A program made the position numbers and the translations under genes. Of a stretch of DNA of 64,000 nucleotides, positions 1 through 64,000 are shown piece by piece. The notes beneath the pieces are model-generated. The model was not told the origin of the DNA, did no database searches, and saw nothing but the letters and a program-made list of their open reading frames with translations. The stretch covers positions 1,128,192 to 1,192,191 of the forward strand of contig NZ_CP061302.1 of NCBI RefSeq assembly GCF_018687675.1. The letters are read 5' to 3'. Within the stretch, counting starts at the first letter, position 1. Each line of letters begins with the position of its first letter. This DNA is from Polynucleobacter sp. MG-Unter2-18. Its GTDB lineage: Bacteria > Pseudomonadota > Gammaproteobacteria > Burkholderiales > Burkholderiaceae.

Positions 1-1124
1 GCGGTTGCGACTACTCTAGCCTTATATCCTTCGGCTTCTTGAATGAGTCGATCAGCCGTACCCTTTGCACGTGGAATGATGTCGTTCGCATATGCCTGAC
101 CTTCACTCTTCAGGCGCTCCTGATCTTGGCCGGCCTTGACAGCATCATCAAATGAAGCTTGTACTTGCTCAGGCGGCTGAACGTTTTGAACAGTCACGCT
201 GGTCACATAAATACCGGTTTTATAACTATCCAGAATTTTCTGTATCGAGGCAGCTAAATCAATTGCAATCTTTTCGCGACCTTCATACAAAACGGTATCC
301 ATCTTGCTACGCGCCACAATTTCACGTACTGCAGTTTCCGCAGCTTGAACCACGGTGGTATCGGGATCGCGATTATTAAACAAATAGTCAGTTGGATCTT
401 TTAAGCGGTACTGAACTGCAAAACGCACATCAATGATGTTTTCGTCTTCAGTGAGCATGGAAGTGTCTTTTTGATTAGTTGCTTTAATCAAAATGGAACG
501 ACCAACCTCGACAGAACGCACTCCCGAGACGTTGACGATTTGCTCAGTCTGCACGGGCCAAGGCATGCGCCAGTTAATACCAGGACCTGCGGTGTAAGCA
601 TACTTACCAAAAGTGGTAACCACGCCTGACTGGCCTTCTTGAATGATGTAGAAACCACTAAAAATCCACAGCACTACTACGCCGCCTGCAGCCATGATCA
701 CTGTGAATTTGGAACCAAAGGGGTTAGTGAAATTAAAGTTGGGCACATTAAAACCACCGCCGCCATTGCCACTGCCGTTGCCGCCACCGTTGCCACGTTG
801 TGATGGCGGAGGAATATCAGCACTGTTTGGCTTATTCGCTGGTGCGCCTGATGTGGAACCTGGCTTTTTCTTACCGCCAAAGATTCCGCTTAGGCGATCA
901 TTAAAGTCACGCCATAACTCATCTAAGTCTGGAGGGCCATTTGGTCGCGCAGGCTGATTTTGAGGTTGAGTTTCAACAGGCTTATCTGACCCCGGATTTG
1001 CAGGATCTCCTTTTGGAGCCTGATCAGAACCTTGACCCTCTTTAGCATCTTTAGATCCGCTACCAGGTTGGCTATTACCCCAGCCTGGATCATTGATCGA
1101 AAACAGTTCGAGAAATTTACGCAT
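1..1124 (-). CDS. hflK: HflK, membrane protease modulator (3' part beyond window)
   Basis: HflK is the SPFH/prohibitin-family partner of HflC; together they form a membrane complex that holds and restrains the FtsH protease. The gene starts at an ATG at 1124-1122 and is still open at position 1, so its C-terminus lies outside. The N-terminus opens with a short Phe-rich start, followed by a Gly/Pro/Asn/Asp-rich cytoplasmic stretch, then a Gly-rich segment encoded around 740-800, and a membrane helix around 650-720 ahead of the SPFH domain. The codons at the window edge fit the conserved coiled-coil end of the SPFH domain (EAEGYKARVVATA). The start overlaps the last 8 bases of hflX, so the two are co-transcribed. 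hflC would be expected next, outside the window. Family assignment is secure. Confidence 0.93.
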   Translation of the reverse strand, partial: MRKFLELFSINDPGWGNSQPGSGSKDAKEGQGSDQAPKGDPANPGSDKPVETQPQNQPARPNGPPDLDELWRDFNDRLSGIFGGKKKPGSTSGAPANKPNSADIPPPSQRGNGGGNGSGNGGGGFNVPNFNFTNPFGSKFTVIMAAGGVVVLWIFSGFYIIQEGQSGVVTTFGKYAYTAGPGINWRMPWPVQTEQIVNVSGVRSVEVGRSILIKATNQKDTSMLTEDENIIDVRFAVQYRLKDPTDYLFNNRDPDTTVVQAAETAVREIVARSKMDTVLYEGREKIAIDLAASIQKILDSYKTGIYVTSVTVQNVQPPEQVQASFDDAVKAGQDQERLKSEGQAYANDIIPRAKGTADRLIQEAEGYKARVVAT

Positions 1125-2403
1125 CGTTTGGTGAGTACTTACGGTTAGGTATCGGATTAAATTCGGAAGTTTCTGGTCGTTCTGGTAAAGGAGCTAAAAA
1201 CTCGTCTGGGTTCATTTGAACTTTGGCGCGATTCTGCTCGACCCTTATTCTATCAGTCATTTGAGAGCATTCAGCAAGGGCTGAGCGCAATAAATCAAGG
1301 CCTAGGCCAGTTCTGGCAGAGAGGAAAACCTGGCTCGGAATTCCCTCAGAATCGCGAGTCAGGACAGCCCCTTCCGTAAAGGTCTGGGGCATCTGATCAA
1401 TCTTGTTCATGATCTCGATACGGGGGATGTCATCGGCCCCAATTTCCCGTAAAACAGCCTCTACTTCGGCCTTTTGCTCCCTTGCGACTGGGCTACAGGC
1501 GTCAATCACGTGCAGAATCAGATCTGCATGAATCGTTTCATCCAAGGTAGCCCTAAATGCCTCCACCAGTTGGTGCGGTAACTCACGGATGAAACCTACG
1601 GTATCGGAAACCACTATTGAACCCACACCGTCTAAATGGACTTTACGGGAGGTTGTATCCAGGGTTGCAAATAACTGATCTGCCGCATAAGTCCCTGCTT
1701 TTGTAAGGGCATTAAACAAGGTGGATTTACCGGCGTTGGTGTAACCCACCAGCGAAACTGAAAAGACATCCTTGCGATTGCGGGCTCTTCTTTGGGTTCT
1801 TTGCTGGCGCTGAAGCTTCTCCAACTCCAGCTCTAGACGCTTCGCCTTGGTCGCCAGCATTCGTCGGTCTAACTCCATCTGAGTTTCACCAGGACCGCCA
1901 CGCACACCAATACCGCCCCGTTGACGCTCTAAGTGACTCCAGGCACGCACTAATCTAGACATGCGGTAGCGAACCTGGGCTAACTCAACCTGCGTTTTAC
2001 CAATATGACTTTGTGCTCTTTGGCTAAAGATGTCCAAAATGAGACCTGTTCGGTCCATGACATGAAAGCCAATATGGCGCTCTAAATTGCGTTGCTGAGT
2101 TGGAGATAAAGGATGGTTAAAGATGACTAATTCGGCACCTTGCTCTTCCATCGCTTTTTTAACTTCGTTCGCTTTGCCGGAGCCGATAAATAAAGCGGGA
2201 TCAGTTTTACCCTTACGGGCAATCACACTAGTAATGGGTATAGAGCCGGCACTCTGTGCGAGCAGGCTGAGTTCTGCCATGCTGTCCGCAAAATCTTCGC
2301 GGCCTGTATCGACTCCAACCAGAACGGCACGCGCCGCATCTACACCCGTTTTAAACAGAGCTAGCTTCTTCCGTGCGGAACTCCACTGCACGAGCAGGAA
2401 CAA
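1117..2403 (-). CDS. hflX: GTPase HflX, ribosome-associated
   Basis: HflX is a ribosome-binding GTPase of the Obg-HflX family that splits stalled or stress-damaged 70S ribosomes. The N-terminal HflX domain ([32 protein letters not shown]) is followed by a basic coiled linker with the GGPGETQ motif, then the G domain with P-loop GYTNAGKST, the DTVGFI G3 motif and NKID G4 motif. Length of about 420 residues is normal. The longest frame starts at the ATG at 2403, inside hfq and overlapping its last ~50 bases; a GTG at 2391 is an alternative, and no good start is seen after the hfq stop. The 3' end overlaps the hflK start. Start position is the only real uncertainty. Confidence 0.93.
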
Positions 2404-2593
2404 TCGTAGAAATAGCGTGCTTGTAAACCATCTGAGTTACGGTGTTACGCAAGAGCACCACGTATTGATCAAACGATTCAATATTACCTTGCAACTTAAT
2501 GCCATTAACCAGATAGATGGAAACAGGCACATGCTCTTTGCGCAGGGCATTGAGGAAAGGATCCTGAAGTAATTGGGTTTTGCTGTTGTTCAT
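2351..2593 (-). CDS. hfq: RNA chaperone Hfq
   Basis: Hfq is a hexameric Sm-like RNA chaperone that pairs small RNAs with mRNAs. The 80-residue frame has both Sm motifs: the Sm1 region around [22 protein letters not shown] and the Sm2 signature [11 protein letters not shown] near residues 55-65. The C-terminal tail is short (about 12 residues after Sm2), as in many betaproteobacteria and unlike the long tail of Escherichia coli. AAGGAG lies 7 bases upstream of the ATG at 2593, an excellent ribosome binding site. It lies between der and hflX, the classic position; the 178 bp gap to der probably carries its own promoter. Confidence 0.97.
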
Positions 2594-2771
2594 ACTGCTC
2601 CTTAATGGTTTTTATTTGCTGCTATTTTGGGAGTCTTGCTTTTTTATCTACTATTTAACTGCTAGGCAATGCTAAAACAACTACCTGTCTCCAACATAAG
2701 GGGTCTGACATTCAAAAAACAAGTCCCCCCACTTAAAACACAATTAAAACTGTAGCGCTATTTTTACTTTT

Positions 2772-4136
2772 TTACTTCTTTTTACCTTTTTTACCCTTGT
2801 CCGCATCAACATAAGGGTTTTTAGCGGTATTCATCTGAATACGTAATGGGGTACCCGTTAACTTAAAGACCTCTCTGAAGCGACCTTCAAGATAGCGCTT
2901 ATAGCTGTCGGTTACACCACTCAAGGATGTGCCATGAATCACCACAATCGGGGGATTCATACCGCCCTGGTGGGCATAGCGTAATTTTGGACGACCCATG
3001 CCCACGCGCTTAGGCTGCTGGTGCTCAATAGCATCTTGCAGAATGCGAGTGAGTTTAGGGGTTGGTAATTTAGCCATGGCTGCGGCATAAGCTAGATCAA
3101 CGTCTTTAAATAGCTCTTTGAGACCAGTACCCTTCTTGGCAGAAATCGGATGTACATTTGCAAAATCAAGAAAGCGTAATTTTTGAGCGATCTCTAAACG
3201 CGCGCGCTCTTTGACGTAAGAATCAAGACCGTCCCACTTATTCACGGCGACTACTAATGCACGTCCTGCCTCCACAATAAACCCAGCAATATGAGCGTCT
3301 TGCTCAGAAATATCTTGTTGGGCATCGAGCATCAGAATGACGACATTGCAATCTGCAATCGCCTGTAATGTTTTAACCACTGAGAACTTCTCAATCGCTT
3401 CAAATACTTTTCCACGACGACGCAGACCTGCAGTATCTACGAGGATATAAGGCTTACCATTGCGCTCAAAGGGCACTTCAATTGCATCGCGCGTTGTACC
3501 TGGCATATCAAATGCAATCACACGCTCTTCACCAATCAATTTATTGATCAGAGTGGATTTACCAACGTTAGGACGACCCACTACCGCAATCTTCATTGGG
3601 CGATTGGGATCGTTTTCTTGCTCTTCTGGTTCTGGCTCTGGTATGCCTAAAGAATCCAAAGCATCATCAATCAAACCGCGTACACCATCACCGTGCGCCG
3701 ATGAAATCGGAAATGGTTCACCTAAGCCCAGTTCATGGAAGTCTGCAGTGACCACACCAGACTGCATACCTTCAGTCTTGTTCACCGCTAGGATGATCGG
3801 TCTACCCGTCTTGCGCAAGAAATCCGCAATCACACGGTCTTGTGGAGCCATACCCAAACGGCCATCCACCAAGAAAATAATGATGTCCGATTCCGCAACA
3901 GCTTGCTTGGTTTGCTTGGCCATCTCGGCCACAATGCCAGTCTTCGCTACAGGCTCAAAACCGCCGGTGTCTACGCATATAAATGCCCGTTCGCCAATGC
4001 GACCTTTACCGTAGTGACGGTCTCGAGTTAAACCTGAGAAGTCAGCAACCAATGCGTCACGTGAACGTGTAAGCCGATTAAACAGTGTCGATTTGCCAAC
4101 GTTAGGACGACCGACAATAGTAATTACTGGATTCAT
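2772..4136 (-). CDS. der: ribosome biogenesis GTPase Der (EngA)
   Basis: Der is an essential GTPase with two G domains in tandem that helps mature the 50S ribosomal subunit. Two P-loops are visible, GRPNVGKST near residue 8 and again near residue 188, each followed by a DTGGF or DTAGL G3 motif and an NKTE or NKWD G4 motif. The C-terminal KH-like domain (around 360-440) ends in a Lys-rich tail, KGKKGKKK. Length 454 is normal for betaproteobacteria. Its ATG overlaps the TGA of bamB (ATGA), so the two are translationally coupled, matching the bamB-der order common to the beta and gamma classes. Confidence 0.97.
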
Positions 4137-5290
4137 TTTGGACTGTACGCCGCTAGTTTTCCACCTTGAGACTGAACCAAGATGAGGCCGTTCACCGCAA
4201 TCGGTGCAGCTGTGATGGGACTACTGTCATGACGAATGCGTGCCAGCATTTCACCATTCGCTTGTGAGAGTGCATGCACATAACCTTGCGCATCACCAAC
4301 GAGTAATACCTTACCAACTGCCATCGGCTCACCAACATCTCTAAATGTCAGCTGCGTATTTTCCCAAGCTTGTGAACCATCTTTCACCGCAAATGCAGTA
4401 ACATGCGATTTTTCGTTTGAGGAGAAAACCAAATCAGGACTTTGCGCTGTACCGGTATAGCTTGAATAATCTTTGAACCACAATAAATTACCTGTGCGCG
4501 CTTGACCACAACCTACGCGACCCTGATAAGAGACGGCGCAAATGATTTCGCCTTCCATACTTGGCTTAGCAGTCACATCATTGAGGCGCTCAATTTCAGA
4601 GAATCCTTTTGGAAACGAAACTGGAGTTTCCCAAACTAGACCGCCATTCGCAATCGCAATCATCCCAAAGCGTCCCCCGGAAAATCCAGTCACAATCACT
4701 TCATTACCAATGGCAAGCATGCCGTAGCCAACGCGCAATGACAGAGCAGATTGTTGACGTTGATAAGTCCACTTACGCACACCTGTCTGAGCATCAAAAC
4801 CCACAAAGCGATTATCTAAGGTACGAATGATGACTACACCACCAGCAACCACTGGCTCTGATAGGACCTCGCTGCCAACGCTGACATTCCAAATGGGCTT
4901 GCCAGCGTCATCATAAGCAAAGACTGTTCCTTTGGTGGTGACTACCGCCGTAGTGCGGCCATCCGATCCAGGTCCAATCGATAGACGATCTGGCACAGAT
5001 ACTTCCCATACTTTTTGACCAGTACGTAAATCAATCTTGGCAAGATTACCGCGATGAGAAGCAGCGTAAACAGCATCACCCGCTACCGCAGGATGAAAAT
5101 TAAATGGCTCAGATGAACCTACGCTGGTTGTCCATACGGGAGCAAAATCAAATTGATTGCTAACAGGAACTAGCTCAGCAGGCTTGCGCACACGCGAGCC
5201 GCCTGAACAAGCTACTAGGGCCACTACCACTGAGCCTAGTACTAAAGCTGTACTTGCTAGTTTTGCTACGCGTTTGCAATCCATCATCAC
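4133..5290 (-). CDS. bamB: outer membrane assembly lipoprotein BamB
   Basis: BamB is a lipoprotein of the BAM complex that inserts beta-barrel proteins in the outer membrane. The protein has a signal sequence ending in a lipobox (LVAC, Cys near residue 28) and then repeated PQQ-like beta-propeller blades, visible as the recurring pattern Ala-x-x-Gly-x-x-x-W (for example [21 protein letters not shown]). About 385 residues fits the 8-bladed propeller. The frame opens with GTG-ATG-ATG at 5290-5282; the GTG overlaps the stop of the upstream yfgM-like gene, and either following ATG is also possible. Downstream it overlaps der. Confidence 0.95.
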
Positions 5291-5946
5291 TGAGCTACTC
5301 CTCCGACGGCATCTAATTTAACCTTCAAGAGACGACGTGCCTCTTCAGGGAATTCTTTTGAATCATTTAACTGCTTCCATGCAGCCTCATAGCTCTTGCG
5401 TGCTTCAGCCGTATTCTTTTGAGCTAAATACCAATCTCCGCGACGCTCTGACCACAGGGCCTCAAAACCTGAAACTGGCTTTTCTTTCAATAGGGCATCC
5501 GCTTCTGCAAAATCCTTTTCAGTACCCAACTCAATTAATTGAGCTGTTAAGCGTAACTTAGCTAAGGCTAAATATCCCTGGTCAGATGCATTCTTGGTGG
5601 CCCAGCGCAAATAATCGATTGCTTTGGCTGAGTCACCCGCATCAGCGGCAATCTTCGCAGCTACTAAACTAGACATTGCAGCATAGGGCGTACTAGAGAA
5701 CTGTTTTTGCAAATCATCAGCGGCAAGTAAAGTTTGATCTTTATCGCCCTTGTTAATCGCAGTAACCATGGTCTCGTATAACTGGGATGCGGCCGCAGCT
5801 TGGCTAGAACGCCACCATTGATATCCGTTATATCCCGCATAGGCAAATAAAGCAGCCGTGACCACGCCGGTGATCAGATTGCGATACTTTTGCCAAAACG
5901 CTTTGAGTTGATCTAATTGTTCTTGTTCTTCTAGGTCTAAAGGCAT
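5287..5946 (-). CDS. YfgM-like tetratricopeptide membrane protein
   Basis: This is a YfgM-family protein, a single-span inner-membrane protein with a periplasmic TPR domain that associates with the SecYEG translocon and periplasmic chaperones. The N-terminus (DLEEQEQLDQLKAFWQKYRN) is the family signature, followed by one membrane helix at about residues 24-42 and then TPR-like helices rich in Ala, Leu and Lys up to residue 219. It lies between hisS and bamB, the standard place. The ATG at 5946 follows the hisS stop by 47 bases. Domain assignment is strong; the precise role in this organism is inferred from family knowledge. Confidence 0.9.
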   Translation of the reverse strand: MPLDLEEQEQLDQLKAFWQKYRNLITGVVTAALFAYAGYNGYQWWRSSQAAAASQLYETMVTAINKGDKDQTLLAADDLQKQFSSTPYAAMSSLVAAKIAADAGDSAKAIDYLRWATKNASDQGYLALAKLRLTAQLIELGTEKDFAEADALLKEKPVSGFEALWSERRGDWYLAQKNTAEARKSYEAAWKQLNDSKEFPEEARRLLKVKLDAVGGVAQ

Positions 5947-5993
5947 GTCAATCCAAGCAAATAAATACAGTATTAATAATGAATGTCTTAATT

Positions 5994-7322
5994 CTATTCG
6001 GTGGCGCCAACTATGGCGTCAATTACTGCTTCTACAACGCTGTCCAGGGCTACCGCCTTCTGTTCACCAGTACTACGTAAATCTTTCAGTTGAGCCTCAT
6101 TCCGAGCCAATTCATCCGGACCAATGATGACAGCATAGGCTGCCCCGCTCGCATCGGCCTTCTTCATTTGTGACTTAAAGCTAGCAGCCTGGCCATCAGG
6201 AGGGCAAAAGAGGATGGCATCAATACCCGCATTACGTAGGCGCTCAGCAATGATCATGGCGGCAGTTAAAGTCTCACCCCCTTGGTGAATAACAAAAGCA
6301 TCGCATTGAGCTGGCGCTTCCGGTAAAGATCCAGAAACCTTCATGAGCTCCAAGACACGTTCCATGCCCATTGCCCAACCGCAAGCTGGGGCAGCTTTGC
6401 CACCCATACGCTCAATCAAAGGGTCATAGCGACCACCACCGGCAATCGTGCCTTGAGCTCCCAACTCTTCGGTAATCCACTCAAAAACAGTCAGGTTGTA
6501 ATAATCTAAACCACGCACTAAACGGTGGTTGATCTTGCAAGGAATGTTATTGGCCTTGAGTAGTGCTTGCACCGCCTCAAAATGCTTAAGTGATTCTTCG
6601 CCCAAGAAATCCAATAACTGGGGAGCGCCTTCAATCAACTCTTGCATTGCTGGATTCTTAGAATCCAAGATGCGCAATGGGTTCGTTAATAAACGACGCT
6701 GTGAATCTTCATCGAGTTGATCTTTGCTTTTCTCGAAGTACGTTACCAAGGCGGCGCGATGTTCTGCACGCTCAGGAGCTTGGCCTAAAGAATTAATCTC
6801 TAAACGCACATCCTTCAGTCCGAGCTCATCCCACAGGCGTTGACCCATCAAAATGATTTCTGCATCGATATCTGGGCCAGCAAAGCCCATCGCTTCAATA
6901 CCAAATTGATGGAACTGACGATAGCGGCCACGTTGTGGGCGCTCATGGCGGAACATGGGCCCGGTGTACCAAAGACGCTTGGGTCCTTCGTACAGTAAAT
7001 TGTTTTCAACCACGGCGCGCACGACAGCGGCAGTACCTTCTGGACGTAATGTGAGCTGCTCACCATTCAGGCGATCCTCAAACGAATACATCTCTTTTTC
7101 AACAATATCGGTGACTTCACCAATACCGCGCTGAAACACTGCCGTCGCTTCAACAATGGGGGTGCGTAAGAATTCGTAACCGTAGGCGCGTGTGAGATCA
7201 CGCAGAACATGCTCTAAATATGTCCACTGCGCAGCATCCGCCGGCAAGAGATCATTCATGCCGCGTACGCCATTAATCTTCTGAATCTTTTGCGTTTTAG
7301 CTGGGTTTGCCTGTTCAGTCAT
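5994..7322 (-). CDS. hisS: histidyl-tRNA synthetase
   Basis: HisRS charges tRNA-His with histidine. The class II synthetase motifs are clear: motif 1 around the [10 protein letters not shown] segment, motif 2 [16 protein letters not shown] near residues 121-136, the histidine-specific LVRGLDYYN segment near 273, and motif 3 (GGRYDPLI and [12 protein letters not shown]) near 300-335. A C-terminal anticodon-binding domain follows. Length 442 is slightly longer than usual because of a 15-residue N-terminal extension rich in Lys and Gln before [10 protein letters not shown]. It sits between ispG and the yfgM-like gene. Confidence 0.97.
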
Positions 7323-7401
7323 GATGTGCTTTGCTCAGTTTCTTTTTTATTATTGTTGTATGTTGTTGCTATAGCTTTGGCTCTGGTTTTTTTGCTTACT
7401 T

Positions 7402-8670
7402 TTACTTCGGAGCGTAATTCTTCTGAACGTACTCATCGACAATGACCTGAAACTCTTGAGCAATATTTTCGCCACGCAAAGTTTTGACTTTGATACCATC
7501 CACGAATACCGGTGCGGCAGGAGTCTCGCCAGTGCCTGGCAATGAGATACCAATATTGGCGTGTTTACTCTCACCGGGGCCATTAACAATACAACCCATC
7601 ACAGCGACATTCATTGCCTCAACACCTGGATGGGTCTTTTTCCAAACCGGCATTTGCTGGCGCAAGTAAGACTGAATATTGGCAGCCAGCTCTTGAAAAG
7701 TGGTGCTCGTTGTTCTGCCACAGCCCGGACAAGCAATCACCATGGGTGTGAAATTACGCAAGCCCATCGTTTGCAAAATCTCTTGAGCCACAATGATTTC
7801 ATTTTCCCGTGGCGCACCTGGGTCAGGCGTTAAAGAAACTCGAATGGTGTCGCCAATACCCTCTTGCAACAAGATACCTAATGCAACAGTTGAAGAAACA
7901 ATACCTTTGCTTCCCATGCCTGCTTCGGTTAATCCTAAATGCAATGGGTAATCTGAGCGATTGGATAGATCGCGATACACCGCTACCAAATCTTGAACGT
8001 TACTCACTTTGCAAGACAAAATAATTTGATTTGGATTCATACCAAACTCCACCGCTTTTTCAGCAGACTGCAAGGCTGACTGAATCAAAGCCTCAATCAT
8101 GACTTCTTGCGCAGTCTTGGGAACTGGCAGTGCTGCATTAGCATCCATGATGCTAGCTAACAAGTCTTGATCCAAGCTACCCCAATTCACGCCAATCCGA
8201 ATCGGCTTATCGTATGTGCAGGCCGCTTCAATCATTTGCGCAAATTGCGGATCACGTTTAGCGCCCTTACCTACGTTACCGGGATTGATTCGATATTTCG
8301 ATAAAGCCTTGGCACATTCGGGATAGTCTTTTAATAGGGTATGACCGTTGTAATGAAAGTCACCGATCAATGGCACCAAGACATCCATCTTGTCTAGCTG
8401 CTCACGAATATAGGGAACTGCTGCAGCTGCAGCTGGTGTATCAACAGTAATGCGCACCATCTCTGAACCAGCACGAGCCAACTCTTTAATCTGTATAGCA
8501 GTACCGACTGCATCAGCAGTATCGGTATTGGTCATCGATTGGACGCGCACTGGCGCGTTACCACCAATCGTAATGATGTTGGTTTTCCAAGCAACCGTTG
8601 CTTGACGTGTTTCCCGCTTTGGCGATGGACCTAATGGCAGCTTTGGGGAATTGTTAGAGGTATCACTCAT
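7402..8670 (-). CDS. ispG: IspG, HMB-PP synthase of the MEP isoprenoid pathway
   Basis: IspG (GcpE) converts methylerythritol cyclodiphosphate to HMB-PP, the sixth step of the MEP pathway, using a 4Fe-4S cluster. Visible signatures are the N-terminal barrel start ([17 protein letters not shown]), GDFHYNGH, and the cluster-binding cysteines in ACPGCGRTT plus [12 protein letters not shown] near the C-terminus. Length 422 is typical for proteobacteria. In many Burkholderiaceae a type IV pilus TPR protein and RodZ separate this gene from rlmN; here only 18 bp separate them. Confidence 0.97.
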
Positions 8671-8688
8671 AGGACTCTTTTTATGAAA

Positions 8689-9933
8689 TTAGTCGTCTAA
8701 TCTTTTAAGCCATTGCACTGGGCGTTCAGCTTGGTACTCTTGCTCTTCTTCTTCATCATCATCAAGACTATCAATATCGTCATCTTGATCCAAATGAATT
8801 TGCTTGTTATGCACGGCACGCTCGCGCACTCTAGTACGGTCAACCACATCACCCGCTAATTGACCGCAAGCTGCAGCAATATCATCGCCACGGGTTTTGC
8901 GAACAGTGGCTACCATGCCAGCATCTAATAAAATGCTAGCAAAGGCATGAACACGCTGCGCTGATGAGCGTTTTAATCCAGACTCTGGGAATGGATTAAA
9001 TGGAATCAAGTTAATTTTGCACTTGATGTTGGCTAATAAACGCACTAGTTCTTTAGCCTGGATGTCCGAGTCATTGACACCATCGAGCATGCAATATTCA
9101 AAGGTTAAAAAATCTCTTGGGGCAAAAGGTAAATACCGTTCGCACGCAGCAAGCAATTCTCTTAAGGGATATTTTTGATTGAGCGGAACGAGTTGATCAC
9201 GTAGCTTGTCATTCGGCGCATGTAGCGACACCGCCAATGCAACTGGGCAATCTTGTGCCAAGCGATCCATCATCGGTACTACGCCAGAGGTAGATAGCGT
9301 CACGCGACGGCGTGATAAACCATAGGCTCTGTCATCGAGCATCAAACGTAAAGCCGTCACCACGTTGTCATAGTTAAGCAAAGGCTCACCCATACCCATC
9401 AGAACCACGTTCGAAATTACACGACCCGTATGTTCCCATCCTGGGGTTGGGTACTTCTCAATACGGCGCACTGCATTTGGGTCAGTGCGGAGCAAGTGCT
9501 CAGCAAACCAGAGTTGGCCAATGATTTCACCGGCGGTGAGATTGCGGGAGAAGCCTTGATGCCCAGTTGAGCAAAAACGGCAATTGACTGCGCAACCAGC
9601 CTGAGATGAAATACACAGTGTGCCACGATCATCTTCAGGAATAAATACAGATTCGACAGCATTTCCAGCGCCAACATCGAGCAACCACTTGCGGGTGCCA
9701 TCGGCTGCATGCTCATCTTTAATGATGGGAAGTGAAAGAACTTCTGCCTTATCAAGCAATGTTGCTCTAAAGCTTTTTGCTAGATCACTCATGTCGTTGA
9801 TGTTGGATACACCGCGTTGGTGGATCCACTGCATGAGTTGCTTGGCCCTAAAGGGCTTTTCATTCAACCCCGCGACATACGCTGCCATTTGGTCAGCGTC
9901 AAAATCTAAGAGATTTACGCGCGGGGAGGTCAA
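8689..9933 (-). CDS. rlmN: dual-specificity 23S rRNA/tRNA adenine-C2 methyltransferase RlmN
   Basis: RlmN is a radical SAM enzyme that methylates C2 of A2503 in 23S rRNA and A37 in some tRNAs. The radical SAM cluster motif CxxxCxxC is present as CAVNCRFC near residue 113, with the family motifs [12 protein letters not shown] and SLHAPND. The catalytic cysteine near the C-terminus is in AACGQLAGD. After residue ~375 there is an unusual acidic tail ([15 protein letters not shown]) ending in a basic-aromatic WLKRLDD, making the protein about 30 residues longer than most homologues. It lies 46 bp downstream of ndk. Confidence 0.96.
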
Positions 9934-9979
9934 TGCGCCTACTTATGTATTAAATAGGTTGTTCGTGAGCAATCGTGAA

Positions 9980-10405
9980 TTAACGATTGAAAACGTTCAT
10001 GCCAGCGAAGAAGAATGCAACTTCGACAGCAGCAGTTTCAGGAGCATCAGAGCCGTGAACCGCATTTGCATCGATGCTGTCAGCAAAATCAGCACGGATA
10101 GTGCCTTTGTCTGCCTTCTTAGGATCGGTAGCGCCCATCAAGTCACGGTTCTTAGCAATGGCGCCTTCGCCTTCCAAGACCTGAATCATTACAGGACCAG
10201 AAATCATGAAGCTCACCAAATCTTTAAAGAAAGGACGTGCTGCATGAACAGCGTAGAACTGCTCAGCTTCAGCTTGTGACAAATGCGCCATTCTGGACGC
10301 AACAATCTTCAAACCAGCTGACTCGAAACGGTCATAGATCTTGCCGATCACGTTTTTTGCTACAGCGTCAGGTTTGATAATAGAAAGGGTGCGTTCGATA
10401 GCCAT
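9980..10405 (-). CDS. ndk: nucleoside diphosphate kinase
   Basis: Ndk transfers the gamma phosphate between nucleoside tri- and diphosphates through a phosphohistidine. The chosen start is the ATG at 10405 ([15 protein letters not shown]), which has GGAG a few bases upstream; the longer frame from 10429 adds eight residues outside the conserved start. The active-site histidine lies in [12 protein letters not shown] near residue 117. Length 141 is the family norm. The 5' leader is rich in competing inverted repeats (see 10445-10508). It heads the minus-strand run to hflK. Confidence 0.97.
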
Positions 10406-10444
10406 GTAAAACTCCAATAGTGATTTCAAAGATTTTGCCGAATT

Positions 10445-10508
10445 GGCGCTGAATTAGGCCGGGAAAGAACTTCTTTCCCGCTCACTACAGCGCCCTAGGA
10501 ATTCAGCG
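10445..10508 (-). other. overlapping inverted repeats in the ndk 5' leader
   Basis: Three pairings are visible. GGCGCTG (10445-10451) pairs perfectly with CAGCGCC (10488-10494). CGCTGAATT (10447-10455) pairs perfectly with AATTCAGCG (10500-10508). A separate hairpin CGGGAAAG / CTTTCCCG sits inside (10460-10480). The first two share bases 10447-10451, so they exclude each other, the layout expected of an attenuator-like leader for ndk. It could also be a protein-binding site or terminator remnant. Confidence 0.4.
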
Positions 10509-10617
10509 ACCCCCAAATTATACATCGGCTGACCGTATTTACCCTGATCTGAGCGTGGCTAAGCCCTTGAATTTACAGGGCATAACCCTTTAAGTTGTAG
10601 TCCTTTTCATGGGGGAC

Positions 10618-10644
10618 TTGAAATTACCCTATTTTGTCTATACT
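10618..10644 (+). promoter_or_regulatory. possible sigma-70-type promoter for the BI-1 gene
   Basis: TTGAAA at 10618-10623 and TATACT at 10639-10644 are separated by 15 bases, a shorter spacer than the ideal 17. The start codon of the next gene lies about 55 bases further on. The assignment rests only on hexamer similarity. Confidence 0.3.
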
Positions 10645-10699
10645 TACTGTCAACAGTCCCTCGTGGGCTTATGTTTTTACTTTGAAAAAAGGAGTCAAT

Positions 10700-11401
10700 A
10701 TGAGCGATCTAAACTCTTACGGCTTTGGGCAAACTGGCTCGATTAGCACCCCTCAAGTACGCAACCGCGTACTGCGCAACACTTACGCCCTTTTGGCGCT
10801 TTCGATGGTTCCTACTGTCATTGGCGCATGGCTTGGCGTTGCTTTTGGGCTTAACTTCATGGCAGGTAGTCCTTTTCTAGGCTTCATCGTCTTTATGGCA
10901 ATCGCTTTTGGCTTCTTCTGGGCGATTGAGAAAAACAAAGATACTGGTGCTGGTGTCCTGTTGCTGTTGGGTTTCACCTTCTTTATGGGCATCATGATGT
11001 CCGGCTTAGTGGGCTATACCCTCAATAGCTACAGCAATGGCGCTACCTTGATCATGTTGGCCTTTGGTGGCACTGCGGCAATTTTTGCTGTAATGGCAAC
11101 CATTGCTACTGTGAGCAAGAGCGACTTCTCAGGCATGGGTAAATGGTTGATGGTAGGTGTACTACTCTTGATCGTGGCTTCATTAGCTAATATCTGGTTG
11201 CAATTACCTGCTTTGATGCTCACTGTGATGGTTCTCGCAATTGCGATCTTCTCAGCTTTCATCTTGGTTGACGTGCAGCGCATCATCAACGGTGGTGAGA
11301 CCAACTACGTCATGGCTACTTTAGCTATTTACCTGGATGTCTATAACGTCTTCACCAACTTGCTCGCACTCTTGGGCATTATGGGTGGCAACAAAGACTA
11401 A
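10700..11401 (+). CDS. Bax inhibitor-1 / YccA family membrane protein
   Basis: The protein belongs to the Bax inhibitor-1 (TMBIM/YccA) family of seven-helix inner-membrane proteins; bacterial members include pH-sensitive calcium leak channels and YccA, an FtsH modulator. Seven hydrophobic segments are apparent across 233 residues, and the family end ALAIYLDVYNVFTNLLALLG is present with its conserved acidic residues. The start at 10700 is chosen because AAGGAG lies 5 bases upstream and MSDLNSYGFG matches the usual cytoplasmic beginning; a longer frame from 10634 would add 22 residues. A strong terminator follows. Placement with hflK/ndk does not by itself prove a link to FtsH. Confidence 0.92.
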   Translation: MSDLNSYGFGQTGSISTPQVRNRVLRNTYALLALSMVPTVIGAWLGVAFGLNFMAGSPFLGFIVFMAIAFGFFWAIEKNKDTGAGVLLLLGFTFFMGIMMSGLVGYTLNSYSNGATLIMLAFGGTAAIFAVMATIATVSKSDFSGMGKWLMVGVLLLIVASLANIWLQLPALMLTVMVLAIAIFSAFILVDVQRIINGGETNYVMATLAIYLDVYNVFTNLLALLGIMGGNKD

Positions 11402-11422
11402 GTATTAGTTCAACTTCAACAG

Positions 11423-11447
11423 AAAAGGCACCTGCGGGTGCCTTTTT
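11423..11447 (+). terminator. rho-independent terminator after the BI-1 gene
   Basis: A 10 bp stem (AAAAGGCACC with GGTGCCTTTT), a 4-base loop TGCG and a T-run form a textbook intrinsic terminator 22 bases after the stop codon. Confidence 0.9.
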
Positions 11448-11629
11448 CTTTGCCCCAACTATTTACCCTAGTTATTTATGCCAACTTCTCGCGCGATCAA
11501 AGGCCACTGCGGGTTTAAAAACCTTCCGAGTTAAGTAATTAGCACCAACTAAAGCCTCAGGGGTTTGATAGCGCTCATTTCCGGAAAAAACTTTGCAATT
11601 AGTATTCGATCGATTACAATATATAAAAT

Positions 11630-11929
11630 ATGTACACGGTTAAAGAAACACCAGAATTCCAAGATTGGCTTGATAACATTCGCGATCTCAAAACAAGAAT
11701 CCGACTAGCCAAACGCCTAGTAAAGGTACGGAACGGTACCATGGGGGATATAGAGCCGGTAGGTGATGGAATAAGTGAAATGCGTGAGCATTTTGGCCCA
11801 GGATGGCGAATGTATTACATAAAGCAGGGAAAAGTCATTATTGTGATGTTAGGTGGCGGAGATAAATCGACCCAAACAGCAGACATTAAGGCAGTTAAAA
11901 GAATGCTAAAAACGTTGGAGGAATCATGA
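11630..11929 (+). CDS. HigB/RelE-like addiction module toxin
   Basis: This 99-residue protein matches the phage Gp49-like / HigB branch of the RelE superfamily, ribosome-dependent mRNA interferases of type II toxin-antitoxin systems. Features are the start TPEFQDWLDNIRDLKTRIRLAKRLVKVRNGTMGD, the core EMREHFGPGWRMYY, and the end KSTQTADIKAVKRMLKTLEE, all characteristic of the family. It comes before its antitoxin and overlaps it by 4 bases (ATGA), the arrangement usual for this branch where the toxin gene comes first. The AT-rich upstream region (about 11600-11628) probably contains the promoter and operator. Confidence 0.92.
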   Translation: MYTVKETPEFQDWLDNIRDLKTRIRLAKRLVKVRNGTMGDIEPVGDGISEMREHFGPGWRMYYIKQGKVIIVMLGGGDKSTQTADIKAVKRMLKTLEES

Positions 11930-12240
11930 AAGCCGTTAAAGAGATAAAGAAAACCAAGATCGATGCACTGCCTAACTTTGACATGGCGCGCTATTTAAAT
12001 AGTGATAAAGCGATAACGGAATACTTGAACCAGGTGCTTGAAGAAGGTGATGATGCATTATTAGCGGAGGCTCTTGGGGATATTGCCAGAGCTAAAGGTA
12101 TGGCGCAAATTGCCCAAACTACAGGCATTACCCGTGAGGCACTTTATAAGGCGCTAAGACCAAATGCTAAACCCCGTTTTGATACCATTAGTAAGGTTAT
12201 TGGGGCTCTAGGCATTAAATTGGTTGCACAAAGAATTTAA
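11926..12240 (+). CDS. HigA-like HTH antitoxin
   Basis: This is the antitoxin paired with the upstream HigB-like toxin. Its 104 residues start with a Lys-rich extension and the motif FDMARYLNSDKAITEYLNQVLEEGD that is diagnostic of the 'addiction module antidote' family, followed by a Cro/C1-type helix-turn-helix (GMAQIAQTTGITREALYKALRPNAKPRFDTISKVIGALG). The protein is expected to bind the toxin and repress its own promoter. The start overlaps the toxin stop. Confidence 0.92.
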   Translation: MKAVKEIKKTKIDALPNFDMARYLNSDKAITEYLNQVLEEGDDALLAEALGDIARAKGMAQIAQTTGITREALYKALRPNAKPRFDTISKVIGALGIKLVAQRI

Positions 12241-12307
12241 ATCCCTCTAGCCGTTCCTTTTTCCGGCGCATACTCTTTACGCACCGCTTCATTCCAGCTC
12301 TGTATCC

Positions 12308-13741
12308 TTAATTATTAGCAAGATCAAAGACTGCCATGGATTCCACATGGGAGGTGTGGGGGAACATATTGACGATACCCGCACTCTTGAGAATGTAGCC
12401 TGCTTGATGACACAGAATCTCTGTATCTCTAGCCAGGGTTTTGGGATTACAGGAAACATAGACAATGCGTTGCGGTGGTAGATCGCTACCTTGTTCATGC
12501 AATTGGGCTAGGGCTTGGCATATTTCCATAGCGCCTTCGCGCGGCGGATCCATTAACCAGCGCTCAGCTTTACCCCATGAAGTAATCGTTTCAGTTGTCA
12601 CTTCAAATAGGTTGCTTTGCATAAAGCCCACTTTGTCTGCGAGCAGGTTGTGCTCGGCATTGGCTTTCGCTCTGGTTGTTAGGGTTTCTAGGCCCTCAAT
12701 ACCTAAGACGGCATTTGCTCGTCTTGCCAGCGGCAAGGTGAAATTGCCAATGCCGCAGAATAAGTCGAGCACTCGATCGCTTGCCTGGACATCTAAGAGG
12801 CGAATCGCCCTACTGACCAATGCACGATTCATCATGTGATTGACTTGCGTGAAATCCGCCGGTTTGAAGGGCATCTCGATTTCAAATTCAGGCAGGCGAT
12901 AACAAAGCTTGCCTGTTAATGGATAAAACGGCGCAACGGTTTCGATACCTTTGGGCTGCAACCAGATCCAGACCTGATACTGATCAGCAAAGTCTTTGAG
13001 TAACTGTTCATCTGCTGGCGTTAAGGGCAGAAGATTTCTGAATACCAAAGCAGTGACCGGCTTTGTTTTTTTAGGATCTTCTGAATTCGGATCCTCAGGT
13101 TCGCCTACAGCGATTTCAATTTGGGGCATGCGATCCACAATGGATAAACCATTGACCAACTGTCGCATTGCTGGCAACAAATCAGAAACATGCTTTGGCA
13201 AAATCTCACAAGCAGTCATATCAGCGACATAGCCACTCTTGCCTTCATGAAAGCCAATCAGCACAGTACCTTTTTTAATCGAGCGATTGACGGCACTTAA
13301 GCGTGCGCGATGGCGATATTCCCAAGCGGGACCACCCATCGGTCGAAGAATTTCTTCAGGAGCGACTTTGGCGATATGCTTTAGGTCATCTTCTAGTACG
13401 CGCTGCTTCATGGCTACCTGAGCTCGAATGTCCAAGTTCTGCATAGTGCAGCCACCGCACACACCGAACGCTTTGCACTTGGGCTCCGCTCTAAATACAG
13501 CAGGCTTAAGAATATCGAGAACTTTGGCTTTGCTGAAACGGGCTTTGTCACGGGTAATGACATAAGTCACTAGCTCGGTTGGCAAAGCGCCTTGAATAAA
13601 AATGACCTTACCGCTTTGACCTTGAGCGGCTTCCTCTTCGTTGGGCGCCAAGCGTGCGATCCCTTGCGCATCTAGATCAAGAGAATCAACTCGTACTGGC
13701 TCAGTCACCACAATTTGGACTGGCTTTTCTCCTCTACGCAT
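12308..13741 (-). CDS. rlmD: 23S rRNA (uracil-1939-C5)-methyltransferase RlmD
   Basis: RlmD (RumA) makes m5U1939 in 23S rRNA. The N-terminal TRAM-like domain comes first, then the 4Fe-4S cysteines (CKAFGVCGGC near residues 90-100), the SAM-binding motif DLFCGIGNFTLPLA near 325, and the catalytic loop VSCNPKTLARD with its nucleophilic cysteine near 440. At 477 residues it is somewhat longer than the E. coli enzyme; the extra part includes an Asp/Lys-rich insert near residues 215-230. Its ATG overlaps the 3' end of the exonuclease gene by 8 bases. Confidence 0.95.
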   Translation of the reverse strand: MRRGEKPVQIVVTEPVRVDSLDLDAQGIARLAPNEEEAAQGQSGKVIFIQGALPTELVTYVITRDKARFSKAKVLDILKPAVFRAEPKCKAFGVCGGCTMQNLDIRAQVAMKQRVLEDDLKHIAKVAPEEILRPMGGPAWEYRHRARLSAVNRSIKKGTVLIGFHEGKSGYVADMTACEILPKHVSDLLPAMRQLVNGLSIVDRMPQIEIAVGEPEDPNSEDPKKTKPVTALVFRNLLPLTPADEQLLKDFADQYQVWIWLQPKGIETVAPFYPLTGKLCYRLPEFEIEMPFKPADFTQVNHMMNRALVSRAIRLLDVQASDRVLDLFCGIGNFTLPLARRANAVLGIEGLETLTTRAKANAEHNLLADKVGFMQSNLFEVTTETITSWGKAERWLMDPPREGAMEICQALAQLHEQGSDLPPQRIVYVSCNPKTLARDTEILCHQAGYILKSAGIVNMFPHTSHVESMAVFDLANN

Positions 13742-14555
13742 CCCGAGTAAAGCCTAGGAGATATTCTTGCCACTGCTCACCATGGGGCTCTTTAGACTCT
13801 TTCTCTAAATACGCTTTAACGAAAGCAATTTCTTCTTTGTATTCTTCTAATGAGAAACCCCCACGCAGGAGTTGAAAGCGGCAATACATCAGATAGGTAT
13901 TGACCACATCGGTTTCACAGTAGCGACGAATCTCATCAATTCTGCCCTCTTGATAGGCAGGCCATACTTGACTACCATCCATTCCCATCTTGCCTGGGAA
14001 ACCACAGAGTTTTGCTAAGCCATCTAAAGGTGCATTAGCGCGACCATTGAATTTCGCCAAGAGATCCATCAGATCTAGATGGCGCATGTGATAACGACTA
14101 ATGTAGTTGTTCCACTTAAATTCACGGCTATCATTTTCTTGGCTCTCGCCCATCTCCCAATAGCGCGGTGCTTGAACGTGATTTGCTAATGCGCGGTAGT
14201 GCAGCACTGGCAGATCAAAACCGCTACCGTTCCATGAGACCAACTGGGGGGTGTACTTTTCAACCAACTCAAAGAAGGTCTGGATTAACACCTTCTCATC
14301 ATCTTGCGCACTACCTAGCGTACCCACCTTAATTTGAGGTGAGCCATCTTTACTAGTTCTACGAATGACACAAGAGATGGCGCAGATGCGTTGTAAATAT
14401 AGCGGGAGAAATTCGCTACCGGTTTTCTCAGCTCGCTCAGCCATGGCTTTACTTGCCACTTCACTATCTGACAGCGTGCCCGGATAGTCATTGAGACGAC
14501 GCAGTCCTGCCACATCGGGAATAGTTTCAATATCAAAGACGAGAACGGTTGCCAT
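13734..14555 (-). CDS. predicted 3'-5' exonuclease (DNA polymerase B-like exonuclease, PF10108 type)
   Basis: The protein has the DEDD-type proofreading exonuclease fold: FDIETIPD at residues 6-13 (ExoI), SWNGSGFDLPVL near 105 (ExoII) and CETDVVNTYLMY near 218 (ExoIII), which is the pattern of the family often called 'predicted 3'-5' exonuclease related to the exonuclease domain of PolB'. Start chosen at ATG 14555 (MATVLVFDIET); a TTG at 14561 would add two residues, and no clear ribosome binding site separates them. It is transcribed with nlpD upstream and rlmD downstream. Its substrate is unknown. Confidence 0.85.
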   Translation of the reverse strand: MATVLVFDIETIPDVAGLRRLNDYPGTLSDSEVASKAMAERAEKTGSEFLPLYLQRICAISCVIRRTSKDGSPQIKVGTLGSAQDDEKVLIQTFFELVEKYTPQLVSWNGSGFDLPVLHYRALANHVQAPRYWEMGESQENDSREFKWNNYISRYHMRHLDLMDLLAKFNGRANAPLDGLAKLCGFPGKMGMDGSQVWPAYQEGRIDEIRRYCETDVVNTYLMYCRFQLLRGGFSLEEYKEEIAFVKAYLEKESKEPHGEQWQEYLLGFTRDA

Positions 14556-14586
14556 ACTCAAATTGCTAACAATGGATTGAAAGCAA

Positions 14587-15369
14587 TTACTGCAAGTATG
14601 GCGTTGGATTTACCGGCTTGCCATTCACGCGGAGTTCGAAGTGGAGCTTGACTGAAGTTGCATCGGTATCGCCCATCTCGGCAATCTTCTGCCCCTTCTT
14701 CACCGAATCACCCTCTTTTACTGTGAGCGTGCGGTTGTGGGCATAGGCTGTGAGATAAGTATTGTCATGCTTGATGATGACCAGATTGCCGTAGCCACGC
14801 AAACTATTGCCAGCGTAAACCACCTTGCCTTCAGAGGCTGCTGTTACAGGCTCACCTAACTTACCGGCAATATCAATGCCTTTAGTCTTTTCACTGAAAT
14901 CATCCGTGACCTTACCTTTGGCTGGCCAAGATAAACGAATGCCCGGCTCTGCAACGATTTCTATAGGGGGTTCTTTGGCTGCATCTACTTTTGGTACTTC
15001 GGCTTTGGGAGTATCGCCAGCAGTTTTAGGAATTGGCTTCACAGTCATTTTGCTGCTGGCTGGTGGCCTTACTAAAATGAGCTCATCCACTTCAATTAAA
15101 TTGGGGTTCGATAAATTGTTCCACTGCACTAAATCGCGTGGAGACTGGCCGTTATCTAAGGCAATTCGAGCCAAGGTATCGCCCCGCTTGACGCGATAGT
15201 AGCCTGGCGGAGCGGGCTCACTAGTTGCACTGCTGCTGCCACCACTGCGGTCTACTACCGTGGCAGGTTTTGCTCTGGGCGTGGTTGAGCAACCCACATT
15301 CAGTACTAAAGAAGCCATTGCGAGAAGCAATAGGAGGTATTTAGATGGCATATTCATAAGGATTTTCAT
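14587..15369 (-). CDS. nlpD: NlpD-like lipoprotein, LysM plus degenerate M23 domain
   Basis: NlpD is an outer-membrane lipoprotein that activates the cell-division amidase AmiC. The signal peptide ends in a lipobox (NVGC, Cys near residue 27). A LysM domain follows ([30 protein letters not shown], about 57-100), then a Pro/Lys-rich linker and a C-terminal LytM/M23 domain. The zinc-binding motif of active M23 enzymes is altered: the first His of HxxxD is replaced (KGIDIAG) and HxH reads LHFELR, which fits a non-catalytic activator. The ATG overlaps the pcm stop. rpoS, often next, is absent. Confidence 0.93.
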
Positions 15370-16022
15370 ACTACCCCTGATTGTAAGGGGACAAAAAAGA
15401 CCTCGTCTAGAACGGTTCTTTGATAGCGCTGGGAGCTCATCCGCTCCACCATAATCAATTGCTGCTCTTTCTCATTCTTGGCAACCGGGGCAACTAGGCG
15501 TCCACCAATAGCCAATTGCTCTAATAAAGCATCCGGAATTCCCAAACCGGCTGCCGCCAGAATAATGGCATCAAAGGGGGCAGCCTGAGGCAAGCCTAGG
15601 ATGCCGTCGCCGTAGATGAGGCGCAGATTTTTAATCCGAAATGGACGTAGCTTCTCTCTCGCCATATCGTGCAATGGACGAATACGCTCAATCGAATAGA
15701 CCTCATCAGACAGCAGGCTGAGAACAGCGGCTTGGTAGCCACAGCCAGTACCAATCTCTAATACCTTACCCAATTGCTGCTTTGGCTTATGCAAAAGCTC
15801 AATCATGCGTGCCACTACTGATGGCTTGGAAATCGTTTGTGAGTGACCGATTGGTAAAGCAGTATCTTCGTAAGCCTGAGGATGCATCCCTGCATCCATA
15901 AAGGCATGGCGCGGAACAGTAGCGATGGCCTCTAAGGTTTTGCCGTGCTTAATCCCAGCTGCAAGCACTTTGGCTGCTAAAGCTTGCCGATGGCCGGCAT
16001 TGCGCTCTGCTGCTGACTTCAA
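15366..16022 (-). CDS. pcm: protein-L-isoaspartate O-methyltransferase
   Basis: Pcm repairs isoaspartyl residues in aged proteins by SAM-dependent methylation. The PCMT signature is visible: [31 protein letters not shown], then the SAM-binding glycine motif [15 protein letters not shown] near residue 93, and the C-terminal GGRLVAPV segment. Length 218 is typical. The frame begins with a TTG at 16022 that overlaps the surE stop (TTGA). surE-pcm-nlpD is a conserved proteobacterial stress operon. Confidence 0.95.
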
Positions 16023-16813
16023 CCGCGTGTCCAGCCATTAGCGCGCATTGCAGCCAAACGGGCATGATGCGTTAAATCCAATTGCATTGGCGTAATCGAA
16101 ATACAGCCTTCATCAATTGCATGAAAATCGGTACCTTCAGAACTATCTTTTGCATGTCCTGCCGCACCAATCCAATAAATATCATCACCACGTGGACTTT
16201 TTTGCACCACCACTGGTTGTGAATGGTGGCGATTACCTAAACGCGTTACACGCCAGCGATTGAGGTCGGCATAGGGACGATTCGGAATATTGACGTTCAG
16301 CAAAGTAGCAGCGCCATCGGTGTGAGTCAAATTGGATGCTAGAGTTTGCGCAACGATATCGTGCGCTGCCTTTGCAGCATCTTCAATCCGGTTCCAGCCT
16401 TTATCAATTTGTGAGAAGGCAATTCCGGGAACGCCAAACATCACGCCTTCAACTGCAGCAGCCACAGTGCCTGAGTACAGAGTATCTTCACCCATGTTCT
16501 CGCCTTGATTGATGCCAGAGACGACTAAGTCAGGTTTCTCATCCAAGAAACCCGTCATGGCGATGTGAACGCAATCGGTTGGTGTGCCATTAATAAATAG
16601 GAAGCCATCACGCTCACCACCCGCTACCCGATGAATCGAGAGTGGTCGTGAGAGCGTTAAAGAGTTCGAGGCACCACTGTGATTTTGCTCGGGGGCAATG
16701 ACTGTGACGCGACCTAGTGGACGAATAGCGTTAACCAAGGCTAAAAGACCAGACGCAAGATAGCCATCATCATTCGAAATCAGAATGTGCGGCTGTTTTG
16801 TGTTTTCACTCAT
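16019..16813 (-). CDS. surE: 5'/3'-nucleotidase SurE
   Basis: SurE is a metal-dependent nucleotidase and exopolyphosphatase active in stationary phase. The N-terminal [14 protein letters not shown] motif holds the paired Asp metal ligands, followed by [14 protein letters not shown] and the TPTDCVHIA and [22 protein letters not shown] motifs of the family. Start chosen at ATG 16813; a TTG at 16822 would add three residues. Length of about 264 residues is slightly above average because of an insert near residue 195-225. First gene of the surE-pcm-nlpD-exonuclease-rlmD unit. Confidence 0.95.
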
Positions 16814-16838
16814 GAATATCAATACCTTCTTAGCAGCC

Positions 16839-19800
16839 CTAGGCCTTTGCCATTTGGGTTAATGCGCGACCTCTAAACCATCCATATATTACTGGTAATA
16901 CCAAGAGGGTCAAAATAGTCGTCGTCACCATACCACCCACGATCACCAGGGCTAAAGGACGCTGGGCCTCAGAGCCAATCGAGTGAGATAAAGCGGCCGG
17001 CAATAACCCTAATCCAGACAGTGCCGCTGTCATCAGTACCGGGCGAACTCGCAAAGAGGCACCCTCTACCATCACATCCTTCATCTCACCATGCTCGGTA
17101 GCGGCCGTTTTATTAATAAAGGAGATCAGAATCACACCATCCTGAATCGCAATACCAAACAAGGATAAGAATCCAAAGAAGGCTGAAATGCTTAAGGTCT
17201 CGCCTGCCAGGTGCAATGCGATCACACCTCCAATAGCAGCAAAGGGAACATTAATCATCACAATGACTGCATCCCGGAAATTACCAAAAGCACTCACCAG
17301 CAATAAGAAGATACCCAGCAATGCCAATGGCACGATCAGCATCAACTTCTTCTGCGCCTGCTTCATTTGATTAAATTGACCATCCCAGCTAATGGAATAG
17401 TTAGGTGGCAAGGTAATGTTTTTTTCTACTAAAAATTGTGCATCCTCTACAGCGCTACCTAAGTCACGGTTACGTACGCTGAACTTAATTGCGATATAAC
17501 GCTTACCTGCTTCACGATAGATGAAGAATGGGCCATCTGTTAGCTGAACCGTAGCAACCATTGATAAAGGAATCGACGCCCCATTGGGCGCATCAACTAG
17601 TAGGTGGCCAATATCGGCAACGTCATTACGACTACCTTCATTTAAGCGAATTGCGATGCCAAATGTCTTTTCATCTTCGAGAAGATTTGTCACAGCAGCG
17701 CCACCAATCGCATTGGCAACAACCGTTTGAATATCATTCACATTAATGCCATAACGTGCAGCGCGCTCCCGATCAATCTGAATATTTAAAGTCGGCTGAC
17801 CTAATTCCTTCAGAATGCCCTCATCCGCTACACCGCGTACTTTTTTGAGTTGATTAATCACCTCATGGGCTTTTTGGTCCAAGACCTCCAAATCCGGTCC
17901 ATAGATTTTGACGGAGTTCTCACCCTTCACTCCTGATAGCGCTTCATTCACATTGTCCTGAATGTATTGAGAGAAGCTATAAGTGATGCCAGGAATCTTA
18001 TTGAGCTCTAGCTCTAAATGGGCAATTAAATCCTTTTTGCTAGACCCGTTTGGCATTTTCTCTGGGCTCTTTAAATAGAGACCATATTCTTGGTTAAATA
18101 CGCCAGTAGAATCCGTGCCATCATCAGGTCGACCAATTTGAGCGGCAACCTTTTCAATCTCTGGCTGCTTTAAGAAAGTCTCGCGCAGTTGATTAGCAAT
18201 TTTGACGGAATAATCTAAGTCCACTGTATTTGGCAAAGTGACGCGTAGCCAAATATTGTTCTCTTCTAGAGTTGGCAAGAAGGCTGTGCCTAGGCGAGTA
18301 ACACTTAATAAGGTCAGGCCCAGAACAAATACCGCAACAGAAACTACTGTTAACGGGCGGTCCATCCATTTTCGCAAGAGTGGTTTATAGCCACTGAGCA
18401 GCTTAGTCATAAATCCTGGTGGCTTGTGATGTAAGTTCTCACCGAATACCAGAGAGATCATGGCAGGCAAGAAAGTGAGACTCAGGATCATGGCGGCAAT
18501 CAAGGCAAAGCCCATAGTGAATGCCATTGGCTTAAAGATAATGCCCTCTACTCCACCCATGAAGAACAGGGGTGAGTAGGCAACGATGATGATTCCTGTG
18601 GAATAGATCATGGCGCGCTGCACTTCACTCGTTGCCAAGATGATGCTTTGATTGAGTCTCTTGCCGCCCTCTTCCAAGTGACGCATGACGTTCTCGGTCA
18701 GAATTACCGCCGAGTCGACGATGACACCGAAGTCAATCGCTCCTAATGAAATCAGATTGGCTGGCACGCTCCACAAATGCATCTGAATAAACGACACGCA
18801 GAGTGCTAATGGGATGACGGCTGCTACTACCGCTGCGGCACGTAAGTTACCTAAAAAGAAAAAGAGTACGGCTAGCACCAATGAGATACCAAAGAATAGG
18901 GTGTGCTTAACAGTACCGATCGTGATATCTAGCAAGACTTGGCGATCATAGAACGGCACTACCTCAATTCCGGGCGGGAGTACTTGCTTGTTGATGTTCT
19001 CAACCGTATTGCGAACCCTCGCCAATACTTCGGTGGCATTTTCACCGCGACGTAAATAAACGATACCTTCGACTGAGTCTGGGTTGTCATTGAACTGGAA
19101 CATGCCTAATCGCGGAGCATTACCAATCTCCACCCTGGCAACATCACCAATTCGAATTGGTACACCATCATGAATAGAAACAACCACCCGCTTAATATCA
19201 TCAATATTTTTTAGGAGGCCTACGCCGCGAACCACAAACTGCTGCTCGCCACTGGGCAATAGTCCACCACCTGTATTGCTATTGGCATTGGTTAAGGCGG
19301 CGATCAACTCATTGACACTCACGCCTTTAGATTGCAGACTTTCTGGGCTGACGATGACTTGGTATTGGCGAACCCTTCCGCCGAATGAGGAGACATCAGC
19401 TACGCCAGGCGTTTGCTTGAGCTCCTTATAAATTTCGTAGTTCTGTAATGTCTTTAATTGTGTAGATGAGGCGTAATCTGACTTCACCTCGTAACGCATG
19501 ATCTCGCCAGTGGCATCAGAGTCTGGACTAATGCTAGATGTGACTCCAGGTGGAAAACTCACATTAGCTAAGCTAGTAATGAAAGTTTGGCGCGCTTTAA
19601 AAGGATCGGTCGTATCGTTGAACTTGAGCGTCACAACTGACAAACCAAATAAAGAAACCGAACGGAAGGCTTGTAAACCAGGAATACCTGCCAAGGCATT
19701 TTCTACAGGGATGGTGACTTGCTGCTCTACCTCGGTAGTGCTTCTGCCTGGCCATTGAGAAATCGCCTGAATTGTTAATGGCGCAACTCCTGGGTATGGC

Positions 19801-19916
19801 TGAATTGGTAATTTAGAAAGACTGAACATCCCCAAACCGAGGAGCACGACTGAGCCAACGATGACCAGCACGCGTTTCTCAAGTACGCCTCGAATAAAGG
19901 AGGTAAATGCGCTCAC
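16839..19916 (-). CDS. heavy-metal efflux RND transporter (CusA/CzcA family)
   Basis: This is the inner-membrane proton-driven pump of a tripartite metal efflux system. At 1025 residues with a first membrane helix at about 12-30, two large periplasmic loops and the RND core, it fits the HAE/HME family. The heavy-metal-type TM4 motif is present as [18 protein letters not shown] near residue 395, where the acidic residues carry protons. It starts with GTG directly after the CusB-like stop codon (no gap), so translation is coupled. The metal cannot be told from the sequence by eye; Cu/Ag and Co/Zn/Cd are both possible. Confidence 0.93.
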
Positions 19917-21191
19917 TTAGTCTTCCTGCTTAGCAAATCGATCATTTAACAAGACAGCACCCTCAGCTAAGATACGCGCACCAGGCTCTACACCTTCAGT
20001 AATCGCAAAGGTCTTACTGTTTAGGTCATAGCCTTTAACAGGAAGGCGGCGATAGACCTCATCTCCGACTTTCACAATCACGTAACGCATTTCCCGAATC
20101 CGTACCACTGCGGTTTGCGGAACGACAATGGCGTCGGCCATACCGGTAGTCAGTTTTGCCGATGCATACATATCAGGACGCAGAAGATCATCGTGATTCT
20201 CAATCTCTGCACGCACCAATAAGGCACGGGTTTGTGGATCAATTGTGGGAGCGATATAGTTTGCATAGGCCACAAATTCTTTATCAGGATATGCCTCTAC
20301 GCGTAAAACGATTTTTTGTCCTGGTTTAATTAAGCGCAAGTCCTGCTCAAACACATTACCCAAGAACCAGAGCTGTTTTGGATCAGCCAAAGTAGCAATC
20401 ACATCGCCAGAGTTCACGGTGGCACCTGGCTCAACGCTGCGTTTGACCACTACTCCCTTTAAAGGGGAGCGCATCACTAAGTTAGTTTGGGTTCTACCAG
20501 TCACTTCAATTGCATTAATGTCGCCATCACCAGCACCGAGATTGCGTATCCGATTTGCGGCCGCTTGCTGGGTGATGCGAGCATCACCTAGCAGGTCACT
20601 CATCGTCTTACTGGATTCCAACACTCTTGCGGTCTTAGAGGAGAGCAAATACTCTTGCTGGGCTGAAAGGAATTCAGGGCTATAGAGCTCAACTATTGGA
20701 GAGCCCACATTGACTTGTGCACCATCAAAAGCAAAGATACGCTCTACTCGACCGGGTGCACGCGCAGATAACACTTTAGATTTTTCAGCATTAAAGGCTA
20801 GACGACCAGTCACTTTAATATCTACCGGTACCTGTACTTTTTCTGCAGTTTGGAAAACATACACTACTGGATTGAGTTTTACGCCAGCTAACTTCAGCTC
20901 GAGAATGCCGCTCTTCTCAACTTTCAATGCTTTATCAGAGACTTCGATTTTAACGTTGCGATTCACGTTGGTAATGCGACCCAAAACGATGCCTATAGAA
21001 AGAATAGCGAATGCAACAGCAGCTAAACGAACGCGACTACGGTTTTGAGGGCTCAAGTTCCAATACAAGCCGGCAACACTAGCAAAAGCTAGCTGCAATC
21101 GATGACCGCCAAAGCGCAAGACCTTATCGGTGATGGGCTTTGCCTTGTCAGCCAACTGCTTTAAAAAAGAAAGAATTTGGTCTTTCAACAC
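19917..21191 (-). CDS. RND efflux periplasmic adaptor (CusB-like)
   Basis: The membrane-fusion protein links the pump to the outer-membrane channel. A membrane anchor lies at about residues 57-75 (VRLAAVAFAILSIGIVLG), preceded by an unusually long, partly basic cytoplasmic segment of ~55 residues. The rest shows the family pattern: barrel-sandwich lipoyl halves (GRVERIFAFDGAQVNVGSPI and MRSPLKGVVVKRSVEPGATV), a helical hairpin between them, and a beta-barrel (LWFLGNVFEQDLRLIKPGQ). CusB-type Met-rich metal site at the N-terminus is not obvious. It sits between the TolC-like and pump genes with 6 and 0 base gaps. Confidence 0.92.
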   Translation of the reverse strand: MLKDQILSFLKQLADKAKPITDKVLRFGGHRLQLAFASVAGLYWNLSPQNRSRVRLAAVAFAILSIGIVLGRITNVNRNVKIEVSDKALKVEKSGILELKLAGVKLNPVVYVFQTAEKVQVPVDIKVTGRLAFNAEKSKVLSARAPGRVERIFAFDGAQVNVGSPIVELYSPEFLSAQQEYLLSSKTARVLESSKTMSDLLGDARITQQAAANRIRNLGAGDGDINAIEVTGRTQTNLVMRSPLKGVVVKRSVEPGATVNSGDVIATLADPKQLWFLGNVFEQDLRLIKPGQKIVLRVEAYPDKEFVAYANYIAPTIDPQTRALLVRAEIENHDDLLRPDMYASAKLTTGMADAIVVPQTAVVRIREMRYVIVKVGDEVYRRLPVKGYDLNSKTFAITEGVEPGARILAEGAVLLNDRFAKQED

Positions 21192-21197
21192 TGCTCC

Positions 21198-22763
21198 TTA
21201 AAAAGGTTCTTTGCCAGATGTCACTAGCAACACTGCTTGCGCTTGCAATAAATTACTTTCCGCTAGCGCTAATTGAACTTCGAGATTGCGCAATTGCGTT
21301 TGCGCTGTCAGCAAATCGTTGAATCCCTGACCATTATTTGAGTACTGAGTTAAACCAACCTTGTAAGCAGCATCTGCTTGAGGAACTTGGCGCTCCTTTA
21401 GAAATTGGGTTTGATTCTTGGCTTGCTCGTAGCTTGCAAAGGCGCTATTCACAGCCAGCACAATTTGTTGACGATTGGAGATATTGCCTGCCTCAGCAGC
21501 TGCTTGATTGCGCTGCGCCTGCTCTACCCCATATTTCTCTTTGGTAAAGAAATATAGTGGGATGATGAGATCAAGCTCTAGCTGATAAAACATCGCGCCG
21601 TTGTTAGCTGAGAATGGACCGCGCGGAGTAAAGGATGAGCCTATCACTTGGAAATCCGGTAGGTAGGCCTTCTTTGCCAAATCAACACCCTTACGAGCAG
21701 CCTCTAATTGCAAAGCGGAGCTCTTTAATGATGGATGGCTAGTTTCCGCATAGTCTTCTAGCTCCAGCAAAGTGGGTACGCTATTCATTGCGCGACGTAC
21801 ATCACCGCGCAAGATCAACTTCTCTCTCGAGTGACGACCCACCAAAGTATTGATATTGTTTAAGGCAACCGATAGTTGACGCTCAACATTAAATTGATCG
21901 GCTTGCGCTGCGCTTTGTGCCACTTGAGCGTTGAGATATTCAACATAAGCAGCGGCATTATTAGAGTAACGTGCTTTAGCTACGTTCTTAATCATCTCCA
22001 AACGCATGACTGATTCTTTGAGAACCTGCAGTTGTTTCTGCGATGCCAAGGCGGTGTAATACAAAGTCGATAGTTGAGCGCCTAGCTGCAAGTAGGTAGA
22101 TTCGCTTTGCGCTAAAAGTGCCTCAGCGTTTGTATTGGCAATATCGGATGCCAAACTCTTCTTGCCTGGGAACTGAAATGGCTGGGCTATCGAGATTGCG
22201 TTGTTACTGCTGATCCCATTAGGATTCTGTGGCGTTGGTGTATTTGCCCCACCCAGTGCAAATGGGGAGTTGACTGGCATGCCTGACCAGACTAAACCTA
22301 CTTGTGGATTGGCTGGCGCGTTAATCTGTGGCACGGTTGCCTTGGCAGATAAATAAGACTCACGCAATGAAGATAACTGTGGATTATTGAGTTTGAGCTC
22401 ATTCCACAGTTGACGCAAATCCATATCCGTTGGACCAGATGGTGCACCCTTGGTATAAATCTTGGGGGTATCACTCTTAGTAACTGGTGCAAATAGAGAT
22501 GCAGCATTCGCAGGATTGGCCGACTGATTGCTAACAACTGGGGGTGTGGACAAGAGATCTTGGGCTTCATTTGCCTGCACAGTAACAGTGGCAGGGATCA
22601 ATGAATTAAGGGGTGAAGTTTGCGCAAAAACAGAGGCAACAAAAAACAGTGAAGCATAAGCAAGCCACTTTGCAGGGTTTGCGCTTGCAACAATCAGTTT
22701 GTTAGTTGTCATCCGGCCGTGAATCAAATCGGCTGCCTCTAAATCTGCACTAATGCTGTTCAT
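21198..22763 (-). CDS. TolC-family outer membrane efflux protein
   Basis: The outer-membrane channel of the metal efflux system. The mature part has two repeats of the outer membrane efflux protein domain, long Ala/Gln-rich helices such as EYLNAQVAQSAAQADQFNVERQLSVALNNINTLVG, and the C-terminal QTQLRNLEVQLALAESNLLQAQAVLLVTSG. The frame opens at ATG 22763 with AAGG 4 bases upstream; a second ATG at 22712 starts directly before the signal-like segment (WLAYASLFFVASVFAQ), so the real start may be there. Between signal and core is a long low-complexity linker rich in Pro, Ser and Ala. First gene of the operon. Confidence 0.9.
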   Translation of the reverse strand: MNSISADLEAADLIHGRMTTNKLIVASANPAKWLAYASLFFVASVFAQTSPLNSLIPATVTVQANEAQDLLSTPPVVSNQSANPANAASLFAPVTKSDTPKIYTKGAPSGPTDMDLRQLWNELKLNNPQLSSLRESYLSAKATVPQINAPANPQVGLVWSGMPVNSPFALGGANTPTPQNPNGISSNNAISIAQPFQFPGKKSLASDIANTNAEALLAQSESTYLQLGAQLSTLYYTALASQKQLQVLKESVMRLEMIKNVAKARYSNNAAAYVEYLNAQVAQSAAQADQFNVERQLSVALNNINTLVGRHSREKLILRGDVRRAMNSVPTLLELEDYAETSHPSLKSSALQLEAARKGVDLAKKAYLPDFQVIGSSFTPRGPFSANNGAMFYQLELDLIIPLYFFTKEKYGVEQAQRNQAAAEAGNISNRQQIVLAVNSAFASYEQAKNQTQFLKERQVPQADAAYKVGLTQYSNNGQGFNDLLTAQTQLRNLEVQLALAESNLLQAQAVLLVTSGKEPF

Positions 22764-22901
22764 TTAGCCTTGAATGTGGATTTCCCTACATTTCAAGGGG
22801 TTTTAATGATTATAGGGTGCCGGGCGCAAATGTCCACGAAATACGAATTCTTATCTTATTGATTCTAAAGACAATAATGAATTTATCCATGCTTGCAATA
22901 C

Positions 22902-24320
22902 CTAGAATTCAGCATGAACCCTGAAAGACAGGATGTTTACCGGCCCACGCGCAGAGTTATAGGCAGGATTGATGATGTGCTGGAAGTTCACACCCGCAAG
23001 CACGTTCTTGATCACAGTAGCGTTGTAATAGACCTCACCAATCCGCTCAGGTGAATAAGAAATCGTCTGACTAGGACTAGCGTAGTCACCAATGAAATAA
23101 GACACGCCTCCTGCTTGTAGATAGCCACGGCGATAACTGGATAAACCGTTTTGCATCATCGAAATACCGATGCTGTCACTGGGGCGCTGCCAACTAGTGC
23201 CATTCATACCCATACCCACAGATATGGAATTGTCTGCCTCAGTAAACGACATGGTCTCGGTCTGACCATCTGATGTGAATGCGCGACCATAGATGCCAAG
23301 GTCTTTGGTCAAGGCCTGCTCACCATGTATACCAATGCCCGTCTTAATTTGATTGCTATTGCGTACATTGTTAATCGCTTGCGTACCCTGACGTGCTCCT
23401 GGATTTTGATCAATATAGTTCGTAGCATCTTCAAAGCGCGCCAAGATCATTTTGTTGCGGTAGGCTAAGACGCTGACCTTGCCTGGCAAGTCGGCAATGT
23501 TGTGTTGGCGCTCTACTTCCAATTGATCACCATAGGCATTAAAGATTTGCCAATTGAGGTCACGACCATTCGGTGACTTGGGAGCGAGCATGCGGGAGGC
23601 GCGCATCACCCAGTTATCGAGATACCACTCACCCGCTAAGCCCCAGCTATAACCTCTCGCATCGGCTGCATAGTCATAAGCTAGATAAGTCATATTGCCC
23701 CAGTTCATAAACTGGATGCGGGGGTCTTTGGCATAACGGCTATCGTCAAAAATATCGAGCGTAGAGAACTGACCACCAGTCAGCACTACGCGATTACTGC
23801 TGATAGTTTGGGTAATTTGATTAGCTTGATCCTCTAGAACAAGCTTATCGCCCTCTTGATTGATGGTGTGACGAGCAAAGGCACGGGCAGAATAAAACTT
23901 GGCTTGTGTACCAGAAGCTTTATTACCCTCACCGTTAGGAAATCCACCCAGTCCGACTAATCCAGAAAAGGGCACTCCAGAAACGACTTCTGGATTGAAA
24001 TAGATATCGGTGTCGGGAGCAATACGTGCGCCCATGAATAAGGTTCCAGACCAGCTATAACTCATCGAGTTTTGAGCATTCAAACTATTCTGACCAGAAT
24101 AGGGGGAGTTGAAATTTTTATAGCGTTGATTGATATATGTTGTTTGCCCGTGAATATTGACTGGCAATCCAAAGAGCTCACCCTCAGTGGGAAAACCATC
24201 AATGGGGGCAGCAAAACTTGCAATCTGATCGGAGCCTGATCCCGCTTTCTGAGCAAGCGCAGATTGGCTGCAAATGGCAGCGAGCAAGCTCAGCAGAAAA
24301 AGGTAGGATTTGTGGGTCAT
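22902..24320 (-). CDS. OprB-type outer membrane porin
   Basis: A 472-residue protein with a cleavable signal peptide (LSLLAAICSQSALA) and an outer-membrane beta-barrel pattern of alternating hydrophobic residues ending in Phe (FRVHAEF). Its beginning (INQRYKNFNSPYSGQNSL), the PEVVSGVPFSGLVGLGGFPNGEG segment and the repeated strands (GLAGEWYLDNW, AGGVSYFIGDYA, VYYNATVIKNVLAGVNFQHI) are typical of carbohydrate-selective OprB porins. It lies upstream of the efflux operon with a 138 bp gap, so co-transcription is uncertain, and the substrate cannot be read from sequence. Confidence 0.82.
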   Translation of the reverse strand: MTHKSYLFLLSLLAAICSQSALAQKAGSGSDQIASFAAPIDGFPTEGELFGLPVNIHGQTTYINQRYKNFNSPYSGQNSLNAQNSMSYSWSGTLFMGARIAPDTDIYFNPEVVSGVPFSGLVGLGGFPNGEGNKASGTQAKFYSARAFARHTINQEGDKLVLEDQANQITQTISSNRVVLTGGQFSTLDIFDDSRYAKDPRIQFMNWGNMTYLAYDYAADARGYSWGLAGEWYLDNWVMRASRMLAPKSPNGRDLNWQIFNAYGDQLEVERQHNIADLPGKVSVLAYRNKMILARFEDATNYIDQNPGARQGTQAINNVRNSNQIKTGIGIHGEQALTKDLGIYGRAFTSDGQTETMSFTEADNSISVGMGMNGTSWQRPSDSIGISMMQNGLSSYRRGYLQAGGVSYFIGDYASPSQTISYSPERIGEVYYNATVIKNVLAGVNFQHIINPAYNSARGPVNILSFRVHAEF

Positions 24321-24403
24321 TCAGAATTTCATAATACTTAGCGTATCAACAACAATCTAACTGGAATTTATGTCGGCTTAGTGACCACTTAGCTCTGAAA
24401 ATA

Positions 24404-25018
24404 TTAGCGACGATCCATTAGCGCTCTGGCCAAGGTACCTGCATCGACATACTCGAGCTCTCCACCCACCGGAATACCTCTAGCGATTCTGGTGACTTTG
24501 ATGCCTTTGGATTTGAGCACTTCACCAATGTAGTGGGCAGTGGCCTCGCCTTCACTAGTGAAATTCGTTGCCAGAACCACTTCTCTGACTGGCACTCCAG
24601 TATCAGGGGCTTCAATACGATTGAGCAATCGATCAAAATGAATTTCATTAGGACCCATGCCATCGAGGGGTGAGATGCGACCCATCAATACAAAGTAATT
24701 ACCTTTAAAGCTCAATGTCTGTTCCATCATCACTTGGTCAGCTGGTGTTTCTACAATGCACAGCAGCGATGAATCACGGCGGTCATCAATACAAGTAATA
24801 CAGATTTGGGTCTCTGAAAAAGTATTACAACGGGCGCAGTGGCCTACAGTCTCAACAGCTTCACCTAATGATTTGGCAAGAATAGCTGCCCCATTGCGAT
24901 CATGCTGCAGTAAGTAAAAAGCCATGCGCTGGGCAGACTTGGGTCCTACTCCAGGCAATACGCGCAATGCCTCGATCAAACGACCAAGGGCATCTTGCGG
25001 AGCTTCTTGACGTGCCAT
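24404..25018 (-). CDS. recR: recombination mediator protein RecR
   Basis: RecR works with RecO and RecF to load RecA at gaps. The protein begins [37 protein letters not shown], holding the HhH motif, followed by the four-cysteine zinc finger ([16 protein letters not shown]), and a Toprim domain ([16 protein letters not shown]). The start at 25018 is chosen because the conserved N-terminus begins there; the frame is open to 25093 but that stretch runs into the ybaB end. Length 204 is the family norm. Part of dnaX-ybaB-recR. Confidence 0.96.
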
Positions 25019-25043
25019 TAAATAAACAGTTTTTGATGAATGA

Positions 25044-25367
25044 TTAAAACGGCAACTTAAAGCCAGGAGGCATTGGCATACCCGCAGTAGCACCAGACAT
25101 CACTTGTGAGCTAGCCGCTTCTACTTGTTTGAATGCTTCTGTATAGGCAGTGACAAGCAAGTCTTCGAGCATTTCGCGATCATCCATTGCGCCTGGATCA
25201 ATCTGTACACGCTTCATCTCGTGTTTGCCAGAGATGGTGACTTTCACTAAACCACCAGCTGCTTGGCCGGTGACTTCGAGCGCAGCCAATTGCTCTTGCG
25301 CTACTTTCATCTTCTCTTGCATCTGCTGGGCTTGTTTCATCAAACCAGCAAGGCCACCTTTCATCAT
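25044..25367 (-). CDS. YbaB/EbfC nucleoid-associated protein
   Basis: YbaB/EbfC proteins are small DNA-binding dimers found next to dnaX and recR. The 107-residue frame has the family start [26 protein letters not shown] and the [18 protein letters not shown] core; it ends in a Gly/Met/Pro-rich tail. AAGGAA lies 8 bases upstream of the ATG at 25367; the next ATG is three bases on. It is 28 bases after the dnaX stop. Confidence 0.94.
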
Positions 25368-25395
25368 CGCTTTATTTCCTTATGTTTTCTGATCT

Positions 25396-27060
25396 TTAGA
25401 TTGGCTTCACAGAGCCGCCCACTACTTTGGCTCCAAACTCTTTTTCTAATTGCTGAATAAATGGATCTTGCGCAATCATTTGTTCTGCGTTGAGTCTTTT
25501 CTCTTGGTGTATCTTGGCATCGACTTTTGCGACTGTCTTGCCTTCAACCTCACCCTTTTCGATGACTACTTTCACTGGTTTGCCAAAGTGTGCGGTGAGC
25601 GCATCTGCAAGACGTCCAATGGAAGCTTCTGAAGCTAATTGGGGCATGGGAGTCACCACCGTGGCGCGTACGCCTGCTGGTGAATCTTCCCAATCTTGTA
25701 ACTCTGTCTGAAACGCTAACTGCTGAACCAATCCTTTAACCGGCAACTGACGGACCAAGGTATGCCAGTCGGGACGATCTGCGCTAGACGGAGTTGGCGC
25801 TGATGCAGCAGGCTTAGCTACTTGAGCTAGTGCTGGTGCTGCAGACCTGACTGGAGCAGCAGTTTGATTTGCTGGCGCAGAGGGTCTTGGCGCTGATGCT
25901 ACCGAAGCTACTGGCGGCGCTGAACTACTGCTTGTACCTCCTGCCCTACCTGGAGTTTCATTACCGGGACGAAAGGCCAACATCCGTAAGAGCGTCATGG
26001 CAAAGCCAGTTTGCTCATCGGGTGCTAATGATAAGTCTGGGCGGCTGGTAATGCTAATTTGATAAAATAGCTGCGCTTCTTCTTTTGTCAGTGCACTAGC
26101 TAAGCGACGAATCTCTAATGCTTCTGGCCAATCTTCCAATACTGACTCAGGAACAATTTGTGCGGCAGCGATTTTCTGAATCAGGCTGGATAAATCAGCC
26201 AGCGCTAATGAGAAAGACATACTGCGCTCACCCATTTCATTTGAGATAGCCAATAGTGTTGCGCCATCTTTTGCAATGAGGGCATCTAAAATTTTAATGA
26301 GGTAGGCATCATCCAAAGTGCCAAGCATGCCGCGCACGGCTTCTTCGGATACTTTGCCAGCAGCATAGGCGATGGCTTGATCAGTCAGAGATAAGGCATC
26401 TCGCATGGAGCCTTGGGCCGCTTTTGCTAGTACACGCAGTGCATTGGTTTCACTATCGACTTTTTCAGAGGCAAGTACTTTTTCTAGATGATCCACGATG
26501 AGCGTTACTGGCATTTGCTTGAGATTGAACTGCAAGCAACGCGACAGAATAGTGACTGGGATCTTTTGAGGATCAGTTGTGGCCAGTATGAACTTCACAT
26601 GTTCAGGCGGCTCTTCGAGCGTTTTGAGCATGGCATTAAAGGCATGATTGGTGAGCATGTGCACCTCGTCAATCATGTAGACCTTATAACGTGCATTACT
26701 AGGTGCGTAGGCTGCTTTTTCTAATAGAGCGGCAATGTCGTCTACCCCGCGATTACTTGCAGCATCCATCTCGATATAGTCAACAAAGCGTCCTGCATCG
26801 ATTTCTAGGCAAGCTGGGCATTTTCCGCAAGGTTCTGAGGTCATGCGACCTTGGCCATCTTCCCCGGTGCAATTGAGGGCTTTGGCCATAATTCGGGCAA
26901 TGGTGGTCTTTCCGACCCCGCGAGTGCCTGTAAAGAGCCAAGCGTGGTGTAGTCGACCCTGGTCTAAGGCATGGGTCAGAGCTTTGACCACATGGTCTTG
27001 TCCTACCAATTGGGAGAATGTTTTAGGGCGCCACGAGCGGGCTAAAGCCAAAGCTGTCAT
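25396..27060 (-). CDS. dnaX: DNA polymerase III subunits gamma/tau
   Basis: DnaX is the ATPase of the clamp loader. The N-terminus (ARSWRPKTFSQLVGQDHVVKAL) is canonical; Walker A is GTRGVGKTT near residue 44, four zinc-binding cysteines lie in CTGEDG...CGKCPAC, Walker B is MIDEVHML and the sensor motif SRCLQFNLK. Residues ~370-425 form an Ala/Pro/Ser-rich linker, then domain V (alpha-subunit binding). Length 554 means a full tau form. I saw no obvious A-rich slippery heptamer that would make a shorter gamma, but this was only read by eye. Divergent from the SRP RNA. Confidence 0.96.
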   Translation of the reverse strand: MTALALARSWRPKTFSQLVGQDHVVKALTHALDQGRLHHAWLFTGTRGVGKTTIARIMAKALNCTGEDGQGRMTSEPCGKCPACLEIDAGRFVDYIEMDAASNRGVDDIAALLEKAAYAPSNARYKVYMIDEVHMLTNHAFNAMLKTLEEPPEHVKFILATTDPQKIPVTILSRCLQFNLKQMPVTLIVDHLEKVLASEKVDSETNALRVLAKAAQGSMRDALSLTDQAIAYAAGKVSEEAVRGMLGTLDDAYLIKILDALIAKDGATLLAISNEMGERSMSFSLALADLSSLIQKIAAAQIVPESVLEDWPEALEIRRLASALTKEEAQLFYQISITSRPDLSLAPDEQTGFAMTLLRMLAFRPGNETPGRAGGTSSSSAPPVASVASAPRPSAPANQTAAPVRSAAPALAQVAKPAASAPTPSSADRPDWHTLVRQLPVKGLVQQLAFQTELQDWEDSPAGVRATVVTPMPQLASEASIGRLADALTAHFGKPVKVVIEKGEVEGKTVAKVDAKIHQEKRLNAEQMIAQDPFIQQLEKEFGAKVVGGSVKPI

Positions 27061-27089
27061 GTATTACATTCTAACAAGCTAAAATGGAG

Positions 27090-27190
27090 TTGGACGGGCC
27101 TTCCCGCATGGCGGTTTGGATAACCTGGTCAGGTCGGGAACGAAGCAGCCAAACCCAATTCTGTCAGTGCCGGGGGTCGGGCTCGTCCAC
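27090..27190 (+). ncRNA. ffs: 4.5S RNA (small bacterial SRP RNA)
   Basis: The segment contains the universally conserved SRP apical core with GGTCAGGTCGGGAACGAAGC around 27127-27146 (the GGAA tetraloop and the internal A/C-rich bulges) and closes with a terminal stem: TGGACGGGCC at 27091-27100 pairs over 10 bases with GGCTCGTCCA at 27180-27189 (one G-U). The ~100 nt length is that of the small proteobacterial type, and a position next to dnaX is common in betaproteobacteria. Exact ends are estimated from the stem. Confidence 0.95.
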
Positions 27191-27238
27191 CTTCCCCTAC
27201 TCTTCATTAAGGCCTAGATTGCCTTTGTTGCCTTTGGC

Positions 27239-27388
27239 TCACTTTTTCCAAAAACAAGATAAACGACGGTCAATACCAGCAGCATAGTCGTGGTAGACCC
27301 ACTTACTACAAATAAACTGGTCAACCGTAATGAGTAGGATTAGCGCTAGAGCTAGCAATATCAGCGACCATTTGAGAGCAGCATTCAT
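27239..27388 (-). CDS. small single-span membrane protein, 49 aa
   Basis: An open frame of 49 codons (ATG at 27388, TGA at 27239-27241) encodes a hydrophobic helix at about residues 5-22 (LKWSLILLALALILLITV) followed by a short tail with Trp, Tyr and basic residues (VYHDYAAGIDRRLSCFWKK). The membrane-helix-plus-basic-tail layout looks like a genuine small membrane protein; the ribosome binding site is weak (GGATC 10 bases upstream). It lies between the SRP RNA and an uncharacterised gene, in a region otherwise empty. No family recognised. Confidence 0.45.
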   Translation of the reverse strand: MNAALKWSLILLALALILLITVDQFICSKWVYHDYAAGIDRRLSCFWKK

Positions 27389-27435
27389 ACAAAAAGATCC
27401 ATTGAGGTTTTTGCAATTGAGAATAATTGACGCAC

Positions 27436-27846
27436 TTAGGACTCTATCTTCATTTTCTTAAACTTATCTAACAGTGCCAAACTCGCCAAGATTTGATTGG
27501 CCATATCGGCATCAAGCTCCCCTTTGGCTAGCGCATAGAGCACTTGATCGGCGTGCTCTGCTTCTGGGGCAGCTAGTAGTTCCTTAAAGATTTCTTTTTG
27601 AGTCATGCCCAAATGAATCTGCAATGGCACTAGATTGATTTGCACGGCGCCTCCTTTGATGCCAAAGCGCACCTGGGCCATCTCAATGAGTTCACTACGC
27701 TGCTTTTCTTGGAGCTGGGCAAATGAGGGCATTTGGGTACTTGCATTCGCTGCACTCGCAGGAGAAGCGATGGCAGGTCCTTTGCGAGGCTTTTTATATA
27801 TCAAGTCATCATCCACAAAAGTCTCCAATCTCACGATGCATACCAT
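27436..27846 (-). CDS. uncharacterised 136-residue protein
   Basis: No family recognised. The frame starts at ATG 27846 with an acidic-to-basic beginning (FVDDDLIYKKPRKG), a Pro/Ser/Ala linker, then a helical Gln/Lys/Glu-rich part (MPSFAQLQEKQRSELIEMAQVRF) and a C-terminal helical domain rich in Leu and Ala ending KKMKIES. No signal peptide, membrane segment or cysteine cluster. The composition resembles a soluble helical regulator or adaptor protein, but this is only a description. Alternative downstream starts cannot be excluded. Confidence 0.7.
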   Translation of the reverse strand: MVCIVRLETFVDDDLIYKKPRKGPAIASPASAANASTQMPSFAQLQEKQRSELIEMAQVRFGIKGGAVQINLVPLQIHLGMTQKEIFKELLAAPEAEHADQVLYALAKGELDADMANQILASLALLDKFKKMKIES

Positions 27847-27923
27847 TCTGCTGAAATACTACCTTGACTGAAGAGTTTTGACTGAACTTTTGTGGGATCG
27901 CTTGTACCCTGCAATTAGAAATA

Positions 27924-28055
27924 CTAAATAATCTTCAAAATTTTAAAGATGCCCCAAATCATCCAAATGATGGCTATAACCAGCATGGTTCGAGAATCTA
28001 GCTGGATCTTGAATAACTGTAGCTGCCTATGAGAACACTCAATCGAAACTCGCAA
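27924..28055 (-). CDS. small membrane protein, 43 aa, TTG start with ideal Shine-Dalgarno
   Basis: A TTG at 28053-28055 begins a 43-codon frame ending in TAG at 27924. The eight-base AAGGAGGT (28061-28068, read on the minus strand) lies 5 bases upstream, a perfect match to the anti-Shine-Dalgarno, which is why I accept the TTG start. The first 24 residues are polar and basic (HRQLQLFKIQLDSR), the last 20 are a hydrophobic Trp/Ile-rich helix (MLVIAIIWMIWGIFKILKII) likely to sit in the membrane. Too short for standard ORF cut-offs and probably missed in annotation. Function unknown. Confidence 0.68.
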   Translation of the reverse strand: MRVSIECSHRQLQLFKIQLDSRTMLVIAIIWMIWGIFKILKII

Positions 28056-28577
28056 AGCTGACCTCCTTCTGTAGAGAAAGGTTTTAGCGTAGAGAGTTAG
28101 GTTGGTAATGAAAAGTGATAAAGGATGAATTGGATGTAGGTAAGTATTGCCCCCCTAGACCCTAATAATAATGACTACTTTTGCGGGCAATAGTTGATCG
28201 CCCACGATGACCCTTGCCGCAATGAATTTGCTCAAGTTGTTAAAGCATGTGGGCTTTCGCCCCAACTTCGTATGCGTTAACTAATAAGACAATAACCTTA
28301 TTTGCATAAGGGATTACATCATTTTTTTGTCATATGTCTACTAATATTTTGATCCGTATATAGATGAATCAAGCACTTAGAAGCTACATGACATTGTTGC
28401 ATTGCAACTAAATTTCATCTCGTAAAAAATTCAAAAATTGATTGGACAAGATGGCTCTTCAAGAACAAGATAAATCTATGTCGATAAATCAGTTAAGCGT
28501 GCGAACGGTCCCGTTTCGACACAGCATGAATTAACTGATTTGTTGACAACCATATTGGCGTTCTTGAGAAATACATC
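28056..28577. other. AT-rich intergenic region with nested inverted repeats
   Basis: Apart from the Shine-Dalgarno of the upstream small gene, I see no long coding frame here. The right half holds nested inverted repeats. The outermost pair is TCAAGAAC (28459-28466) with GTTCTTGA (28560-28567); inside it AAATCAGTTAA (28486-28496) pairs perfectly with TTAACTGATTT (28531-28541); at the core CGAACGG (28502-28508) faces CCGTTTCG (28511-28518). The structure ends 10 bases before the next start codon, so it could be a leader, an operator or a structured RNA. Confidence 0.5.
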
Positions 28578-28748
28578 ATGAATCAAAAACAATTAGAAAT
28601 CGAGGAAAACCAACTTCCAAAGCATGCATTTGAATTACAAAATCACGAATTAATCGAAGAAAGACTGATTTGGCAGCATCTGACGAGAAAGAAATCACAA
28701 AAGATGAAGTGGACTCCAAAGTCGGACTCTAGCAAGTTAAGGGATTAA
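28578..28748 (+). CDS. small uncharacterised protein, 56 aa
   Basis: A 56-codon frame from ATG 28578 to TAA 28748 ends 5 bases before the bactofilin start, so the two are probably co-transcribed. The product is very polar, rich in Glu, Gln and Lys in the first half (MNQKQLEIEENQLPKHAFEL) and basic in the second (LTRKKSQKMKWTPKSDSS), consistent with a helix and a nucleic-acid- or membrane-binding tail. The ribosome binding site is poor. Support is moderate: frame, position and composition only. No family recognised. Confidence 0.45.
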   Translation: MNQKQLEIEENQLPKHAFELQNHELIEERLIWQHLTRKKSQKMKWTPKSDSSKLRD

Positions 28749-28753
28749 TAACG

Positions 28754-29179
28754 ATGTTTGATAGAAAACCATCTAGTTCACAACTGACCTTCACCAATGA
28801 AATTGGCTCGGGGTCTAAAGTACTTGGAAACCTCGAGGGCAATGGCAATATCCGGGTTTTGGGTAATTTTGTAGGCAACATTACAGAATCATCTGGAAGT
28901 AAAGCAACCTTAGTGATCGACAAAGATGGTGTTCTGACAGGCGATTTGCACTACACCAATCTCATTGTTGCTGGGACGATTGAAGGCACCATTACCGTAG
29001 ATGAAAAAATTGAGGTCTACCCTAGCGCGCTGATCCGCGGTGATATTCACTATAAATCGATTGATATCCATCCCAATGCGAGAGTCAATGGACTTCTCAC
29101 TTGTGCAGTTTTAGATAAGAACGCACATCAGCCTTCGGATGTGATTGCCTTTGATCTCACCAAGAAGATCGCCTCCTAA
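28754..29179 (+). CDS. bactofilin (polymer-forming cytoskeletal protein)
   Basis: Bactofilins form filaments through a central beta-helix and anchor cell-wall enzymes or chromosomal proteins to specific sites. The 141-residue sequence shows the domain as repeated short turns: GSGSKVLGNLEGNGNIRVLGNFVGNI, LTGDLHYTNLIVAGTIEGTITVDEKIEVYPSALIRGDIHYKSIDIHPNARVNG. The N-terminal tail (MFDRKPSSSQLTFTNE) is short. Many bactofilin genes neighbour an M23 peptidase; here the neighbours are a 56-residue protein and a 132-residue protein, both unknown. Confidence 0.9.
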   Translation: MFDRKPSSSQLTFTNEIGSGSKVLGNLEGNGNIRVLGNFVGNITESSGSKATLVIDKDGVLTGDLHYTNLIVAGTIEGTITVDEKIEVYPSALIRGDIHYKSIDIHPNARVNGLLTCAVLDKNAHQPSDVIAFDLTKKIAS

Positions 29180-29227
29180 TCTACTAACGTCAGCTACTAC
29201 TTCGGATAATACTCAACGGAGTTCTCT

Positions 29228-29626
29228 ATGTCTTTTAGTATTTCACCTAAAAAAGAATTTCACCTTACCGAGCGTATGACCTACCGCAAAGATAATAAAG
29301 AAATGCATTGTGGCTTTCTTTGGAAAAGCGGGTCTTTCATTACAGAGAATCCGCCCAATTTTTTAGCCGAATATGATGAAAATATTGGTATTAGCGTGGG
29401 GAGTCAGGACTTTACGGAGGTAAACCTCTCTAGCGAAGGTCAGCACCTCATCTACTTCTCTGAGACCGTGCCACAAGATGAGCAAACAGACTTAAATGCC
29501 ATTTTTCGGCAGAGCAAAACCACAGATGATTTTGATATTGGCTTTCAACACAAAGGTTGGCAATTGGTCGATATGGACATCGTGATGTGGGGTGAATTAT
29601 CAATCACTAGCAAGCTCGATACCTAG
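29228..29626 (+). CDS. uncharacterised 132-residue protein
   Basis: No family recognised. The protein starts MSFSISPKKEFHLTERMTYRKDNKEMHCGFLWKSGSF and is rich in aromatic, acidic and beta-forming residues (QHLIYFSETVPQDEQTDLNAIF, IGFQHKGWQLVDMDIVMWGELSI). It has no signal peptide or membrane helix, suggesting a cytoplasmic beta-rich protein. GGAG lies 7 bases upstream of the ATG at 29228. It follows the bactofilin by 48 bases on the same strand and may share its transcript. Function unknown. Confidence 0.7.
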   Translation: MSFSISPKKEFHLTERMTYRKDNKEMHCGFLWKSGSFITENPPNFLAEYDENIGISVGSQDFTEVNLSSEGQHLIYFSETVPQDEQTDLNAIFRQSKTTDDFDIGFQHKGWQLVDMDIVMWGELSITSKLDT

Positions 29627-29645
29627 ATCCAGTATCAAGGCTCAC

Positions 29646-30188
29646 CTACTGCATTTGCTCAGCCTCTTGTAGTAAGCCATCAAATACCTTTTCTAGCTTG
29701 GCATTAGTTCCTCTAACGCCAGCTACCACTGCTTCAGACCAAGCAAAATACTCTTGCTTGCGTTTGAGATCCCAGCCAGCTGGCGGTGCGACCAAAATAT
29801 CACGTAGATTGCAAATCTTATCGGCGAGTTTGACAAGCTTGGCCTCATGACTAGCAAAGGGGGCGTGAGCAATTTGCAAGCTTTTACGCACCTCTTTGGC
29901 AAGCGATTTATCGTCGGTCAACTCTTTCACAATCGCAGTGACTTTTTTACCAAAATGGTTAATTAACTCTTCTTCAGTCGTTTGGGTATCTTCAAGTACA
30001 TCATGTAGTAAGGCTGCGCACAGAACATCCCAAGACAACACTCCGCCCTCATTTACTAAAACATTCACTAGCTCAATCGGGTGATTAATATAAGGCGTAA
30101 TTTGCGCATCTTTGCGCCGCTGATTTTTATGTTTCTCAGCTGAAAATGCCAAGGCATGGACAAAATGATTAATCATGATGTCATCCAT
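29646..30188 (-). CDS. MESH1-like HD phosphohydrolase
   Basis: A stand-alone HD-domain protein related to the hydrolase half of RelA/SpoT and to MESH1, which removes pyrophosphate from (p)ppGpp. The metal site is visible as HPIELVNVL (first His near 38), LLHDVLEDT (HD near 62) and KLADKICNLRD (Asp near 121). The synthetase and regulatory domains are missing, so it is a small hydrolase of 180 residues. The start could also be the ATG at 30176 (MINHFVHAL). Substrate is inferred from the family only; other nucleotides are possible. Confidence 0.85.
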   Translation of the reverse strand: MDDIMINHFVHALAFSAEKHKNQRRKDAQITPYINHPIELVNVLVNEGGVLSWDVLCAALLHDVLEDTQTTEEELINHFGKKVTAIVKELTDDKSLAKEVRKSLQIAHAPFASHEAKLVKLADKICNLRDILVAPPAGWDLKRKQEYFAWSEAVVAGVRGTNAKLEKVFDGLLQEAEQMQ

Positions 30189-30365
30189 TATAGGGATTGC
30201 TATGGTGTTTTTCCATTGGCTTATATGCCACGGTCATGTTGCTCATCAAGCTACTCAATACTGACTTAGCCACTGACTGCGCCAGGCTTTTGTAAGGCCT
30301 CTGCACGGCGCGCGACATACTCTAGATTTTTTGATCCTAGTAAACCTATTTGCTTATCAACATTA

Positions 30366-30527
30366 TTACTTAATATTTTTAGGTTTAAAGCCTAGACAAG
30401 CGATGTTGGTATTAGCCAAAACTTGAGCGTCTGGGGTTGTCTTAGACTTAATTTCGTATAGCTTGCAACCATAGGGAAACCTCTTGTCCCAGGTAATATA
30501 GAAAAATTGACATTCTTTACAGTTCAT
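30366..30527 (-). CDS. small cysteine-rich protein, 53 aa, zinc-finger-like
   Basis: A frame of 53 codons (ATG 30525-30527, TAA at 30366) encodes a compact protein with a CxxC pair at its start (MNCKECQFFYITWDKRFPYGC) and two more cysteines (GCKLY and ACLGFKPK). This pattern, CxxC then FYITWD then PxGC and a late ACLxFxPK, matches a small conserved bacterial family often annotated as 'uracil-DNA glycosylase' by mistake; a zinc-binding role is likely. AGAG precedes the ATG. Too short for standard cut-offs. The cysteine motif makes it convincing despite its size. Confidence 0.75.
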   Translation of the reverse strand: MNCKECQFFYITWDKRFPYGCKLYEIKSKTTPDAQVLANTNIACLGFKPKNIK

Positions 30528-30583
30528 CTCTAAACCATATCATTAAGCCGTGGAAGAGTAAAAAAATACTGATAGTCCAAATG

Positions 30584-30605
30584 AAAAAACCGCCCGAAGG
30601 TGGTT
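30584..30605 (-). terminator. rho-independent terminator of the brnTA pair
   Basis: Read on the minus strand, AACCACC and GGCGGTT form a stem closed by a TTCG loop, followed by a T-run. It lies about 70 bases after the BrnA stop. A near-identical CGAA/TTCG hairpin occurs at 37516-37537. Confidence 0.8.
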
Positions 30606-30672
30606 ATGAAGTTCTTGGCAACCCGGGACTGAGTCAATCAAGACCTTAAGAGATTCTTATCCTAACTCTAAA

Positions 30673-30882
30673 CTACTTCCAGCTAAGGTTCAATTTCTTA
30701 TGCGAAGTAGCGCAATCTCTCAAATAAAGATTAATGAGGCTTTGATAAGGAATACCTACCTCTTCTGATACAGATTTAAAGTAGTTCACTGAATCCTCAT
30801 CCAATCTAATGGTTATAGGCTTCTTAAGCATGGAAGCATATGGGTTTTTACGTGCTTTTGAGAAATCATATTCTTTACGCAT
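30673..30882 (-). CDS. BrnA-like antitoxin
   Basis: BrnA is a ribbon-helix-helix antitoxin that neutralises BrnT and represses its own promoter. Start chosen at ATG 30882 (MRKEYDFSKARKNPYASMLKK), with AAAGG 8 bases upstream; GTG-ATG at 30891-30886 is an alternative. The RHH part is KKPITIRLDEDSVNYFKSVSEEVGIPYQSLINLYLRDC. It follows the BrnT toxin gene with a gap of about 10 bases. The C-terminus is short (about 69 residues total), which is within the family range. Confidence 0.88.
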   Translation of the reverse strand: MRKEYDFSKARKNPYASMLKKPITIRLDEDSVNYFKSVSEEVGIPYQSLINLYLRDCATSHKKLNLSWK

Positions 30883-30893
30883 CTTCATCACCT

Positions 30894-31172
30894 TTAATAA
30901 GCTTTTGACTCTTTAGGACTGGCCTTGCGAGCCGAAATAATACGAACAACATTACCCTTACTCCGATAGCAATGGCAAACCAAAATCACTCGAAGAGAAT
31001 GACTTACTCCCAGCAGGATAAATCTGTCTTCATCCTCCGAATGATCGGGATCAGAAATTAACTTGGCACTTTCATCATAAAACACTGATTTAGCCTCTTC
31101 AAAAGAAATGCCGTGTTTTTTCAGATTAGCCGAAGCTTTTCGGGGCTCCCATTCAAATTGCAACGAATTCAT
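30894..31172 (-). CDS. BrnT-like toxin
   Basis: BrnT toxins are RelE-like ribonucleases of type II toxin-antitoxin systems. The family start is FEWEPRKASANLKKHGISFEEAKSVFYDE, then LISDPDHSEDEDRFILLGVSHSLRVILVCHCYR and the closing RIISARKASPKESKAY. The start is placed at ATG 31172 because the in-frame upstream ATG (31187) lies inside a perfect palindrome that is likely the operator. BrnT precedes BrnA as in the family's usual order. Confidence 0.9.
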   Translation of the reverse strand: MNSLQFEWEPRKASANLKKHGISFEEAKSVFYDESAKLISDPDHSEDEDRFILLGVSHSLRVILVCHCYRSKGNVVRIISARKASPKESKAY

Positions 31173-31189
31173 ATGTACATTGTACATAT
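31171..31189. promoter_or_regulatory. palindromic operator at the start of the brnTA pair
   Basis: ATATGTACA-T-TGTACATAT is a perfect 9+1+9 palindrome over the BrnT start codon. An autoregulatory ribbon-helix-helix antitoxin is expected to bind such a site. The sequence is seen directly; the binding is inferred. Confidence 0.65.
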
Positions 31190-31223
31190 ATTAATTAGAA
31201 GCAGCAAGTCCGCCCGACCAAAA

Positions 31224-31252
31224 GAAAAATGCCCCGCATAAGCAGGGCATTG
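31224..31252 (-). terminator. rho-independent terminator downstream of the channel gene
   Basis: On the minus strand, AATGCCC pairs with GGGGCATT across a 9-base loop and is followed by a T-run. It sits about 90 bases after the channel stop codon and separates it from the brnTA promoter. Confidence 0.7.
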
Positions 31253-31341
31253 TTTGAGCTTGGTGACCCCAGGCAAAATCAAACCAAAGACACAAGGATT
31301 TTTAATCCTCGCTCACAGAGTTTTAATGGTCTATAGAAGAT

Positions 31342-32994
31342 CTAGCCTTTATTCTTCGCCTTTTCTCCACCATGCTCTAAGAGTAATTTCAGCATATTGC
31401 CTTGCAAGGCTGTAACGTTGTCTGGGTTATCAGCAAATTTACTGAGTTCTTGACGATCCGATACGCTAACGATTTGCTGAAGTTTTGAGATCGTAATCTT
31501 TAATTGCTCTGCGGCAAGTTCAGGATGTTTCGATAAAAACTCTAGACTAATTTCTCCCGAAACGCTCTTACCTTTAGGGCCTTTCGCATCATTGTCTGGG
31601 GCATGCTCTAGGCCCATTTCGACCTTGGCCTTTTCAAGTAGGCGCATGAGCTCTCCTTGAGACAAATGTAAACGTTTAGCTTCAGCTTCGATAAGCTCTT
31701 GCTCATCGGCTGAAATCACACCATCTTCTAGCATGTGATAAAGCTCATTCATCATTTTTTCACGTTCAATCCGTAGTTGATCACTCAGTGCAGATGAAAG
31801 AATTGCTGCCGGAATCGCAAAAATACCGATACCCAAGAGCGCTATCACAATCGTAATGGCTCTACCTGCAGGGGTAATGGGCGAGATATCTCCATAACCC
31901 ACACTGGCCAACGTAATCACAGACCAATAAATAGCCTGCGGAATATTTTCAAATTTATCAGGCTGGGCTTCATGCTCAAAAACATAACCCAAGCAGGCAG
32001 CGAGCATCACTAAAAGCAGGAGAATGAAAACAGCCGCCTTCATCACCGGCCACTCACGCTTGATCACGGTGAATAGGGATTGGGTCGCTCCCGAATACCG
32101 CGCTAGCTTGAGTAAACGCATCAATCTGAAGACGCGCAAGAAACGCAGATCAAACAGGTGATGGAGCAGACTCTCTAAATAGAAAGGCAAAATAGCTAAC
32201 AGATCAATAATGCCTGTTGGTGTACTTGCACAGCGCAGACGCCCCCTAAACCAACCTTGGAACTTTGGATCCTCAGGAGCACTATAGATCCGCATAAAAT
32301 ATTCTGTGGAGAAAATCACCACCGCAATAGTGTCAAGAATAATGAATTCAGAATGCAGGTGGTAATAAATACTTTGGACTGACTCAAGAATGACAGCGAG
32401 CACTGACACAATCACCCAAGTCACAATAAACATATCAAAGATCTGATGCAGATTGCCGCTCGTAGGCGTTTCATTCACTAAGGCATAAATTTTGTAACGA
32501 AAAGATTTATCTTTATTTTTTTCTAAGAATTCATTTACCGCTGGCGCTAAGGCGCGAAATAGTTTTAATAGGCGCAGTAAACGCAGAGCTCTTAAAGCAC
32601 GCAAGTCAGCATCTAAGAAAGCGCCTAAATAAAACGGCAAGATCGCTAATAAGTCAATGATGGCAAAAGGGCTCTTAAAGTAAGCAAAACGCGGATGTTT
32701 AGCAGAACTAAAAGTGGGATCTTCCGGCGCCACATAAAAACGCAAGGCGTACTCAATAGAAAAGATGGCCAGTGAGACCACATCAAAAATATGAAAGAGC
32801 TGTTCGCGGGTTTCATAAATGACCGGAATATTCTCAAGCACTAAACCCACCATATTGAGCAAAATCATGTAGGTAATGAAGCGCTCAAACTGATTGCAAT
32901 AATTATGCTTAATCTGATGATTAAAAAATAGATCGAATATCGACTTACGAATCTGCAAGTTCAAGCGACCTAAAGAAATTGACTGGAGATTCAT
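31342..32994 (-). CDS. ion channel with two tandem voltage-sensor domains and one pore
   Basis: The 550-residue protein has two similar S1-S4-type modules followed by one pore. Module 1 (about 35-150) and module 2 (about 185-300) share EYALRFYVAPEDP / EYFMRIYSAPEDP, an identical IIDLLAILPFYL at residues 112-123 and 262-273, and an Arg-rich S4 (LRALRALRLLRLLKLFR and LRFLRVFRLMRLLKLAR). The selectivity filter TLASVGYGD (361-369) is that of K+ channels and is followed by an S6 helix (IFAIPAAILSSAL). The C-terminal 130 residues are cytoplasmic and helical. The start overlaps a membrane protein gene by 4 bases. Potassium selectivity is inferred from SVGYG; gating is unknown. Confidence 0.85.
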   Translation of the reverse strand: MNLQSISLGRLNLQIRKSIFDLFFNHQIKHNYCNQFERFITYMILLNMVGLVLENIPVIYETREQLFHIFDVVSLAIFSIEYALRFYVAPEDPTFSSAKHPRFAYFKSPFAIIDLLAILPFYLGAFLDADLRALRALRLLRLLKLFRALAPAVNEFLEKNKDKSFRYKIYALVNETPTSGNLHQIFDMFIVTWVIVSVLAVILESVQSIYYHLHSEFIILDTIAVVIFSTEYFMRIYSAPEDPKFQGWFRGRLRCASTPTGIIDLLAILPFYLESLLHHLFDLRFLRVFRLMRLLKLARYSGATQSLFTVIKREWPVMKAAVFILLLLVMLAACLGYVFEHEAQPDKFENIPQAIYWSVITLASVGYGDISPITPAGRAITIVIALLGIGIFAIPAAILSSALSDQLRIEREKMMNELYHMLEDGVISADEQELIEAEAKRLHLSQGELMRLLEKAKVEMGLEHAPDNDAKGPKGKSVSGEISLEFLSKHPELAAEQLKITISKLQQIVSVSDRQELSKFADNPDNVTALQGNMLKLLLEHGGEKAKNKG

Positions 32995-33665
32995 AATTTA
33001 AACTCTCCAATTTTGACTAGGTAGTAACCGGTATCGCAAACACTTAAACGAATATTTAAACCGCTGATCAGCTTTTCACCAGGCTCTAGTGGGGAGATCC
33101 CGGGAGGTCCGGCAGGATTGATAGTCATTTTTTCAAAGATAAAAGATCCGCTCGTCAGCAGATCTTTTCTATTGCATTTCATGCTGTAAACCAGGCCATC
33201 TGATTTTAAAAGATTGGTGTAGCTCTCAAAGGGGCCTTTGGCTGCAAAGAGTGCCTCAACGCAATCTTTCCAGTGATTTACTTTGGCACCTTTAATAAAT
33301 TTACTATCTTCATCATTGGGCCTACATGCTGCGGGTTGAATCGGTTCATTCGCCTCAAGCTTGCCAGCTAATTCACTAAACCACGTAATGATTGCTTCAC
33401 CCCTATCTTGGGTTGCCGCAACCTTATCGGCGTTTTGATAATTGCCATATCCGAGATAGGTCAGTAAGATTACGTTGGCAATGGCGACTACGATAAAGAA
33501 GAAGTCCGAGACGCTCATCTCTCGAAATAGACTTTGGATATTCTTGCCCAATACGCTCTCCCAGCTTTTCTTGATTAAAGCGACTATCTTGCCGCTTTTA
33601 ATTCCTGTATATTTGGTTTTGAATTCAACAAGACTCCACCAACACAGCCACACGGGGATTATCAA
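32991..33665 (-). CDS. uncharacterised membrane protein coupled to the channel gene
   Basis: No family recognised. A membrane helix at about residues 53-73 (FFFIVVAIANVILLTYLGYG) is followed by a ~150-residue polar domain with cysteines (PAACRPNDED, HWKDCVEAL, YSMKCNRK, LSVCDTGYY) that may be extracytoplasmic. The longest frame uses a TTG at 33665 with an extra hydrophobic start (IIPVWLCWWSLV); an ATG at 33518 (MSVSDFFFIV) directly before the helix is an attractive shorter start. The stop overlaps the channel ATG by 4 bases, suggesting the two proteins work together. Confidence 0.6.
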   Translation of the reverse strand: MIIPVWLCWWSLVEFKTKYTGIKSGKIVALIKKSWESVLGKNIQSLFREMSVSDFFFIVVAIANVILLTYLGYGNYQNADKVAATQDRGEAIITWFSELAGKLEANEPIQPAACRPNDEDSKFIKGAKVNHWKDCVEALFAAKGPFESYTNLLKSDGLVYSMKCNRKDLLTSGSFIFEKMTINPAGPPGISPLEPGEKLISGLNIRLSVCDTGYYLVKIGEFKL

Positions 33666-33856
33666 TGTTTTTCCAAACAGTGTTACAAAATTTATTAAAG
33701 AAAAAGAGAGTAAAACTCGGAGTTAATCCCGCCCAGCCTACTCAAGATTTATCCCCAATGGCTCAAAACATCATGCAAAAACTGGCTGAACACGACAAAA
33801 ACAAGGGTTTATCCCCAGATGCTGCTAGTAAATCAGATATTCCAGGCAACAAATAG
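33665..33856 (+). CDS. small uncharacterised protein, 63 aa
   Basis: An ATG at 33665 with GGGGA about 6 bases upstream begins a 63-codon frame of a basic, polar protein (LQNLLKKKRVKLG, then a Pro/Gln-rich part, MAQNIMQKLAEHDKNKG and a short tail ending IPGNK). No membrane segment, no family recognised. It reads toward the exonuclease gene, ending 37 bases before it, so both may share a transcript. Its start touches the TTG start proposed for the opposing membrane protein, so at most one of the two starts is likely right. Confidence 0.45.
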   Translation: MFFQTVLQNLLKKKRVKLGVNPAQPTQDLSPMAQNIMQKLAEHDKNKGLSPDAASKSDIPGNK

Positions 33857-33893
33857 CTAGCCTGGCTTTAAGCCATTCTCTTTTAAGATTTTT

Positions 33894-34550
33894 ATGATCC
33901 AAGCCATTATTTTTGATGTTGAAGCCACCGATAAGACGGTTGCCGTCATTATTGAAGCTGCCTCATTAGATGTCGCCTCTATTAATCCATTATCCGTTGG
34001 TAATCCTTGGGTGCAACGTTACAACCCAGGCAAGCCGATTAGCCTAGGTGCACTAGCAACCCACCACATCATGGATGAAGAGCTAGTGGGCTGTCCACCT
34101 AGCAGCTCATTCAAGTTACCTGCTGGGATTCAATACATCATTGGTCATAGTATTGATTTTGACTGGGAGGCCATTGGTAAACCTGAAGTCAAACGCATTT
34201 GCACTCTAGCGCTTGCTCGCAGTCTTTGGCCGGATCTGGATAGTCACACCCAAAGTGCCCTGCTCTATCACTTTGAACGTTCGTCCGCTAGAGAGCAGTT
34301 ACGCGATGCACACAGCGCGCTAGCTGATGTCTGGATTTGTTCGAAGATACTTGGACAGATTATTGAGAAGCTCAAACCTGCTTCTCTAGATGCTTTATGG
34401 GAAATGTCTGAGAAGGCTCGCATTCCGACCATCATGCCCTTTGGTAAACACAAGGGTGAACTCATTAATCAAGTACCGCCCGATTACAAGCAATGGATGC
34501 TGCGACAAGACAACGTCTCTGAATACCTTCGCAAAGCCTTACAGGCCTAA
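33894..34550 (+). CDS. ExoX-like 3'-5' exonuclease with C-terminal DUF3820-type tail
   Basis: A DnaQ-fold exonuclease of the ExoX kind, acting on DNA ends in repair. The DEDDh residues are seen in IFDVEATD (7-14), GHSIDFDWEA (near 88) and RDAHSALADVWICSKIL (near 140). After the domain is a short C-terminal module, MPFGKHKGELINQVPPDYKQWMLRQ, that matches the small DUF3820-type domain often fused to such exonucleases. At 218 residues it is the size of E. coli ExoX. It lies alone on the plus strand. Confidence 0.88.
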   Translation: MIQAIIFDVEATDKTVAVIIEAASLDVASINPLSVGNPWVQRYNPGKPISLGALATHHIMDEELVGCPPSSSFKLPAGIQYIIGHSIDFDWEAIGKPEVKRICTLALARSLWPDLDSHTQSALLYHFERSSAREQLRDAHSALADVWICSKILGQIIEKLKPASLDALWEMSEKARIPTIMPFGKHKGELINQVPPDYKQWMLRQDNVSEYLRKALQA

Positions 34551-34581
34551 GTTTTTTAAGTTCTATTAAGCTCTAATTAAT

Positions 34582-35124
34582 TTAGTGCTTTTGGTGCGCA
34601 GAAGCTACAAGCTTTTCTGTATAGGCAATCGCAAGAGCTGAAAATACAAAAGTCATGTGAATGACGGTTTGCCACAGCAAGGTTTTTTCATCGTGCGAAG
34701 ATGCATTAATAAAGGTCTTGAGCAAATGGATCGATGAGATGCCAATAATGGCAGTTGCCAGCTTCACCTTGAGTACGCCTGCATTGACATGCGATAACCA
34801 CTCAGGTTGATCCGGATGATTCTCCAGCTCTAAACGCGACACAAAGGTTTCCCAACCGCCGACGATGACCATCACCAGCAAATTAGAGATCATCACCACA
34901 TCAATCAAGCCCAACACAATGAGCATGAGTGCGGTTTCTGTCATGTTCTTCTCTGACATCATGCTGATGAGATGAGCCAACTCTAACCAGAACTGCCATA
35001 CATAAACACCCTGGGCTACGATTAAGCCAATATAGAGAGGTGCCTGCAACCAACGGGACATGAATATCCAGCGCGGTAGAGGGCGTAATTTTTTATCTAA
35101 AAAGGTTTGCTTGTCTTCAGTCAT
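34582..35124 (-). CDS. YqhA/UPF0114 family membrane protein
   Basis: A 180-residue inner-membrane protein of the YqhA (UPF0114) family, function unknown. The conserved start ([25 protein letters not shown]) is followed by two further membrane helices ([25 protein letters not shown] and [17 protein letters not shown]), a signature Glu-rich turn and a last helix near the C-terminus. The motif [16 protein letters not shown] is the most diagnostic part. It has no obvious partner in the neighbourhood; its 3' end is 30 bases from the convergent exonuclease gene. Confidence 0.9.
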
Positions 35125-35226
35125 GGCGTTATTTTAACGATATTTAAGGCATTTCTATTACATACAAATACCTAGTTTATTGCGTCTTTATGCTGAAATA
35201 CTGATCTCTTTGCCTTGCCTTTGGCA

Positions 35227-35258
35227 GGGAATAAGGAATCCGTGATTTCCTTATTCCC
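35227..35258. terminator. long perfect hairpin, probable terminator
   Basis: GGGAATAAGGAA (35227-35238) and TTCCTTATTCCC (35247-35258) form a perfect 12 bp stem with an 8-base loop. It lies 46 bases after the stop of the 43-residue small gene and in the gap before the YqhA gene, both on the minus strand, so it could end that transcript. There is no clear T-run, so a regulatory or mRNA-stability role is also possible. Confidence 0.5.
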
Positions 35259-35303
35259 GCTTATTGGCTTACTGCTGATTCTTGCTACTTTTACTGATTA
35301 CTC

Positions 35304-35435
35304 TTACTGATAGTCGCGGCTAAACATGCGTGACTTTTTTTGCTCACTGCGCTTAGTATTTTTCAAGACTGCGCAGTAAGACAAAACCATAATCACTGCA
35401 AGTGAGATGCCGTTAAAGTTATTTAATAGTTCCAT
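35304..35435 (-). CDS. small membrane protein, 43 aa
   Basis: A 43-codon frame (ATG 35435, TAA at 35304) with AGGAG 8 bases upstream, a strong ribosome binding site. The product has an N-terminal membrane helix (ISLAVIMVLSYCAVL) and a basic C-terminal tail (LKNTKRSEQKKSRMFSRDYQ), a common layout for inner-membrane small proteins or peptide-like regulators of larger complexes. It lies between umuC and the YqhA gene in an otherwise empty stretch. Too short for standard cut-offs. No family recognised. Confidence 0.7.
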   Translation of the reverse strand: MELLNNFNGISLAVIMVLSYCAVLKNTKRSEQKKSRMFSRDYQ

Positions 35436-35521
35436 TTGATTTCTCCTGGTATGTATCTAAGTTAATGAGGTTTTGTTGTTTTTTTATTGCTGTTTTGTTT
35501 CTATGTATTCAGAATATTGAC

Positions 35522-35548
35522 TTACTAGCTCACAAAATGAGCTAGTAA
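35522..35548. repeat. perfect inverted repeat downstream of umuC
   Basis: TTACTAGCTCA and TGAGCTAGTAA form an 11 bp stem with a 5-base loop (CAAAA), 80 bases after the umuC stop codon in a very T-rich (plus strand) stretch at 35460-35630. It could be the terminator of the umuDC transcript, although a T-run on that strand is missing; the region holds no gene of its own. Confidence 0.55.
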
Positions 35549-35629
35549 AATTAGCTTGGTTATTTGTTGTTTTTTATTCATTTTTTTCATTGTTTGTTCT
35601 ATTGTTTGTTTCATTTTTTTGCTTGTTCT

Positions 35630-36931
35630 TTAGCGCACTACCGGCAACTCATCCCACTGCGTGGTGTAGTTCGGTGATTTGTTACCTGATCGCATCTTCC
35701 AGTCTTGCTTGGTTCCGGATGCAGCGGTTTTGATTGCAGTACCACCAAAGCGAGTATTGATCGAGTCCATCGCTTTCATAAGACCGGCGGACTTGCCTTT
35801 GACTTCCATGTCATCAAATAGGGATTGCTGCATCGTGGGTTTGTCGGCCAAGAGGTTGAGAATGACTCCTGCCTTCTTGTACTTAAAGCCTGCTTTATAG
35901 ATTTGCTTCAAACCTTTTAATGCGGCGCTAGTCAGCGTTAAGGTGTTATCACTAGGATCACTCAGAACTACTGTGATGCTTTGATGATGTTGTGGCTCAA
36001 ATGGTTTGTGCGGGTTAGTTTGTACAAAGATCGTAAGCGCGCCCGTGACTGACTTCTGGCTTCTGAGCTTCTCAGCACCTCTTGCGGCATGAGTGGCAAC
36101 AGACTCAGACAGACCTTCCATTGAAGCTACTGGCTTACCAAAACTTCTTGAGGAAATAATCTGCTGTTTGGCTGGAGCTACTTCTTCGAGATGTAAACAA
36201 GACACGCCGCGCAATTCGTAGCAAATACGCTCGATCACAACGCCAAACTGTTGACGCATAGCTTGTGGCGATATTTGCACTAGATCAAACACGCTATTGA
36301 TCTTGAGCTCTTTGAGTTTCTTGGCAGTCTTCCCACCAATACCCCACACCTCACCTACCGCTGTCTCGGCCATCCACTGATAGAGCACTGCTTTAGGCAT
36401 GGAGCTGATGTCACACACACCAGCAAACTGAGGATTCTTTTTGGCCAAGTGATTAGCCAACTTAGCGAGTGTCTTGCTAGCACCAATACCTACGCATACT
36501 GGTAAGCCTGTTGTATCTTTAACGTCTTGCTTGATGATTTGACCTAAGCTAGTCGGATCAGCATATTGCTTGAGCACTGTCTCGATTTGCAGAAAGCTCT
36601 CATCAATGCTGTAGACCTCTAAATTGGGTGTGAACTTTCTTAAGACTTCCACTACCCTGCTGCTCATGTCGCCATATAAGGTGTAGTTTGATGAATAGGC
36701 TTGGATGCCATGTTGCTGAGCCAGATCTTTCATCTGAAACCAAGGCGTACCCATCTTCACACCCAGCGCTTTCACTTCAGCACTGCGCGCTACGGCGCAA
36801 CCATCGTTATTCGATAGAACTACCATCGGCACATCTTCCAGTTTGGGAGCAAATACACGCTCGCAAGATACATAGAAATTGTTTACATCGACCAGTGCGA
36901 AGAGTTGATTAGTTTGGCCGGCTTGGTTCAT
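35630..36931 (-). CDS. umuC: DNA polymerase V catalytic subunit UmuC
   Basis: UmuC is the Y-family polymerase that copies damaged DNA as Pol V with two UmuD'. Family motifs are [40 protein letters not shown] at the start, [10 protein letters not shown], the catalytic [11 protein letters not shown] (near 108-118) and the [19 protein letters not shown] region, followed by the little-finger domain. At 433 residues it is about the usual size (E. coli 422). Its ATG overlaps the umuD stop (ATGA), so translation is coupled. Confidence 0.96.
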
Positions 36932-37422
36932 GCCGACCTGCCGTTTCTGCTGCTAGCGTGGCTGTACTTACGCACTACTCCAACGACCACACCCCAGATT
37001 TGGAGTTCGCTGTTCTCATTAAAGGTAATGGGCTTGTAATTGGGGTTCTCTGGCTGTAACTCGGTTTTGCCACGCAATTGATAGAGGCGCTTAATGGTGT
37101 ACTCATCGTCCACTACCGCAACGACGATATCTTTATGTTTTGGTTTCAGCGCTTTATCCACCACCACCTTGTCGCCGTCACAAATGCCCGCGCCCATCAT
37201 CGAGTCCCCTTTGACGGTAAACATGAAGGTGGCTGGCTTGTTTTGGACTAAATAACTATTGAGATCGAGACCTTCCTCGGCATAATCGGCCGCTGGACTC
37301 GGAAATCCGGCTGAAATGCGGTGACTTAGAAGCTTGAACTCATACGCAGAATGAACCCCCAAGGCTTGTGGAGCTTGGCTTAAGGTCGATTTTGGGGAGA
37401 TCAGCTGAGTCGTCATGTTCAT
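36928..37422 (-). CDS. umuD: Pol V accessory protein UmuD (LexA-fold autoprotease)
   Basis: UmuD is cleaved by RecA-nucleoprotein-assisted autoproteolysis to UmuD', the form active in mutagenic repair. The cleavage segment [18 protein letters not shown] is present (Ala-Gly bond), the nucleophilic serine in GDSMMGAGI, and the general-base lysine in [11 protein letters not shown]. At 164 residues it is slightly longer than the E. coli 139 because of an N-terminal extension; ATG 37416 is an alternative start. The SOS box at 37428-37447 lies 6 bases upstream of the start. Confidence 0.96.
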
Positions 37423-37427
37423 TAATA

Positions 37428-37447
37428 TACTGTATATCTATACAGTA
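37428..37447. promoter_or_regulatory. LexA-binding SOS box controlling umuDC
   Basis: TACTGTATATCTATACAGTA differs from the E. coli SOS consensus (TACTGTATATATATACAGTA) by a single base in the centre and keeps the invariant CTG and CAG arms. It directly precedes the umuD start, which shows the operon is under LexA/SOS control. Confidence 0.92.
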
Positions 37448-37515
37448 TATGTAAAAAGCTGAAAAATAATGTAATTTTTGTTGCTTTTGAGCTATTTGCT
37501 TAAATATTAGGCGAT

Positions 37516-37537
37516 AAAAAACCACCCGAAGGTGGTT
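37516..37537 (-). terminator. rho-independent terminator after the TPR protein gene
   Basis: On the minus strand AACCACC pairs with GGTGGTT around a TTCG loop and is followed by a T-run. The stem is almost the same as that at 30584-30605. It lies about 40 bases after the TPR protein stop codon. Confidence 0.8.
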
Positions 37538-37576
37538 GTTGTGGCTGAGTTGTCTAGCTTCTGATCAACAAGTAAA

Positions 37577-38413
37577 TTAAACGTCACTCATAAAGTCGCC
37601 ACCACCACTGTCATCCCATGAGCTGGCGCCGCTATCATCCCAAGAGCTGGCATCACGCACGCCAAAATTTGGATCTAATGATGCTGGGCCACCTACTTGG
37701 TTCATGTTGGAGTTGGCATTAGCGTTGGAATGACCGCCATCACGACCACCCATAAGGCTGCCTGCTAATGCTTGACCAGCGTACATACCGGCACCTAATG
37801 CAGCGCCAGTTGCAAGACTACCCATTAGGCCGCTACCCATACCACCTGCAGCTGGAGCTCCAGGGTAACCAGGGCCGCCAGGGCCACCAGGATAGCCAGC
37901 AGGGCCGCCTGGAGTGCCAGGGTAACCAGCGCTTGGGGCGTTATAAACCTGTACTGCTTGAGCTTTACGACGCTTCATCACGATAATGACGCCTACTACC
38001 AAGATGGCAATCAAACCCCAAAAAAGTGGATTGCTAAAAATGGAAGATGGAGCTGAACTAGCAACAGAACTACCTGCGCCACTGGCGAGTTGCACTTGCA
38101 GTTTTTGCACAGACTCAGGCTGAGCAAACGGCAAACCAGGAGCTAAGTTTTGCGCTTTGATGAAATGATTGCGCGCTGCTTCTACCTTACCTTCTTTGAG
38201 ATAAAGCTCAGATGCTACATAGTGCGCCTTTGCACTATTAGGATGATTTTGCAGAACCTCTTTCATCATCGCATCGGCTTTAGCCATCTGCCCAGATTGC
38301 ACAGCCTTGTATACCTCTGGCAAAGTTGCCTCGGCAAACACAGCGTTGCTAGTTAACAATACCGCTGCTGCGAATACGCCAACAAATAAATTGATTACCT
38401 TACGAATGTTCAT
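37577..38413 (-). CDS. tetratricopeptide membrane protein with Gly/Pro-rich tail
   Basis: A signal-like start (VINLFVGVFAAAVLLTSNAVFAE) is followed by TPR-like helices (VYKAVQSGQMAKADAMMKEVLQNHPNSAKAHYVASELYLKEGK), then a Ser/Ala linker, one membrane helix (PLFWGLIAILVVGVIIVMKRRK), a collagen-like Gly-Pro/Tyr-Pro-Gly segment, a Gly/Ala helix region, and two near-identical SSWDDSG repeats before an acidic end. The start at ATG 38413 follows AAGGAG by 5 bases. Topology would place the TPRs outside and the Gly-rich tail inside the cell. Family related to small DUF/TPR proteins of betaproteobacteria; function unknown. Confidence 0.78.
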   Translation of the reverse strand: MNIRKVINLFVGVFAAAVLLTSNAVFAEATLPEVYKAVQSGQMAKADAMMKEVLQNHPNSAKAHYVASELYLKEGKVEAARNHFIKAQNLAPGLPFAQPESVQKLQVQLASGAGSSVASSAPSSIFSNPLFWGLIAILVVGVIIVMKRRKAQAVQVYNAPSAGYPGTPGGPAGYPGGPGGPGYPGAPAAGGMGSGLMGSLATGAALGAGMYAGQALAGSLMGGRDGGHSNANANSNMNQVGGPASLDPNFGVRDASSWDDSGASSWDDSGGGDFMSDV

Positions 38414-38552
38414 CAAGACTCCTTGTAGGATGTTTCATGTGAATTTCATTATCCCTAGTTTGGGGATTTTTGCTATTCCCTATTTATATTGGGTCTTTAG
38501 GGGAGATTTCAAGGGGAGCGTCGCAATTCTAGAGATTAAGTATCCTTATTTT

Positions 38553-38599
38553 TTGTAGCTATATTAATTCATTGCTGATATGATTTAACGTAGCTACAA
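38553..38599. promoter_or_regulatory. inverted repeat upstream of the second brnTA pair
   Basis: TTGTAGCTA (38553-38561) and TAGCTACAA (38591-38599) are perfect inverted copies 29 bases apart, just before the BrnT start at 38608. Two copies at this spacing suggest a pair of operator half-sites on the same or neighbouring helix faces for an autoregulating antitoxin. Binding is inferred. Confidence 0.55.
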
Positions 38600-38607
38600 T
38601 ATTTCCG

Positions 38608-38880
38608 ATGAAATTATCTTATGATTCGGCTAAAAATGGTTCAAATATTCAGAAACACGGTTTATCTCTTGCAAAGGCTAGTCTACTTGAGTGGGATACA
38701 GCCCTAGAGTGGATTGATGGCAGGAAAAATTATGGTGAGGAAAGACGCATAGCACTGGTTCTAATGAAGCAACGCCTGTACTGCATCGTTTACATTGAAC
38801 TAAAAGTAGGCATCAGAGTTATTAGCTTGAGAAAAGCAAATGTTCGGGAGGTGGAAAAGTATGAAAAAGAAAATAATTAG
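38608..38880 (+). CDS. BrnT-like toxin (second copy)
   Basis: A second BrnT toxin, 90 residues, clearly diverged from the one at 30894. Family hallmarks are the start KLSYDSAKNGSNIQKHGLSLAKASLLEWD, the core ERRIALVLMKQRLYCIVYIELKVGIRVISLRKANVREVEKYEK. The ATG at 38608 begins shortly after the inverted repeat. Its end overlaps the beginning of the antitoxin gene by 20 bases, so they are co-expressed. Expected to be a ribonuclease controlled by the BrnA that follows. Confidence 0.9.
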   Translation: MKLSYDSAKNGSNIQKHGLSLAKASLLEWDTALEWIDGRKNYGEERRIALVLMKQRLYCIVYIELKVGIRVISLRKANVREVEKYEKENN

Positions 38881-39208
38881 ACCGACTGCAGCAGAAGATG
38901 CTGCAATCACAAAAGCTGCAATGGCAGACCCAGACTCCATTCCGTTCACCGATGAAGAATGGGAGAAAGCTAGGCCTACAATGGTTCGCGGTCGCGGCAG
39001 GCCCCTCGGTAGCGGTAGCAAAGAGCAAGTTACCCTGAGAATCGATAAAGATGTTTTAGATTTTTACAAATCTAAGGGTGAGGGTTGGCAGACCTTTATT
39101 AATCTAGTGCTAGGTGAGATTAAAAAAGAAGCTAAATCGATATCGGCAGTTGAGAAGAAAATCATCAAGGGCAATTTAATATCAAACAAACTAAAAATTG
39201 CCGCATAA
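38861..39208 (+). CDS. BrnA-like antitoxin (second copy)
   Basis: A BrnA-family antitoxin of 115 residues from ATG 38861 (MKKKIIRPTAAEDAAITKAA), chosen over the longer frame because GGGAGG lies about 10 bases upstream and the family N-terminus begins there. The diagnostic part is DPDSIPFTDEEWEKARP...GRGRPLGSGSKEQVTLRIDKDVLDFYKSKGEGWQTFIN. It has a longer, basic C-terminal tail than usual (about 30 extra residues after the RHH). Pairs with the BrnT at 38608. Confidence 0.9.
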   Translation: MKKKIIRPTAAEDAAITKAAMADPDSIPFTDEEWEKARPTMVRGRGRPLGSGSKEQVTLRIDKDVLDFYKSKGEGWQTFINLVLGEIKKEAKSISAVEKKIIKGNLISNKLKIAA

Positions 39209-39216
39209 GAATGCAC

Positions 39217-42200
39217 TTAATTAACTTCCGAAATCTCACCTCTAGCGGAGATTAAAAAGGCCTTAGCAGGCTTATCTGGGCGTATTCTGGCAAGCTCTTG
39301 TTTGTAGTTATTGAGTTGTGCCCGGTACTTGTTATACGCCTCACTGCCCGTCTCGGGGATTGTGAGCTTGTAGTCGAGGATGGCCAAATGATCTTCAAAC
39401 TCTACTAAGCGATCTAAGCGGAAGCTTTTACCATCTAGACTAACAACATCAATCTCATTCCAAGCCTGTACCCACTGATTTGCTGTGAGATATTGCGCAA
39501 GCTCTTGAGCATGAAGAACAGTATTTGCTTGGTCTAGCGCTTTCTTTGCTAACTCCTCAGTAACACCGAGCCAGCGAGCTACTTGATCCACGCTCATGGA
39601 CTCTGGATTAGTTGCCCCAGTTTGCAGGGTGAGATGTTCTAGTAGTTGATGAAAGCGCACACCCTCTTCCAATATTTTGGAGTTGACTGGTGCGCTACCA
39701 TCTTCTTGGAATATTTCTAGACTTGAGCCGCTCTCGATATCTTTGAGCTGCTGCTCATGACTCGCCTTAGCTGCACCCCAGGAAAGCTCAAAGTCGTCCA
39801 TCATGAAATTCTTTGAATTGACCGTCTTTTGGCTTACTGGCGTCTGAGTTTTACTGTATGTCGATCCTGGCAGATCCTTAAGTACAGTCAGCTGCCCTAG
39901 TGTCGCTCTGCCATACCAAGACTTCTCATCTAGGCCTATAGGGTTTTTTGCGGTGGGCGCTTTTGCTACACCACTAATCCAAAGCCCTTGTTTTGCTCTA
40001 GTCATCGCAACATAGAGCAGATTCCAGTTTTCGTTCTTACCAATGAGCAGCTCGCGCTCACGCACTTCACTACGAGGATTGGTTAAGGTGGCCGTGGTGT
40101 ACATCGACAAATGACTAGGACTCTCGCTCTCGGGCGGCCAATCCAATAAGACACCACGATGATCTGCCTTGCCTTCAGTATGGTTTGCATCCAGCATGAT
40201 CACAAATGGGGATTCCAAGCCTTTTGCCCCGTGAATGGTCATCATACGAACGCGCTTGTTTTTATCTTCGTCAGATAACTCACTCTCTTCATCAAGCTCC
40301 ACCAGATCAGGCTCAGCATCCACATCACCTTCATCTGGAGTTTCATCATCATCGCCACGACGAATGGTGTTGATCTCCTCAATAAAGCGACCTAGGCTTG
40401 GATAACGGCCTCCATCTTGATTGAGCGCTAGCTCCAGGAAGGCATCGAGGTTCGCCAAAACCTGAGCGCGGGCAATTTCTTGAGAAACGCTGGCGTATTT
40501 CATGCGCAAATCACTCTCTTGATAGATGCGGTCTAGCAAGTCATGCACTGGTAGACGCTCACCTAGCACGCGCCAATGCTCTAAATATCGTGCCGCCTGC
40601 ATCAAGCTTGCATCTGGACTATCTTGCAAGGCATCCCACCAAGAGCGATATTGATTTGAGGTGATTGCCTTAGCAAGGGTTTGCATTTGGCTTTCAGTAA
40701 ATGCAAAGATCGGGCTTCTCAATACCTGAGCAAGTGGCAAATCATGGCGCGGTGTTACCAAGACAGTTAAGAGTGCAATCAGATCATCAATCTCTAGGGT
40801 AATGAGCAAACCGCCGAGCCTTGAGCTCTCGAATGCTAAACCTGCCTCACGCAGAGCGCGCTCAAATTGCGGAAGGTACTTGCGGCGCTTCACCAATAAT
40901 AAGAAATCACTCTCTCTTGCCTTACGCCAGACCTCTTGTCCATCAACACGATCAACTACAGGACGCGTCTGAATGAGATGCTGGATCAATGCACTGATCT
41001 GCTGGCCCTCAATATAGCGCTGAGTAACATCAGCAGTTTGCCTCGCATCCACAATAGCTTGCTCAAAAGCATTGCCTGCTCTTTGCTCTAGCTCTTCAGG
41101 CTCGTATTTCACAAGGGGTAATAAGTAAGCCTCACCCTCGCTTGAATATGGCGCTTCTGCAGTATTTCCTGCTGGCGCTTTCCATAAAGTGTTTTGAGCG
41201 GTAAATGGATATGACTCTGGCAATTGTTCTGCGCCGAAAATCTGATTCACTGCTGCGTTGATTTTCAGGGCATTACGGCGGGTCGTGTTTTGATTTAATG
41301 AGGCTGCGTTCATTTCTTTTATCAAGAAAGCCTGCGCATCATTAAATAATCTCGGGTCAGCACGGCGGAATCGATAAATCGATTGCTTTGGATCTCCGAC
41401 GATAAAGACGGTGGGTTTGGATTCATCCTGACCATAACCCTCTAACCACGCCCGCAGAATTTGCCACTGCAAAGGATTGGTGTCTTGGAACTCATCTACT
41501 AGAATATGTTTGTACTTTGCATCCAATCGAGACTGTAAATAGGCTGCATTGGCAGAGTCTGCCATGAGTTGACTGACACCGATCTCCAGATCATCAAAAT
41601 CACGCACACGCATAGACTCTTTAGTTGCGTTAACGTGATCCATCATTGCGGTACTCATTGCAAACCAGGCTTCATTGAGAACTAAAGCCTCTTGCTCTTT
41701 TTTCCAAGCAACAAATTCTAAGAAAGCTGCTGCCCAAGCTTGCTTATAAGTTACATGCTCTTGTTCACGATCTAGCTCACCCTCTTTTTTGAGATATTTC
41801 TTAAGATCGCCTGCGGCTTTGTCGTTCGAGGTGCGATTGGTTTCGTCTTGAGTCAAAAATACTGACTGCAGTATCGACGCCATCTCCATCACATCACCGC
41901 CACTAGCCTTTAAATCCATTGCCATCTGAATGGTGGGCGCATAAGCCATTTCTGTAGCACTGCTATTACTAAAGCAGCGATGCAAATACTCTAAGTCTGC
42001 TTTAGCGTTGATACCGTTCCAGACTCCATTGAGCGGATTATCAATCTTTAATCTCGATAAATCCGTTTTGAGTTTCTCTATTGGGGTAGTGCCGTGCGCT
42101 TTACATGCTTGCGAGAAAAATGTCCAAGCGCCTCTTTGCTTAAAGAGGCTGTAATTACTCATCAAGAACTTTTGAGTTTCACTTGCACCCAGAGCTTTCA

Positions 42201-42723
42201 GTAAGGTGTCGTAATGCGCCGCAATACCCTCTGGCAAATTACCCCACCAATCTTCCAAACACTCATCTTGCAAACGCTTTGCATCCTCTCGCAAGCTAAA
42301 GCCAGGCTGAATGCCGGTTGAGATCGGCGCCGCACCTAAGAGCCTGCCAAACCAACCATGGAAGGTATCGATCACAATGCCTTGTGGGCTTGATAATACT
42401 TTGGCATAGAGGGACCTGGCGGTAGGTAGCAATACCTTCGCTTCATCGGCAGTCAGACCGCGATCAGTTAAATGCTGGAGCAGCTGCTCGTCATTCGATT
42501 GCGAAAACTCTTCCAACAAACGATAGAGGCGATCACGCATCTCTTGCGCGGCTTTTCTGGTGAAAGTGAGCGCAAGGATTTCTTGAGGCTTTGCTCCTGC
42601 CAGCAGAAGGCGAGCCATTCGAGTAACTAGTAACCAAGTCTTTCCGCTACCTGCGCATGCAGATACGATTACAGAGAGATTAGGATCGCAAGCAACCTTA
42701 ACCGGGAAAGTAGAATTGCTCAC
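39217..42723 (-). CDS. addA: AddA-type UvrD helicase / nuclease
   Basis: The helicase-nuclease half of a RecBCD-like double-strand break repair enzyme. Walker A SACAGSGKTWLL at residues 21-31, helicase motifs such as ALTFTRKAAQEMRDRL, IDTFHGWF, HILVDEFQDTNPLQW, VGDPKQSIYRFRRADPRLF, RMMTIHGAKGLESPFVIML and LLYVAMTRAKQGLWIS, and a C-terminal PD-(D/E)XK nuclease (DRLVEFEDHLAILDYKL). The start is put at GTG 42723, where GTGA overlaps the AddB stop with AAGGGGA just upstream; an ATG at 42768 is in the AddB end. About 1168 residues, typical. Confidence 0.9.
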   Translation of the reverse strand: MSNSTFPVKVACDPNLSVIVSACAGSGKTWLLVTRMARLLLAGAKPQEILALTFTRKAAQEMRDRLYRLLEEFSQSNDEQLLQHLTDRGLTADEAKVLLPTARSLYAKVLSSPQGIVIDTFHGWFGRLLGAAPISTGIQPGFSLREDAKRLQDECLEDWWGNLPEGIAAHYDTLLKALGASETQKFLMSNYSLFKQRGAWTFFSQACKAHGTTPIEKLKTDLSRLKIDNPLNGVWNGINAKADLEYLHRCFSNSSATEMAYAPTIQMAMDLKASGGDVMEMASILQSVFLTQDETNRTSNDKAAGDLKKYLKKEGELDREQEHVTYKQAWAAAFLEFVAWKKEQEALVLNEAWFAMSTAMMDHVNATKESMRVRDFDDLEIGVSQLMADSANAAYLQSRLDAKYKHILVDEFQDTNPLQWQILRAWLEGYGQDESKPTVFIVGDPKQSIYRFRRADPRLFNDAQAFLIKEMNAASLNQNTTRRNALKINAAVNQIFGAEQLPESYPFTAQNTLWKAPAGNTAEAPYSSEGEAYLLPLVKYEPEELEQRAGNAFEQAIVDARQTADVTQRYIEGQQISALIQHLIQTRPVVDRVDGQEVWRKARESDFLLLVKRRKYLPQFERALREAGLAFESSRLGGLLITLEIDDLIALLTVLVTPRHDLPLAQVLRSPIFAFTESQMQTLAKAITSNQYRSWWDALQDSPDASLMQAARYLEHWRVLGERLPVHDLLDRIYQESDLRMKYASVSQEIARAQVLANLDAFLELALNQDGGRYPSLGRFIEEINTIRRGDDDETPDEGDVDAEPDLVELDEESELSDEDKNKRVRMMTIHGAKGLESPFVIMLDANHTEGKADHRGVLLDWPPESESPSHLSMYTTATLTNPRSEVRERELLIGKNENWNLLYVAMTRAKQGLWISGVAKAPTAKNPIGLDEKSWYGRATLGQLTVLKDLPGSTYSKTQTPVSQKTVNSKNFMMDDFELSWGAAKASHEQQLKDIESGSSLEIFQEDGSAPVNSKILEEGVRFHQLLEHLTLQTGATNPESMSVDQVARWLGVTEELAKKALDQANTVLHAQELAQYLTANQWVQAWNEIDVVSLDGKSFRLDRLVEFEDHLAILDYKLTIPETGSEAYNKYRAQLNNYKQELARIRPDKPAKAFLISARGEISEVN

Positions 42724-45704
42724 CACATCCCCTTTCTGCAGATGCCTCTTGCTTCGCAATACTGGCAAACACTATCAGGGGCAAATGCCGTCAGAGGCTT
42801 ACCAGACCAGAGTGATTGCACATCCTCAGTCATTTGCTCAGAAAATACTTGCATGAGTTCTGGCATTTCTGCGACGACTACCGAGCGCTCAGCCCCATTG
42901 CCATCTTTCTTCACATCAGCTTTTAAGGCGACCCACTCGGCAGCGCTCACTGCACACCCGGGGATCTTGTTACTCTCATTAGAGGCCCTGGCATAGATTA
43001 ATAACTGTGGGTCATCTAGCACCACTTCTGAGCGCTGCTCTACTTTAGTAAAACTCTGATTCTTATAGTCAATAACCGATGCGAGCTCAGGATCATCAAC
43101 GCTCACATCAAAGCGGTCTGCGTAACCCTCAATGCGAATGTGACGCTCGTTCCCATCTACATCCGTAAACGGCAGATCAAAGCCGACCTTCACTTCGGCA
43201 TCGTGGAACTGCCAACCCTGAGCCTCACGATCTAACTGCCATTGAATAAAACTGGGGATTTGTTTTTGCCAATCTCTTAAGACGCCCAAGACTCTGGCAT
43301 CACCCTCAATTAAACGCTTAAAGACTTGTTCAGAGATAAGTGTGAGCTGATCTTGCATCCAAACTCCACGCATCTCCGGATCAGTTGTGATTGCTGCGGC
43401 AGATTTTTGTGCTTCACTTTTTATAGCGTGATAAAAGTTACGCAAGATCTTGTGGAGCGTTTGCCCAGCGAGAGAAGCATCAAAGCCCTCTTCAAAGCCC
43501 TTTAGCTTGCGTAAACCTAACAGGCTACGAACGTAGTATCGATAAGGGCAATCACGCAAAGCTTTGTAAGCACTTGGGCTCATCGAAATTGGCATTGGCA
43601 AATCTGAATCTAGTTTTGCTATCGCCATTTGTGACGGAGTTGCTGTAGCACTGCGCGGTGCAAATAAGGCGCTGGCATTTTGTACCTGCCAATTGGGTAA
43701 AACCATTTGAAGACGCTGAATCCAAGCAGAAGGTCTTAGCGGCTCCCCGCTCTTGCTCTTACTTTGCCAAAGGAGATCAACGCTTGAGAATGAAATCAGC
43801 AATTGGGATAAGTCTCGTGCCTGCTGAATAAATTGAGCCTCGATACTCGATCCGCCCAAGAGTCGATTCAAGGCATCCGAGAAAAATAATGGTGGCTCTG
43901 AAAACGCAGGAAGTTGCTGTTCATCACAACCCACCATGACTACGGATTCAAATTCCCTAAAACGAGTGGAGCTGAGTGGCAGGATACTTAAAGTAGCCGC
44001 CGCATTAACACCCCTCTCTTCATAAGAAGATTCTTCGATGACGGTCTTTAATAAACTCAGCCATTCATTTAAGCGCATGGCAATTTGCTGATGCTCCACA
44101 TCAAAATAAAATGTTTCCAAAAGCTCAAGCAATTGCTTGCCAGCAGAATCTTTTTCTAAACCATGGGTCATACCCATTAACTCAATATCATCCATCAGAT
44201 ACTGATGTGCAAGAGCGCAATTGATCTTGATTCCACGCCAGCGATTGAGTCGACCTCGAATGGATTGCAGAAGCTCTAGTAAAAGTGGATTAGGCGCGGC
44301 TGAACCATGAGAGACCGAGCCCTCGATCGCCATATGAAAAGTTTCCCAGCCCGATTTAGCCTGGCTGGCAATCAGAATATCTTCGAGCTGTGCCACCAAT
44401 CCATTTAAGGATTCTGGATCACGCGTGCTGTTGGAGTTTAGACACTTACTAAGGTCTAAGAATGGATTTTGTAAGAACTCCAAAAGGTCAGCCGCACTGG
44501 GGCCCTCAGGAGGTGCACGCAATAACTCCAACCAACTATTGAGCGATGCAGCTGCTCTGGTGGTGGATAACTTCCAACCAGTTTCATCTTGAATTTTGAG
44601 TGATGGGCCAAGACGCGCTAGTAGTGCACGCGCCCTTCTGGCAACCAGACGATCTTGCGCCACTAAGGCAATATTTGTTTTGCCGCTGATTAGCTGTTGT
44701 TCAATTGTTTTAGCAGTCGCCCATGCTAACTCTTCAAATCGCTTTGCGGCAATTAGATGCCAATGCTCTGGATGTGCATTACTAGTATTGGTTTGAATAG
44801 TTTGCAGCTTTTGCTCTTCAGGCATTTGGGGGCTTAATGCCTCTGCCCAAAGTGCAACTGATTCCCAGTCCATTGTTACTTCAACTGTGGGGGCATGCTG
44901 CGCAAAGTCTGCTAAATATTCTTGAATGAGCTGCTTATCAATCGGGGTTAGATCTGCTGTCTCTACCCAAATTAATGGTCTTACATTTGTTGGTGCAATT
45001 CTCTGAGTAGCCTCAAGATGGGCAGCCATAGCAAATTGCTTTCTAAATGCAGGATCGCTTGAGCTGGTGATGTACCTCCAAAAGGTCAGCAATACTTGCG
45101 CTTCTTGATCCACTACTTTTTTAGCAAGGGCTGGGTATGCCTGACCAATAGCGCGGTCTAACGATGGTTCTAGAGCTTCGATCCAAGATTGTGTGTTTTG
45201 GGTGATGAGCTCTTCTTGGTTTGAAATCAGCTGATGAAGTTCTTTTTGCAGGCTGGGTGCTATTGAGTTGGATAAGGTATCGCAAGCCGCAATGATGGCT
45301 TGCGCTAAGCCCCATGAACCCGCTTCAGTTTCAGCCTTGAACCACGATTGCAGCTCTTTGTGTTTGCGAAGCGTGGCATATACAGATAACCATCGCTCTA
45401 AATCAGTTTGTTTTTTTGGGAACTTCCATGCTCCTGGTGCCGCTTCTAGCCAGTCGTTAAAACTCATGACTTGGGGTAGGAAGGCAATGTGGCTGGGTAG
45501 ATCTTTGGGTCGATACTGCTCTAAAGCTGTCCTCACTCCCATGAGCGGCCCAGCAGTACTGAGCACCACTAAGGGGCGTTGATTGGTTTGCACTGCACAA
45601 TTCCAAATACCCTCTGCGAGTGACTTCAGAGCACTAGTATTGGGTGCTATTGACCAAGCATATGGCTGCTCTTGCTCGTTTAGGGTTGGAAATGGGTGCG
45701 GCAT
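42720..45704 (-). CDS. addB: AddB-type PD-(D/E)XK nuclease-helicase subunit
   Basis: Partner of AddA; 994 residues. The C-terminal PD-(D/E)XK nuclease is visible as RIEGYADRFDVSVDDPELASVIDYKNQSF, and a cysteine cluster for an iron-sulphur cluster is present: Cys in RDCPYRYYVRSLLGLRKLKG together with SVCQYCEARGICRKGMW at the end. The N-terminal part is an inactivated UvrD-like helicase fold without a clean Walker A, as in AddB proteins. It precedes addA with a 4-base overlap, so both are translated together. No RecBCD genes are in the window. Confidence 0.88.
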   Translation of the reverse strand: MPHPFPTLNEQEQPYAWSIAPNTSALKSLAEGIWNCAVQTNQRPLVVLSTAGPLMGVRTALEQYRPKDLPSHIAFLPQVMSFNDWLEAAPGAWKFPKKQTDLERWLSVYATLRKHKELQSWFKAETEAGSWGLAQAIIAACDTLSNSIAPSLQKELHQLISNQEELITQNTQSWIEALEPSLDRAIGQAYPALAKKVVDQEAQVLLTFWRYITSSSDPAFRKQFAMAAHLEATQRIAPTNVRPLIWVETADLTPIDKQLIQEYLADFAQHAPTVEVTMDWESVALWAEALSPQMPEEQKLQTIQTNTSNAHPEHWHLIAAKRFEELAWATAKTIEQQLISGKTNIALVAQDRLVARRARALLARLGPSLKIQDETGWKLSTTRAAASLNSWLELLRAPPEGPSAADLLEFLQNPFLDLSKCLNSNSTRDPESLNGLVAQLEDILIASQAKSGWETFHMAIEGSVSHGSAAPNPLLLELLQSIRGRLNRWRGIKINCALAHQYLMDDIELMGMTHGLEKDSAGKQLLELLETFYFDVEHQQIAMRLNEWLSLLKTVIEESSYEERGVNAAATLSILPLSSTRFREFESVVMVGCDEQQLPAFSEPPLFFSDALNRLLGGSSIEAQFIQQARDLSQLLISFSSVDLLWQSKSKSGEPLRPSAWIQRLQMVLPNWQVQNASALFAPRSATATPSQMAIAKLDSDLPMPISMSPSAYKALRDCPYRYYVRSLLGLRKLKGFEEGFDASLAGQTLHKILRNFYHAIKSEAQKSAAAITTDPEMRGVWMQDQLTLISEQVFKRLIEGDARVLGVLRDWQKQIPSFIQWQLDREAQGWQFHDAEVKVGFDLPFTDVDGNERHIRIEGYADRFDVSVDDPELASVIDYKNQSFTKVEQRSEVVLDDPQLLIYARASNESNKIPGCAVSAAEWVALKADVKKDGNGAERSVVVAEMPELMQVFSEQMTEDVQSLWSGKPLTAFAPDSVCQYCEARGICRKGMW

Positions 45705-45822
45705 TGATGGTAGTTCTATGGCTTCTTTTGAGAATTTAGGCAGAAAGTGTGGCTTATTGCTAATATAAGCGCTGTATCGTAATCACTATATAAAACTAAG
45801 TAAGACTAATTAAGGAATTTTC

Positions 45823-46149
45823 ATGAGTGCCGGCATCAAATATGTAACTGACGCTTCTTTCGAAGAAGACGTTCTCAAGTCCGATAAACCTGTTCTCCTG
45901 GATTTCTGGGCTGAATGGTGTGGTCCTTGCAAGATGATCGGCCCTATCCTTGAAGAGCTGGCTGGTGAGTACGGCGACAAGATCCAAATCGCCAAGATGA
46001 ACGTGGACGAGAACCAAGGCGTTCCTGCCCAGTTCAATATTCGTGGCATTCCGACATTGATCCTCTTTAAGAACGGCACTGTGGCTGCTCAAAAAGTAGG
46101 CGCTTTGGCTAAATCCCAGTTGACGGCATTTATTGATAGTCATCTGTAA
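45823..46149 (+). CDS. trxA: thioredoxin
   Basis: Thioredoxin reduces disulphides in the cytoplasm. The active site WCGPCK lies at residues 32-37, with the cis-Pro turn in [14 protein letters not shown] and the usual 108-residue length. AAGGAA lies 6 bases upstream of the ATG at 45823. It precedes rho by about 220 bases, the conserved trxA-rho order of proteobacteria. Confidence 0.98.
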
Positions 46150-46161
46150 ATAGTCCTCGAT

Positions 46162-46186
46162 CACAGGTTCACTGGGTGAGCCTGTG
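46162..46186 (+). terminator. hairpin after trxA, possible terminator
   Basis: CACAGGTTCAC and GTGAGCCTGTG form an 11 bp stem (one G-T pair) with a 3-base loop, 12 bases after the trxA stop. The following bases (GTTCTTAG) are only weakly T-rich, so termination would be partial. Confidence 0.5.
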
Positions 46187-46369
46187 GTTCTTAGTAGTTC
46201 TTAGCTGTTTTTAGTGTAATATCTATTTCATTAGTAGTTCAACGCACTTCCAGTGCCCCTCTTTTTTAGCAAACTCCCCAAACATTCCGCTTTTCAATTC
46301 TGTCTGATGTCCATCTAGACAGCGATACCCCAAAACACATTTACACCCTTATCTACACCCGAGAACCAC

Positions 46370-47632
46370 ATGCAATTATCTGAACTCAAAGTACTCCACG
46401 TATCCGCCCTGCTCGAAATGGCAGCTAGCTTGGAGATTGAAAATACACAACGTATGCGCAAACAGGAGTTGATGTTTGCCATTCTGAAGAAACGCGCCAA
46501 GGAAGGTGAATCTGTTTTTGGTGATGGCACTTTGGAAGTGTTGCCAGATGGCTTTGGTTTCTTGCGCTCCCCAGATGCCTCTTATATGGCTTCTCCGGAC
46601 GATATCTATATCTCCCCTGCCCAGATCCGCCGCTTTAACCTGCACACTGGTGACAGCGTTGAGGGCGAGGTTCGTACCCCTAAAGATGGTGAGCGCTACT
46701 TTGCCCTGGTGAAGGTAGACAAAATCAACGGTTTGGCTCCTGAGGCCTTGAAGAACCGCATCATGTTCGAGAACTTGACGCCGCTGCATCCAAATCGTGT
46801 CATTCAGCTAGAGCGTGACATTAAGGCGGAAGAGAATTTAACTGGTCGCATCATCGATATGATCTCCCCAATTGGCTATGGCCAGCGTGGCTTGATCGTG
46901 TCTTCACCCAAGTCCGGTAAGACCGTGATGATGCAGCACATCGCTCATGCGATTTCTGCAAACAATCCTGATGCCATCTTGATCGTATTGTTAGTAGATG
47001 AGCGCCCTGAGGAAGTTACTGAAATGCAGCGCTCTGTTCGTGGTGAAGTCGTTGCCTCCACTTTTGATGAGCCAGCTGTGCGTCACGTACAAGTTGCCGA
47101 GATGGTGATTGAAAAAGCCAAGCGCTTAGTCGAGATGAAAAAAGACGTCATAATCTTGCTTGACTCGATTACCCGTCTGGCTCGCGCCTACAACACTGTC
47201 ATTCCTTCATCCGGAAAAGTACTTTCTGGTGGTGTGGATGCCAATGCATTGCAACGTCCAAAACGCTTCTTCGGTGCGGCTCGTAACGTGGAAGAAGGCG
47301 GTTCGCTCACCATCATTGCTACCGCTTTGATTGAAACAGGTAGCCGAATGGATGACCTCATCTACGAAGAGTTCAAAGGTACTGGCAATATGGAAGTACA
47401 TCTTGAGCGTCGTTTGGCTGAGCGTCGTGTTTATCCATCAATTAACCTCAACAAGTCTGGCACCCGCCGTGAAGAGTTGCTGGTTAAAGCTGAAAACCTC
47501 CAGAAAATCTGGGTATTGCGTAAGTTATTGGCCGATATGGACGATATTGAGGCGATGAACTTTATCGTTGATAAGCTCAAATCCACCAAAAACAATGGTG
47601 AATTCTTTGATTTAATGCGTAAGGGTGGCTAA
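46370..47632 (+). CDS. rho: transcription termination factor Rho
   Basis: Rho is the hexameric RNA-dependent ATPase that ends Rho-dependent transcription. The N-terminal Rho domain ([40 protein letters not shown]), the CSP RNA-binding domain ([23 protein letters not shown]), Walker [13 protein letters not shown], Walker [15 protein letters not shown] and the Q- and R-loops ([11 protein letters not shown]) are all present. 420 residues is normal. The leader before it is rich in C and poor in G (see findings), as expected for Rho autoregulation. Confidence 0.98.
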
Positions 47633-47778
47633 TTTAGGCTCTCGAAGTCGGTAAAAGTGCGCTTTGTTGTTGATTTCATGGCATAATTTCGCCTTTACCG
47701 CTTTAATCATTTGCATTTAACTTGGGTAAGTATTTAGGTTTAAAGACCAAAACGGCTGCCCGCTAATAGGACTCAATA

Positions 47779-48126
47779 ATGAAACCTGGCATTCACCCCG
47801 AATATCGTGAAATCGTCTTTGTAGACGTTTCTAATAACTTCAGCTTCAAGACTCGCTCCACCATGTCTACTAAAGAGACAATCAAGTGGGAAGATGGCAA
47901 GGAATATCCATTGTCCAAGATCGAGACTTCATCTGAGTCACACCCTTTCTACACTGGTACCCAGAAGATTATGGATACTGCCGGTCGTGTTGAGAAATTC
48001 CGTCAGAAATTCGGTACTAAGGCTGTTGCTAAAGCTACTGGTGATGGCGCTGCTAAAACAGCTGAGAAAAAAGCTGCTGCTGCAGAAGCCAAAGCTGCTG
48101 AAAAGCCAGCTAAGAAGAAGGCTTAA
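47779..48126 (+). CDS. rpmE2: 50S ribosomal protein L31, type B, with extended tail
   Basis: L31 binds at the central protuberance of the 50S subunit. The protein has the type B (zinc-free) form: [24 protein letters not shown] with no CxxC pairs, and the end [26 protein letters not shown]. Beyond that it carries an unusual tail of about 35 residues, rich in Ala, Lys and Glu, ending [11 protein letters not shown], so it is 115 residues rather than about 85-90. The tail resembles those on some other ribosomal and histone-like proteins. A terminator follows. Confidence 0.95.
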
Positions 48127-48187
48127 TAATAGGCTTACTAACAAAGGGGCTGGGTATTCACTATTCACCCTCCCCTGCGAGATAATC

Positions 48188-48211
48188 AAGGCAGCGTTTG
48201 CTGCCTTTTTT
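48188..48211 (+). terminator. rho-independent terminator after rpmE2
   Basis: AAGGCAGC pairs with GCTGCCTT around a GTTT loop, followed by a T-run, about 60 bases after the rpmE2 stop. It ends 15 bases before the next gene starts. Confidence 0.88.
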
Positions 48212-48225
48212 ATTGCTAGTTTTAT

Positions 48226-49953
48226 ATGGTCAAACTCACCGCCGCCGCCACCACCTCTATTCCACGCGTCATTATTTTTGCGTTGACCTTGGTCTATGGT
48301 TTTGCCGGCCTCTTTGCGCGTGACCCGTGGAAGAACGAAGATGCCATTGGATTTGGTGGCATGTGGACTTTGCACAGTGGCAAAGCACTTGATTGGATTG
48401 TTCCGCACCTTGCGGGACGCGATATTTCTCTTGGCGCACCCCTTCCGTACTGGCTAGGCGCTACCCTGATGGATCTGTTTGGTCCATTGCTTGGCATCAC
48501 GAATGCTGCGCGCCTCTATGCGGCAGTTTGCTTTTTTGCTGCTGCACTAGCGATTTGGTATGCAACTTATCTATTAGGACGTCGCCCAGAGGTTCAGCCA
48601 ATGGTGTTGGCAGTTGGTGGTCAGCCCGGTCGTAAAAATTACGGCATGACTTTGGCTGATGGTGCGCTACTGATTTTCTTAGCTTGCGTTGGACTTGCGC
48701 AGCGTGCGCATGAGACTACGCCGATGATGGCGCAATTGATGGGCATCAGCATTGTCTTGTACGGTACCGTGCGCGGTTTAGATAAACCTTGGCAAGGCGG
48801 TCTCTGGACTGGTCTGGGTATTGCGATCGTTGCCCTCTCAAGCAATCTCACACTCAGTCTTATCATTGTAAGTTCCACCATCATTGCAGTACTCGCTAGC
48901 AATGCGAAGTTGCGCTTTCGCTGGACCTTAACGAGCACATTACTAGGTCTGATTGGTTTTGCAGTTTGGCCGGCGCTTTGGTATTTAGGCAACCTGACTC
49001 CAGAGTGGCGTCATATCGCACAAGAGGGTTGGCGCAATATGCCAGAGATGCGCGCAACCCCTTCAATCGAATCGCTGGGATTTTTAAGCGTTAACTTTTG
49101 GGCCTACGCCTGGCCAGTTTGGCCATTAGCCATCATCTCGCTCGCACATTGGGGTCGAGTAAAAGAGGCGGGTCAATGGCGCGCTCCACATCTGTGTATT
49201 CCGCTGAGTTTGTTTATTGGTTGTTTGATTTATGTTCTATTTCGCTTAGAGGCAAATGAACATGACCTCATTATTTTGATTCCCAGTTTGTCGATCATTG
49301 CCGCATTTAGTTTGCCGATTCTGAAACGTAACCTGATTAGCTTTATTGATTGGTTTGCGATGTTTAGCTTCACCATGATTGCTTTGGCGATTTGGATTAT
49401 TTGGCTTGCAAAAGTGACTGGCTTCCCAGAATCAACTGCTGCCAATTTGGCAAGACTGCTACCTGGCTTTCAGGCACAGTTTGACTACATCGGTTTTATT
49501 GTTGCGCTTCTGATTACCGGTGTCTGGTTAGCAATTGTGCGCTGGAGAACTTCTCGTGCCCCGAAAGAAATCTGGCGCTGCCTCATCATCTCGGCCTCGG
49601 GTACTACTTTGATGTGGGTGCTGTTGATGACTTTGTGGTTACCAACAATTAATTTCGCTAAGACCTATCGCTATGTTTCTGATCGCCTGGAAACCATTAT
49701 TGCCAATACGCCAGGATGTATTGACACTACTAACCTAGGTCCAGCTCAATTAGCTTCATTTAGTTATTTCACAAAACTGCCTTTGCGTGATGATTCCAGT
49801 TGCAACCTGATGCTGACTCACAGCTCATCAGAGGCCAAGGCATACGCCAGTCTCAATAAAAAGAAAATTGAATTACTTTGGGAAGATCGCCGCGCATCCG
49901 ATCGTGACGAGCGTCTGCGCCTCTATCAAATTACCCCCGTAGGCAAAGAATAA
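48226..49953 (+). CDS. GT39-like membrane glycosyltransferase
   Basis: A membrane protein of 575 residues with about 10-12 hydrophobic segments and the motif GLFARDPWKNEDAIGFGG near the N-terminus, in which the acidic residues of the first external loop match the catalytic region of GT39/ArnT-type transferases that use polyprenyl-phosphate sugars. The C-terminal extracytoplasmic tail is polar. It starts at ATG 48226 soon after the rpmE2 terminator and runs into the MATE gene with a gap of 3 bases. Sugar donor and acceptor (lipid A, protein or glycan) are unknown. Confidence 0.75.
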   Translation: MVKLTAAATTSIPRVIIFALTLVYGFAGLFARDPWKNEDAIGFGGMWTLHSGKALDWIVPHLAGRDISLGAPLPYWLGATLMDLFGPLLGITNAARLYAAVCFFAAALAIWYATYLLGRRPEVQPMVLAVGGQPGRKNYGMTLADGALLIFLACVGLAQRAHETTPMMAQLMGISIVLYGTVRGLDKPWQGGLWTGLGIAIVALSSNLTLSLIIVSSTIIAVLASNAKLRFRWTLTSTLLGLIGFAVWPALWYLGNLTPEWRHIAQEGWRNMPEMRATPSIESLGFLSVNFWAYAWPVWPLAIISLAHWGRVKEAGQWRAPHLCIPLSLFIGCLIYVLFRLEANEHDLIILIPSLSIIAAFSLPILKRNLISFIDWFAMFSFTMIALAIWIIWLAKVTGFPESTAANLARLLPGFQAQFDYIGFIVALLITGVWLAIVRWRTSRAPKEIWRCLIISASGTTLMWVLLMTLWLPTINFAKTYRYVSDRLETIIANTPGCIDTTNLGPAQLASFSYFTKLPLRDDSSCNLMLTHSSSEAKAYASLNKKKIELLWEDRRASDRDERLRLYQITPVGKE

Positions 49954-49956
49954 AAC

Positions 49957-51348
49957 GTGTTGCACTTTAAATTATCGCGTTTGCGCGAGGATGTCCCTTC
50001 TCTACTAAAACTCGCTGGCCCTCTACTGATTGGTCAGTTGGCAGTGATTACCTTTGGTGTTTTAGATACTGCTATGACAGCGCGCTATTCTACTGATGAC
50101 TTAGCCGCTCTGGCGATGGCTTCAGCTATCTTTATTAGCATCTATGTTGGCCTCACTGGCGTGATCTCTGCCCTGGCCCCAATTGCTGGACAGCTCTTTG
50201 GTGCTAAGCGTTTTGGTGAGATTGGTGAGGAAGTGCGTCAAGCCACTTGGCTCGCTCTTGGGCTCACCTTATTGGGTACTGCAATCTTGCTCAATGCAGA
50301 TTACTTACTGCATATCTCCCAAGTAACGCCAGATATTGAAGCCAAGGCTAAGTTGTATCTGAATATTCTGGCAATTGGTTTACCAGCGAGTATGGCCATG
50401 CGCGTGCTCATGGCACTTCACAATGCCGTTTCAAGACCAACCGTAATTACCGTAGTGCAACTAATTGGTTTGGGCTTAAAGCTGCCACTCAATCTCTTGT
50501 TTATTTATGGTGGCTTGGGTATTGAGGGCATGGGTGGACCAGGTTGCGCAGTAGCGACCGTCATCATCAGCTGGTTCTGGCTCATCATCACACTAGGCTT
50601 TGTAATGTTTGATGGCTTCTATAAGCCATTCAAAATCTTTGAGCACTTTAGTTGGCCTGACTGGCATCGTATCTGGACTCTTCTGAAACTGGGTGCGCCC
50701 ATTGGCTTTAGCTATTTAATAGAAGTGACCTCATTCACTTTTATGTCCCTCTTTATTGCGCGTCTTGGCACCACTGCTTTAGCAGGCCATCAAATTGTGG
50801 CTAATTTGGGAACGGTAATTTACATGGTGCCTTTATCGTTATCAATTGCTACGATGACCTTAGTGTCTCAATCGATTGGTGCCAATAAACAAGAACGTGC
50901 AGAAGAAATTGGCTGGTCGTCGGTTTTCTTCACCACGACTTTGTGTGTTTTTATTGGTGTGATCGTCTGGATTTTTAGAGTGGACTTGCTTGATCTTTAT
51001 GACCCGCCGGAAGAAGTAAAGGCGTTCTCTATTCCACTCTTTTTGTTTATCGCTTTTTACCAGCTCTTTGATGCCCTACAAATTACTGCGGCGTTTATTC
51101 TGCGCGCCTATCGTATTGCCTTCTGGCCTATGCTAATTTATGCGGGCTCACTCTGGGGCGTTGGACTTGGTGGTGGCTACCTAATGGGCTTTAATGTATT
51201 TGGCAATACCCCGGAGTTTTTGCAAGGCGCTAATGGTTTTTGGGCTGGCAATAGTATGAGCTTAGGTTTGGCTGCACTCTTATTGCTCTACCTCTTCAGA
51301 AGAACGGCGGCACGCTTTGAGAAAACGCATCCGCCGGTTGAGGTTTAA
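49957..51348 (+). CDS. MATE family efflux transporter
   Basis: A 463-residue transporter of the MATE (NorM) family, which exports cationic drugs or metabolites with Na+ or H+. Two six-helix halves are visible, with family segments LAGPLLIGQLAVITFGVLDTAMTARYS at the start, the loop PIAGQLFGAKRFGEIGEEVRQA and LKLGAPIGFSYLIEVTSFTFMSLFIARLGTTALAGHQI in the middle. The start is GTG 49957, 3 bases after the preceding stop. It ends at a short inverted repeat shared with the convergent gene. Confidence 0.92.
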   Translation: MLHFKLSRLREDVPSLLKLAGPLLIGQLAVITFGVLDTAMTARYSTDDLAALAMASAIFISIYVGLTGVISALAPIAGQLFGAKRFGEIGEEVRQATWLALGLTLLGTAILLNADYLLHISQVTPDIEAKAKLYLNILAIGLPASMAMRVLMALHNAVSRPTVITVVQLIGLGLKLPLNLLFIYGGLGIEGMGGPGCAVATVIISWFWLIITLGFVMFDGFYKPFKIFEHFSWPDWHRIWTLLKLGAPIGFSYLIEVTSFTFMSLFIARLGTTALAGHQIVANLGTVIYMVPLSLSIATMTLVSQSIGANKQERAEEIGWSSVFFTTTLCVFIGVIVWIFRVDLLDLYDPPEEVKAFSIPLFLFIAFYQLFDALQITAAFILRAYRIAFWPMLIYAGSLWGVGLGGGYLMGFNVFGNTPEFLQGANGFWAGNSMSLGLAALLLLYLFRRTAARFEKTHPPVEV

Positions 51349-51349
51349 T

Positions 51350-51371
51350 TTCAGTAAATTGCTTTACTGAA
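51350..51371. terminator. convergent hairpin between the MATE and YMGG genes
   Basis: TTCAGTAAA pairs perfectly with TTTACTGAA around a TTGC loop. It overlaps the last codons of the minus-strand gene. Convergent genes meet here, so it may act for both, though T-runs are poor. Confidence 0.4.
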
Positions 51372-51852
51372 TAGGTTTAAATCCACTGCTTGGAGGTCTG
51401 TAGTTAGAGCCCCCGCCCTGTGATGAATAACTCGGCACCTGATTACCTTTGGAGTACATGCACTGCTGATAAGCGATGTTGTATTGAGCCTGCGCTTGGT
51501 TTTGTTTACCAGAGGCATTCATAGCACCCATGGCTGCGCCACCAAGCAAGCCAATGCCAGCACCAGTGCCAATGTTCTGACTGCTACCTCCCTGAATGAC
51601 AGCACCGGCTGCAGCGCCGATAGCTGCGCCAATAGCAGCACTAGTTGCACCCTCTTTTAAGGAAGCATTACTGGTGTCTTTAATCGCATTTGCAGCAAAC
51701 TCACGGCACTGCTGATCCTCCTGCTGAAACACATCAAAGGGCTTGCCTTCACGCGGCATGATCGCGATGGTTGGACCAGTCGGCGCAGAGACGCAAGCAG
51801 CTAAAGACGCTAAAGAACTGATGATGGCCAAAGTCAGTACAGCACGTTTCAT
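51364..51852 (-). CDS. glycine-zipper (YMGG-like) lipoprotein
   Basis: A signal peptide with lipobox (SLAACVS, Cys near residue 20) precedes a 40-residue acidic/aromatic section and then a glycine zipper (AAIGAAIGAAAGAVIQGG, GAGIGLLGGAAMGAMNASG) typical of YMGG/OmpA-associated envelope lipoproteins. The end is Gln/Tyr and Ser/Gly/Pro-rich. Start taken at ATG 51852 with AAGGA just upstream; the in-frame TTG at 51858 is less likely. Length about 162 residues. Function unknown; probably outer-membrane associated. Confidence 0.85.
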   Translation of the reverse strand: MKRAVLTLAIISSLASLAACVSAPTGPTIAIMPREGKPFDVFQQEDQQCREFAANAIKDTSNASLKEGATSAAIGAAIGAAAGAVIQGGSSQNIGTGAGIGLLGGAAMGAMNASGKQNQAQAQYNIAYQQCMYSKGNQVPSYSSQGGGSNYRPPSSGFKPIQ

Positions 51853-51887
51853 ATTCAATCCTTCAATCGGGGCAATGAGTTAATTAA

Positions 51888-52379
51888 TTAGTTTTGTCGC
51901 TGCTGCCTGGTGGGCGTACTGCCAGATGGCGGCATTGCTGGCTGAGTCTGCCAACCTGATGAACAACTTTGTACATATGGAAAATATTGCCCGCTCGCTT
52001 CGCAGTAATACCAAACTGGGGCTTGAGGCTGAGAAGCCAAGACCATAGGCTGTTGAGGGGCTGCATAGCTCACTACTGGTGGCGATGCATAAATAATCGG
52101 TGGCGCATAGTAAGCACCAGCATAAGGGTAGCCATAGCCGGGCCCGTAATAACCGCCACGCCAGCCCGGACCCCATCCACCGCCATAGCCAGGCCCGTAT
52201 GCTGCAGGACGCCAACCGCCGCCATAACCACCTCCGTAACCCCCGCCAACAGAAACCGCCCAGCCGACATTACCCGCCTGGGCCGGTAATGGTGCAAGTA
52301 CAAGTAATCCCGCTACCGTGAGGAGCGTCAACATCACTTTAGAGATGCCAAATGGGTATTGCAGTTGAGCTGTATTCAT
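51888..52379 (-). CDS. secreted Gly/Tyr-rich envelope protein
   Basis: A 163-residue protein with a signal peptide (VMLTLLTVAGLLVLAPLPAQA), a low-complexity Gly/Tyr/Pro region (repeats of GGGY and GPGYG) and a C-terminal motif, PVWYYCEASGQYFPYVQSCSSGWQ, with two cysteines. That last motif occurs in many small exported proteins of betaproteobacteria and may form a disulphide. No catalytic function can be read. It lies 35 bases upstream of the YMGG-like gene on the same strand, so they are likely co-expressed. Confidence 0.8.
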   Translation of the reverse strand: MNTAQLQYPFGISKVMLTLLTVAGLLVLAPLPAQAGNVGWAVSVGGGYGGGYGGGWRPAAYGPGYGGGWGPGWRGGYYGPGYGYPYAGAYYAPPIIYASPPVVSYAAPQQPMVLASQPQAPVWYYCEASGQYFPYVQSCSSGWQTQPAMPPSGSTPTRQQRQN

Positions 52380-52491
52380 AGTGGACCCCGTTAAATGGTC
52401 GCCTCCTACTATCTTTAACGCTTCACCTAAATCTAGGCTGACAGGAATTGGGCTTTTATTGAGATATTTATTACTTTGTCGCGTGTGACAA

Positions 52492-53469
52492 CTACTCTAA
52501 TTTTGCGCCTGATTTGTAAACAATCCTACCCCATTTATTTGTCTCGGATTGGATCAGTTTATTGAGTTCTTGAGGACTTCCTGGAGCCGGTTCCAAACCG
52601 CTAGCGCGAAGCTTGTTTTTGACTTCGGCCTGATTAAGGGTTTGACGAGTCAAGGCATTTAAACGCTTTTGCAAGGTTGGAGGTAGATTTGCTGGTGCCA
52701 TAAGAGAAAACCAAGACGTTGCCTCAAATCCAGGCAAGCCTTGCTCAGCCATAGTTGGAATCTCTGGAGCTACTGGTGAGCGTTTAAGAGTGGTAACAGC
52801 CAAAGCCTGAGCCTCACCTGCCTTAATCAAAGGTAGCGATGAAGACAGATTATCAAACAGCATTGAAATACGTCCACTAATCAGATCCGGCAGGGATTGG
52901 GCTCTACCTTTGTATGGAATATGACGAATCTGCACTCCCGTCATTTCTTTAAAGAGTTCACCAGACATATGCAATGAAGTGCCGACACCAGAAGAGCCAA
53001 AAGTCAGCTCATTGGGTTTGGCTTTGGCGAGTTCAATCAGTTCATGAAGATTATTGACACCCAACTTCTTGTTCACCACTAGTACATTGGGGGTACTGGC
53101 TAAAAAACTAATGGGCGTGAAATCATTGATCGGATGAAAAGATAATTTGTCATAAAGAGCGCCATTGATTGCATGTATGCCCACCGTACCAATCAAAAGC
53201 GTGTAGCCATCTGGCTCGCTCTTTGCCACTAGCTCAGCCCCAATATTGCCGCCATAACCAGGACGATTTTCTACTAGCACTGGTACGTCTAGACTCTTCT
53301 GCCAACTCTCAGCCAGTACACGCGCCAAAATATCGGGCGCCCCACCAGGCGTGAAGGTCACCACAATTTTGATGGCCTGTTTAGGCCAAGCAGTATTGAC
53401 TTTGTTTGTTTGGGAGTGAGCGAAATGATTCAGACCCAAGAAAACTAGCAGGGCTAGAAAACACTTCAT
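52492..53469 (-). CDS. Bug-family tripartite tricarboxylate transporter binding protein
   Basis: A periplasmic solute-binding protein of the Bug family (TctC-type). Start chosen at ATG 53469, which begins a good signal peptide (CFLALLVFLGLNHFAHS); the longer frame from 53550 would add 27 residues without such a feature. Family segments are WPKQAIKIVVTFTPGGAPDILARVLAE, VENRPGYGGNIGAELVAK, GSSGVGTSLHMSGELFKEMTG and the AEQGLPGFEATSWF motif. About 325 residues. No cognate membrane components (TctA/TctB) are next to it, which is common for Bug proteins. Ligand unknown. Confidence 0.92.
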   Translation of the reverse strand: MKCFLALLVFLGLNHFAHSQTNKVNTAWPKQAIKIVVTFTPGGAPDILARVLAESWQKSLDVPVLVENRPGYGGNIGAELVAKSEPDGYTLLIGTVGIHAINGALYDKLSFHPINDFTPISFLASTPNVLVVNKKLGVNNLHELIELAKAKPNELTFGSSGVGTSLHMSGELFKEMTGVQIRHIPYKGRAQSLPDLISGRISMLFDNLSSSLPLIKAGEAQALAVTTLKRSPVAPEIPTMAEQGLPGFEATSWFSLMAPANLPPTLQKRLNALTRQTLNQAEVKNKLRASGLEPAPGSPQELNKLIQSETNKWGRIVYKSGAKLE

Positions 53470-53479
53470 AGGCACCGAC

Positions 53480-54043
53480 TTAAAAACCAAAGCGCGTACG
53501 CAACCAAATCCATCCGTCATATTGAACTGGATCATCAGCACAAGGACCAATACCGCATTCCAACAAAGTGGATGCTAGATTAGCAAACACTAAAACAATA
53601 AACAGAATGATTAATGTATTGGCAAATAGTGAGCGCGAGCGCACGTCTCGGTTAGGCAACATCAATAGAATTGCTAGGTCTGCAATAAGCCCAAGATAAG
53701 CCACAAAGGCCCAAGTGTAGAAGTGCAACTCTAAGAAGGTGGCACCAAATCCTTTATCTCCCGGTAAAACATGCAAGAGCACTTGACGCAAAGACACCAT
53801 CATGCCGACCAAGCCACCGATGATGCCCCAGCCATAGTGAGCGGAATGGGCTCCACAACGAATATTGAGTACCAAAGCAAAACCGATAATCACAAAACCC
53901 ATACGCTGCATAAGACACAGTGGGCATGGCAATTCACCGAAATAGAGTTGATCGACAAAGGCATAAGACAACATGCCAATAATTGCAGCTAAGGCTAGCT
54001 GGTTACCAAGACCCGCTAAGGAAGAAAAAGAATGTTTACTCAT
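53480..54043 (-). CDS. dsbB: disulphide bond formation protein B
   Basis: DsbB re-oxidises DsbA and passes electrons to quinone. Four membrane helices, the first periplasmic CPLC (in FGELPCPLCLMQRMGF) and the second cysteine pair (LECGIGPCADDPVQYD) are present, with the GLVGMMVSLRQVLLH segment. 187 residues, slightly longer than E. coli. Follows the DUF5993 protein by 5 bases and precedes the Bug-protein gene, an operon arrangement I would expect for a dsbB of this type. Confidence 0.9.
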   Translation of the reverse strand: MSKHSFSSLAGLGNQLALAAIIGMLSYAFVDQLYFGELPCPLCLMQRMGFVIIGFALVLNIRCGAHSAHYGWGIIGGLVGMMVSLRQVLLHVLPGDKGFGATFLELHFYTWAFVAYLGLIADLAILLMLPNRDVRSRSLFANTLIILFIVLVFANLASTLLECGIGPCADDPVQYDGWIWLRTRFGF

Positions 54044-54048
54044 CTTCT

Positions 54049-54207
54049 TTAGAAGTTCAGATTGAGGTGGCTGTTCGCATGAATGCGGAACCAGAACATC
54101 AGAATACCGACGGTAATGGCAAGTACAAATAAACCTGCCAGACGCTTCTCAAACCACACAAGGACAAGGCCGATAAAGGCCGTCAGAAAAGGGAGGAACA
54201 TATACAT
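54049..54207 (-). CDS. small DUF5993-like membrane protein, 52 aa
   Basis: An ATG at 54207 begins a 52-codon frame ending in TAA at 54049, with GGGAGG nearby upstream on the wrong side, so the ribosome binding site is weak. Two hydrophobic helices (MFLPFLTAFIGLVLVWF and LAGLFVLAITVGILMFWF) end in the motif RIHANSHLNLNF, which fits the small DUF5993 family found next to dsbB in many proteobacteria. The gap to dsbB is 5 bases, so the pair is co-transcribed and the small protein may assist DsbB. Missed by usual length cut-offs. Confidence 0.72.
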   Translation of the reverse strand: MYMFLPFLTAFIGLVLVWFEKRLAGLFVLAITVGILMFWFRIHANSHLNLNF

Positions 54208-54281
54208 AAATGAATTCTATCGCAGGTCGATCCAGGCCTAATAACAAGTGCCTCAAAGGGTCTTTTGTTTAGAATGGGATC

Positions 54282-55055
54282 ATGAAATCCACCCCACCCT
54301 GCATCGACCTACAGCTTGATGGCTCTATTGCTCGAATCACCTTCAATAATCCCGCTGCACGTAATGCCTTGACGTGGCCAATGTATGAAGAACTTAGGCG
54401 AATTTGCGATGCGATAGCCAATATGCCAGAGATCAGGGTAGCTATCTTTAGAGGCGCTGTCGATAAAGCCTTTGTATCGGGCAGCGATATTCAACAATTT
54501 GTAGGCCTTCAAAAAGATGAAGCTTATGAAGTTGCTGTAGATACTATTTTTCACTCTCTCCAACATTTACCTATTCCGACAATTGCACTCATCGAAGGAT
54601 TAGCAGTGGGTAGCGGTTTACTCATTGCTACTGCATGTGATTTCAGAATATCGACCGATGATGCGCGCTTTGGTATTCCAGTTGCAAAGACTTTAGGTAA
54701 CTGTCTATCGCCTAGCAATCTATCTTGGATCGCTTATCACTTGGGCGTACCAATGGTAAAGCGCATGCTCCTAACCGCAGAACTTATTAAAGCACCTGAG
54801 TTACTTAACTCAGGCTACCTCTATCAAACTACTTCGCCTGATTCTATTGGAGAAGTCACTGAAGTCTTGGCGAGTACATTAGCAGCACTCGCGCCAATTA
54901 CACAAAAGGCGAGCAAAGTCACCTTGGCACGCTTAATCGAGAGCAACTTACCGGATTGCACTGAACTCATGCGCGAGACTTACAACAGCGTCGACTTCAA
55001 AGAAGGAGTCAATGCCTTCCTTAAAGGACGCCCGCCTCAGTGGCTAGGTAAGTAA
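54282..55055 (+). CDS. enoyl-CoA hydratase/isomerase family protein
   Basis: A crotonase-fold protein of 257 residues. The beginning LDGSIARITFNNPAARNALTWPMYEEL, the oxyanion-hole segment AFVSGSDIQQFVGLQ and the LIEGLAVGSGLLIATACDFRISTDDARFG core are typical. The glutamate residues that catalyse hydration in classical hydratases are not both obvious by eye, so the reaction (hydratase, isomerase or other) is not assigned. The ATG at 54282 stands alone on the plus strand between two minus-strand genes. Confidence 0.88.
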   Translation: MKSTPPCIDLQLDGSIARITFNNPAARNALTWPMYEELRRICDAIANMPEIRVAIFRGAVDKAFVSGSDIQQFVGLQKDEAYEVAVDTIFHSLQHLPIPTIALIEGLAVGSGLLIATACDFRISTDDARFGIPVAKTLGNCLSPSNLSWIAYHLGVPMVKRMLLTAELIKAPELLNSGYLYQTTSPDSIGEVTEVLASTLAALAPITQKASKVTLARLIESNLPDCTELMRETYNSVDFKEGVNAFLKGRPPQWLGK

Positions 55056-55075
55056 TTTTTTGGCTAATCGCCGCA

Positions 55076-55768
55076 TTAAACAATCTTGATTTTCAGAGAT
55101 CTCAGACCTTCAACCGATCCCTCAAGTACATCACCTTTTTTCACAGGACCCACGCCTGCAGGTGTACCAGACATAATTAAATCACCTGGCTCAAGCGTGA
55201 ACAAAGTAGAGAGGTATGCAATGGTGTCAGGAACATTCCAAATCAGTTGGTTTAAGTCGCCCTCTTGGCGCACTTCACCATTAACCAAGAGCTTGACTGT
55301 GCCTTTAGTGGGGTGGCCAAACTGAGTGGCAGGGGTCAGCGCAGCGCATGGCGCGGACTGATCAAATGCTTTGCCGGTATCCCAGGGACGACCCATTTTT
55401 TTAGCTTCACCTTGCAAGTCACGACGAGTCATATCCAACCCAACTCCGTAACCATAAACATGCTCAAGCGCTTTATCCGCAGTAATATTGGCGCCGCCCT
55501 TACCAATCGCGACAACCATTTCAATCTCATGGTGAACATCATTTGACAGATTTGGATATTGCATATCCTTACCATCGGTCACAATTGAGTTGGCCGGCTT
55601 CATAAAAAAGAATGGTGGCTCACGATCGGGGTCATGACCCATCTCACGGGCATGATCAGCATAGTTACGGCCAACGCAATAGATGCGATTCACCGCAAAA
55701 CGGCGGGTGTCACCTACTACGGGTAGCGATGGAATGATGGGGGGATCAATAACGTATGCAGTGCTCAT
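55076..55768 (-). CDS. fumarylacetoacetate hydrolase family protein
   Basis: A 230-residue member of the FAH family, metal-dependent hydrolases of C-C bonds in aromatic or acylpyruvate breakdown. Conserved stretches are the start FAVNRIYCVGRNYADHAREMGHDPDREPPFFFMKPAN, then HHEIEMVVAIGKGG (with the metal-binding Glu pair), GLDMTRRDLQGEAKKMGRPWDTGKAFDQSAPC, and the end PGDLIMSGTPAGVGPVKKGD. It is close to acylpyruvase/FAHD1-like enzymes. Convergent with the enoyl-CoA hydratase gene. Confidence 0.92.
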   Translation of the reverse strand: MSTAYVIDPPIIPSLPVVGDTRRFAVNRIYCVGRNYADHAREMGHDPDREPPFFFMKPANSIVTDGKDMQYPNLSNDVHHEIEMVVAIGKGGANITADKALEHVYGYGVGLDMTRRDLQGEAKKMGRPWDTGKAFDQSAPCAALTPATQFGHPTKGTVKLLVNGEVRQEGDLNQLIWNVPDTIAYLSTLFTLEPGDLIMSGTPAGVGPVKKGDVLEGSVEGLRSLKIKIV

Positions 55769-55859
55769 GAATGACCTTTGTAATGAATGTCTAATTTTTA
55801 ATAACTCTGATCTAAATAAATTATGACATTACTTGAATCAATGTCATTACTGCCCCTTG

Positions 55860-56129
55860 CTACCCCTTACTACGGAGCTTGATTACCAAGATGCTCAGAG
55901 CCAAGGCAAAGGTCAAGGCATTAGCCAAAATCAAGGGCCACTTCTCAATGATGAGACCGTAGATGAGCCACAAACCTACCCCAGCAGTAAATAGGCTATA
56001 CATACCTACCGAGATCCCTGAAAGATCTCGGGTGCGCCAAGATTGAATAGCCTGAGGCAGAAAGGCAATCGTCGTTAAAAATGCAGCGCAGTAGCCAATG
56101 ATCTCAATCTGATGTGGCAGTAAAGTCAT
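55860..56129 (-). CDS. SemiSWEET sugar transporter
   Basis: An 89-residue triple-helix protein of the SemiSWEET family, which works as a dimer for sugar movement across membranes. The start (IEIIGYCAAFLTTIAFLPQAIQSWRTRDLSGIS) has the PQ motif typical of the family, and three hydrophobic helices follow. The stop is about 90 bases before the FAH gene; 4 bases separate its start from the cytochrome gene stop, so the two are co-transcribed. Substrate not predictable. Confidence 0.92.
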   Translation of the reverse strand: MTLLPHQIEIIGYCAAFLTTIAFLPQAIQSWRTRDLSGISVGMYSLFTAGVGLWLIYGLIIEKWPLILANALTFALALSILVIKLRSKG

Positions 56130-56133
56130 GCGC

Positions 56134-56526
56134 TTACGGCTTCTTATTCAGGCTCGCTTTACGCGCTTCAATTTCTTTGTTAATGGCTGCTAGGGTTTTT
56201 GCATCAGGAGTCTTCCAGTTGCCACCGGCCTTATTGACCATATAAACCACTGCCTCTGAGAATCCTTCCACCGTGAGATTGGGATTGCCGCCTTTGGCGG
56301 GCATTCCTCTCACGCCAACATAGCCGTGTGCAGTGAGGGTAACTTGACCTTCGGCAATCAATGGGGCCCACTGAGCTTTATCACCAAACTTAGGAGCCTT
56401 CAGAACGCCAGCGCCATGGCAGGCTGCGCAGACTTGCTTATAAGTACTCTCACCAGGTTCAGCAAAGGCGGCTAATGGGGCGAAAAAACAAGTGGCAAGA
56501 ATAAAGGGGCGAAGGAGCGATTTCAT
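56134..56526 (-). CDS. cytochrome c5-type protein
   Basis: A secreted c-type cytochrome of about 130 residues. Start chosen at ATG 56526, with a normal signal peptide (PFILATCFFAPLAAFA); the frame is open to 56580 but that stretch is not signal-like. The haem motif is CAACH near residue 35 (in VCAACHGAGVLKAPKFGDKAQW) and the axial methionine lies in GVRGMPAKGG. The C-terminal helical tail is Lys/Ala-rich. Partner in the chain is unknown; it is co-transcribed with a SemiSWEET, which is unusual. Confidence 0.9.
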   Translation of the reverse strand: MKSLLRPFILATCFFAPLAAFAEPGESTYKQVCAACHGAGVLKAPKFGDKAQWAPLIAEGQVTLTAHGYVGVRGMPAKGGNPNLTVEGFSEAVVYMVNKAGGNWKTPDAKTLAAINKEIEARKASLNKKP

Positions 56527-56608
56527 GGGAAGCTTCTCTGAGATAAGTGGGTATGACTCATAATTTATCTCATTTTTCAATCGGCGTACTTATTTAGGCT
56601 TGCGCTAG

Positions 56609-57634
56609 TTAAAGCCAACCTGCAATCTGCCGCTTGAGCCCGATCGACTTATAGCCCGGACTAGCGCTGGAAAGAACCCGGATTTTTCGAATCAGTTTTG
56701 CGAAATCGGTATTCAGACTAAGGTCCTTGTTCATGGCAAGAAAGAAGATTTCATCTTTCAATTGAATGAAATCTAGCCCATTCTCCAATGCAATACTTTT
56801 GACACCCATGCCGGCATCTGCTTTTTTGGCCAATATCGCTGTAGCAATTGCGGAGTGGGTGAACTCTTCATTTTCGTAGCCCTTAATGCCCTGCGCATCA
56901 ATACCTTCCTTAGCCAAAATCGTATCCAGTAGCAAACGTGTACCAGATCCTTTTTGGCGGTTAATAAAGCGAACTTTGGTTCTTAGTAAATCTTTAGGAG
57001 AAATAATATTGAGCGGGTTTCCTTTGGCCACCAACAGACCTTGTACACGTTTCATTACGGGGAATATTTGCATCCCCTCTTTTTGCAGTTGCTTGGAAAT
57101 AATCAAGGAACTTTTGGGATCTGAAACGTGGTAACCGGCAATATCAACTTCATAATTTTGCAGTCGCTCCAAAGCCTCACCTGATCCAGCAGTAATGAGT
57201 TCAAAGCCACCAATATTGAGTACCGCCTTTTGAATGATCGGATCACTACTACTAGCAAAGCGCCATTGTTTTTTGGCCTTCACCCTAAATTGGGCAAAGC
57301 CTTCTTCTAGGTGCGACAGGCTGGATTGCCCTAATCGCATCGTCTTTTGATCAAAGTCTTCGGTAAATTGAATCAAGTATCTTGCGTATTCTGATAATTG
57401 AGAGCCGTGCCCCCTCACACGATCCATCAACTTAAATCCTAAGGCCAGCTCTACATCGTTGAGTTTTTGCCAAACATTTCTATAAGAGAGCCCCATTTTT
57501 TTACAGGCAGACATCAGCGTTTTACCGTGATCAATGTCCTTTAATAAGGCAGTTAACCACACCAAATCCACCACAGCTGGATCTTTAGCATTCTTATTTC
57601 CAAATACTAGGGTTGGCCGGATCTGAATTCTCAT
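56609..57634 (-). CDS. ModE-like regulator with periplasmic-binding-like ligand domain
   Basis: An N-terminal helix-turn-helix of the LysR/ModE type (LVWLTALLKDIDHGKTLMSACKKMGLSYRNVWQKLNDVELALGF, residues ~28-75) is joined to a C-terminal PBP-like domain (from ~115) with IISKQLQKEGMQIFPVMKRVQGLLVAKGNP and FINRQKGSGTRLLLD. This one-component architecture senses an oxyanion or a sulphur/molybdenum compound. Start chosen at ATG 57634 (MRIQIRPTLVFG), the longer frame to 57673 running into the divergent operator region. It faces the tupA genes, which it probably controls. Confidence 0.85.
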   Translation of the reverse strand: MRIQIRPTLVFGNKNAKDPAVVDLVWLTALLKDIDHGKTLMSACKKMGLSYRNVWQKLNDVELALGFKLMDRVRGHGSQLSEYARYLIQFTEDFDQKTMRLGQSSLSHLEEGFAQFRVKAKKQWRFASSSDPIIQKAVLNIGGFELITAGSGEALERLQNYEVDIAGYHVSDPKSSLIISKQLQKEGMQIFPVMKRVQGLLVAKGNPLNIISPKDLLRTKVRFINRQKGSGTRLLLDTILAKEGIDAQGIKGYENEEFTHSAIATAILAKKADAGMGVKSIALENGLDFIQLKDEIFFLAMNKDLSLNTDFAKLIRKIRVLSSASPGYKSIGLKRQIAGWL

Positions 57635-57647
57635 ATGTAATTTTTTG

Positions 57648-57669
57648 CATATTAATGTTTTGTAATATG
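57648..57669. promoter_or_regulatory. inverted repeat between the regulator and tupA
   Basis: CATATTA (57648-57654) and TAATATG (57663-57669) are inverted copies, 8 bases apart, in the 75 bp divergent promoter region. Likely operator for the regulator at 56609, by position only. Confidence 0.5.
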
Positions 57670-57709
57670 ACAAATCTTAACCGAACCTACCTTATGGAGC
57701 TCTACTCAA

Positions 57710-58531
57710 ATGAAATTCTCACTGAACCGATTAATGGCAAGCGTCATTACTGCACTGATGCTGATCAGCAGCTCAGCTTACGCACAAGAGAAAAGTATTG
57801 TCCTTTCCTCAACGACCTCCACAGAGCAATCTGGTCTTTTTGGATTTATCTTGCCCATCTTCAAAATGAAGAGCGGGATTGATGTCAAAGTAGTTGCTGT
57901 TGGAACAGGTCAAGCCCTAGACATTGGACGTCGTGGCGATGCAGATGTCGTGTTTGTTCATGACAAACCTGCCGAAGAAAAATTTGTTGCTGAGGGCTTT
58001 GCTACAAAACGTATTGAAGTCATGTACAACGACTTTGTCTTGATTGGACCAAAATCAGATCCAGCCAAAATTGGCGGTGGCAAGGACATCAAAGTCGCAT
58101 TTCAAAAGATCGCTACAGCTCAGGCACCATTCGTATCCCGTGGTGACAAGAGTGGTACACATGCGGCTGAATTGCGTTACTGGAAAGATGCTGCTATCAC
58201 CGTGGCTCCAAGTGCTTGGTACAAAGAAACTGGCTCAGGTATGGGTCCAGCATTAAATACTGCTTCAGCAATGAATGGCTACATCTTGGCCGATCGCGCT
58301 ACTTGGCTTTCATTTAAGAACCGTGGCGATTTAACAATCCTAGTTCAAGGTGACCCAAAGCTATTTAATCAATATGGCGTGATGTTGGTAAGCCCAGCTA
58401 AATTCCCGCATGTGAAAAAAGCTGAAGGCCAAGAATTCATTGATTGGATTACTTCTAAAAATGGCCAAGACGTGATTGCCAGCTATCAAATTGGTGGCGA
58501 ACAACTCTTCTTCCCGAACGCCAAGAAATAA
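57710..58531 (+). CDS. tupA: TupA-like tungstate/molybdate-binding periplasmic protein
   Basis: A solute-binding protein with a signal peptide (LMASVITALMLISSSAYA) and the TupA hallmark start LSSTTSTEQSGLFGFILPIFK, where Ser and Thr side chains bind the oxyanion, plus VFVHDKPAEEKFVAEG, APFVSRGDKSGTHAAELRYW and ILADRATWLSFKNRGDL. 273 residues. The ATG at 57710 follows GGAG by ten bases. It ends on the start of the next gene. Tungstate is the best guess because TTSTEQSGLF is typical of TupA; molybdate is possible. Confidence 0.88.
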   Translation: MKFSLNRLMASVITALMLISSSAYAQEKSIVLSSTTSTEQSGLFGFILPIFKMKSGIDVKVVAVGTGQALDIGRRGDADVVFVHDKPAEEKFVAEGFATKRIEVMYNDFVLIGPKSDPAKIGGGKDIKVAFQKIATAQAPFVSRGDKSGTHAAELRYWKDAAITVAPSAWYKETGSGMGPALNTASAMNGYILADRATWLSFKNRGDLTILVQGDPKLFNQYGVMLVSPAKFPHVKKAEGQEFIDWITSKNGQDVIASYQIGGEQLFFPNAKK

Positions 58532-59412
58532 TGCATATGAAATATCCACATCTATTTACTAGCACCCTACTCACCACTTTGCTATTGGGACTTGGAATGC
58601 AAACATCGACAGCGCAATCCACTCTGCCAAAAGTAGAAGCTACTTATGGTCAAGGTGCTAAGAGCTTTAAATTAGCCACTGGTAGCCCTGGTGAGCTGGG
58701 TTTACTACAACAACTTGGTGAGGCCTTTGATAAAAAAGAAGGTGCGCGCTTGGTGTGGATTAAGGCAGGAAGCGGCGCCTCCCTCAATTTGCTGAAAACG
58801 AAGCAAGTTGACATGATCATGGTGCATGCACCAGATGGGGTTAATAAGGCAATTGCTGAAGGATGGGCAACTGGTAGAACGCTGATTGGATCTAATGAGT
58901 TTTATATAGTGGGCCCCAAAGCCGATAAGGCCAAGATCCAATCTGCAAGTAGTGGTGCAGATGCTTATACAAAGATTGCGAAGACCCAAGCCAACTTTAT
59001 CTCTCGAGGTGATAAATCGGGTACGCACCAAAAAGAAATGGATATTTGGAAAAAAGCGGGGGTCGTGCCAGAGGGTAATTGGTATATCGTGACTAATGAC
59101 TTTATGACGGCATCACTCAAAAGAGCGAATGCAGATAAAGCGTATTTCATGACAGATAGCAGCACTTGGGTGGCGGAGAAAAATATCGCTCCTGAGTTGC
59201 AAATTCTGTATCGAGGTGACCCTTACTTAGTCAATACCTATGATGCTTTAGTAGCACCTGTAGGTGCAACTGAAAATCGCGATATTGCCGCTAAGTTCAT
59301 TCAGTTTGTAGCATCTGATGAAGGTCAGACCATCATTCGCAATTATGGAAAAGCTCAGTACAAAGAAGCCCTCTACAATGATGCCGTCTACGCCAAACAA
59401 TACGTCCAATAG
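58531..59412 (+). CDS. second TupA-like binding protein
   Basis: A 293-residue paralogue with a signal peptide (LFTSTLLTTLLLGLGMQTSTAQ). It keeps the second half of the TupA pattern (DMIMVHAPDGVNKAIAEGW, QANFISRGDKSGTHQKEMDIWKK, FMTDSSTWVAEKN) but the N-terminal oxyanion motif is replaced by KLATGSPGELGLLQQLGEAFDKKEGA, so it may bind something else. The start overlaps the previous stop by one base; ATG 58537 is possible. It follows tupA directly and is in turn followed by a Mop protein. Confidence 0.85.
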   Translation: MHMKYPHLFTSTLLTTLLLGLGMQTSTAQSTLPKVEATYGQGAKSFKLATGSPGELGLLQQLGEAFDKKEGARLVWIKAGSGASLNLLKTKQVDMIMVHAPDGVNKAIAEGWATGRTLIGSNEFYIVGPKADKAKIQSASSGADAYTKIAKTQANFISRGDKSGTHQKEMDIWKKAGVVPEGNWYIVTNDFMTASLKRANADKAYFMTDSSTWVAEKNIAPELQILYRGDPYLVNTYDALVAPVGATENRDIAAKFIQFVASDEGQTIIRNYGKAQYKEALYNDAVYAKQYVQ

Positions 59413-59420
59413 GAGAAATC

Positions 59421-59645
59421 ATGGAACTTAAAGTCAAACTCAGCGCACGCAATACTCTTAGCGGAAAAGTAGTTGAACTCAAAATGGGTCAAACTACCTC
59501 TCACGTTAAATTAGATATCGGTGCTGGCCATATTGTTACCGCCTCCATTACCAATGAGGCAGTCGACGAGTTAAATCTCAAGGTTGGAGATCAAGCTTGG
59601 GCGGTCATTAAAGCCTCTGATGTCATGATTGCTAAAGACGCTTAA
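59421..59645 (+). CDS. molybdopterin/tungsten-binding Mop (TOBE) protein
   Basis: A 74-residue stand-alone TOBE/Mop domain (LSARNTLSGKVVELKMGQTTSHVKLDIGAGHIVTASITNEAVDELNLKVGDQAWAVIKASDVMI), a family that binds molybdate or tungstate as a hexamer for storage or transport. GGAG precedes the ATG at 59421, and it lies 8 bases after the previous stop. It is the third gene of the tupA unit, which supports an oxyanion role for the two binding proteins. Confidence 0.93.
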   Translation: MELKVKLSARNTLSGKVVELKMGQTTSHVKLDIGAGHIVTASITNEAVDELNLKVGDQAWAVIKASDVMIAKDA

Positions 59646-59662
59646 GTGATTAGCTGCTACGC

Positions 59663-59687
59663 AAAAGGCCCGCATTGCGGGCCTTTT
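59663..59687 (+). terminator. rho-independent terminator after the Mop gene
   Basis: AAAAGGCCCGC pairs with GCGGGCCTTTT across a 3-base ATT loop and is followed by a T-run, 18 bases after the stop codon. The T/A symmetry would also work for the convergent gene. Confidence 0.92.
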
Positions 59688-59734
59688 TGTTTACTTCATC
59701 AGCACTAAGTCATGCTGAATCCATTATTGAATGC

Positions 59735-60316
59735 TTACTTCTTTGGTGTTACGAACCCAATTGCTGTGTCGTCAACGAACTCAACCATGACGTCATCACC
59801 AGCCTTGAATTTCTCAAGACCTAAGACACTTTGATCCACTTTCACTCTTTGCTTCTCACCTGATGGCAATGTGAATGTCACAACACGAGTTTTTGCATCG
59901 ATAGTGCTAATTTTGACGGTTGCATACACAGTGTCAGTGGTCTCTTCAAATGGCTTAGCTGAACCTTTGCCAGAGATGACGACAGCGCGGACACCTGAAA
60001 CGCCAGGCTTGGCATCCTTAGGAGCGGCAACTAAACCAACTGCAATCGCTTGAGCGTGCTCAACCACAAACAGATCGCCCTTCTTCACTTTATCCAAATC
60101 ATTGACTTGCTTGGATACATTCATTTGGGCCAAGTTACCGTTAGCGTCTTTCAGCACTACGATGCGCTTCTTTACGTCGACTGAATCAACAGTAGCAGTT
60201 AATACAACTGCTTCGGCTGCCAAAGGCAACATTTTTGCTGGTGCTTGAGCAAATACTGAGCCTGCAACAACTAAACCGAGTGAGGCAACTAATGTAGCTA
60301 GTAAAGATTTCTTCAA
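59735..60316 (-). CDS. uncharacterised secreted protein
   Basis: No family recognised. A 193-residue protein with a cleavable signal peptide (LLATLVASLGLVVAGSVFA) and a Val/Asp/Lys-rich beta-type mature part, in which two copies of a related segment appear: LTATVDSVDVKKRIVVLKDANGNLAQMNVSKQVNDLDKVKKGDLFVVEH and VYATVKISTIDAKTRVVTFTLPSGEKQRVKVDQSVLGLEKFKAGDDVMVEF. The repeated pattern suggests two small beta-barrel domains in the periplasm. AGGAG is upstream of the ATG. Function unknown. Confidence 0.8.
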   Translation of the reverse strand: MKKSLLATLVASLGLVVAGSVFAQAPAKMLPLAAEAVVLTATVDSVDVKKRIVVLKDANGNLAQMNVSKQVNDLDKVKKGDLFVVEHAQAIAVGLVAAPKDAKPGVSGVRAVVISGKGSAKPFEETTDTVYATVKISTIDAKTRVVTFTLPSGEKQRVKVDQSVLGLEKFKAGDDVMVEFVDDTAIGFVTPKK

Positions 60317-60457
60317 AATAACTCCTAAATAAAGGTTTTAAGGGGCAATGCTAAGCAAAGCCACTAATCCATTCTAACCATGAAGTGAGTTACTTTTAAG
60401 TCTTAGCAACCATATTTACACCTTTAATGGGTGCAATTTGCTACATTGGAAGCGTTT

Positions 60458-60904
60458 ATGACTCATTTGCAGATGCCCATCGTGATCCTGATTAAAACCT
60501 GGCAGGATGCCAAGTTGGATGCTTACTCCATTCGAAAGCGCGTCTTTATCGAGGAGCAAGGGGTTCCAGAAGAGATGGAGCTAGATGAATTCGACCTGAA
60601 TGCTCAGCATGCACTTGCCTATGCAGACTCAGAATGCATAGGCACAGCTCGCCTAGTTACTCTAGCCGGTAATCGTGGAAGAATTGGACGTATGGCGATA
60701 CTGCCAAAGCATCGAGGGGACGGCATTGGTAAACAACTACTGGGGGCTTTACTAAAAGCATGTCAATCTCAGGGTATTGAGCAAATAGAGCTGCATGCCC
60801 AAGTAACAGTGATCCCGTTTTACGAGCAATTTGGGTTTATTGCCCAAGGTGATATTTATGACGAAGCCGGCATTCCACATCGCGATATGATTCTACGTAT
60901 CTAA
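60458..60904 (+). CDS. GNAT family N-acetyltransferase (ElaA-like)
   Basis: A 148-residue acetyltransferase. Start chosen at ATG 60458 with GGAAG 6 bases upstream. The motif A region is GRIGRMAILPKHRGDGIGKQLLGALL, with the start YSIRKRVFIEEQGVPEEMELDEFDLNAQHALAY typical of the ElaA/YitI type. The acceptor is unknown. It runs into the thioesterase gene with a 10 base gap and may share its transcript. Confidence 0.9.
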   Translation: MTHLQMPIVILIKTWQDAKLDAYSIRKRVFIEEQGVPEEMELDEFDLNAQHALAYADSECIGTARLVTLAGNRGRIGRMAILPKHRGDGIGKQLLGALLKACQSQGIEQIELHAQVTVIPFYEQFGFIAQGDIYDEAGIPHRDMILRI

Positions 60905-60914
60905 TAGTATTGAA

Positions 60915-61340
60915 ATGATCATGACTCAAACTAATCACCCTCCTTTTCTTTTTCGCGTTTGCTACTCTGATACCGATGCAGCAGGCTTTGTGTATCACGC
61001 CCGTTATTTAGAGATCTTTGAGCGCAGTCGCTCGGAGTGGCTTCAGCAACGAGGTTTAAGTCCAACAAAATTGGTGAATGAGTTTGGCATTCTTCTTCCC
61101 GTTCGAGAGCTCACGATGAACTTTCATAGACCAGGACGCTTAGATGATCTTTTAAGTATTGATCAGCTGATTGAGCATCGTGGTCGCACTCAAATTGCAG
61201 TAAAACAAACTGCCAAACGAATTGTTGCGGATAGCGAGCCCGAGCTGATTGCCAGCGCTGTTCTTCATATTGTTTGTGTTGATACTACCACCCTTAAACC
61301 TAAGGGCCTTCCTGATTGGCTGTTTGCAGCTGATCAATAA
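60915..61340 (+). CDS. YbgC-like acyl-CoA thioesterase
   Basis: A hot-dog-fold thioesterase of 141 residues. The family signature is RVCYSDTDAAGFVYHARYLEIFERSRSEWLQQRGL, with the catalytic Asp and the Y-x-N/H-x-R-Y-x-E-x-F pattern of YbgC. It hydrolyses short-chain acyl-CoA. The beginning has two possible starts, ATG 60915 and ATG 60921. Follows the GNAT gene. In other proteobacteria ybgC belongs to the tol-pal operon, which is not seen here. Confidence 0.93.
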   Translation: MIMTQTNHPPFLFRVCYSDTDAAGFVYHARYLEIFERSRSEWLQQRGLSPTKLVNEFGILLPVRELTMNFHRPGRLDDLLSIDQLIEHRGRTQIAVKQTAKRIVADSEPELIASAVLHIVCVDTTTLKPKGLPDWLFAADQ

Positions 61341-61361
61341 GACTTCAATTTAGGAGCACGT

Positions 61362-61940
61362 ATGCAAGAAGGAAAATTACTGAGCTTTGTAAAAGGTCTC
61401 GCAACACTACTTGAAACTAATCCGAGTGAAGAGATCATTTTCTCCAAAGGTAAAAAACTCTTAGAAAACTTAATCCAGTCTGATGACTGGCTGTCAGAAG
61501 AGTTCTGTCAACCACACCCACAGTATTATCAGCAATACTTGCTGTATGCAGATCCATTAGATCGCTTTTCTGTAGTGAGCTTTGTATGGGGCCCTGGTCA
61601 AAAGACGCCGCTGCATAACCACACCGTCTGGGGAATGATTGGTCAGCTACGAGGGCAAGAACGTAGTGCCGACTATTACCGCCAGCCTGATGGCAGCTAT
61701 CAAGCCGATCAGTCTTTCATTTGCAATCCAGGTCAAGTAGTCACTGTATCTCCCAATACACATGACATTCATGTAGTGGAGAACGCCTTGAGCGACCAAA
61801 CCTCTATTAGCATCCATGTTTATGGTGGCAACATTGGCCGTATCGAACGAGCTGTATTTGATCCGTCTACAGGTTCAGAAAAATTATTTATCTCGGGGTA
61901 TGCCAATTCTGTAACGCCAAATCTTTGGAATGCAGCCTGA
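61362..61940 (+). CDS. cysteine dioxygenase / thiol dioxygenase-like protein
   Basis: A cupin iron enzyme of the cysteine dioxygenase type I family, which oxidises a thiol to a sulphinate with O2. Iron ligands are His85 and His87 (PLHNHTVWGMIGQLRG) and His137 (NTHDIHVVENA). The family covers cysteine and 3-mercaptopropionate dioxygenases; the substrate cannot be told apart here. GGAG is just upstream of the ATG. Length 192 is typical. Confidence 0.9.
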   Translation: MQEGKLLSFVKGLATLLETNPSEEIIFSKGKKLLENLIQSDDWLSEEFCQPHPQYYQQYLLYADPLDRFSVVSFVWGPGQKTPLHNHTVWGMIGQLRGQERSADYYRQPDGSYQADQSFICNPGQVVTVSPNTHDIHVVENALSDQTSISIHVYGGNIGRIERAVFDPSTGSEKLFISGYANSVTPNLWNAA

Positions 61941-62047
61941 TAGCTTAAAATAGCAACTCTTTCTGCAAACACTGCAAGTGTGGCAGCTCACCCCATTGGC
62001 CGGGATAGTCGTTTAATTGAATACGGGCCAATATTTATTTGGCTCCT

Positions 62048-63331
62048 ATGTTATTTACAGATCTTGGTTTATCAGAACCCATTCTTCGCGCGATTAGCGA
62101 GGAAGGCTATACCAGCCCTACCCCTATTCAAGAAAAATCAATCCCCGCCGTATTGAAGGGTGGAGATTTACTTGCCGCCGCTCAAACTGGTACCGGTAAA
62201 ACTGCCGGCTTTACCCTGCCGATTCTCCAGCGCTTAAGCAGTACGGCTAAGACCAGTGGCAAGCGTCAATTACGTGTATTGATTTTGACCCCCACCCGCG
62301 AACTAGCTGCTCAGGTTCAAGAATCCGTCGTTACCTACGGCAAATACACTGGTCTTAAATCGACTGTTATTTTTGGCGGCGTCGGCGCTAATCCCCAAAT
62401 CAAAGCCATTGCTGCAGGGCTCGATATTTTGGTGGCAACACCAGGTCGCTTGCTCGACTTAATGTCACAGAACTGTGTCTCACTAGCCAATATTGAAATT
62501 CTGGTACTTGATGAAGCAGATCGCATGTTGGATATGGGCTTCTTGCGGGACATTAAAAAGATCCTAGCAGTATTACCAAAGCAACGGCAGAACTTATTAT
62601 TTTCAGCGACCTTCTCTACTGAGATCAAAGCATTAGCTGATGGCTTACTGAATTCACCAGCATTAATTGAAGTAGCGCGAAGCAATAGCACCAATGACGC
62701 TATTGCCCAACTCATCCACCCAGTAGACAGAAATCAAAAACACCCTTTGTTAGCCCATCTGATTAAATCCAATCAGTGGCAGCAGGTTCTGGTGTTTACT
62801 CGCACTAAACATGGCGCCAATAAATTGGTTACTCAGCTTGAGAAAGATAGCATTACCGCCATGGCTATCCATGGCAATAAGAGTCAGAGTGCTCGTACCA
62901 AAGCTTTAGCAGAATTTAAAGATGGGAAAATCACTGTCTTAGTCGCTACTGATATTGCAGCAAGAGGTATCGATATTGATCAACTACCCCACGTTGTGAA
63001 CTACGACCTGCCAAATGTCTCTGAGGATTATGTTCACCGCATCGGTAGAACCGGCAGAGCTGGCTCAAACGGGGTTGCGGTTTCTTTAGTCTGCGTTGAC
63101 GAACATCAGATGCTCCGAGATATTGAAAAATTGATCAAGCAAAAGCTGCCGCAAGAAGTGATCGCTGGATTTGAACCCGATCCAAATGCCGTAGCGCAAC
63201 CAATCCAATTAAGAAGCCAGCAACACCAGCAATCCAGAAAACCTCGACCAGGTAATACTGGTGGTGGTAACGGCGGAGCCAGGCCTCCAGCTAAACGCAG
63301 TAGCCCACCCAAACGCAGCTTTAATCGATAA
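62048..63331 (+). CDS. rhlE: DEAD-box RNA helicase (RhlE-like)
   Basis: An ATP-dependent RNA helicase with all core motifs: Q motif [74 protein letters not shown] and [10 protein letters not shown]. The C-terminal tail is Gln/Pro/Gly-rich and basic ([12 protein letters not shown] ... [12 protein letters not shown]), typical of RhlE-like enzymes. The start at ATG 62048 is preferred over a TTG at 62039. About 427 residues. Function in ribosome assembly or RNA decay is inferred from the family. Confidence 0.94.
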
Positions 63332-63370
63332 CTGCAGGCCATGAGACGGGCTGCATTTAAGAGCCCATTC

Positions 63371-64000
63371 TCAATCTAGCTTGAGATTAAATACGCTAGA
63401 AAAGTCGAGTTGCCCATTGCCGGCTTGACTATGGACTTCGTAGAGTTTGCGGGATAACTCTCCGAGTGGAACGCCCTCATCTAAATCACTTGCATTTTCA
63501 GTGGCTAAGCCAAGATCTTTTAGCATCAAATCTACGCCAAAGCCACCCGCATAGCCTTTTGAAGATGGCACGCTATCCATGACCCCAGGACAAGGGTTGT
63601 AGAGCTCTAACACCCAGTTACGCCCAGAGCTCTTAGACATGATGTCGGAGAGTACCTTTGGGTCCATGCCATTAGCAATGCCCAGGCGCAATGCCTCGCT
63701 CGTGCCAAGCATCTGAATACCCAAGAGCATGTTGTTGCAGACCTTCACAGTTTGGCCGCTACCGCTTGTACCTGCATGAAAGATATTCTTACCCATCTTC
63801 TCTAGCAATGGTCGAGCACGATCAACATCTACGGCATCTCCACCGACCATAAAGGTCAAGGTTCCAGCCTGAGCACCAGCGGTTCCTCCAGATACGGGTG
63901 CATCAATCATGGCAAAGCCTTTGGCTTTTGCTTGGGCAGCGACAGCTTGCGATACCTTCGGAGAAATCGTCGAGCAGTCAATGAGTAAGGCCTTGGGATT
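63371..64000 (-). CDS. mmsB: 3-hydroxyisobutyrate dehydrogenase family (5' part beyond window)
   Basis: A member of the beta-hydroxyacid dehydrogenase family, related to MmsB of valine breakdown and to tartronate-semialdehyde reductase. The visible C-terminal two thirds has LLIDCSTISPKVSQ, then IDAPVSGGTAGAQAGTLTFMVGG, the catalytic Lys region GSGQTVKVCNNMLLG, and the end LGLATENASDLDEGVPLGELSRKLYE. The frame is open to position 64000, so the N-terminal Rossmann part lies outside. The ATG at 63910 is internal and not the start. Valine degradation is the best guess. Confidence 0.9.
   Translation of the reverse strand, partial: NPKALLIDCSTISPKVSQAVAAQAKAKGFAMIDAPVSGGTAGAQAGTLTFMVGGDAVDVDRARPLLEKMGKNIFHAGTSGSGQTVKVCNNMLLGIQMLGTSEALRLGIANGMDPKVLSDIMSKSSGRNWVLELYNPCPGVMDSVPSSKGYAGGFGVDLMLKDLGLATENASDLDEGVPLGELSRKLYEVHSQAGNGQLDFSSVFNLKLD

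Follow-up and report, generated by a model that had tools for sequence, protein, structure and literature searches.

A predicted potassium channel with two voltage sensors and a single pore in Polynucleobacter and related bacteria

The channel gene and its locus

The window analysed here is a stretch of 64,000 nucleotides from Polynucleobacter sp. MG-Unter2-18 (contig NZ_CP061302.1). On its reverse strand, at positions 31342..32994, lies a single, uninterrupted open reading frame of 550 amino acids without stops, identified by ORF scan, Pfam and full-length relatives as a potassium channel gene with two voltage sensors, and the only frame with an Ion_trans match in the 2.0-Mb, one-contig genome. 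Pfam assigned Ion_trans to two stretches of the protein and the pore family Ion_trans_2 to one (E 4.2e-18). Read from the N-terminus, and with all features on the reverse strand, the predicted protein consists of voltage sensor 1 (S1-S4, residues 33-148; 32551..32898), placed by Pfam, module alignment, conservation and comparison with solved sensors; an inter-sensor linker delimited by conservation (residues 149-182; 32449..32550); voltage sensor 2 (S1-S4, residues 183-300; 32095..32448), placed by Pfam, solved relatives and conservation; the S4-S5 linker, S5, pore and S6 (residues 301-404; 31783..32094), recognised by Pfam and with KCNQ2 and KCNQ5 as the best solved relatives; and a cytosolic C-terminal region (residues 405-550; 31345..31782) with a mean pairwise identity of 0.324 among 85 sequences. 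A Pfam search with residues 399-550 gave no match.

The first-pass annotation had described two S1-S4 modules, each with an arginine-rich S4 helix, and a pore behind the second module only, and this description is borne out by Pfam, by the alignment of the modules and by the relatives. Both S4 helices carry six charges with a basic residue at every third position (R132, R135, R138, R141, K144 and R147 in sensor 1, residues 132-147, 32554..32601; R284, R287, R290, R293, K296 and R299 in sensor 2, residues 284-299, 32098..32145), and both sensors have the S2/S3 charge-transfer site. The single selectivity filter, SVGYGD (residues 364-369; 31888..31905), follows the potassium pattern [T/S]xGYGD and lies between S5 and S6. 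We regard the sensor-sensor-pore order as virtually certain from the sequence. That it might be an artefact of assembly, a frameshift fusion or a chance repeat is scarcely conceivable, as the frame is open throughout, the layout recurs in many separate assemblies and nothing was found in favour of such an origin.

Directly upstream lies a partner gene (32991..33551, reverse strand; likely start TTG at 33551, open frame to 33665) encoding an N-terminal membrane span and a four-cysteine domain. Its TGA overlaps the channel ATG by 4 nucleotides, and the sequence GGAGAG stands ahead of the start. This four-cysteine, single-span gene overlapping the channel start was not mentioned in the first-pass annotation and is new here. 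A terminator-like hairpin lies 3' of the channel gene (31228..31251, reverse strand), recognised by consensus match only in a region with 5 such hairpins found and 2.7 expected. Further downstream there is a small two-gene unit (30673-31187, reverse strand), one gene of which has a weak BrnA antitoxin match (19.9 bits against a cut-off of 60); the other, for which NCBIfam gave no match, looks BrnT-like.

The two modules compared

When the modules were aligned with each other, 51 of 112 aligned residues were identical and the score was 228, against 35 +/- 8 and a maximum of 85 in 500 shuffles that kept the hydrophobic pattern. The identical 12-residue stretch IIDLLAILPFYL noted earlier is present at residues 112-123 and 262-273, as are the matching motifs EYALRFYVAPEDP (residues 81-93) and EYFMRIYSAPEDP (residues 231-243). 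The exact 150-residue period between the copies holds for S1-S3 but not for the S4 helices, which are 152 residues apart because the S3-S4 loop is longer by 2 residues. The shared 12-mer is a conserved S3 motif and no family signature; one relative (L005) carries ALIDLVSILPFYL and SIIDFMAVVPFYL. It had also been stated that the copies have diverged at the nucleotide level, and they are indeed 49% identical over the aligned part (164/336); the DNA encoding the two 12-mers differs at 8 of 36 bases, counted by eye and all synonymous, and Tandem Repeats Finder reported no repeat in the DNA.

Module 1 alone (residues 30-165) aligned over S1-S4 to solved sensors of NaChBac, Nav and Kv channels (best match 6vxo, E 4.9e-8), which answers the earlier concern that the first module might lack S1-S4 topology. 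Hv1 proton channels have an aspartate in the middle of S1, and sensor-1 S1 (residues 35-58) contains no aspartate. It is therefore very unlikely that sensor 1 conducts protons or cations on its own in the manner of Hv1, even though isolated S1-S4 modules can conduct, according to PMC12332018.

Likeness to known channels

By the standard plan, as given in PMC10950684 and PMC13095418, each six-helix pore unit has a single sensor (S1-S4) and each channel has four. The present channel is Kv-like by sequence and departs from this plan, with two sensors for one pore. Residues 187-408, comprising sensor 2 and the pore, align with KCNQ2 (E 1.5e-27), and Kv2 and Kv1 chains align too; the S6 of KCNQ2 (FALPAGIL) resembles that of the channel (FAIPAAIL), and the potassium filter is common to both. 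Relative to KCNQ (Kv7) and Kv channels (PF00520 + PF07885), the channel adds an entire extra sensor and a linker ahead of the canonical unit, and for each of the 60 solved sequences listed out of 340, the best-aligned part begins at channel residue 168 or later. Against the NCBIfam equivalog of hyperpolarization-activated potassium channels (NF040645) it scored 69.1 bits, below the curated cut-off of 300.

Single-sensor bacterial relatives of about 320-370 amino acids share sensor 2, the pore and the start of the C-terminal region (profile positions ~155-460) and are without sensor 1; the filter TVGYGD was found in 16 of the single-sensor rows L120-L137. The two-repeat tandem Kv channels of SAR protists, as described in PMC7576140, resemble the channel in having two sensors per chain but consist of two full six-helix repeats with two pore domains, whereas the channel is without the first pore. 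Two-pore channels likewise have two sensors per chain; according to PMC7576140 they are tandems of two six-helix motifs, and the channel has one pore domain and one filter. No account of a sensor-sensor-pore channel came up in searches of an open-access literature library. A phage protein family of unknown function (phrog_7872) matches residues 181-424, that is sensor 2, the pore and the start of the tail (E 1.4e-59), so that phage-encoded relatives of the channel seem to exist.

Distribution of the two-sensor layout

A search of other genomes, proposed in the first-pass annotation, recovered the layout in many related bacteria, and the close homologues are not all single-sensor channels. A genome scan yielded 449 confirmed relatives, and each of the best 80, from Beta- and Gammaproteobacteria, has two S4 runs and a single SVGYGD by ORF scan; since the ranking used a two-sensor query, this count does not give the two-sensor share among all 449. 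In protein searches, rows of 500-550 residues made up most of the best 120 of 4985 and of the best 120 of 4548. The relatives include Polynucleobacter, Limnohabitans, Ramlibacter, Rhodoferax, Rubrivivax, Oxalobacteraceae, Comamonadaceae and Steroidobacteraceae, among others; some are metagenome bins, whose species labels may be wrong. The named proteins among the nearest matches are from Polynucleobacter (P0010, P0013, P0039, P0045; P. bastaniensis L047).

The distribution is patchy. A two-sensor channel was found in 18 of 121 genomes of the genus, one of which (G045) has an internal stop, in 6 of 299 genomes of the family, all belonging to the same genus as the window's, in 4 of 399 genomes of the order (at E 1e-100) and in 2 of 398 of the phylum (at E 1e-50). 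Internal stops interrupt the copies L021 (G045; one TAA) and L031 (G003; two TAG and one TAA), which are likely to be decaying or mis-sequenced. One genome of the genus (G010, locus L018) holds a two-sensor channel of gammaproteobacterial type without the partner, for which our guess is horizontal transfer. In two proteins of 705 amino acids (P0065, checked by Pfam, and P0071) the two-sensor channel is fused to a C-terminal GGDEF domain (diguanylate cyclase), and a third (P0076) is truncated inside that domain, as judged by eye. Such fusions are rare, the two complete ones being all that was found among the best 120 rows.

Conservation of both sensors and of the linker

We collected 334 full-length rows (>470 residues), 323 of them distinct, of which 85 were left below 85% identity. 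Two S4 runs precede the filter in 333 of the 334, the exception being P0138, in which the search pattern picks up a single S4 run. As the genomes are related, the counts that follow are not independent events. The S1 Glu, S2 Phe/Glu and S3 Asp of both modules are present in all 85 non-redundant sequences, and the six S4 charges of each sensor are kept in 82-85 of them. In sensor 1, E54, F78, E81, R85, D114, R138 and R141 are found in 85/85 and R135, K144 and R147 in 84/85; the first S4 arginine, R132, is the weakest position (82/85, varying in three). In sensor 2, E204, F228, E231, D264, R287, R290, R293, K296 and R299 are found in 85/85 and R284 in 84/85. The filter SVGYGD is likewise present in 85/85, partly by construction because it was the selection rule for the locus rows.

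Mean pairwise identity over these sequences was 0.521 for sensor 1, 0.528 for the linker, 0.512 for sensor 2 and 0.665 for the pore. The dN/dS ratio was 0.05-0.11 for sensor 1 in seven comparisons and 0.04-0.085 for sensor 2 in the six that yielded a value, being higher in sensor 1 in five of the six comparisons with both values. Both sensors are thus under purifying selection, and both look functional. The architecture, age and constraint of the two-sensor channel are solid at the level of sequence.

Linker residues P151, F156, N160 and R166 were found in 85/85 sequences, the spacing between the two S4 helices is 149-153 residues in all 85, and the distance from sensor-2 S4 to the filter is 80 residues in 84/85. 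The invariant linker residues and the fixed S4 spacing favour mechanical coupling of the two sensors over a loose tether, as far as conservation can indicate. A linker as conserved as the sensors also speaks against the idea that sensor 1 senses voltage but reports elsewhere than to the pore, either to the partner, the gene of which overlaps that of the channel, or to a cytosolic tail, for example the GGDEF domain carried by P0065 and P0071; given the rarity of that fusion, we hold this reading to be improbable.

Channel genes beside the two-sensor gene in relatives

In Limnohabitans (L065:2114-2974) and in a Comamonadaceae bin (L081:2126-2941) a channel gene takes the place of the partner and overlaps the two-sensor gene by 4 nucleotides. 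This gene is a bacterial sodium channel gene with the filter LESWAD; among solved structures the L065 protein is closest to bacterial sodium channel chains (5hvx with E 3.5e-70, and 6p6w, a NavAb fusion, with E 5.7e-67), and the C-terminal part of the same sodium channel is found at the contig edge in L070. By their sequences, these three arrangements could possibly represent a sodium-potassium channel operon. Further channel genes follow the two-sensor gene in relatives of Comamonadaceae type (L083:4656-6511, L089, L108, L112 and others). A single-sensor channel with the filter TSGYGN, TAGYGN or similar follows at 17 of the 80 loci, and a third channel with the filter SGWGN or similar was found by pattern at 11 of 80, some loci being cut off. 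The proteins with these odd filters may possibly be heteromeric subunits. Their link to the two-sensor gene is loose, because an order-wide search for odd filters found a genome (G1029, 87% complete) that has a pair of adjacent odd-filter genes but no match to a two-sensor channel.

Gain, loss and source of the first sensor

In a tree of sensor 2 and pore (66 rows) the two-sensor sequences formed one group with a support of 94, inside which a single-sensor Polynucleobacter channel was nested. In a bootstrapped tree of 37 rows the whole group received 100/99, its betaproteobacterial part including the nested channel 100/98, and the two-sensor members of that part 94/85; the branch parting the nested channel from the betaproteobacterial two-sensor sequences had a support of 80 with 66 rows and 94/85 with 37. 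This sister type (L024) has 389-398 amino acids and is without sensor 1. The tree is most simply read as a single gain of sensor 1 and a single loss. Two gains have an equal cost, and the single loss is preferred because the N-terminus of the nested channel, as judged by eye, keeps AVxxFxxxNxGRTxRQKVY, the stretch that follows sensor-1 S4. For the same reason, and for its nested position, the sister is disfavoured as the ancestral state. No convincing remnant of sensor 1 was found in the 672-901 nucleotides upstream of seven sister copies, where three matches of 7-9 residues were at chance level. The sister co-occurs with a two-sensor gene in five of the six genus genomes that have it (p 2e-4, kinship ignored).

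The first-pass annotation had proposed an old and retained duplication. The two-sensor layout is indeed old and kept; duplication as its origin is not upheld. The sensor-1 sequences form one clade (support 92 with 34 rows; 99/99 with 14), and their mean identity is 0.377 to the sensors of single-sensor relatives and 0.349 to sensor 2. The window's own pair of sensors is the most similar of 34 pairs (0.415; mean 0.344). Sensor 1 was nearer the single-sensor relatives in 34 of 34 cases, a count biased by setting the best of many against one. A first sensor tree (97 rows) grouped sensors 1 and 2 with a support of 83, but this grouping was gone from a careful tree of 42 rows, for which a one-clade tree had an AU p of 0.44 and so was compatible with the data without being demanded by them. 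Internal duplication was therefore rejected as a proven origin, and fusion with a neighbouring channel gene is a possible alternative to it.

A further possible origin is a tandem channel with two pores, the first of which was lost. Sensor 1 is as similar to the sensors of other channels as it is to sensor 2, and more channel genes adjoin the two-sensor gene in some relatives, both of which would fit. To take sensor 1 as a functionless leftover of such a channel is another matter, and highly improbable in view of its dN/dS of 0.05-0.11, the near-equal conservation of both sensors and the invariant linker residues.

Occurrence of the partner gene

The partner homologues, 23 of which were aligned, share the N-terminal hydrophobic span and four invariant cysteines, and the cysteine domain is expected to lie in the periplasm. 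Seventeen of the 121 genus genomes have the partner, all with a copy adjoining a two-sensor channel (hypergeometric p 8e-20, kinship ignored); in G012 there is, in addition, a weak match resembling the partner at a distance from the channel (E 5.9e-6). The sole two-sensor genome of the genus without it is G010, with the gammaproteobacterial type of channel. A homologue lies directly upstream in 70 of 89 two-sensor rows with an upstream ORF (65 of 84 distinct channels), and in the best 80 of the 449 genome-scan loci it was directly upstream in 52, with three more found by six-frame search. It was found beside none of nine gammaproteobacterial-type loci (L038-L046), nor beside the sodium-channel group (L051, L065, L081), nor at eleven further genome-scan loci with enough upstream DNA. 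The layout thus does not need the partner, as the latter is absent beside gammaproteobacterial and some betaproteobacterial forms. None of 50 single-sensor rows had it upstream; 25 of these, being placed after a two-sensor gene, do not make a fair comparison, which leaves 0 of 25.

No NCBIfam entry matched the partner; Pfam gave single weak matches, none convincing (best E 0.0022, in one of 23 members), and the one PDB match had an E of 0.41, with no known auxiliary family of the KCNE, DPP or LRRC26 type among them. In animals, subunits that bind potassium channel voltage sensors through a membrane helix are known, and KCNE, DPP6 and LRRC26 are described in PMC10950684 as having one such helix, as the partner does, and as binding the sensors. 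By this analogy an auxiliary role for the partner is plausible; the searches of Pfam, PDB and NCBIfam found no sequence relation to the three, and its putative binding is suggested by gene order. Gene order and co-occurrence together tilt the balance slightly towards the partner being a physical subunit of the channel.

The partner also bears on the suggestion of the first-pass annotation that one set of sensors could be structural. In such a reading sensor 1 would be a fixed platform, on which the channel assembles or the partner docks, and would not move under voltage. Sensor 1 is not directly joined to a pore, and the partner tightly tracks the betaproteobacterial two-sensor channel; no copy of it precedes the sisters without sensor 1 at L024, L026 and L028-L030, as far as the search showed (L025 and L027 had no upstream ORF in range), and G079, a genome with the sister only, is not among the 17 partner genomes. 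A pure scaffold, however, needs neither the S4 charges nor the S2 Phe/Glu and S3 Asp that sensor 1 keeps in 82-85 of 85 sequences, like the pore-coupled sensor, and the gammaproteobacterial form has two sensors without an adjoining partner. The near-invariant gating charges make a structural role less likely, and we give it a minor share of the probability, as a rival to be kept in mind.

Proposed mechanism and implications

We propose that the gene encodes a subunit of a voltage-gated potassium channel of sensor-sensor-pore layout, and consider this together with the mechanism below, taken as a whole, to be reasonably probable. Four subunits would come together around a single pore, with eight sensors encircling it. 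Sensor 2 would drive the pore through the S4-S5 linker in the manner of KCNQ channels, and sensor 1, which probably moves with voltage as well, may set the voltage range or the steepness of sensor 2. Its coupling to gating is less assured than its movement and only narrowly favoured; the route would run through the linker from sensor-1 S4 to sensor-2 S1, together with a side contact. The pore can apparently do without sensor 1, since the lineage of L024 type appears to have lost it. In the betaproteobacterial form the partner would act as an auxiliary subunit docking on the sensor assembly from the membrane and the periplasm. The likely role would be potassium efflux that resets the membrane potential after depolarisation.

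A bolder proposal, which we put forward tentatively and with some doubt, is that all eight sensors work, that the outer sensor, regulated from the periplasm by the four-cysteine subunit, tunes the inner one, and that the channel is the core of a bacterial electrical-signalling unit. The last part of this proposal comes from the relatives in which the gene is accompanied by channel genes with odd filters or shares an overlap with a sodium channel gene. These neighbouring-gene contexts suggest a part in the control of membrane potential, although they are not conserved in the window's genome.

With two intact sensors per pore unit, cooperation between sensors and their coupling to the pore would become directly testable, and the sensor-1-less sister would offer a natural control for the function of sensor 1. 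The GGDEF fusions might point to a tie between membrane voltage and c-di-GMP, and the partner is a candidate family of accessory subunits of bacterial channels.
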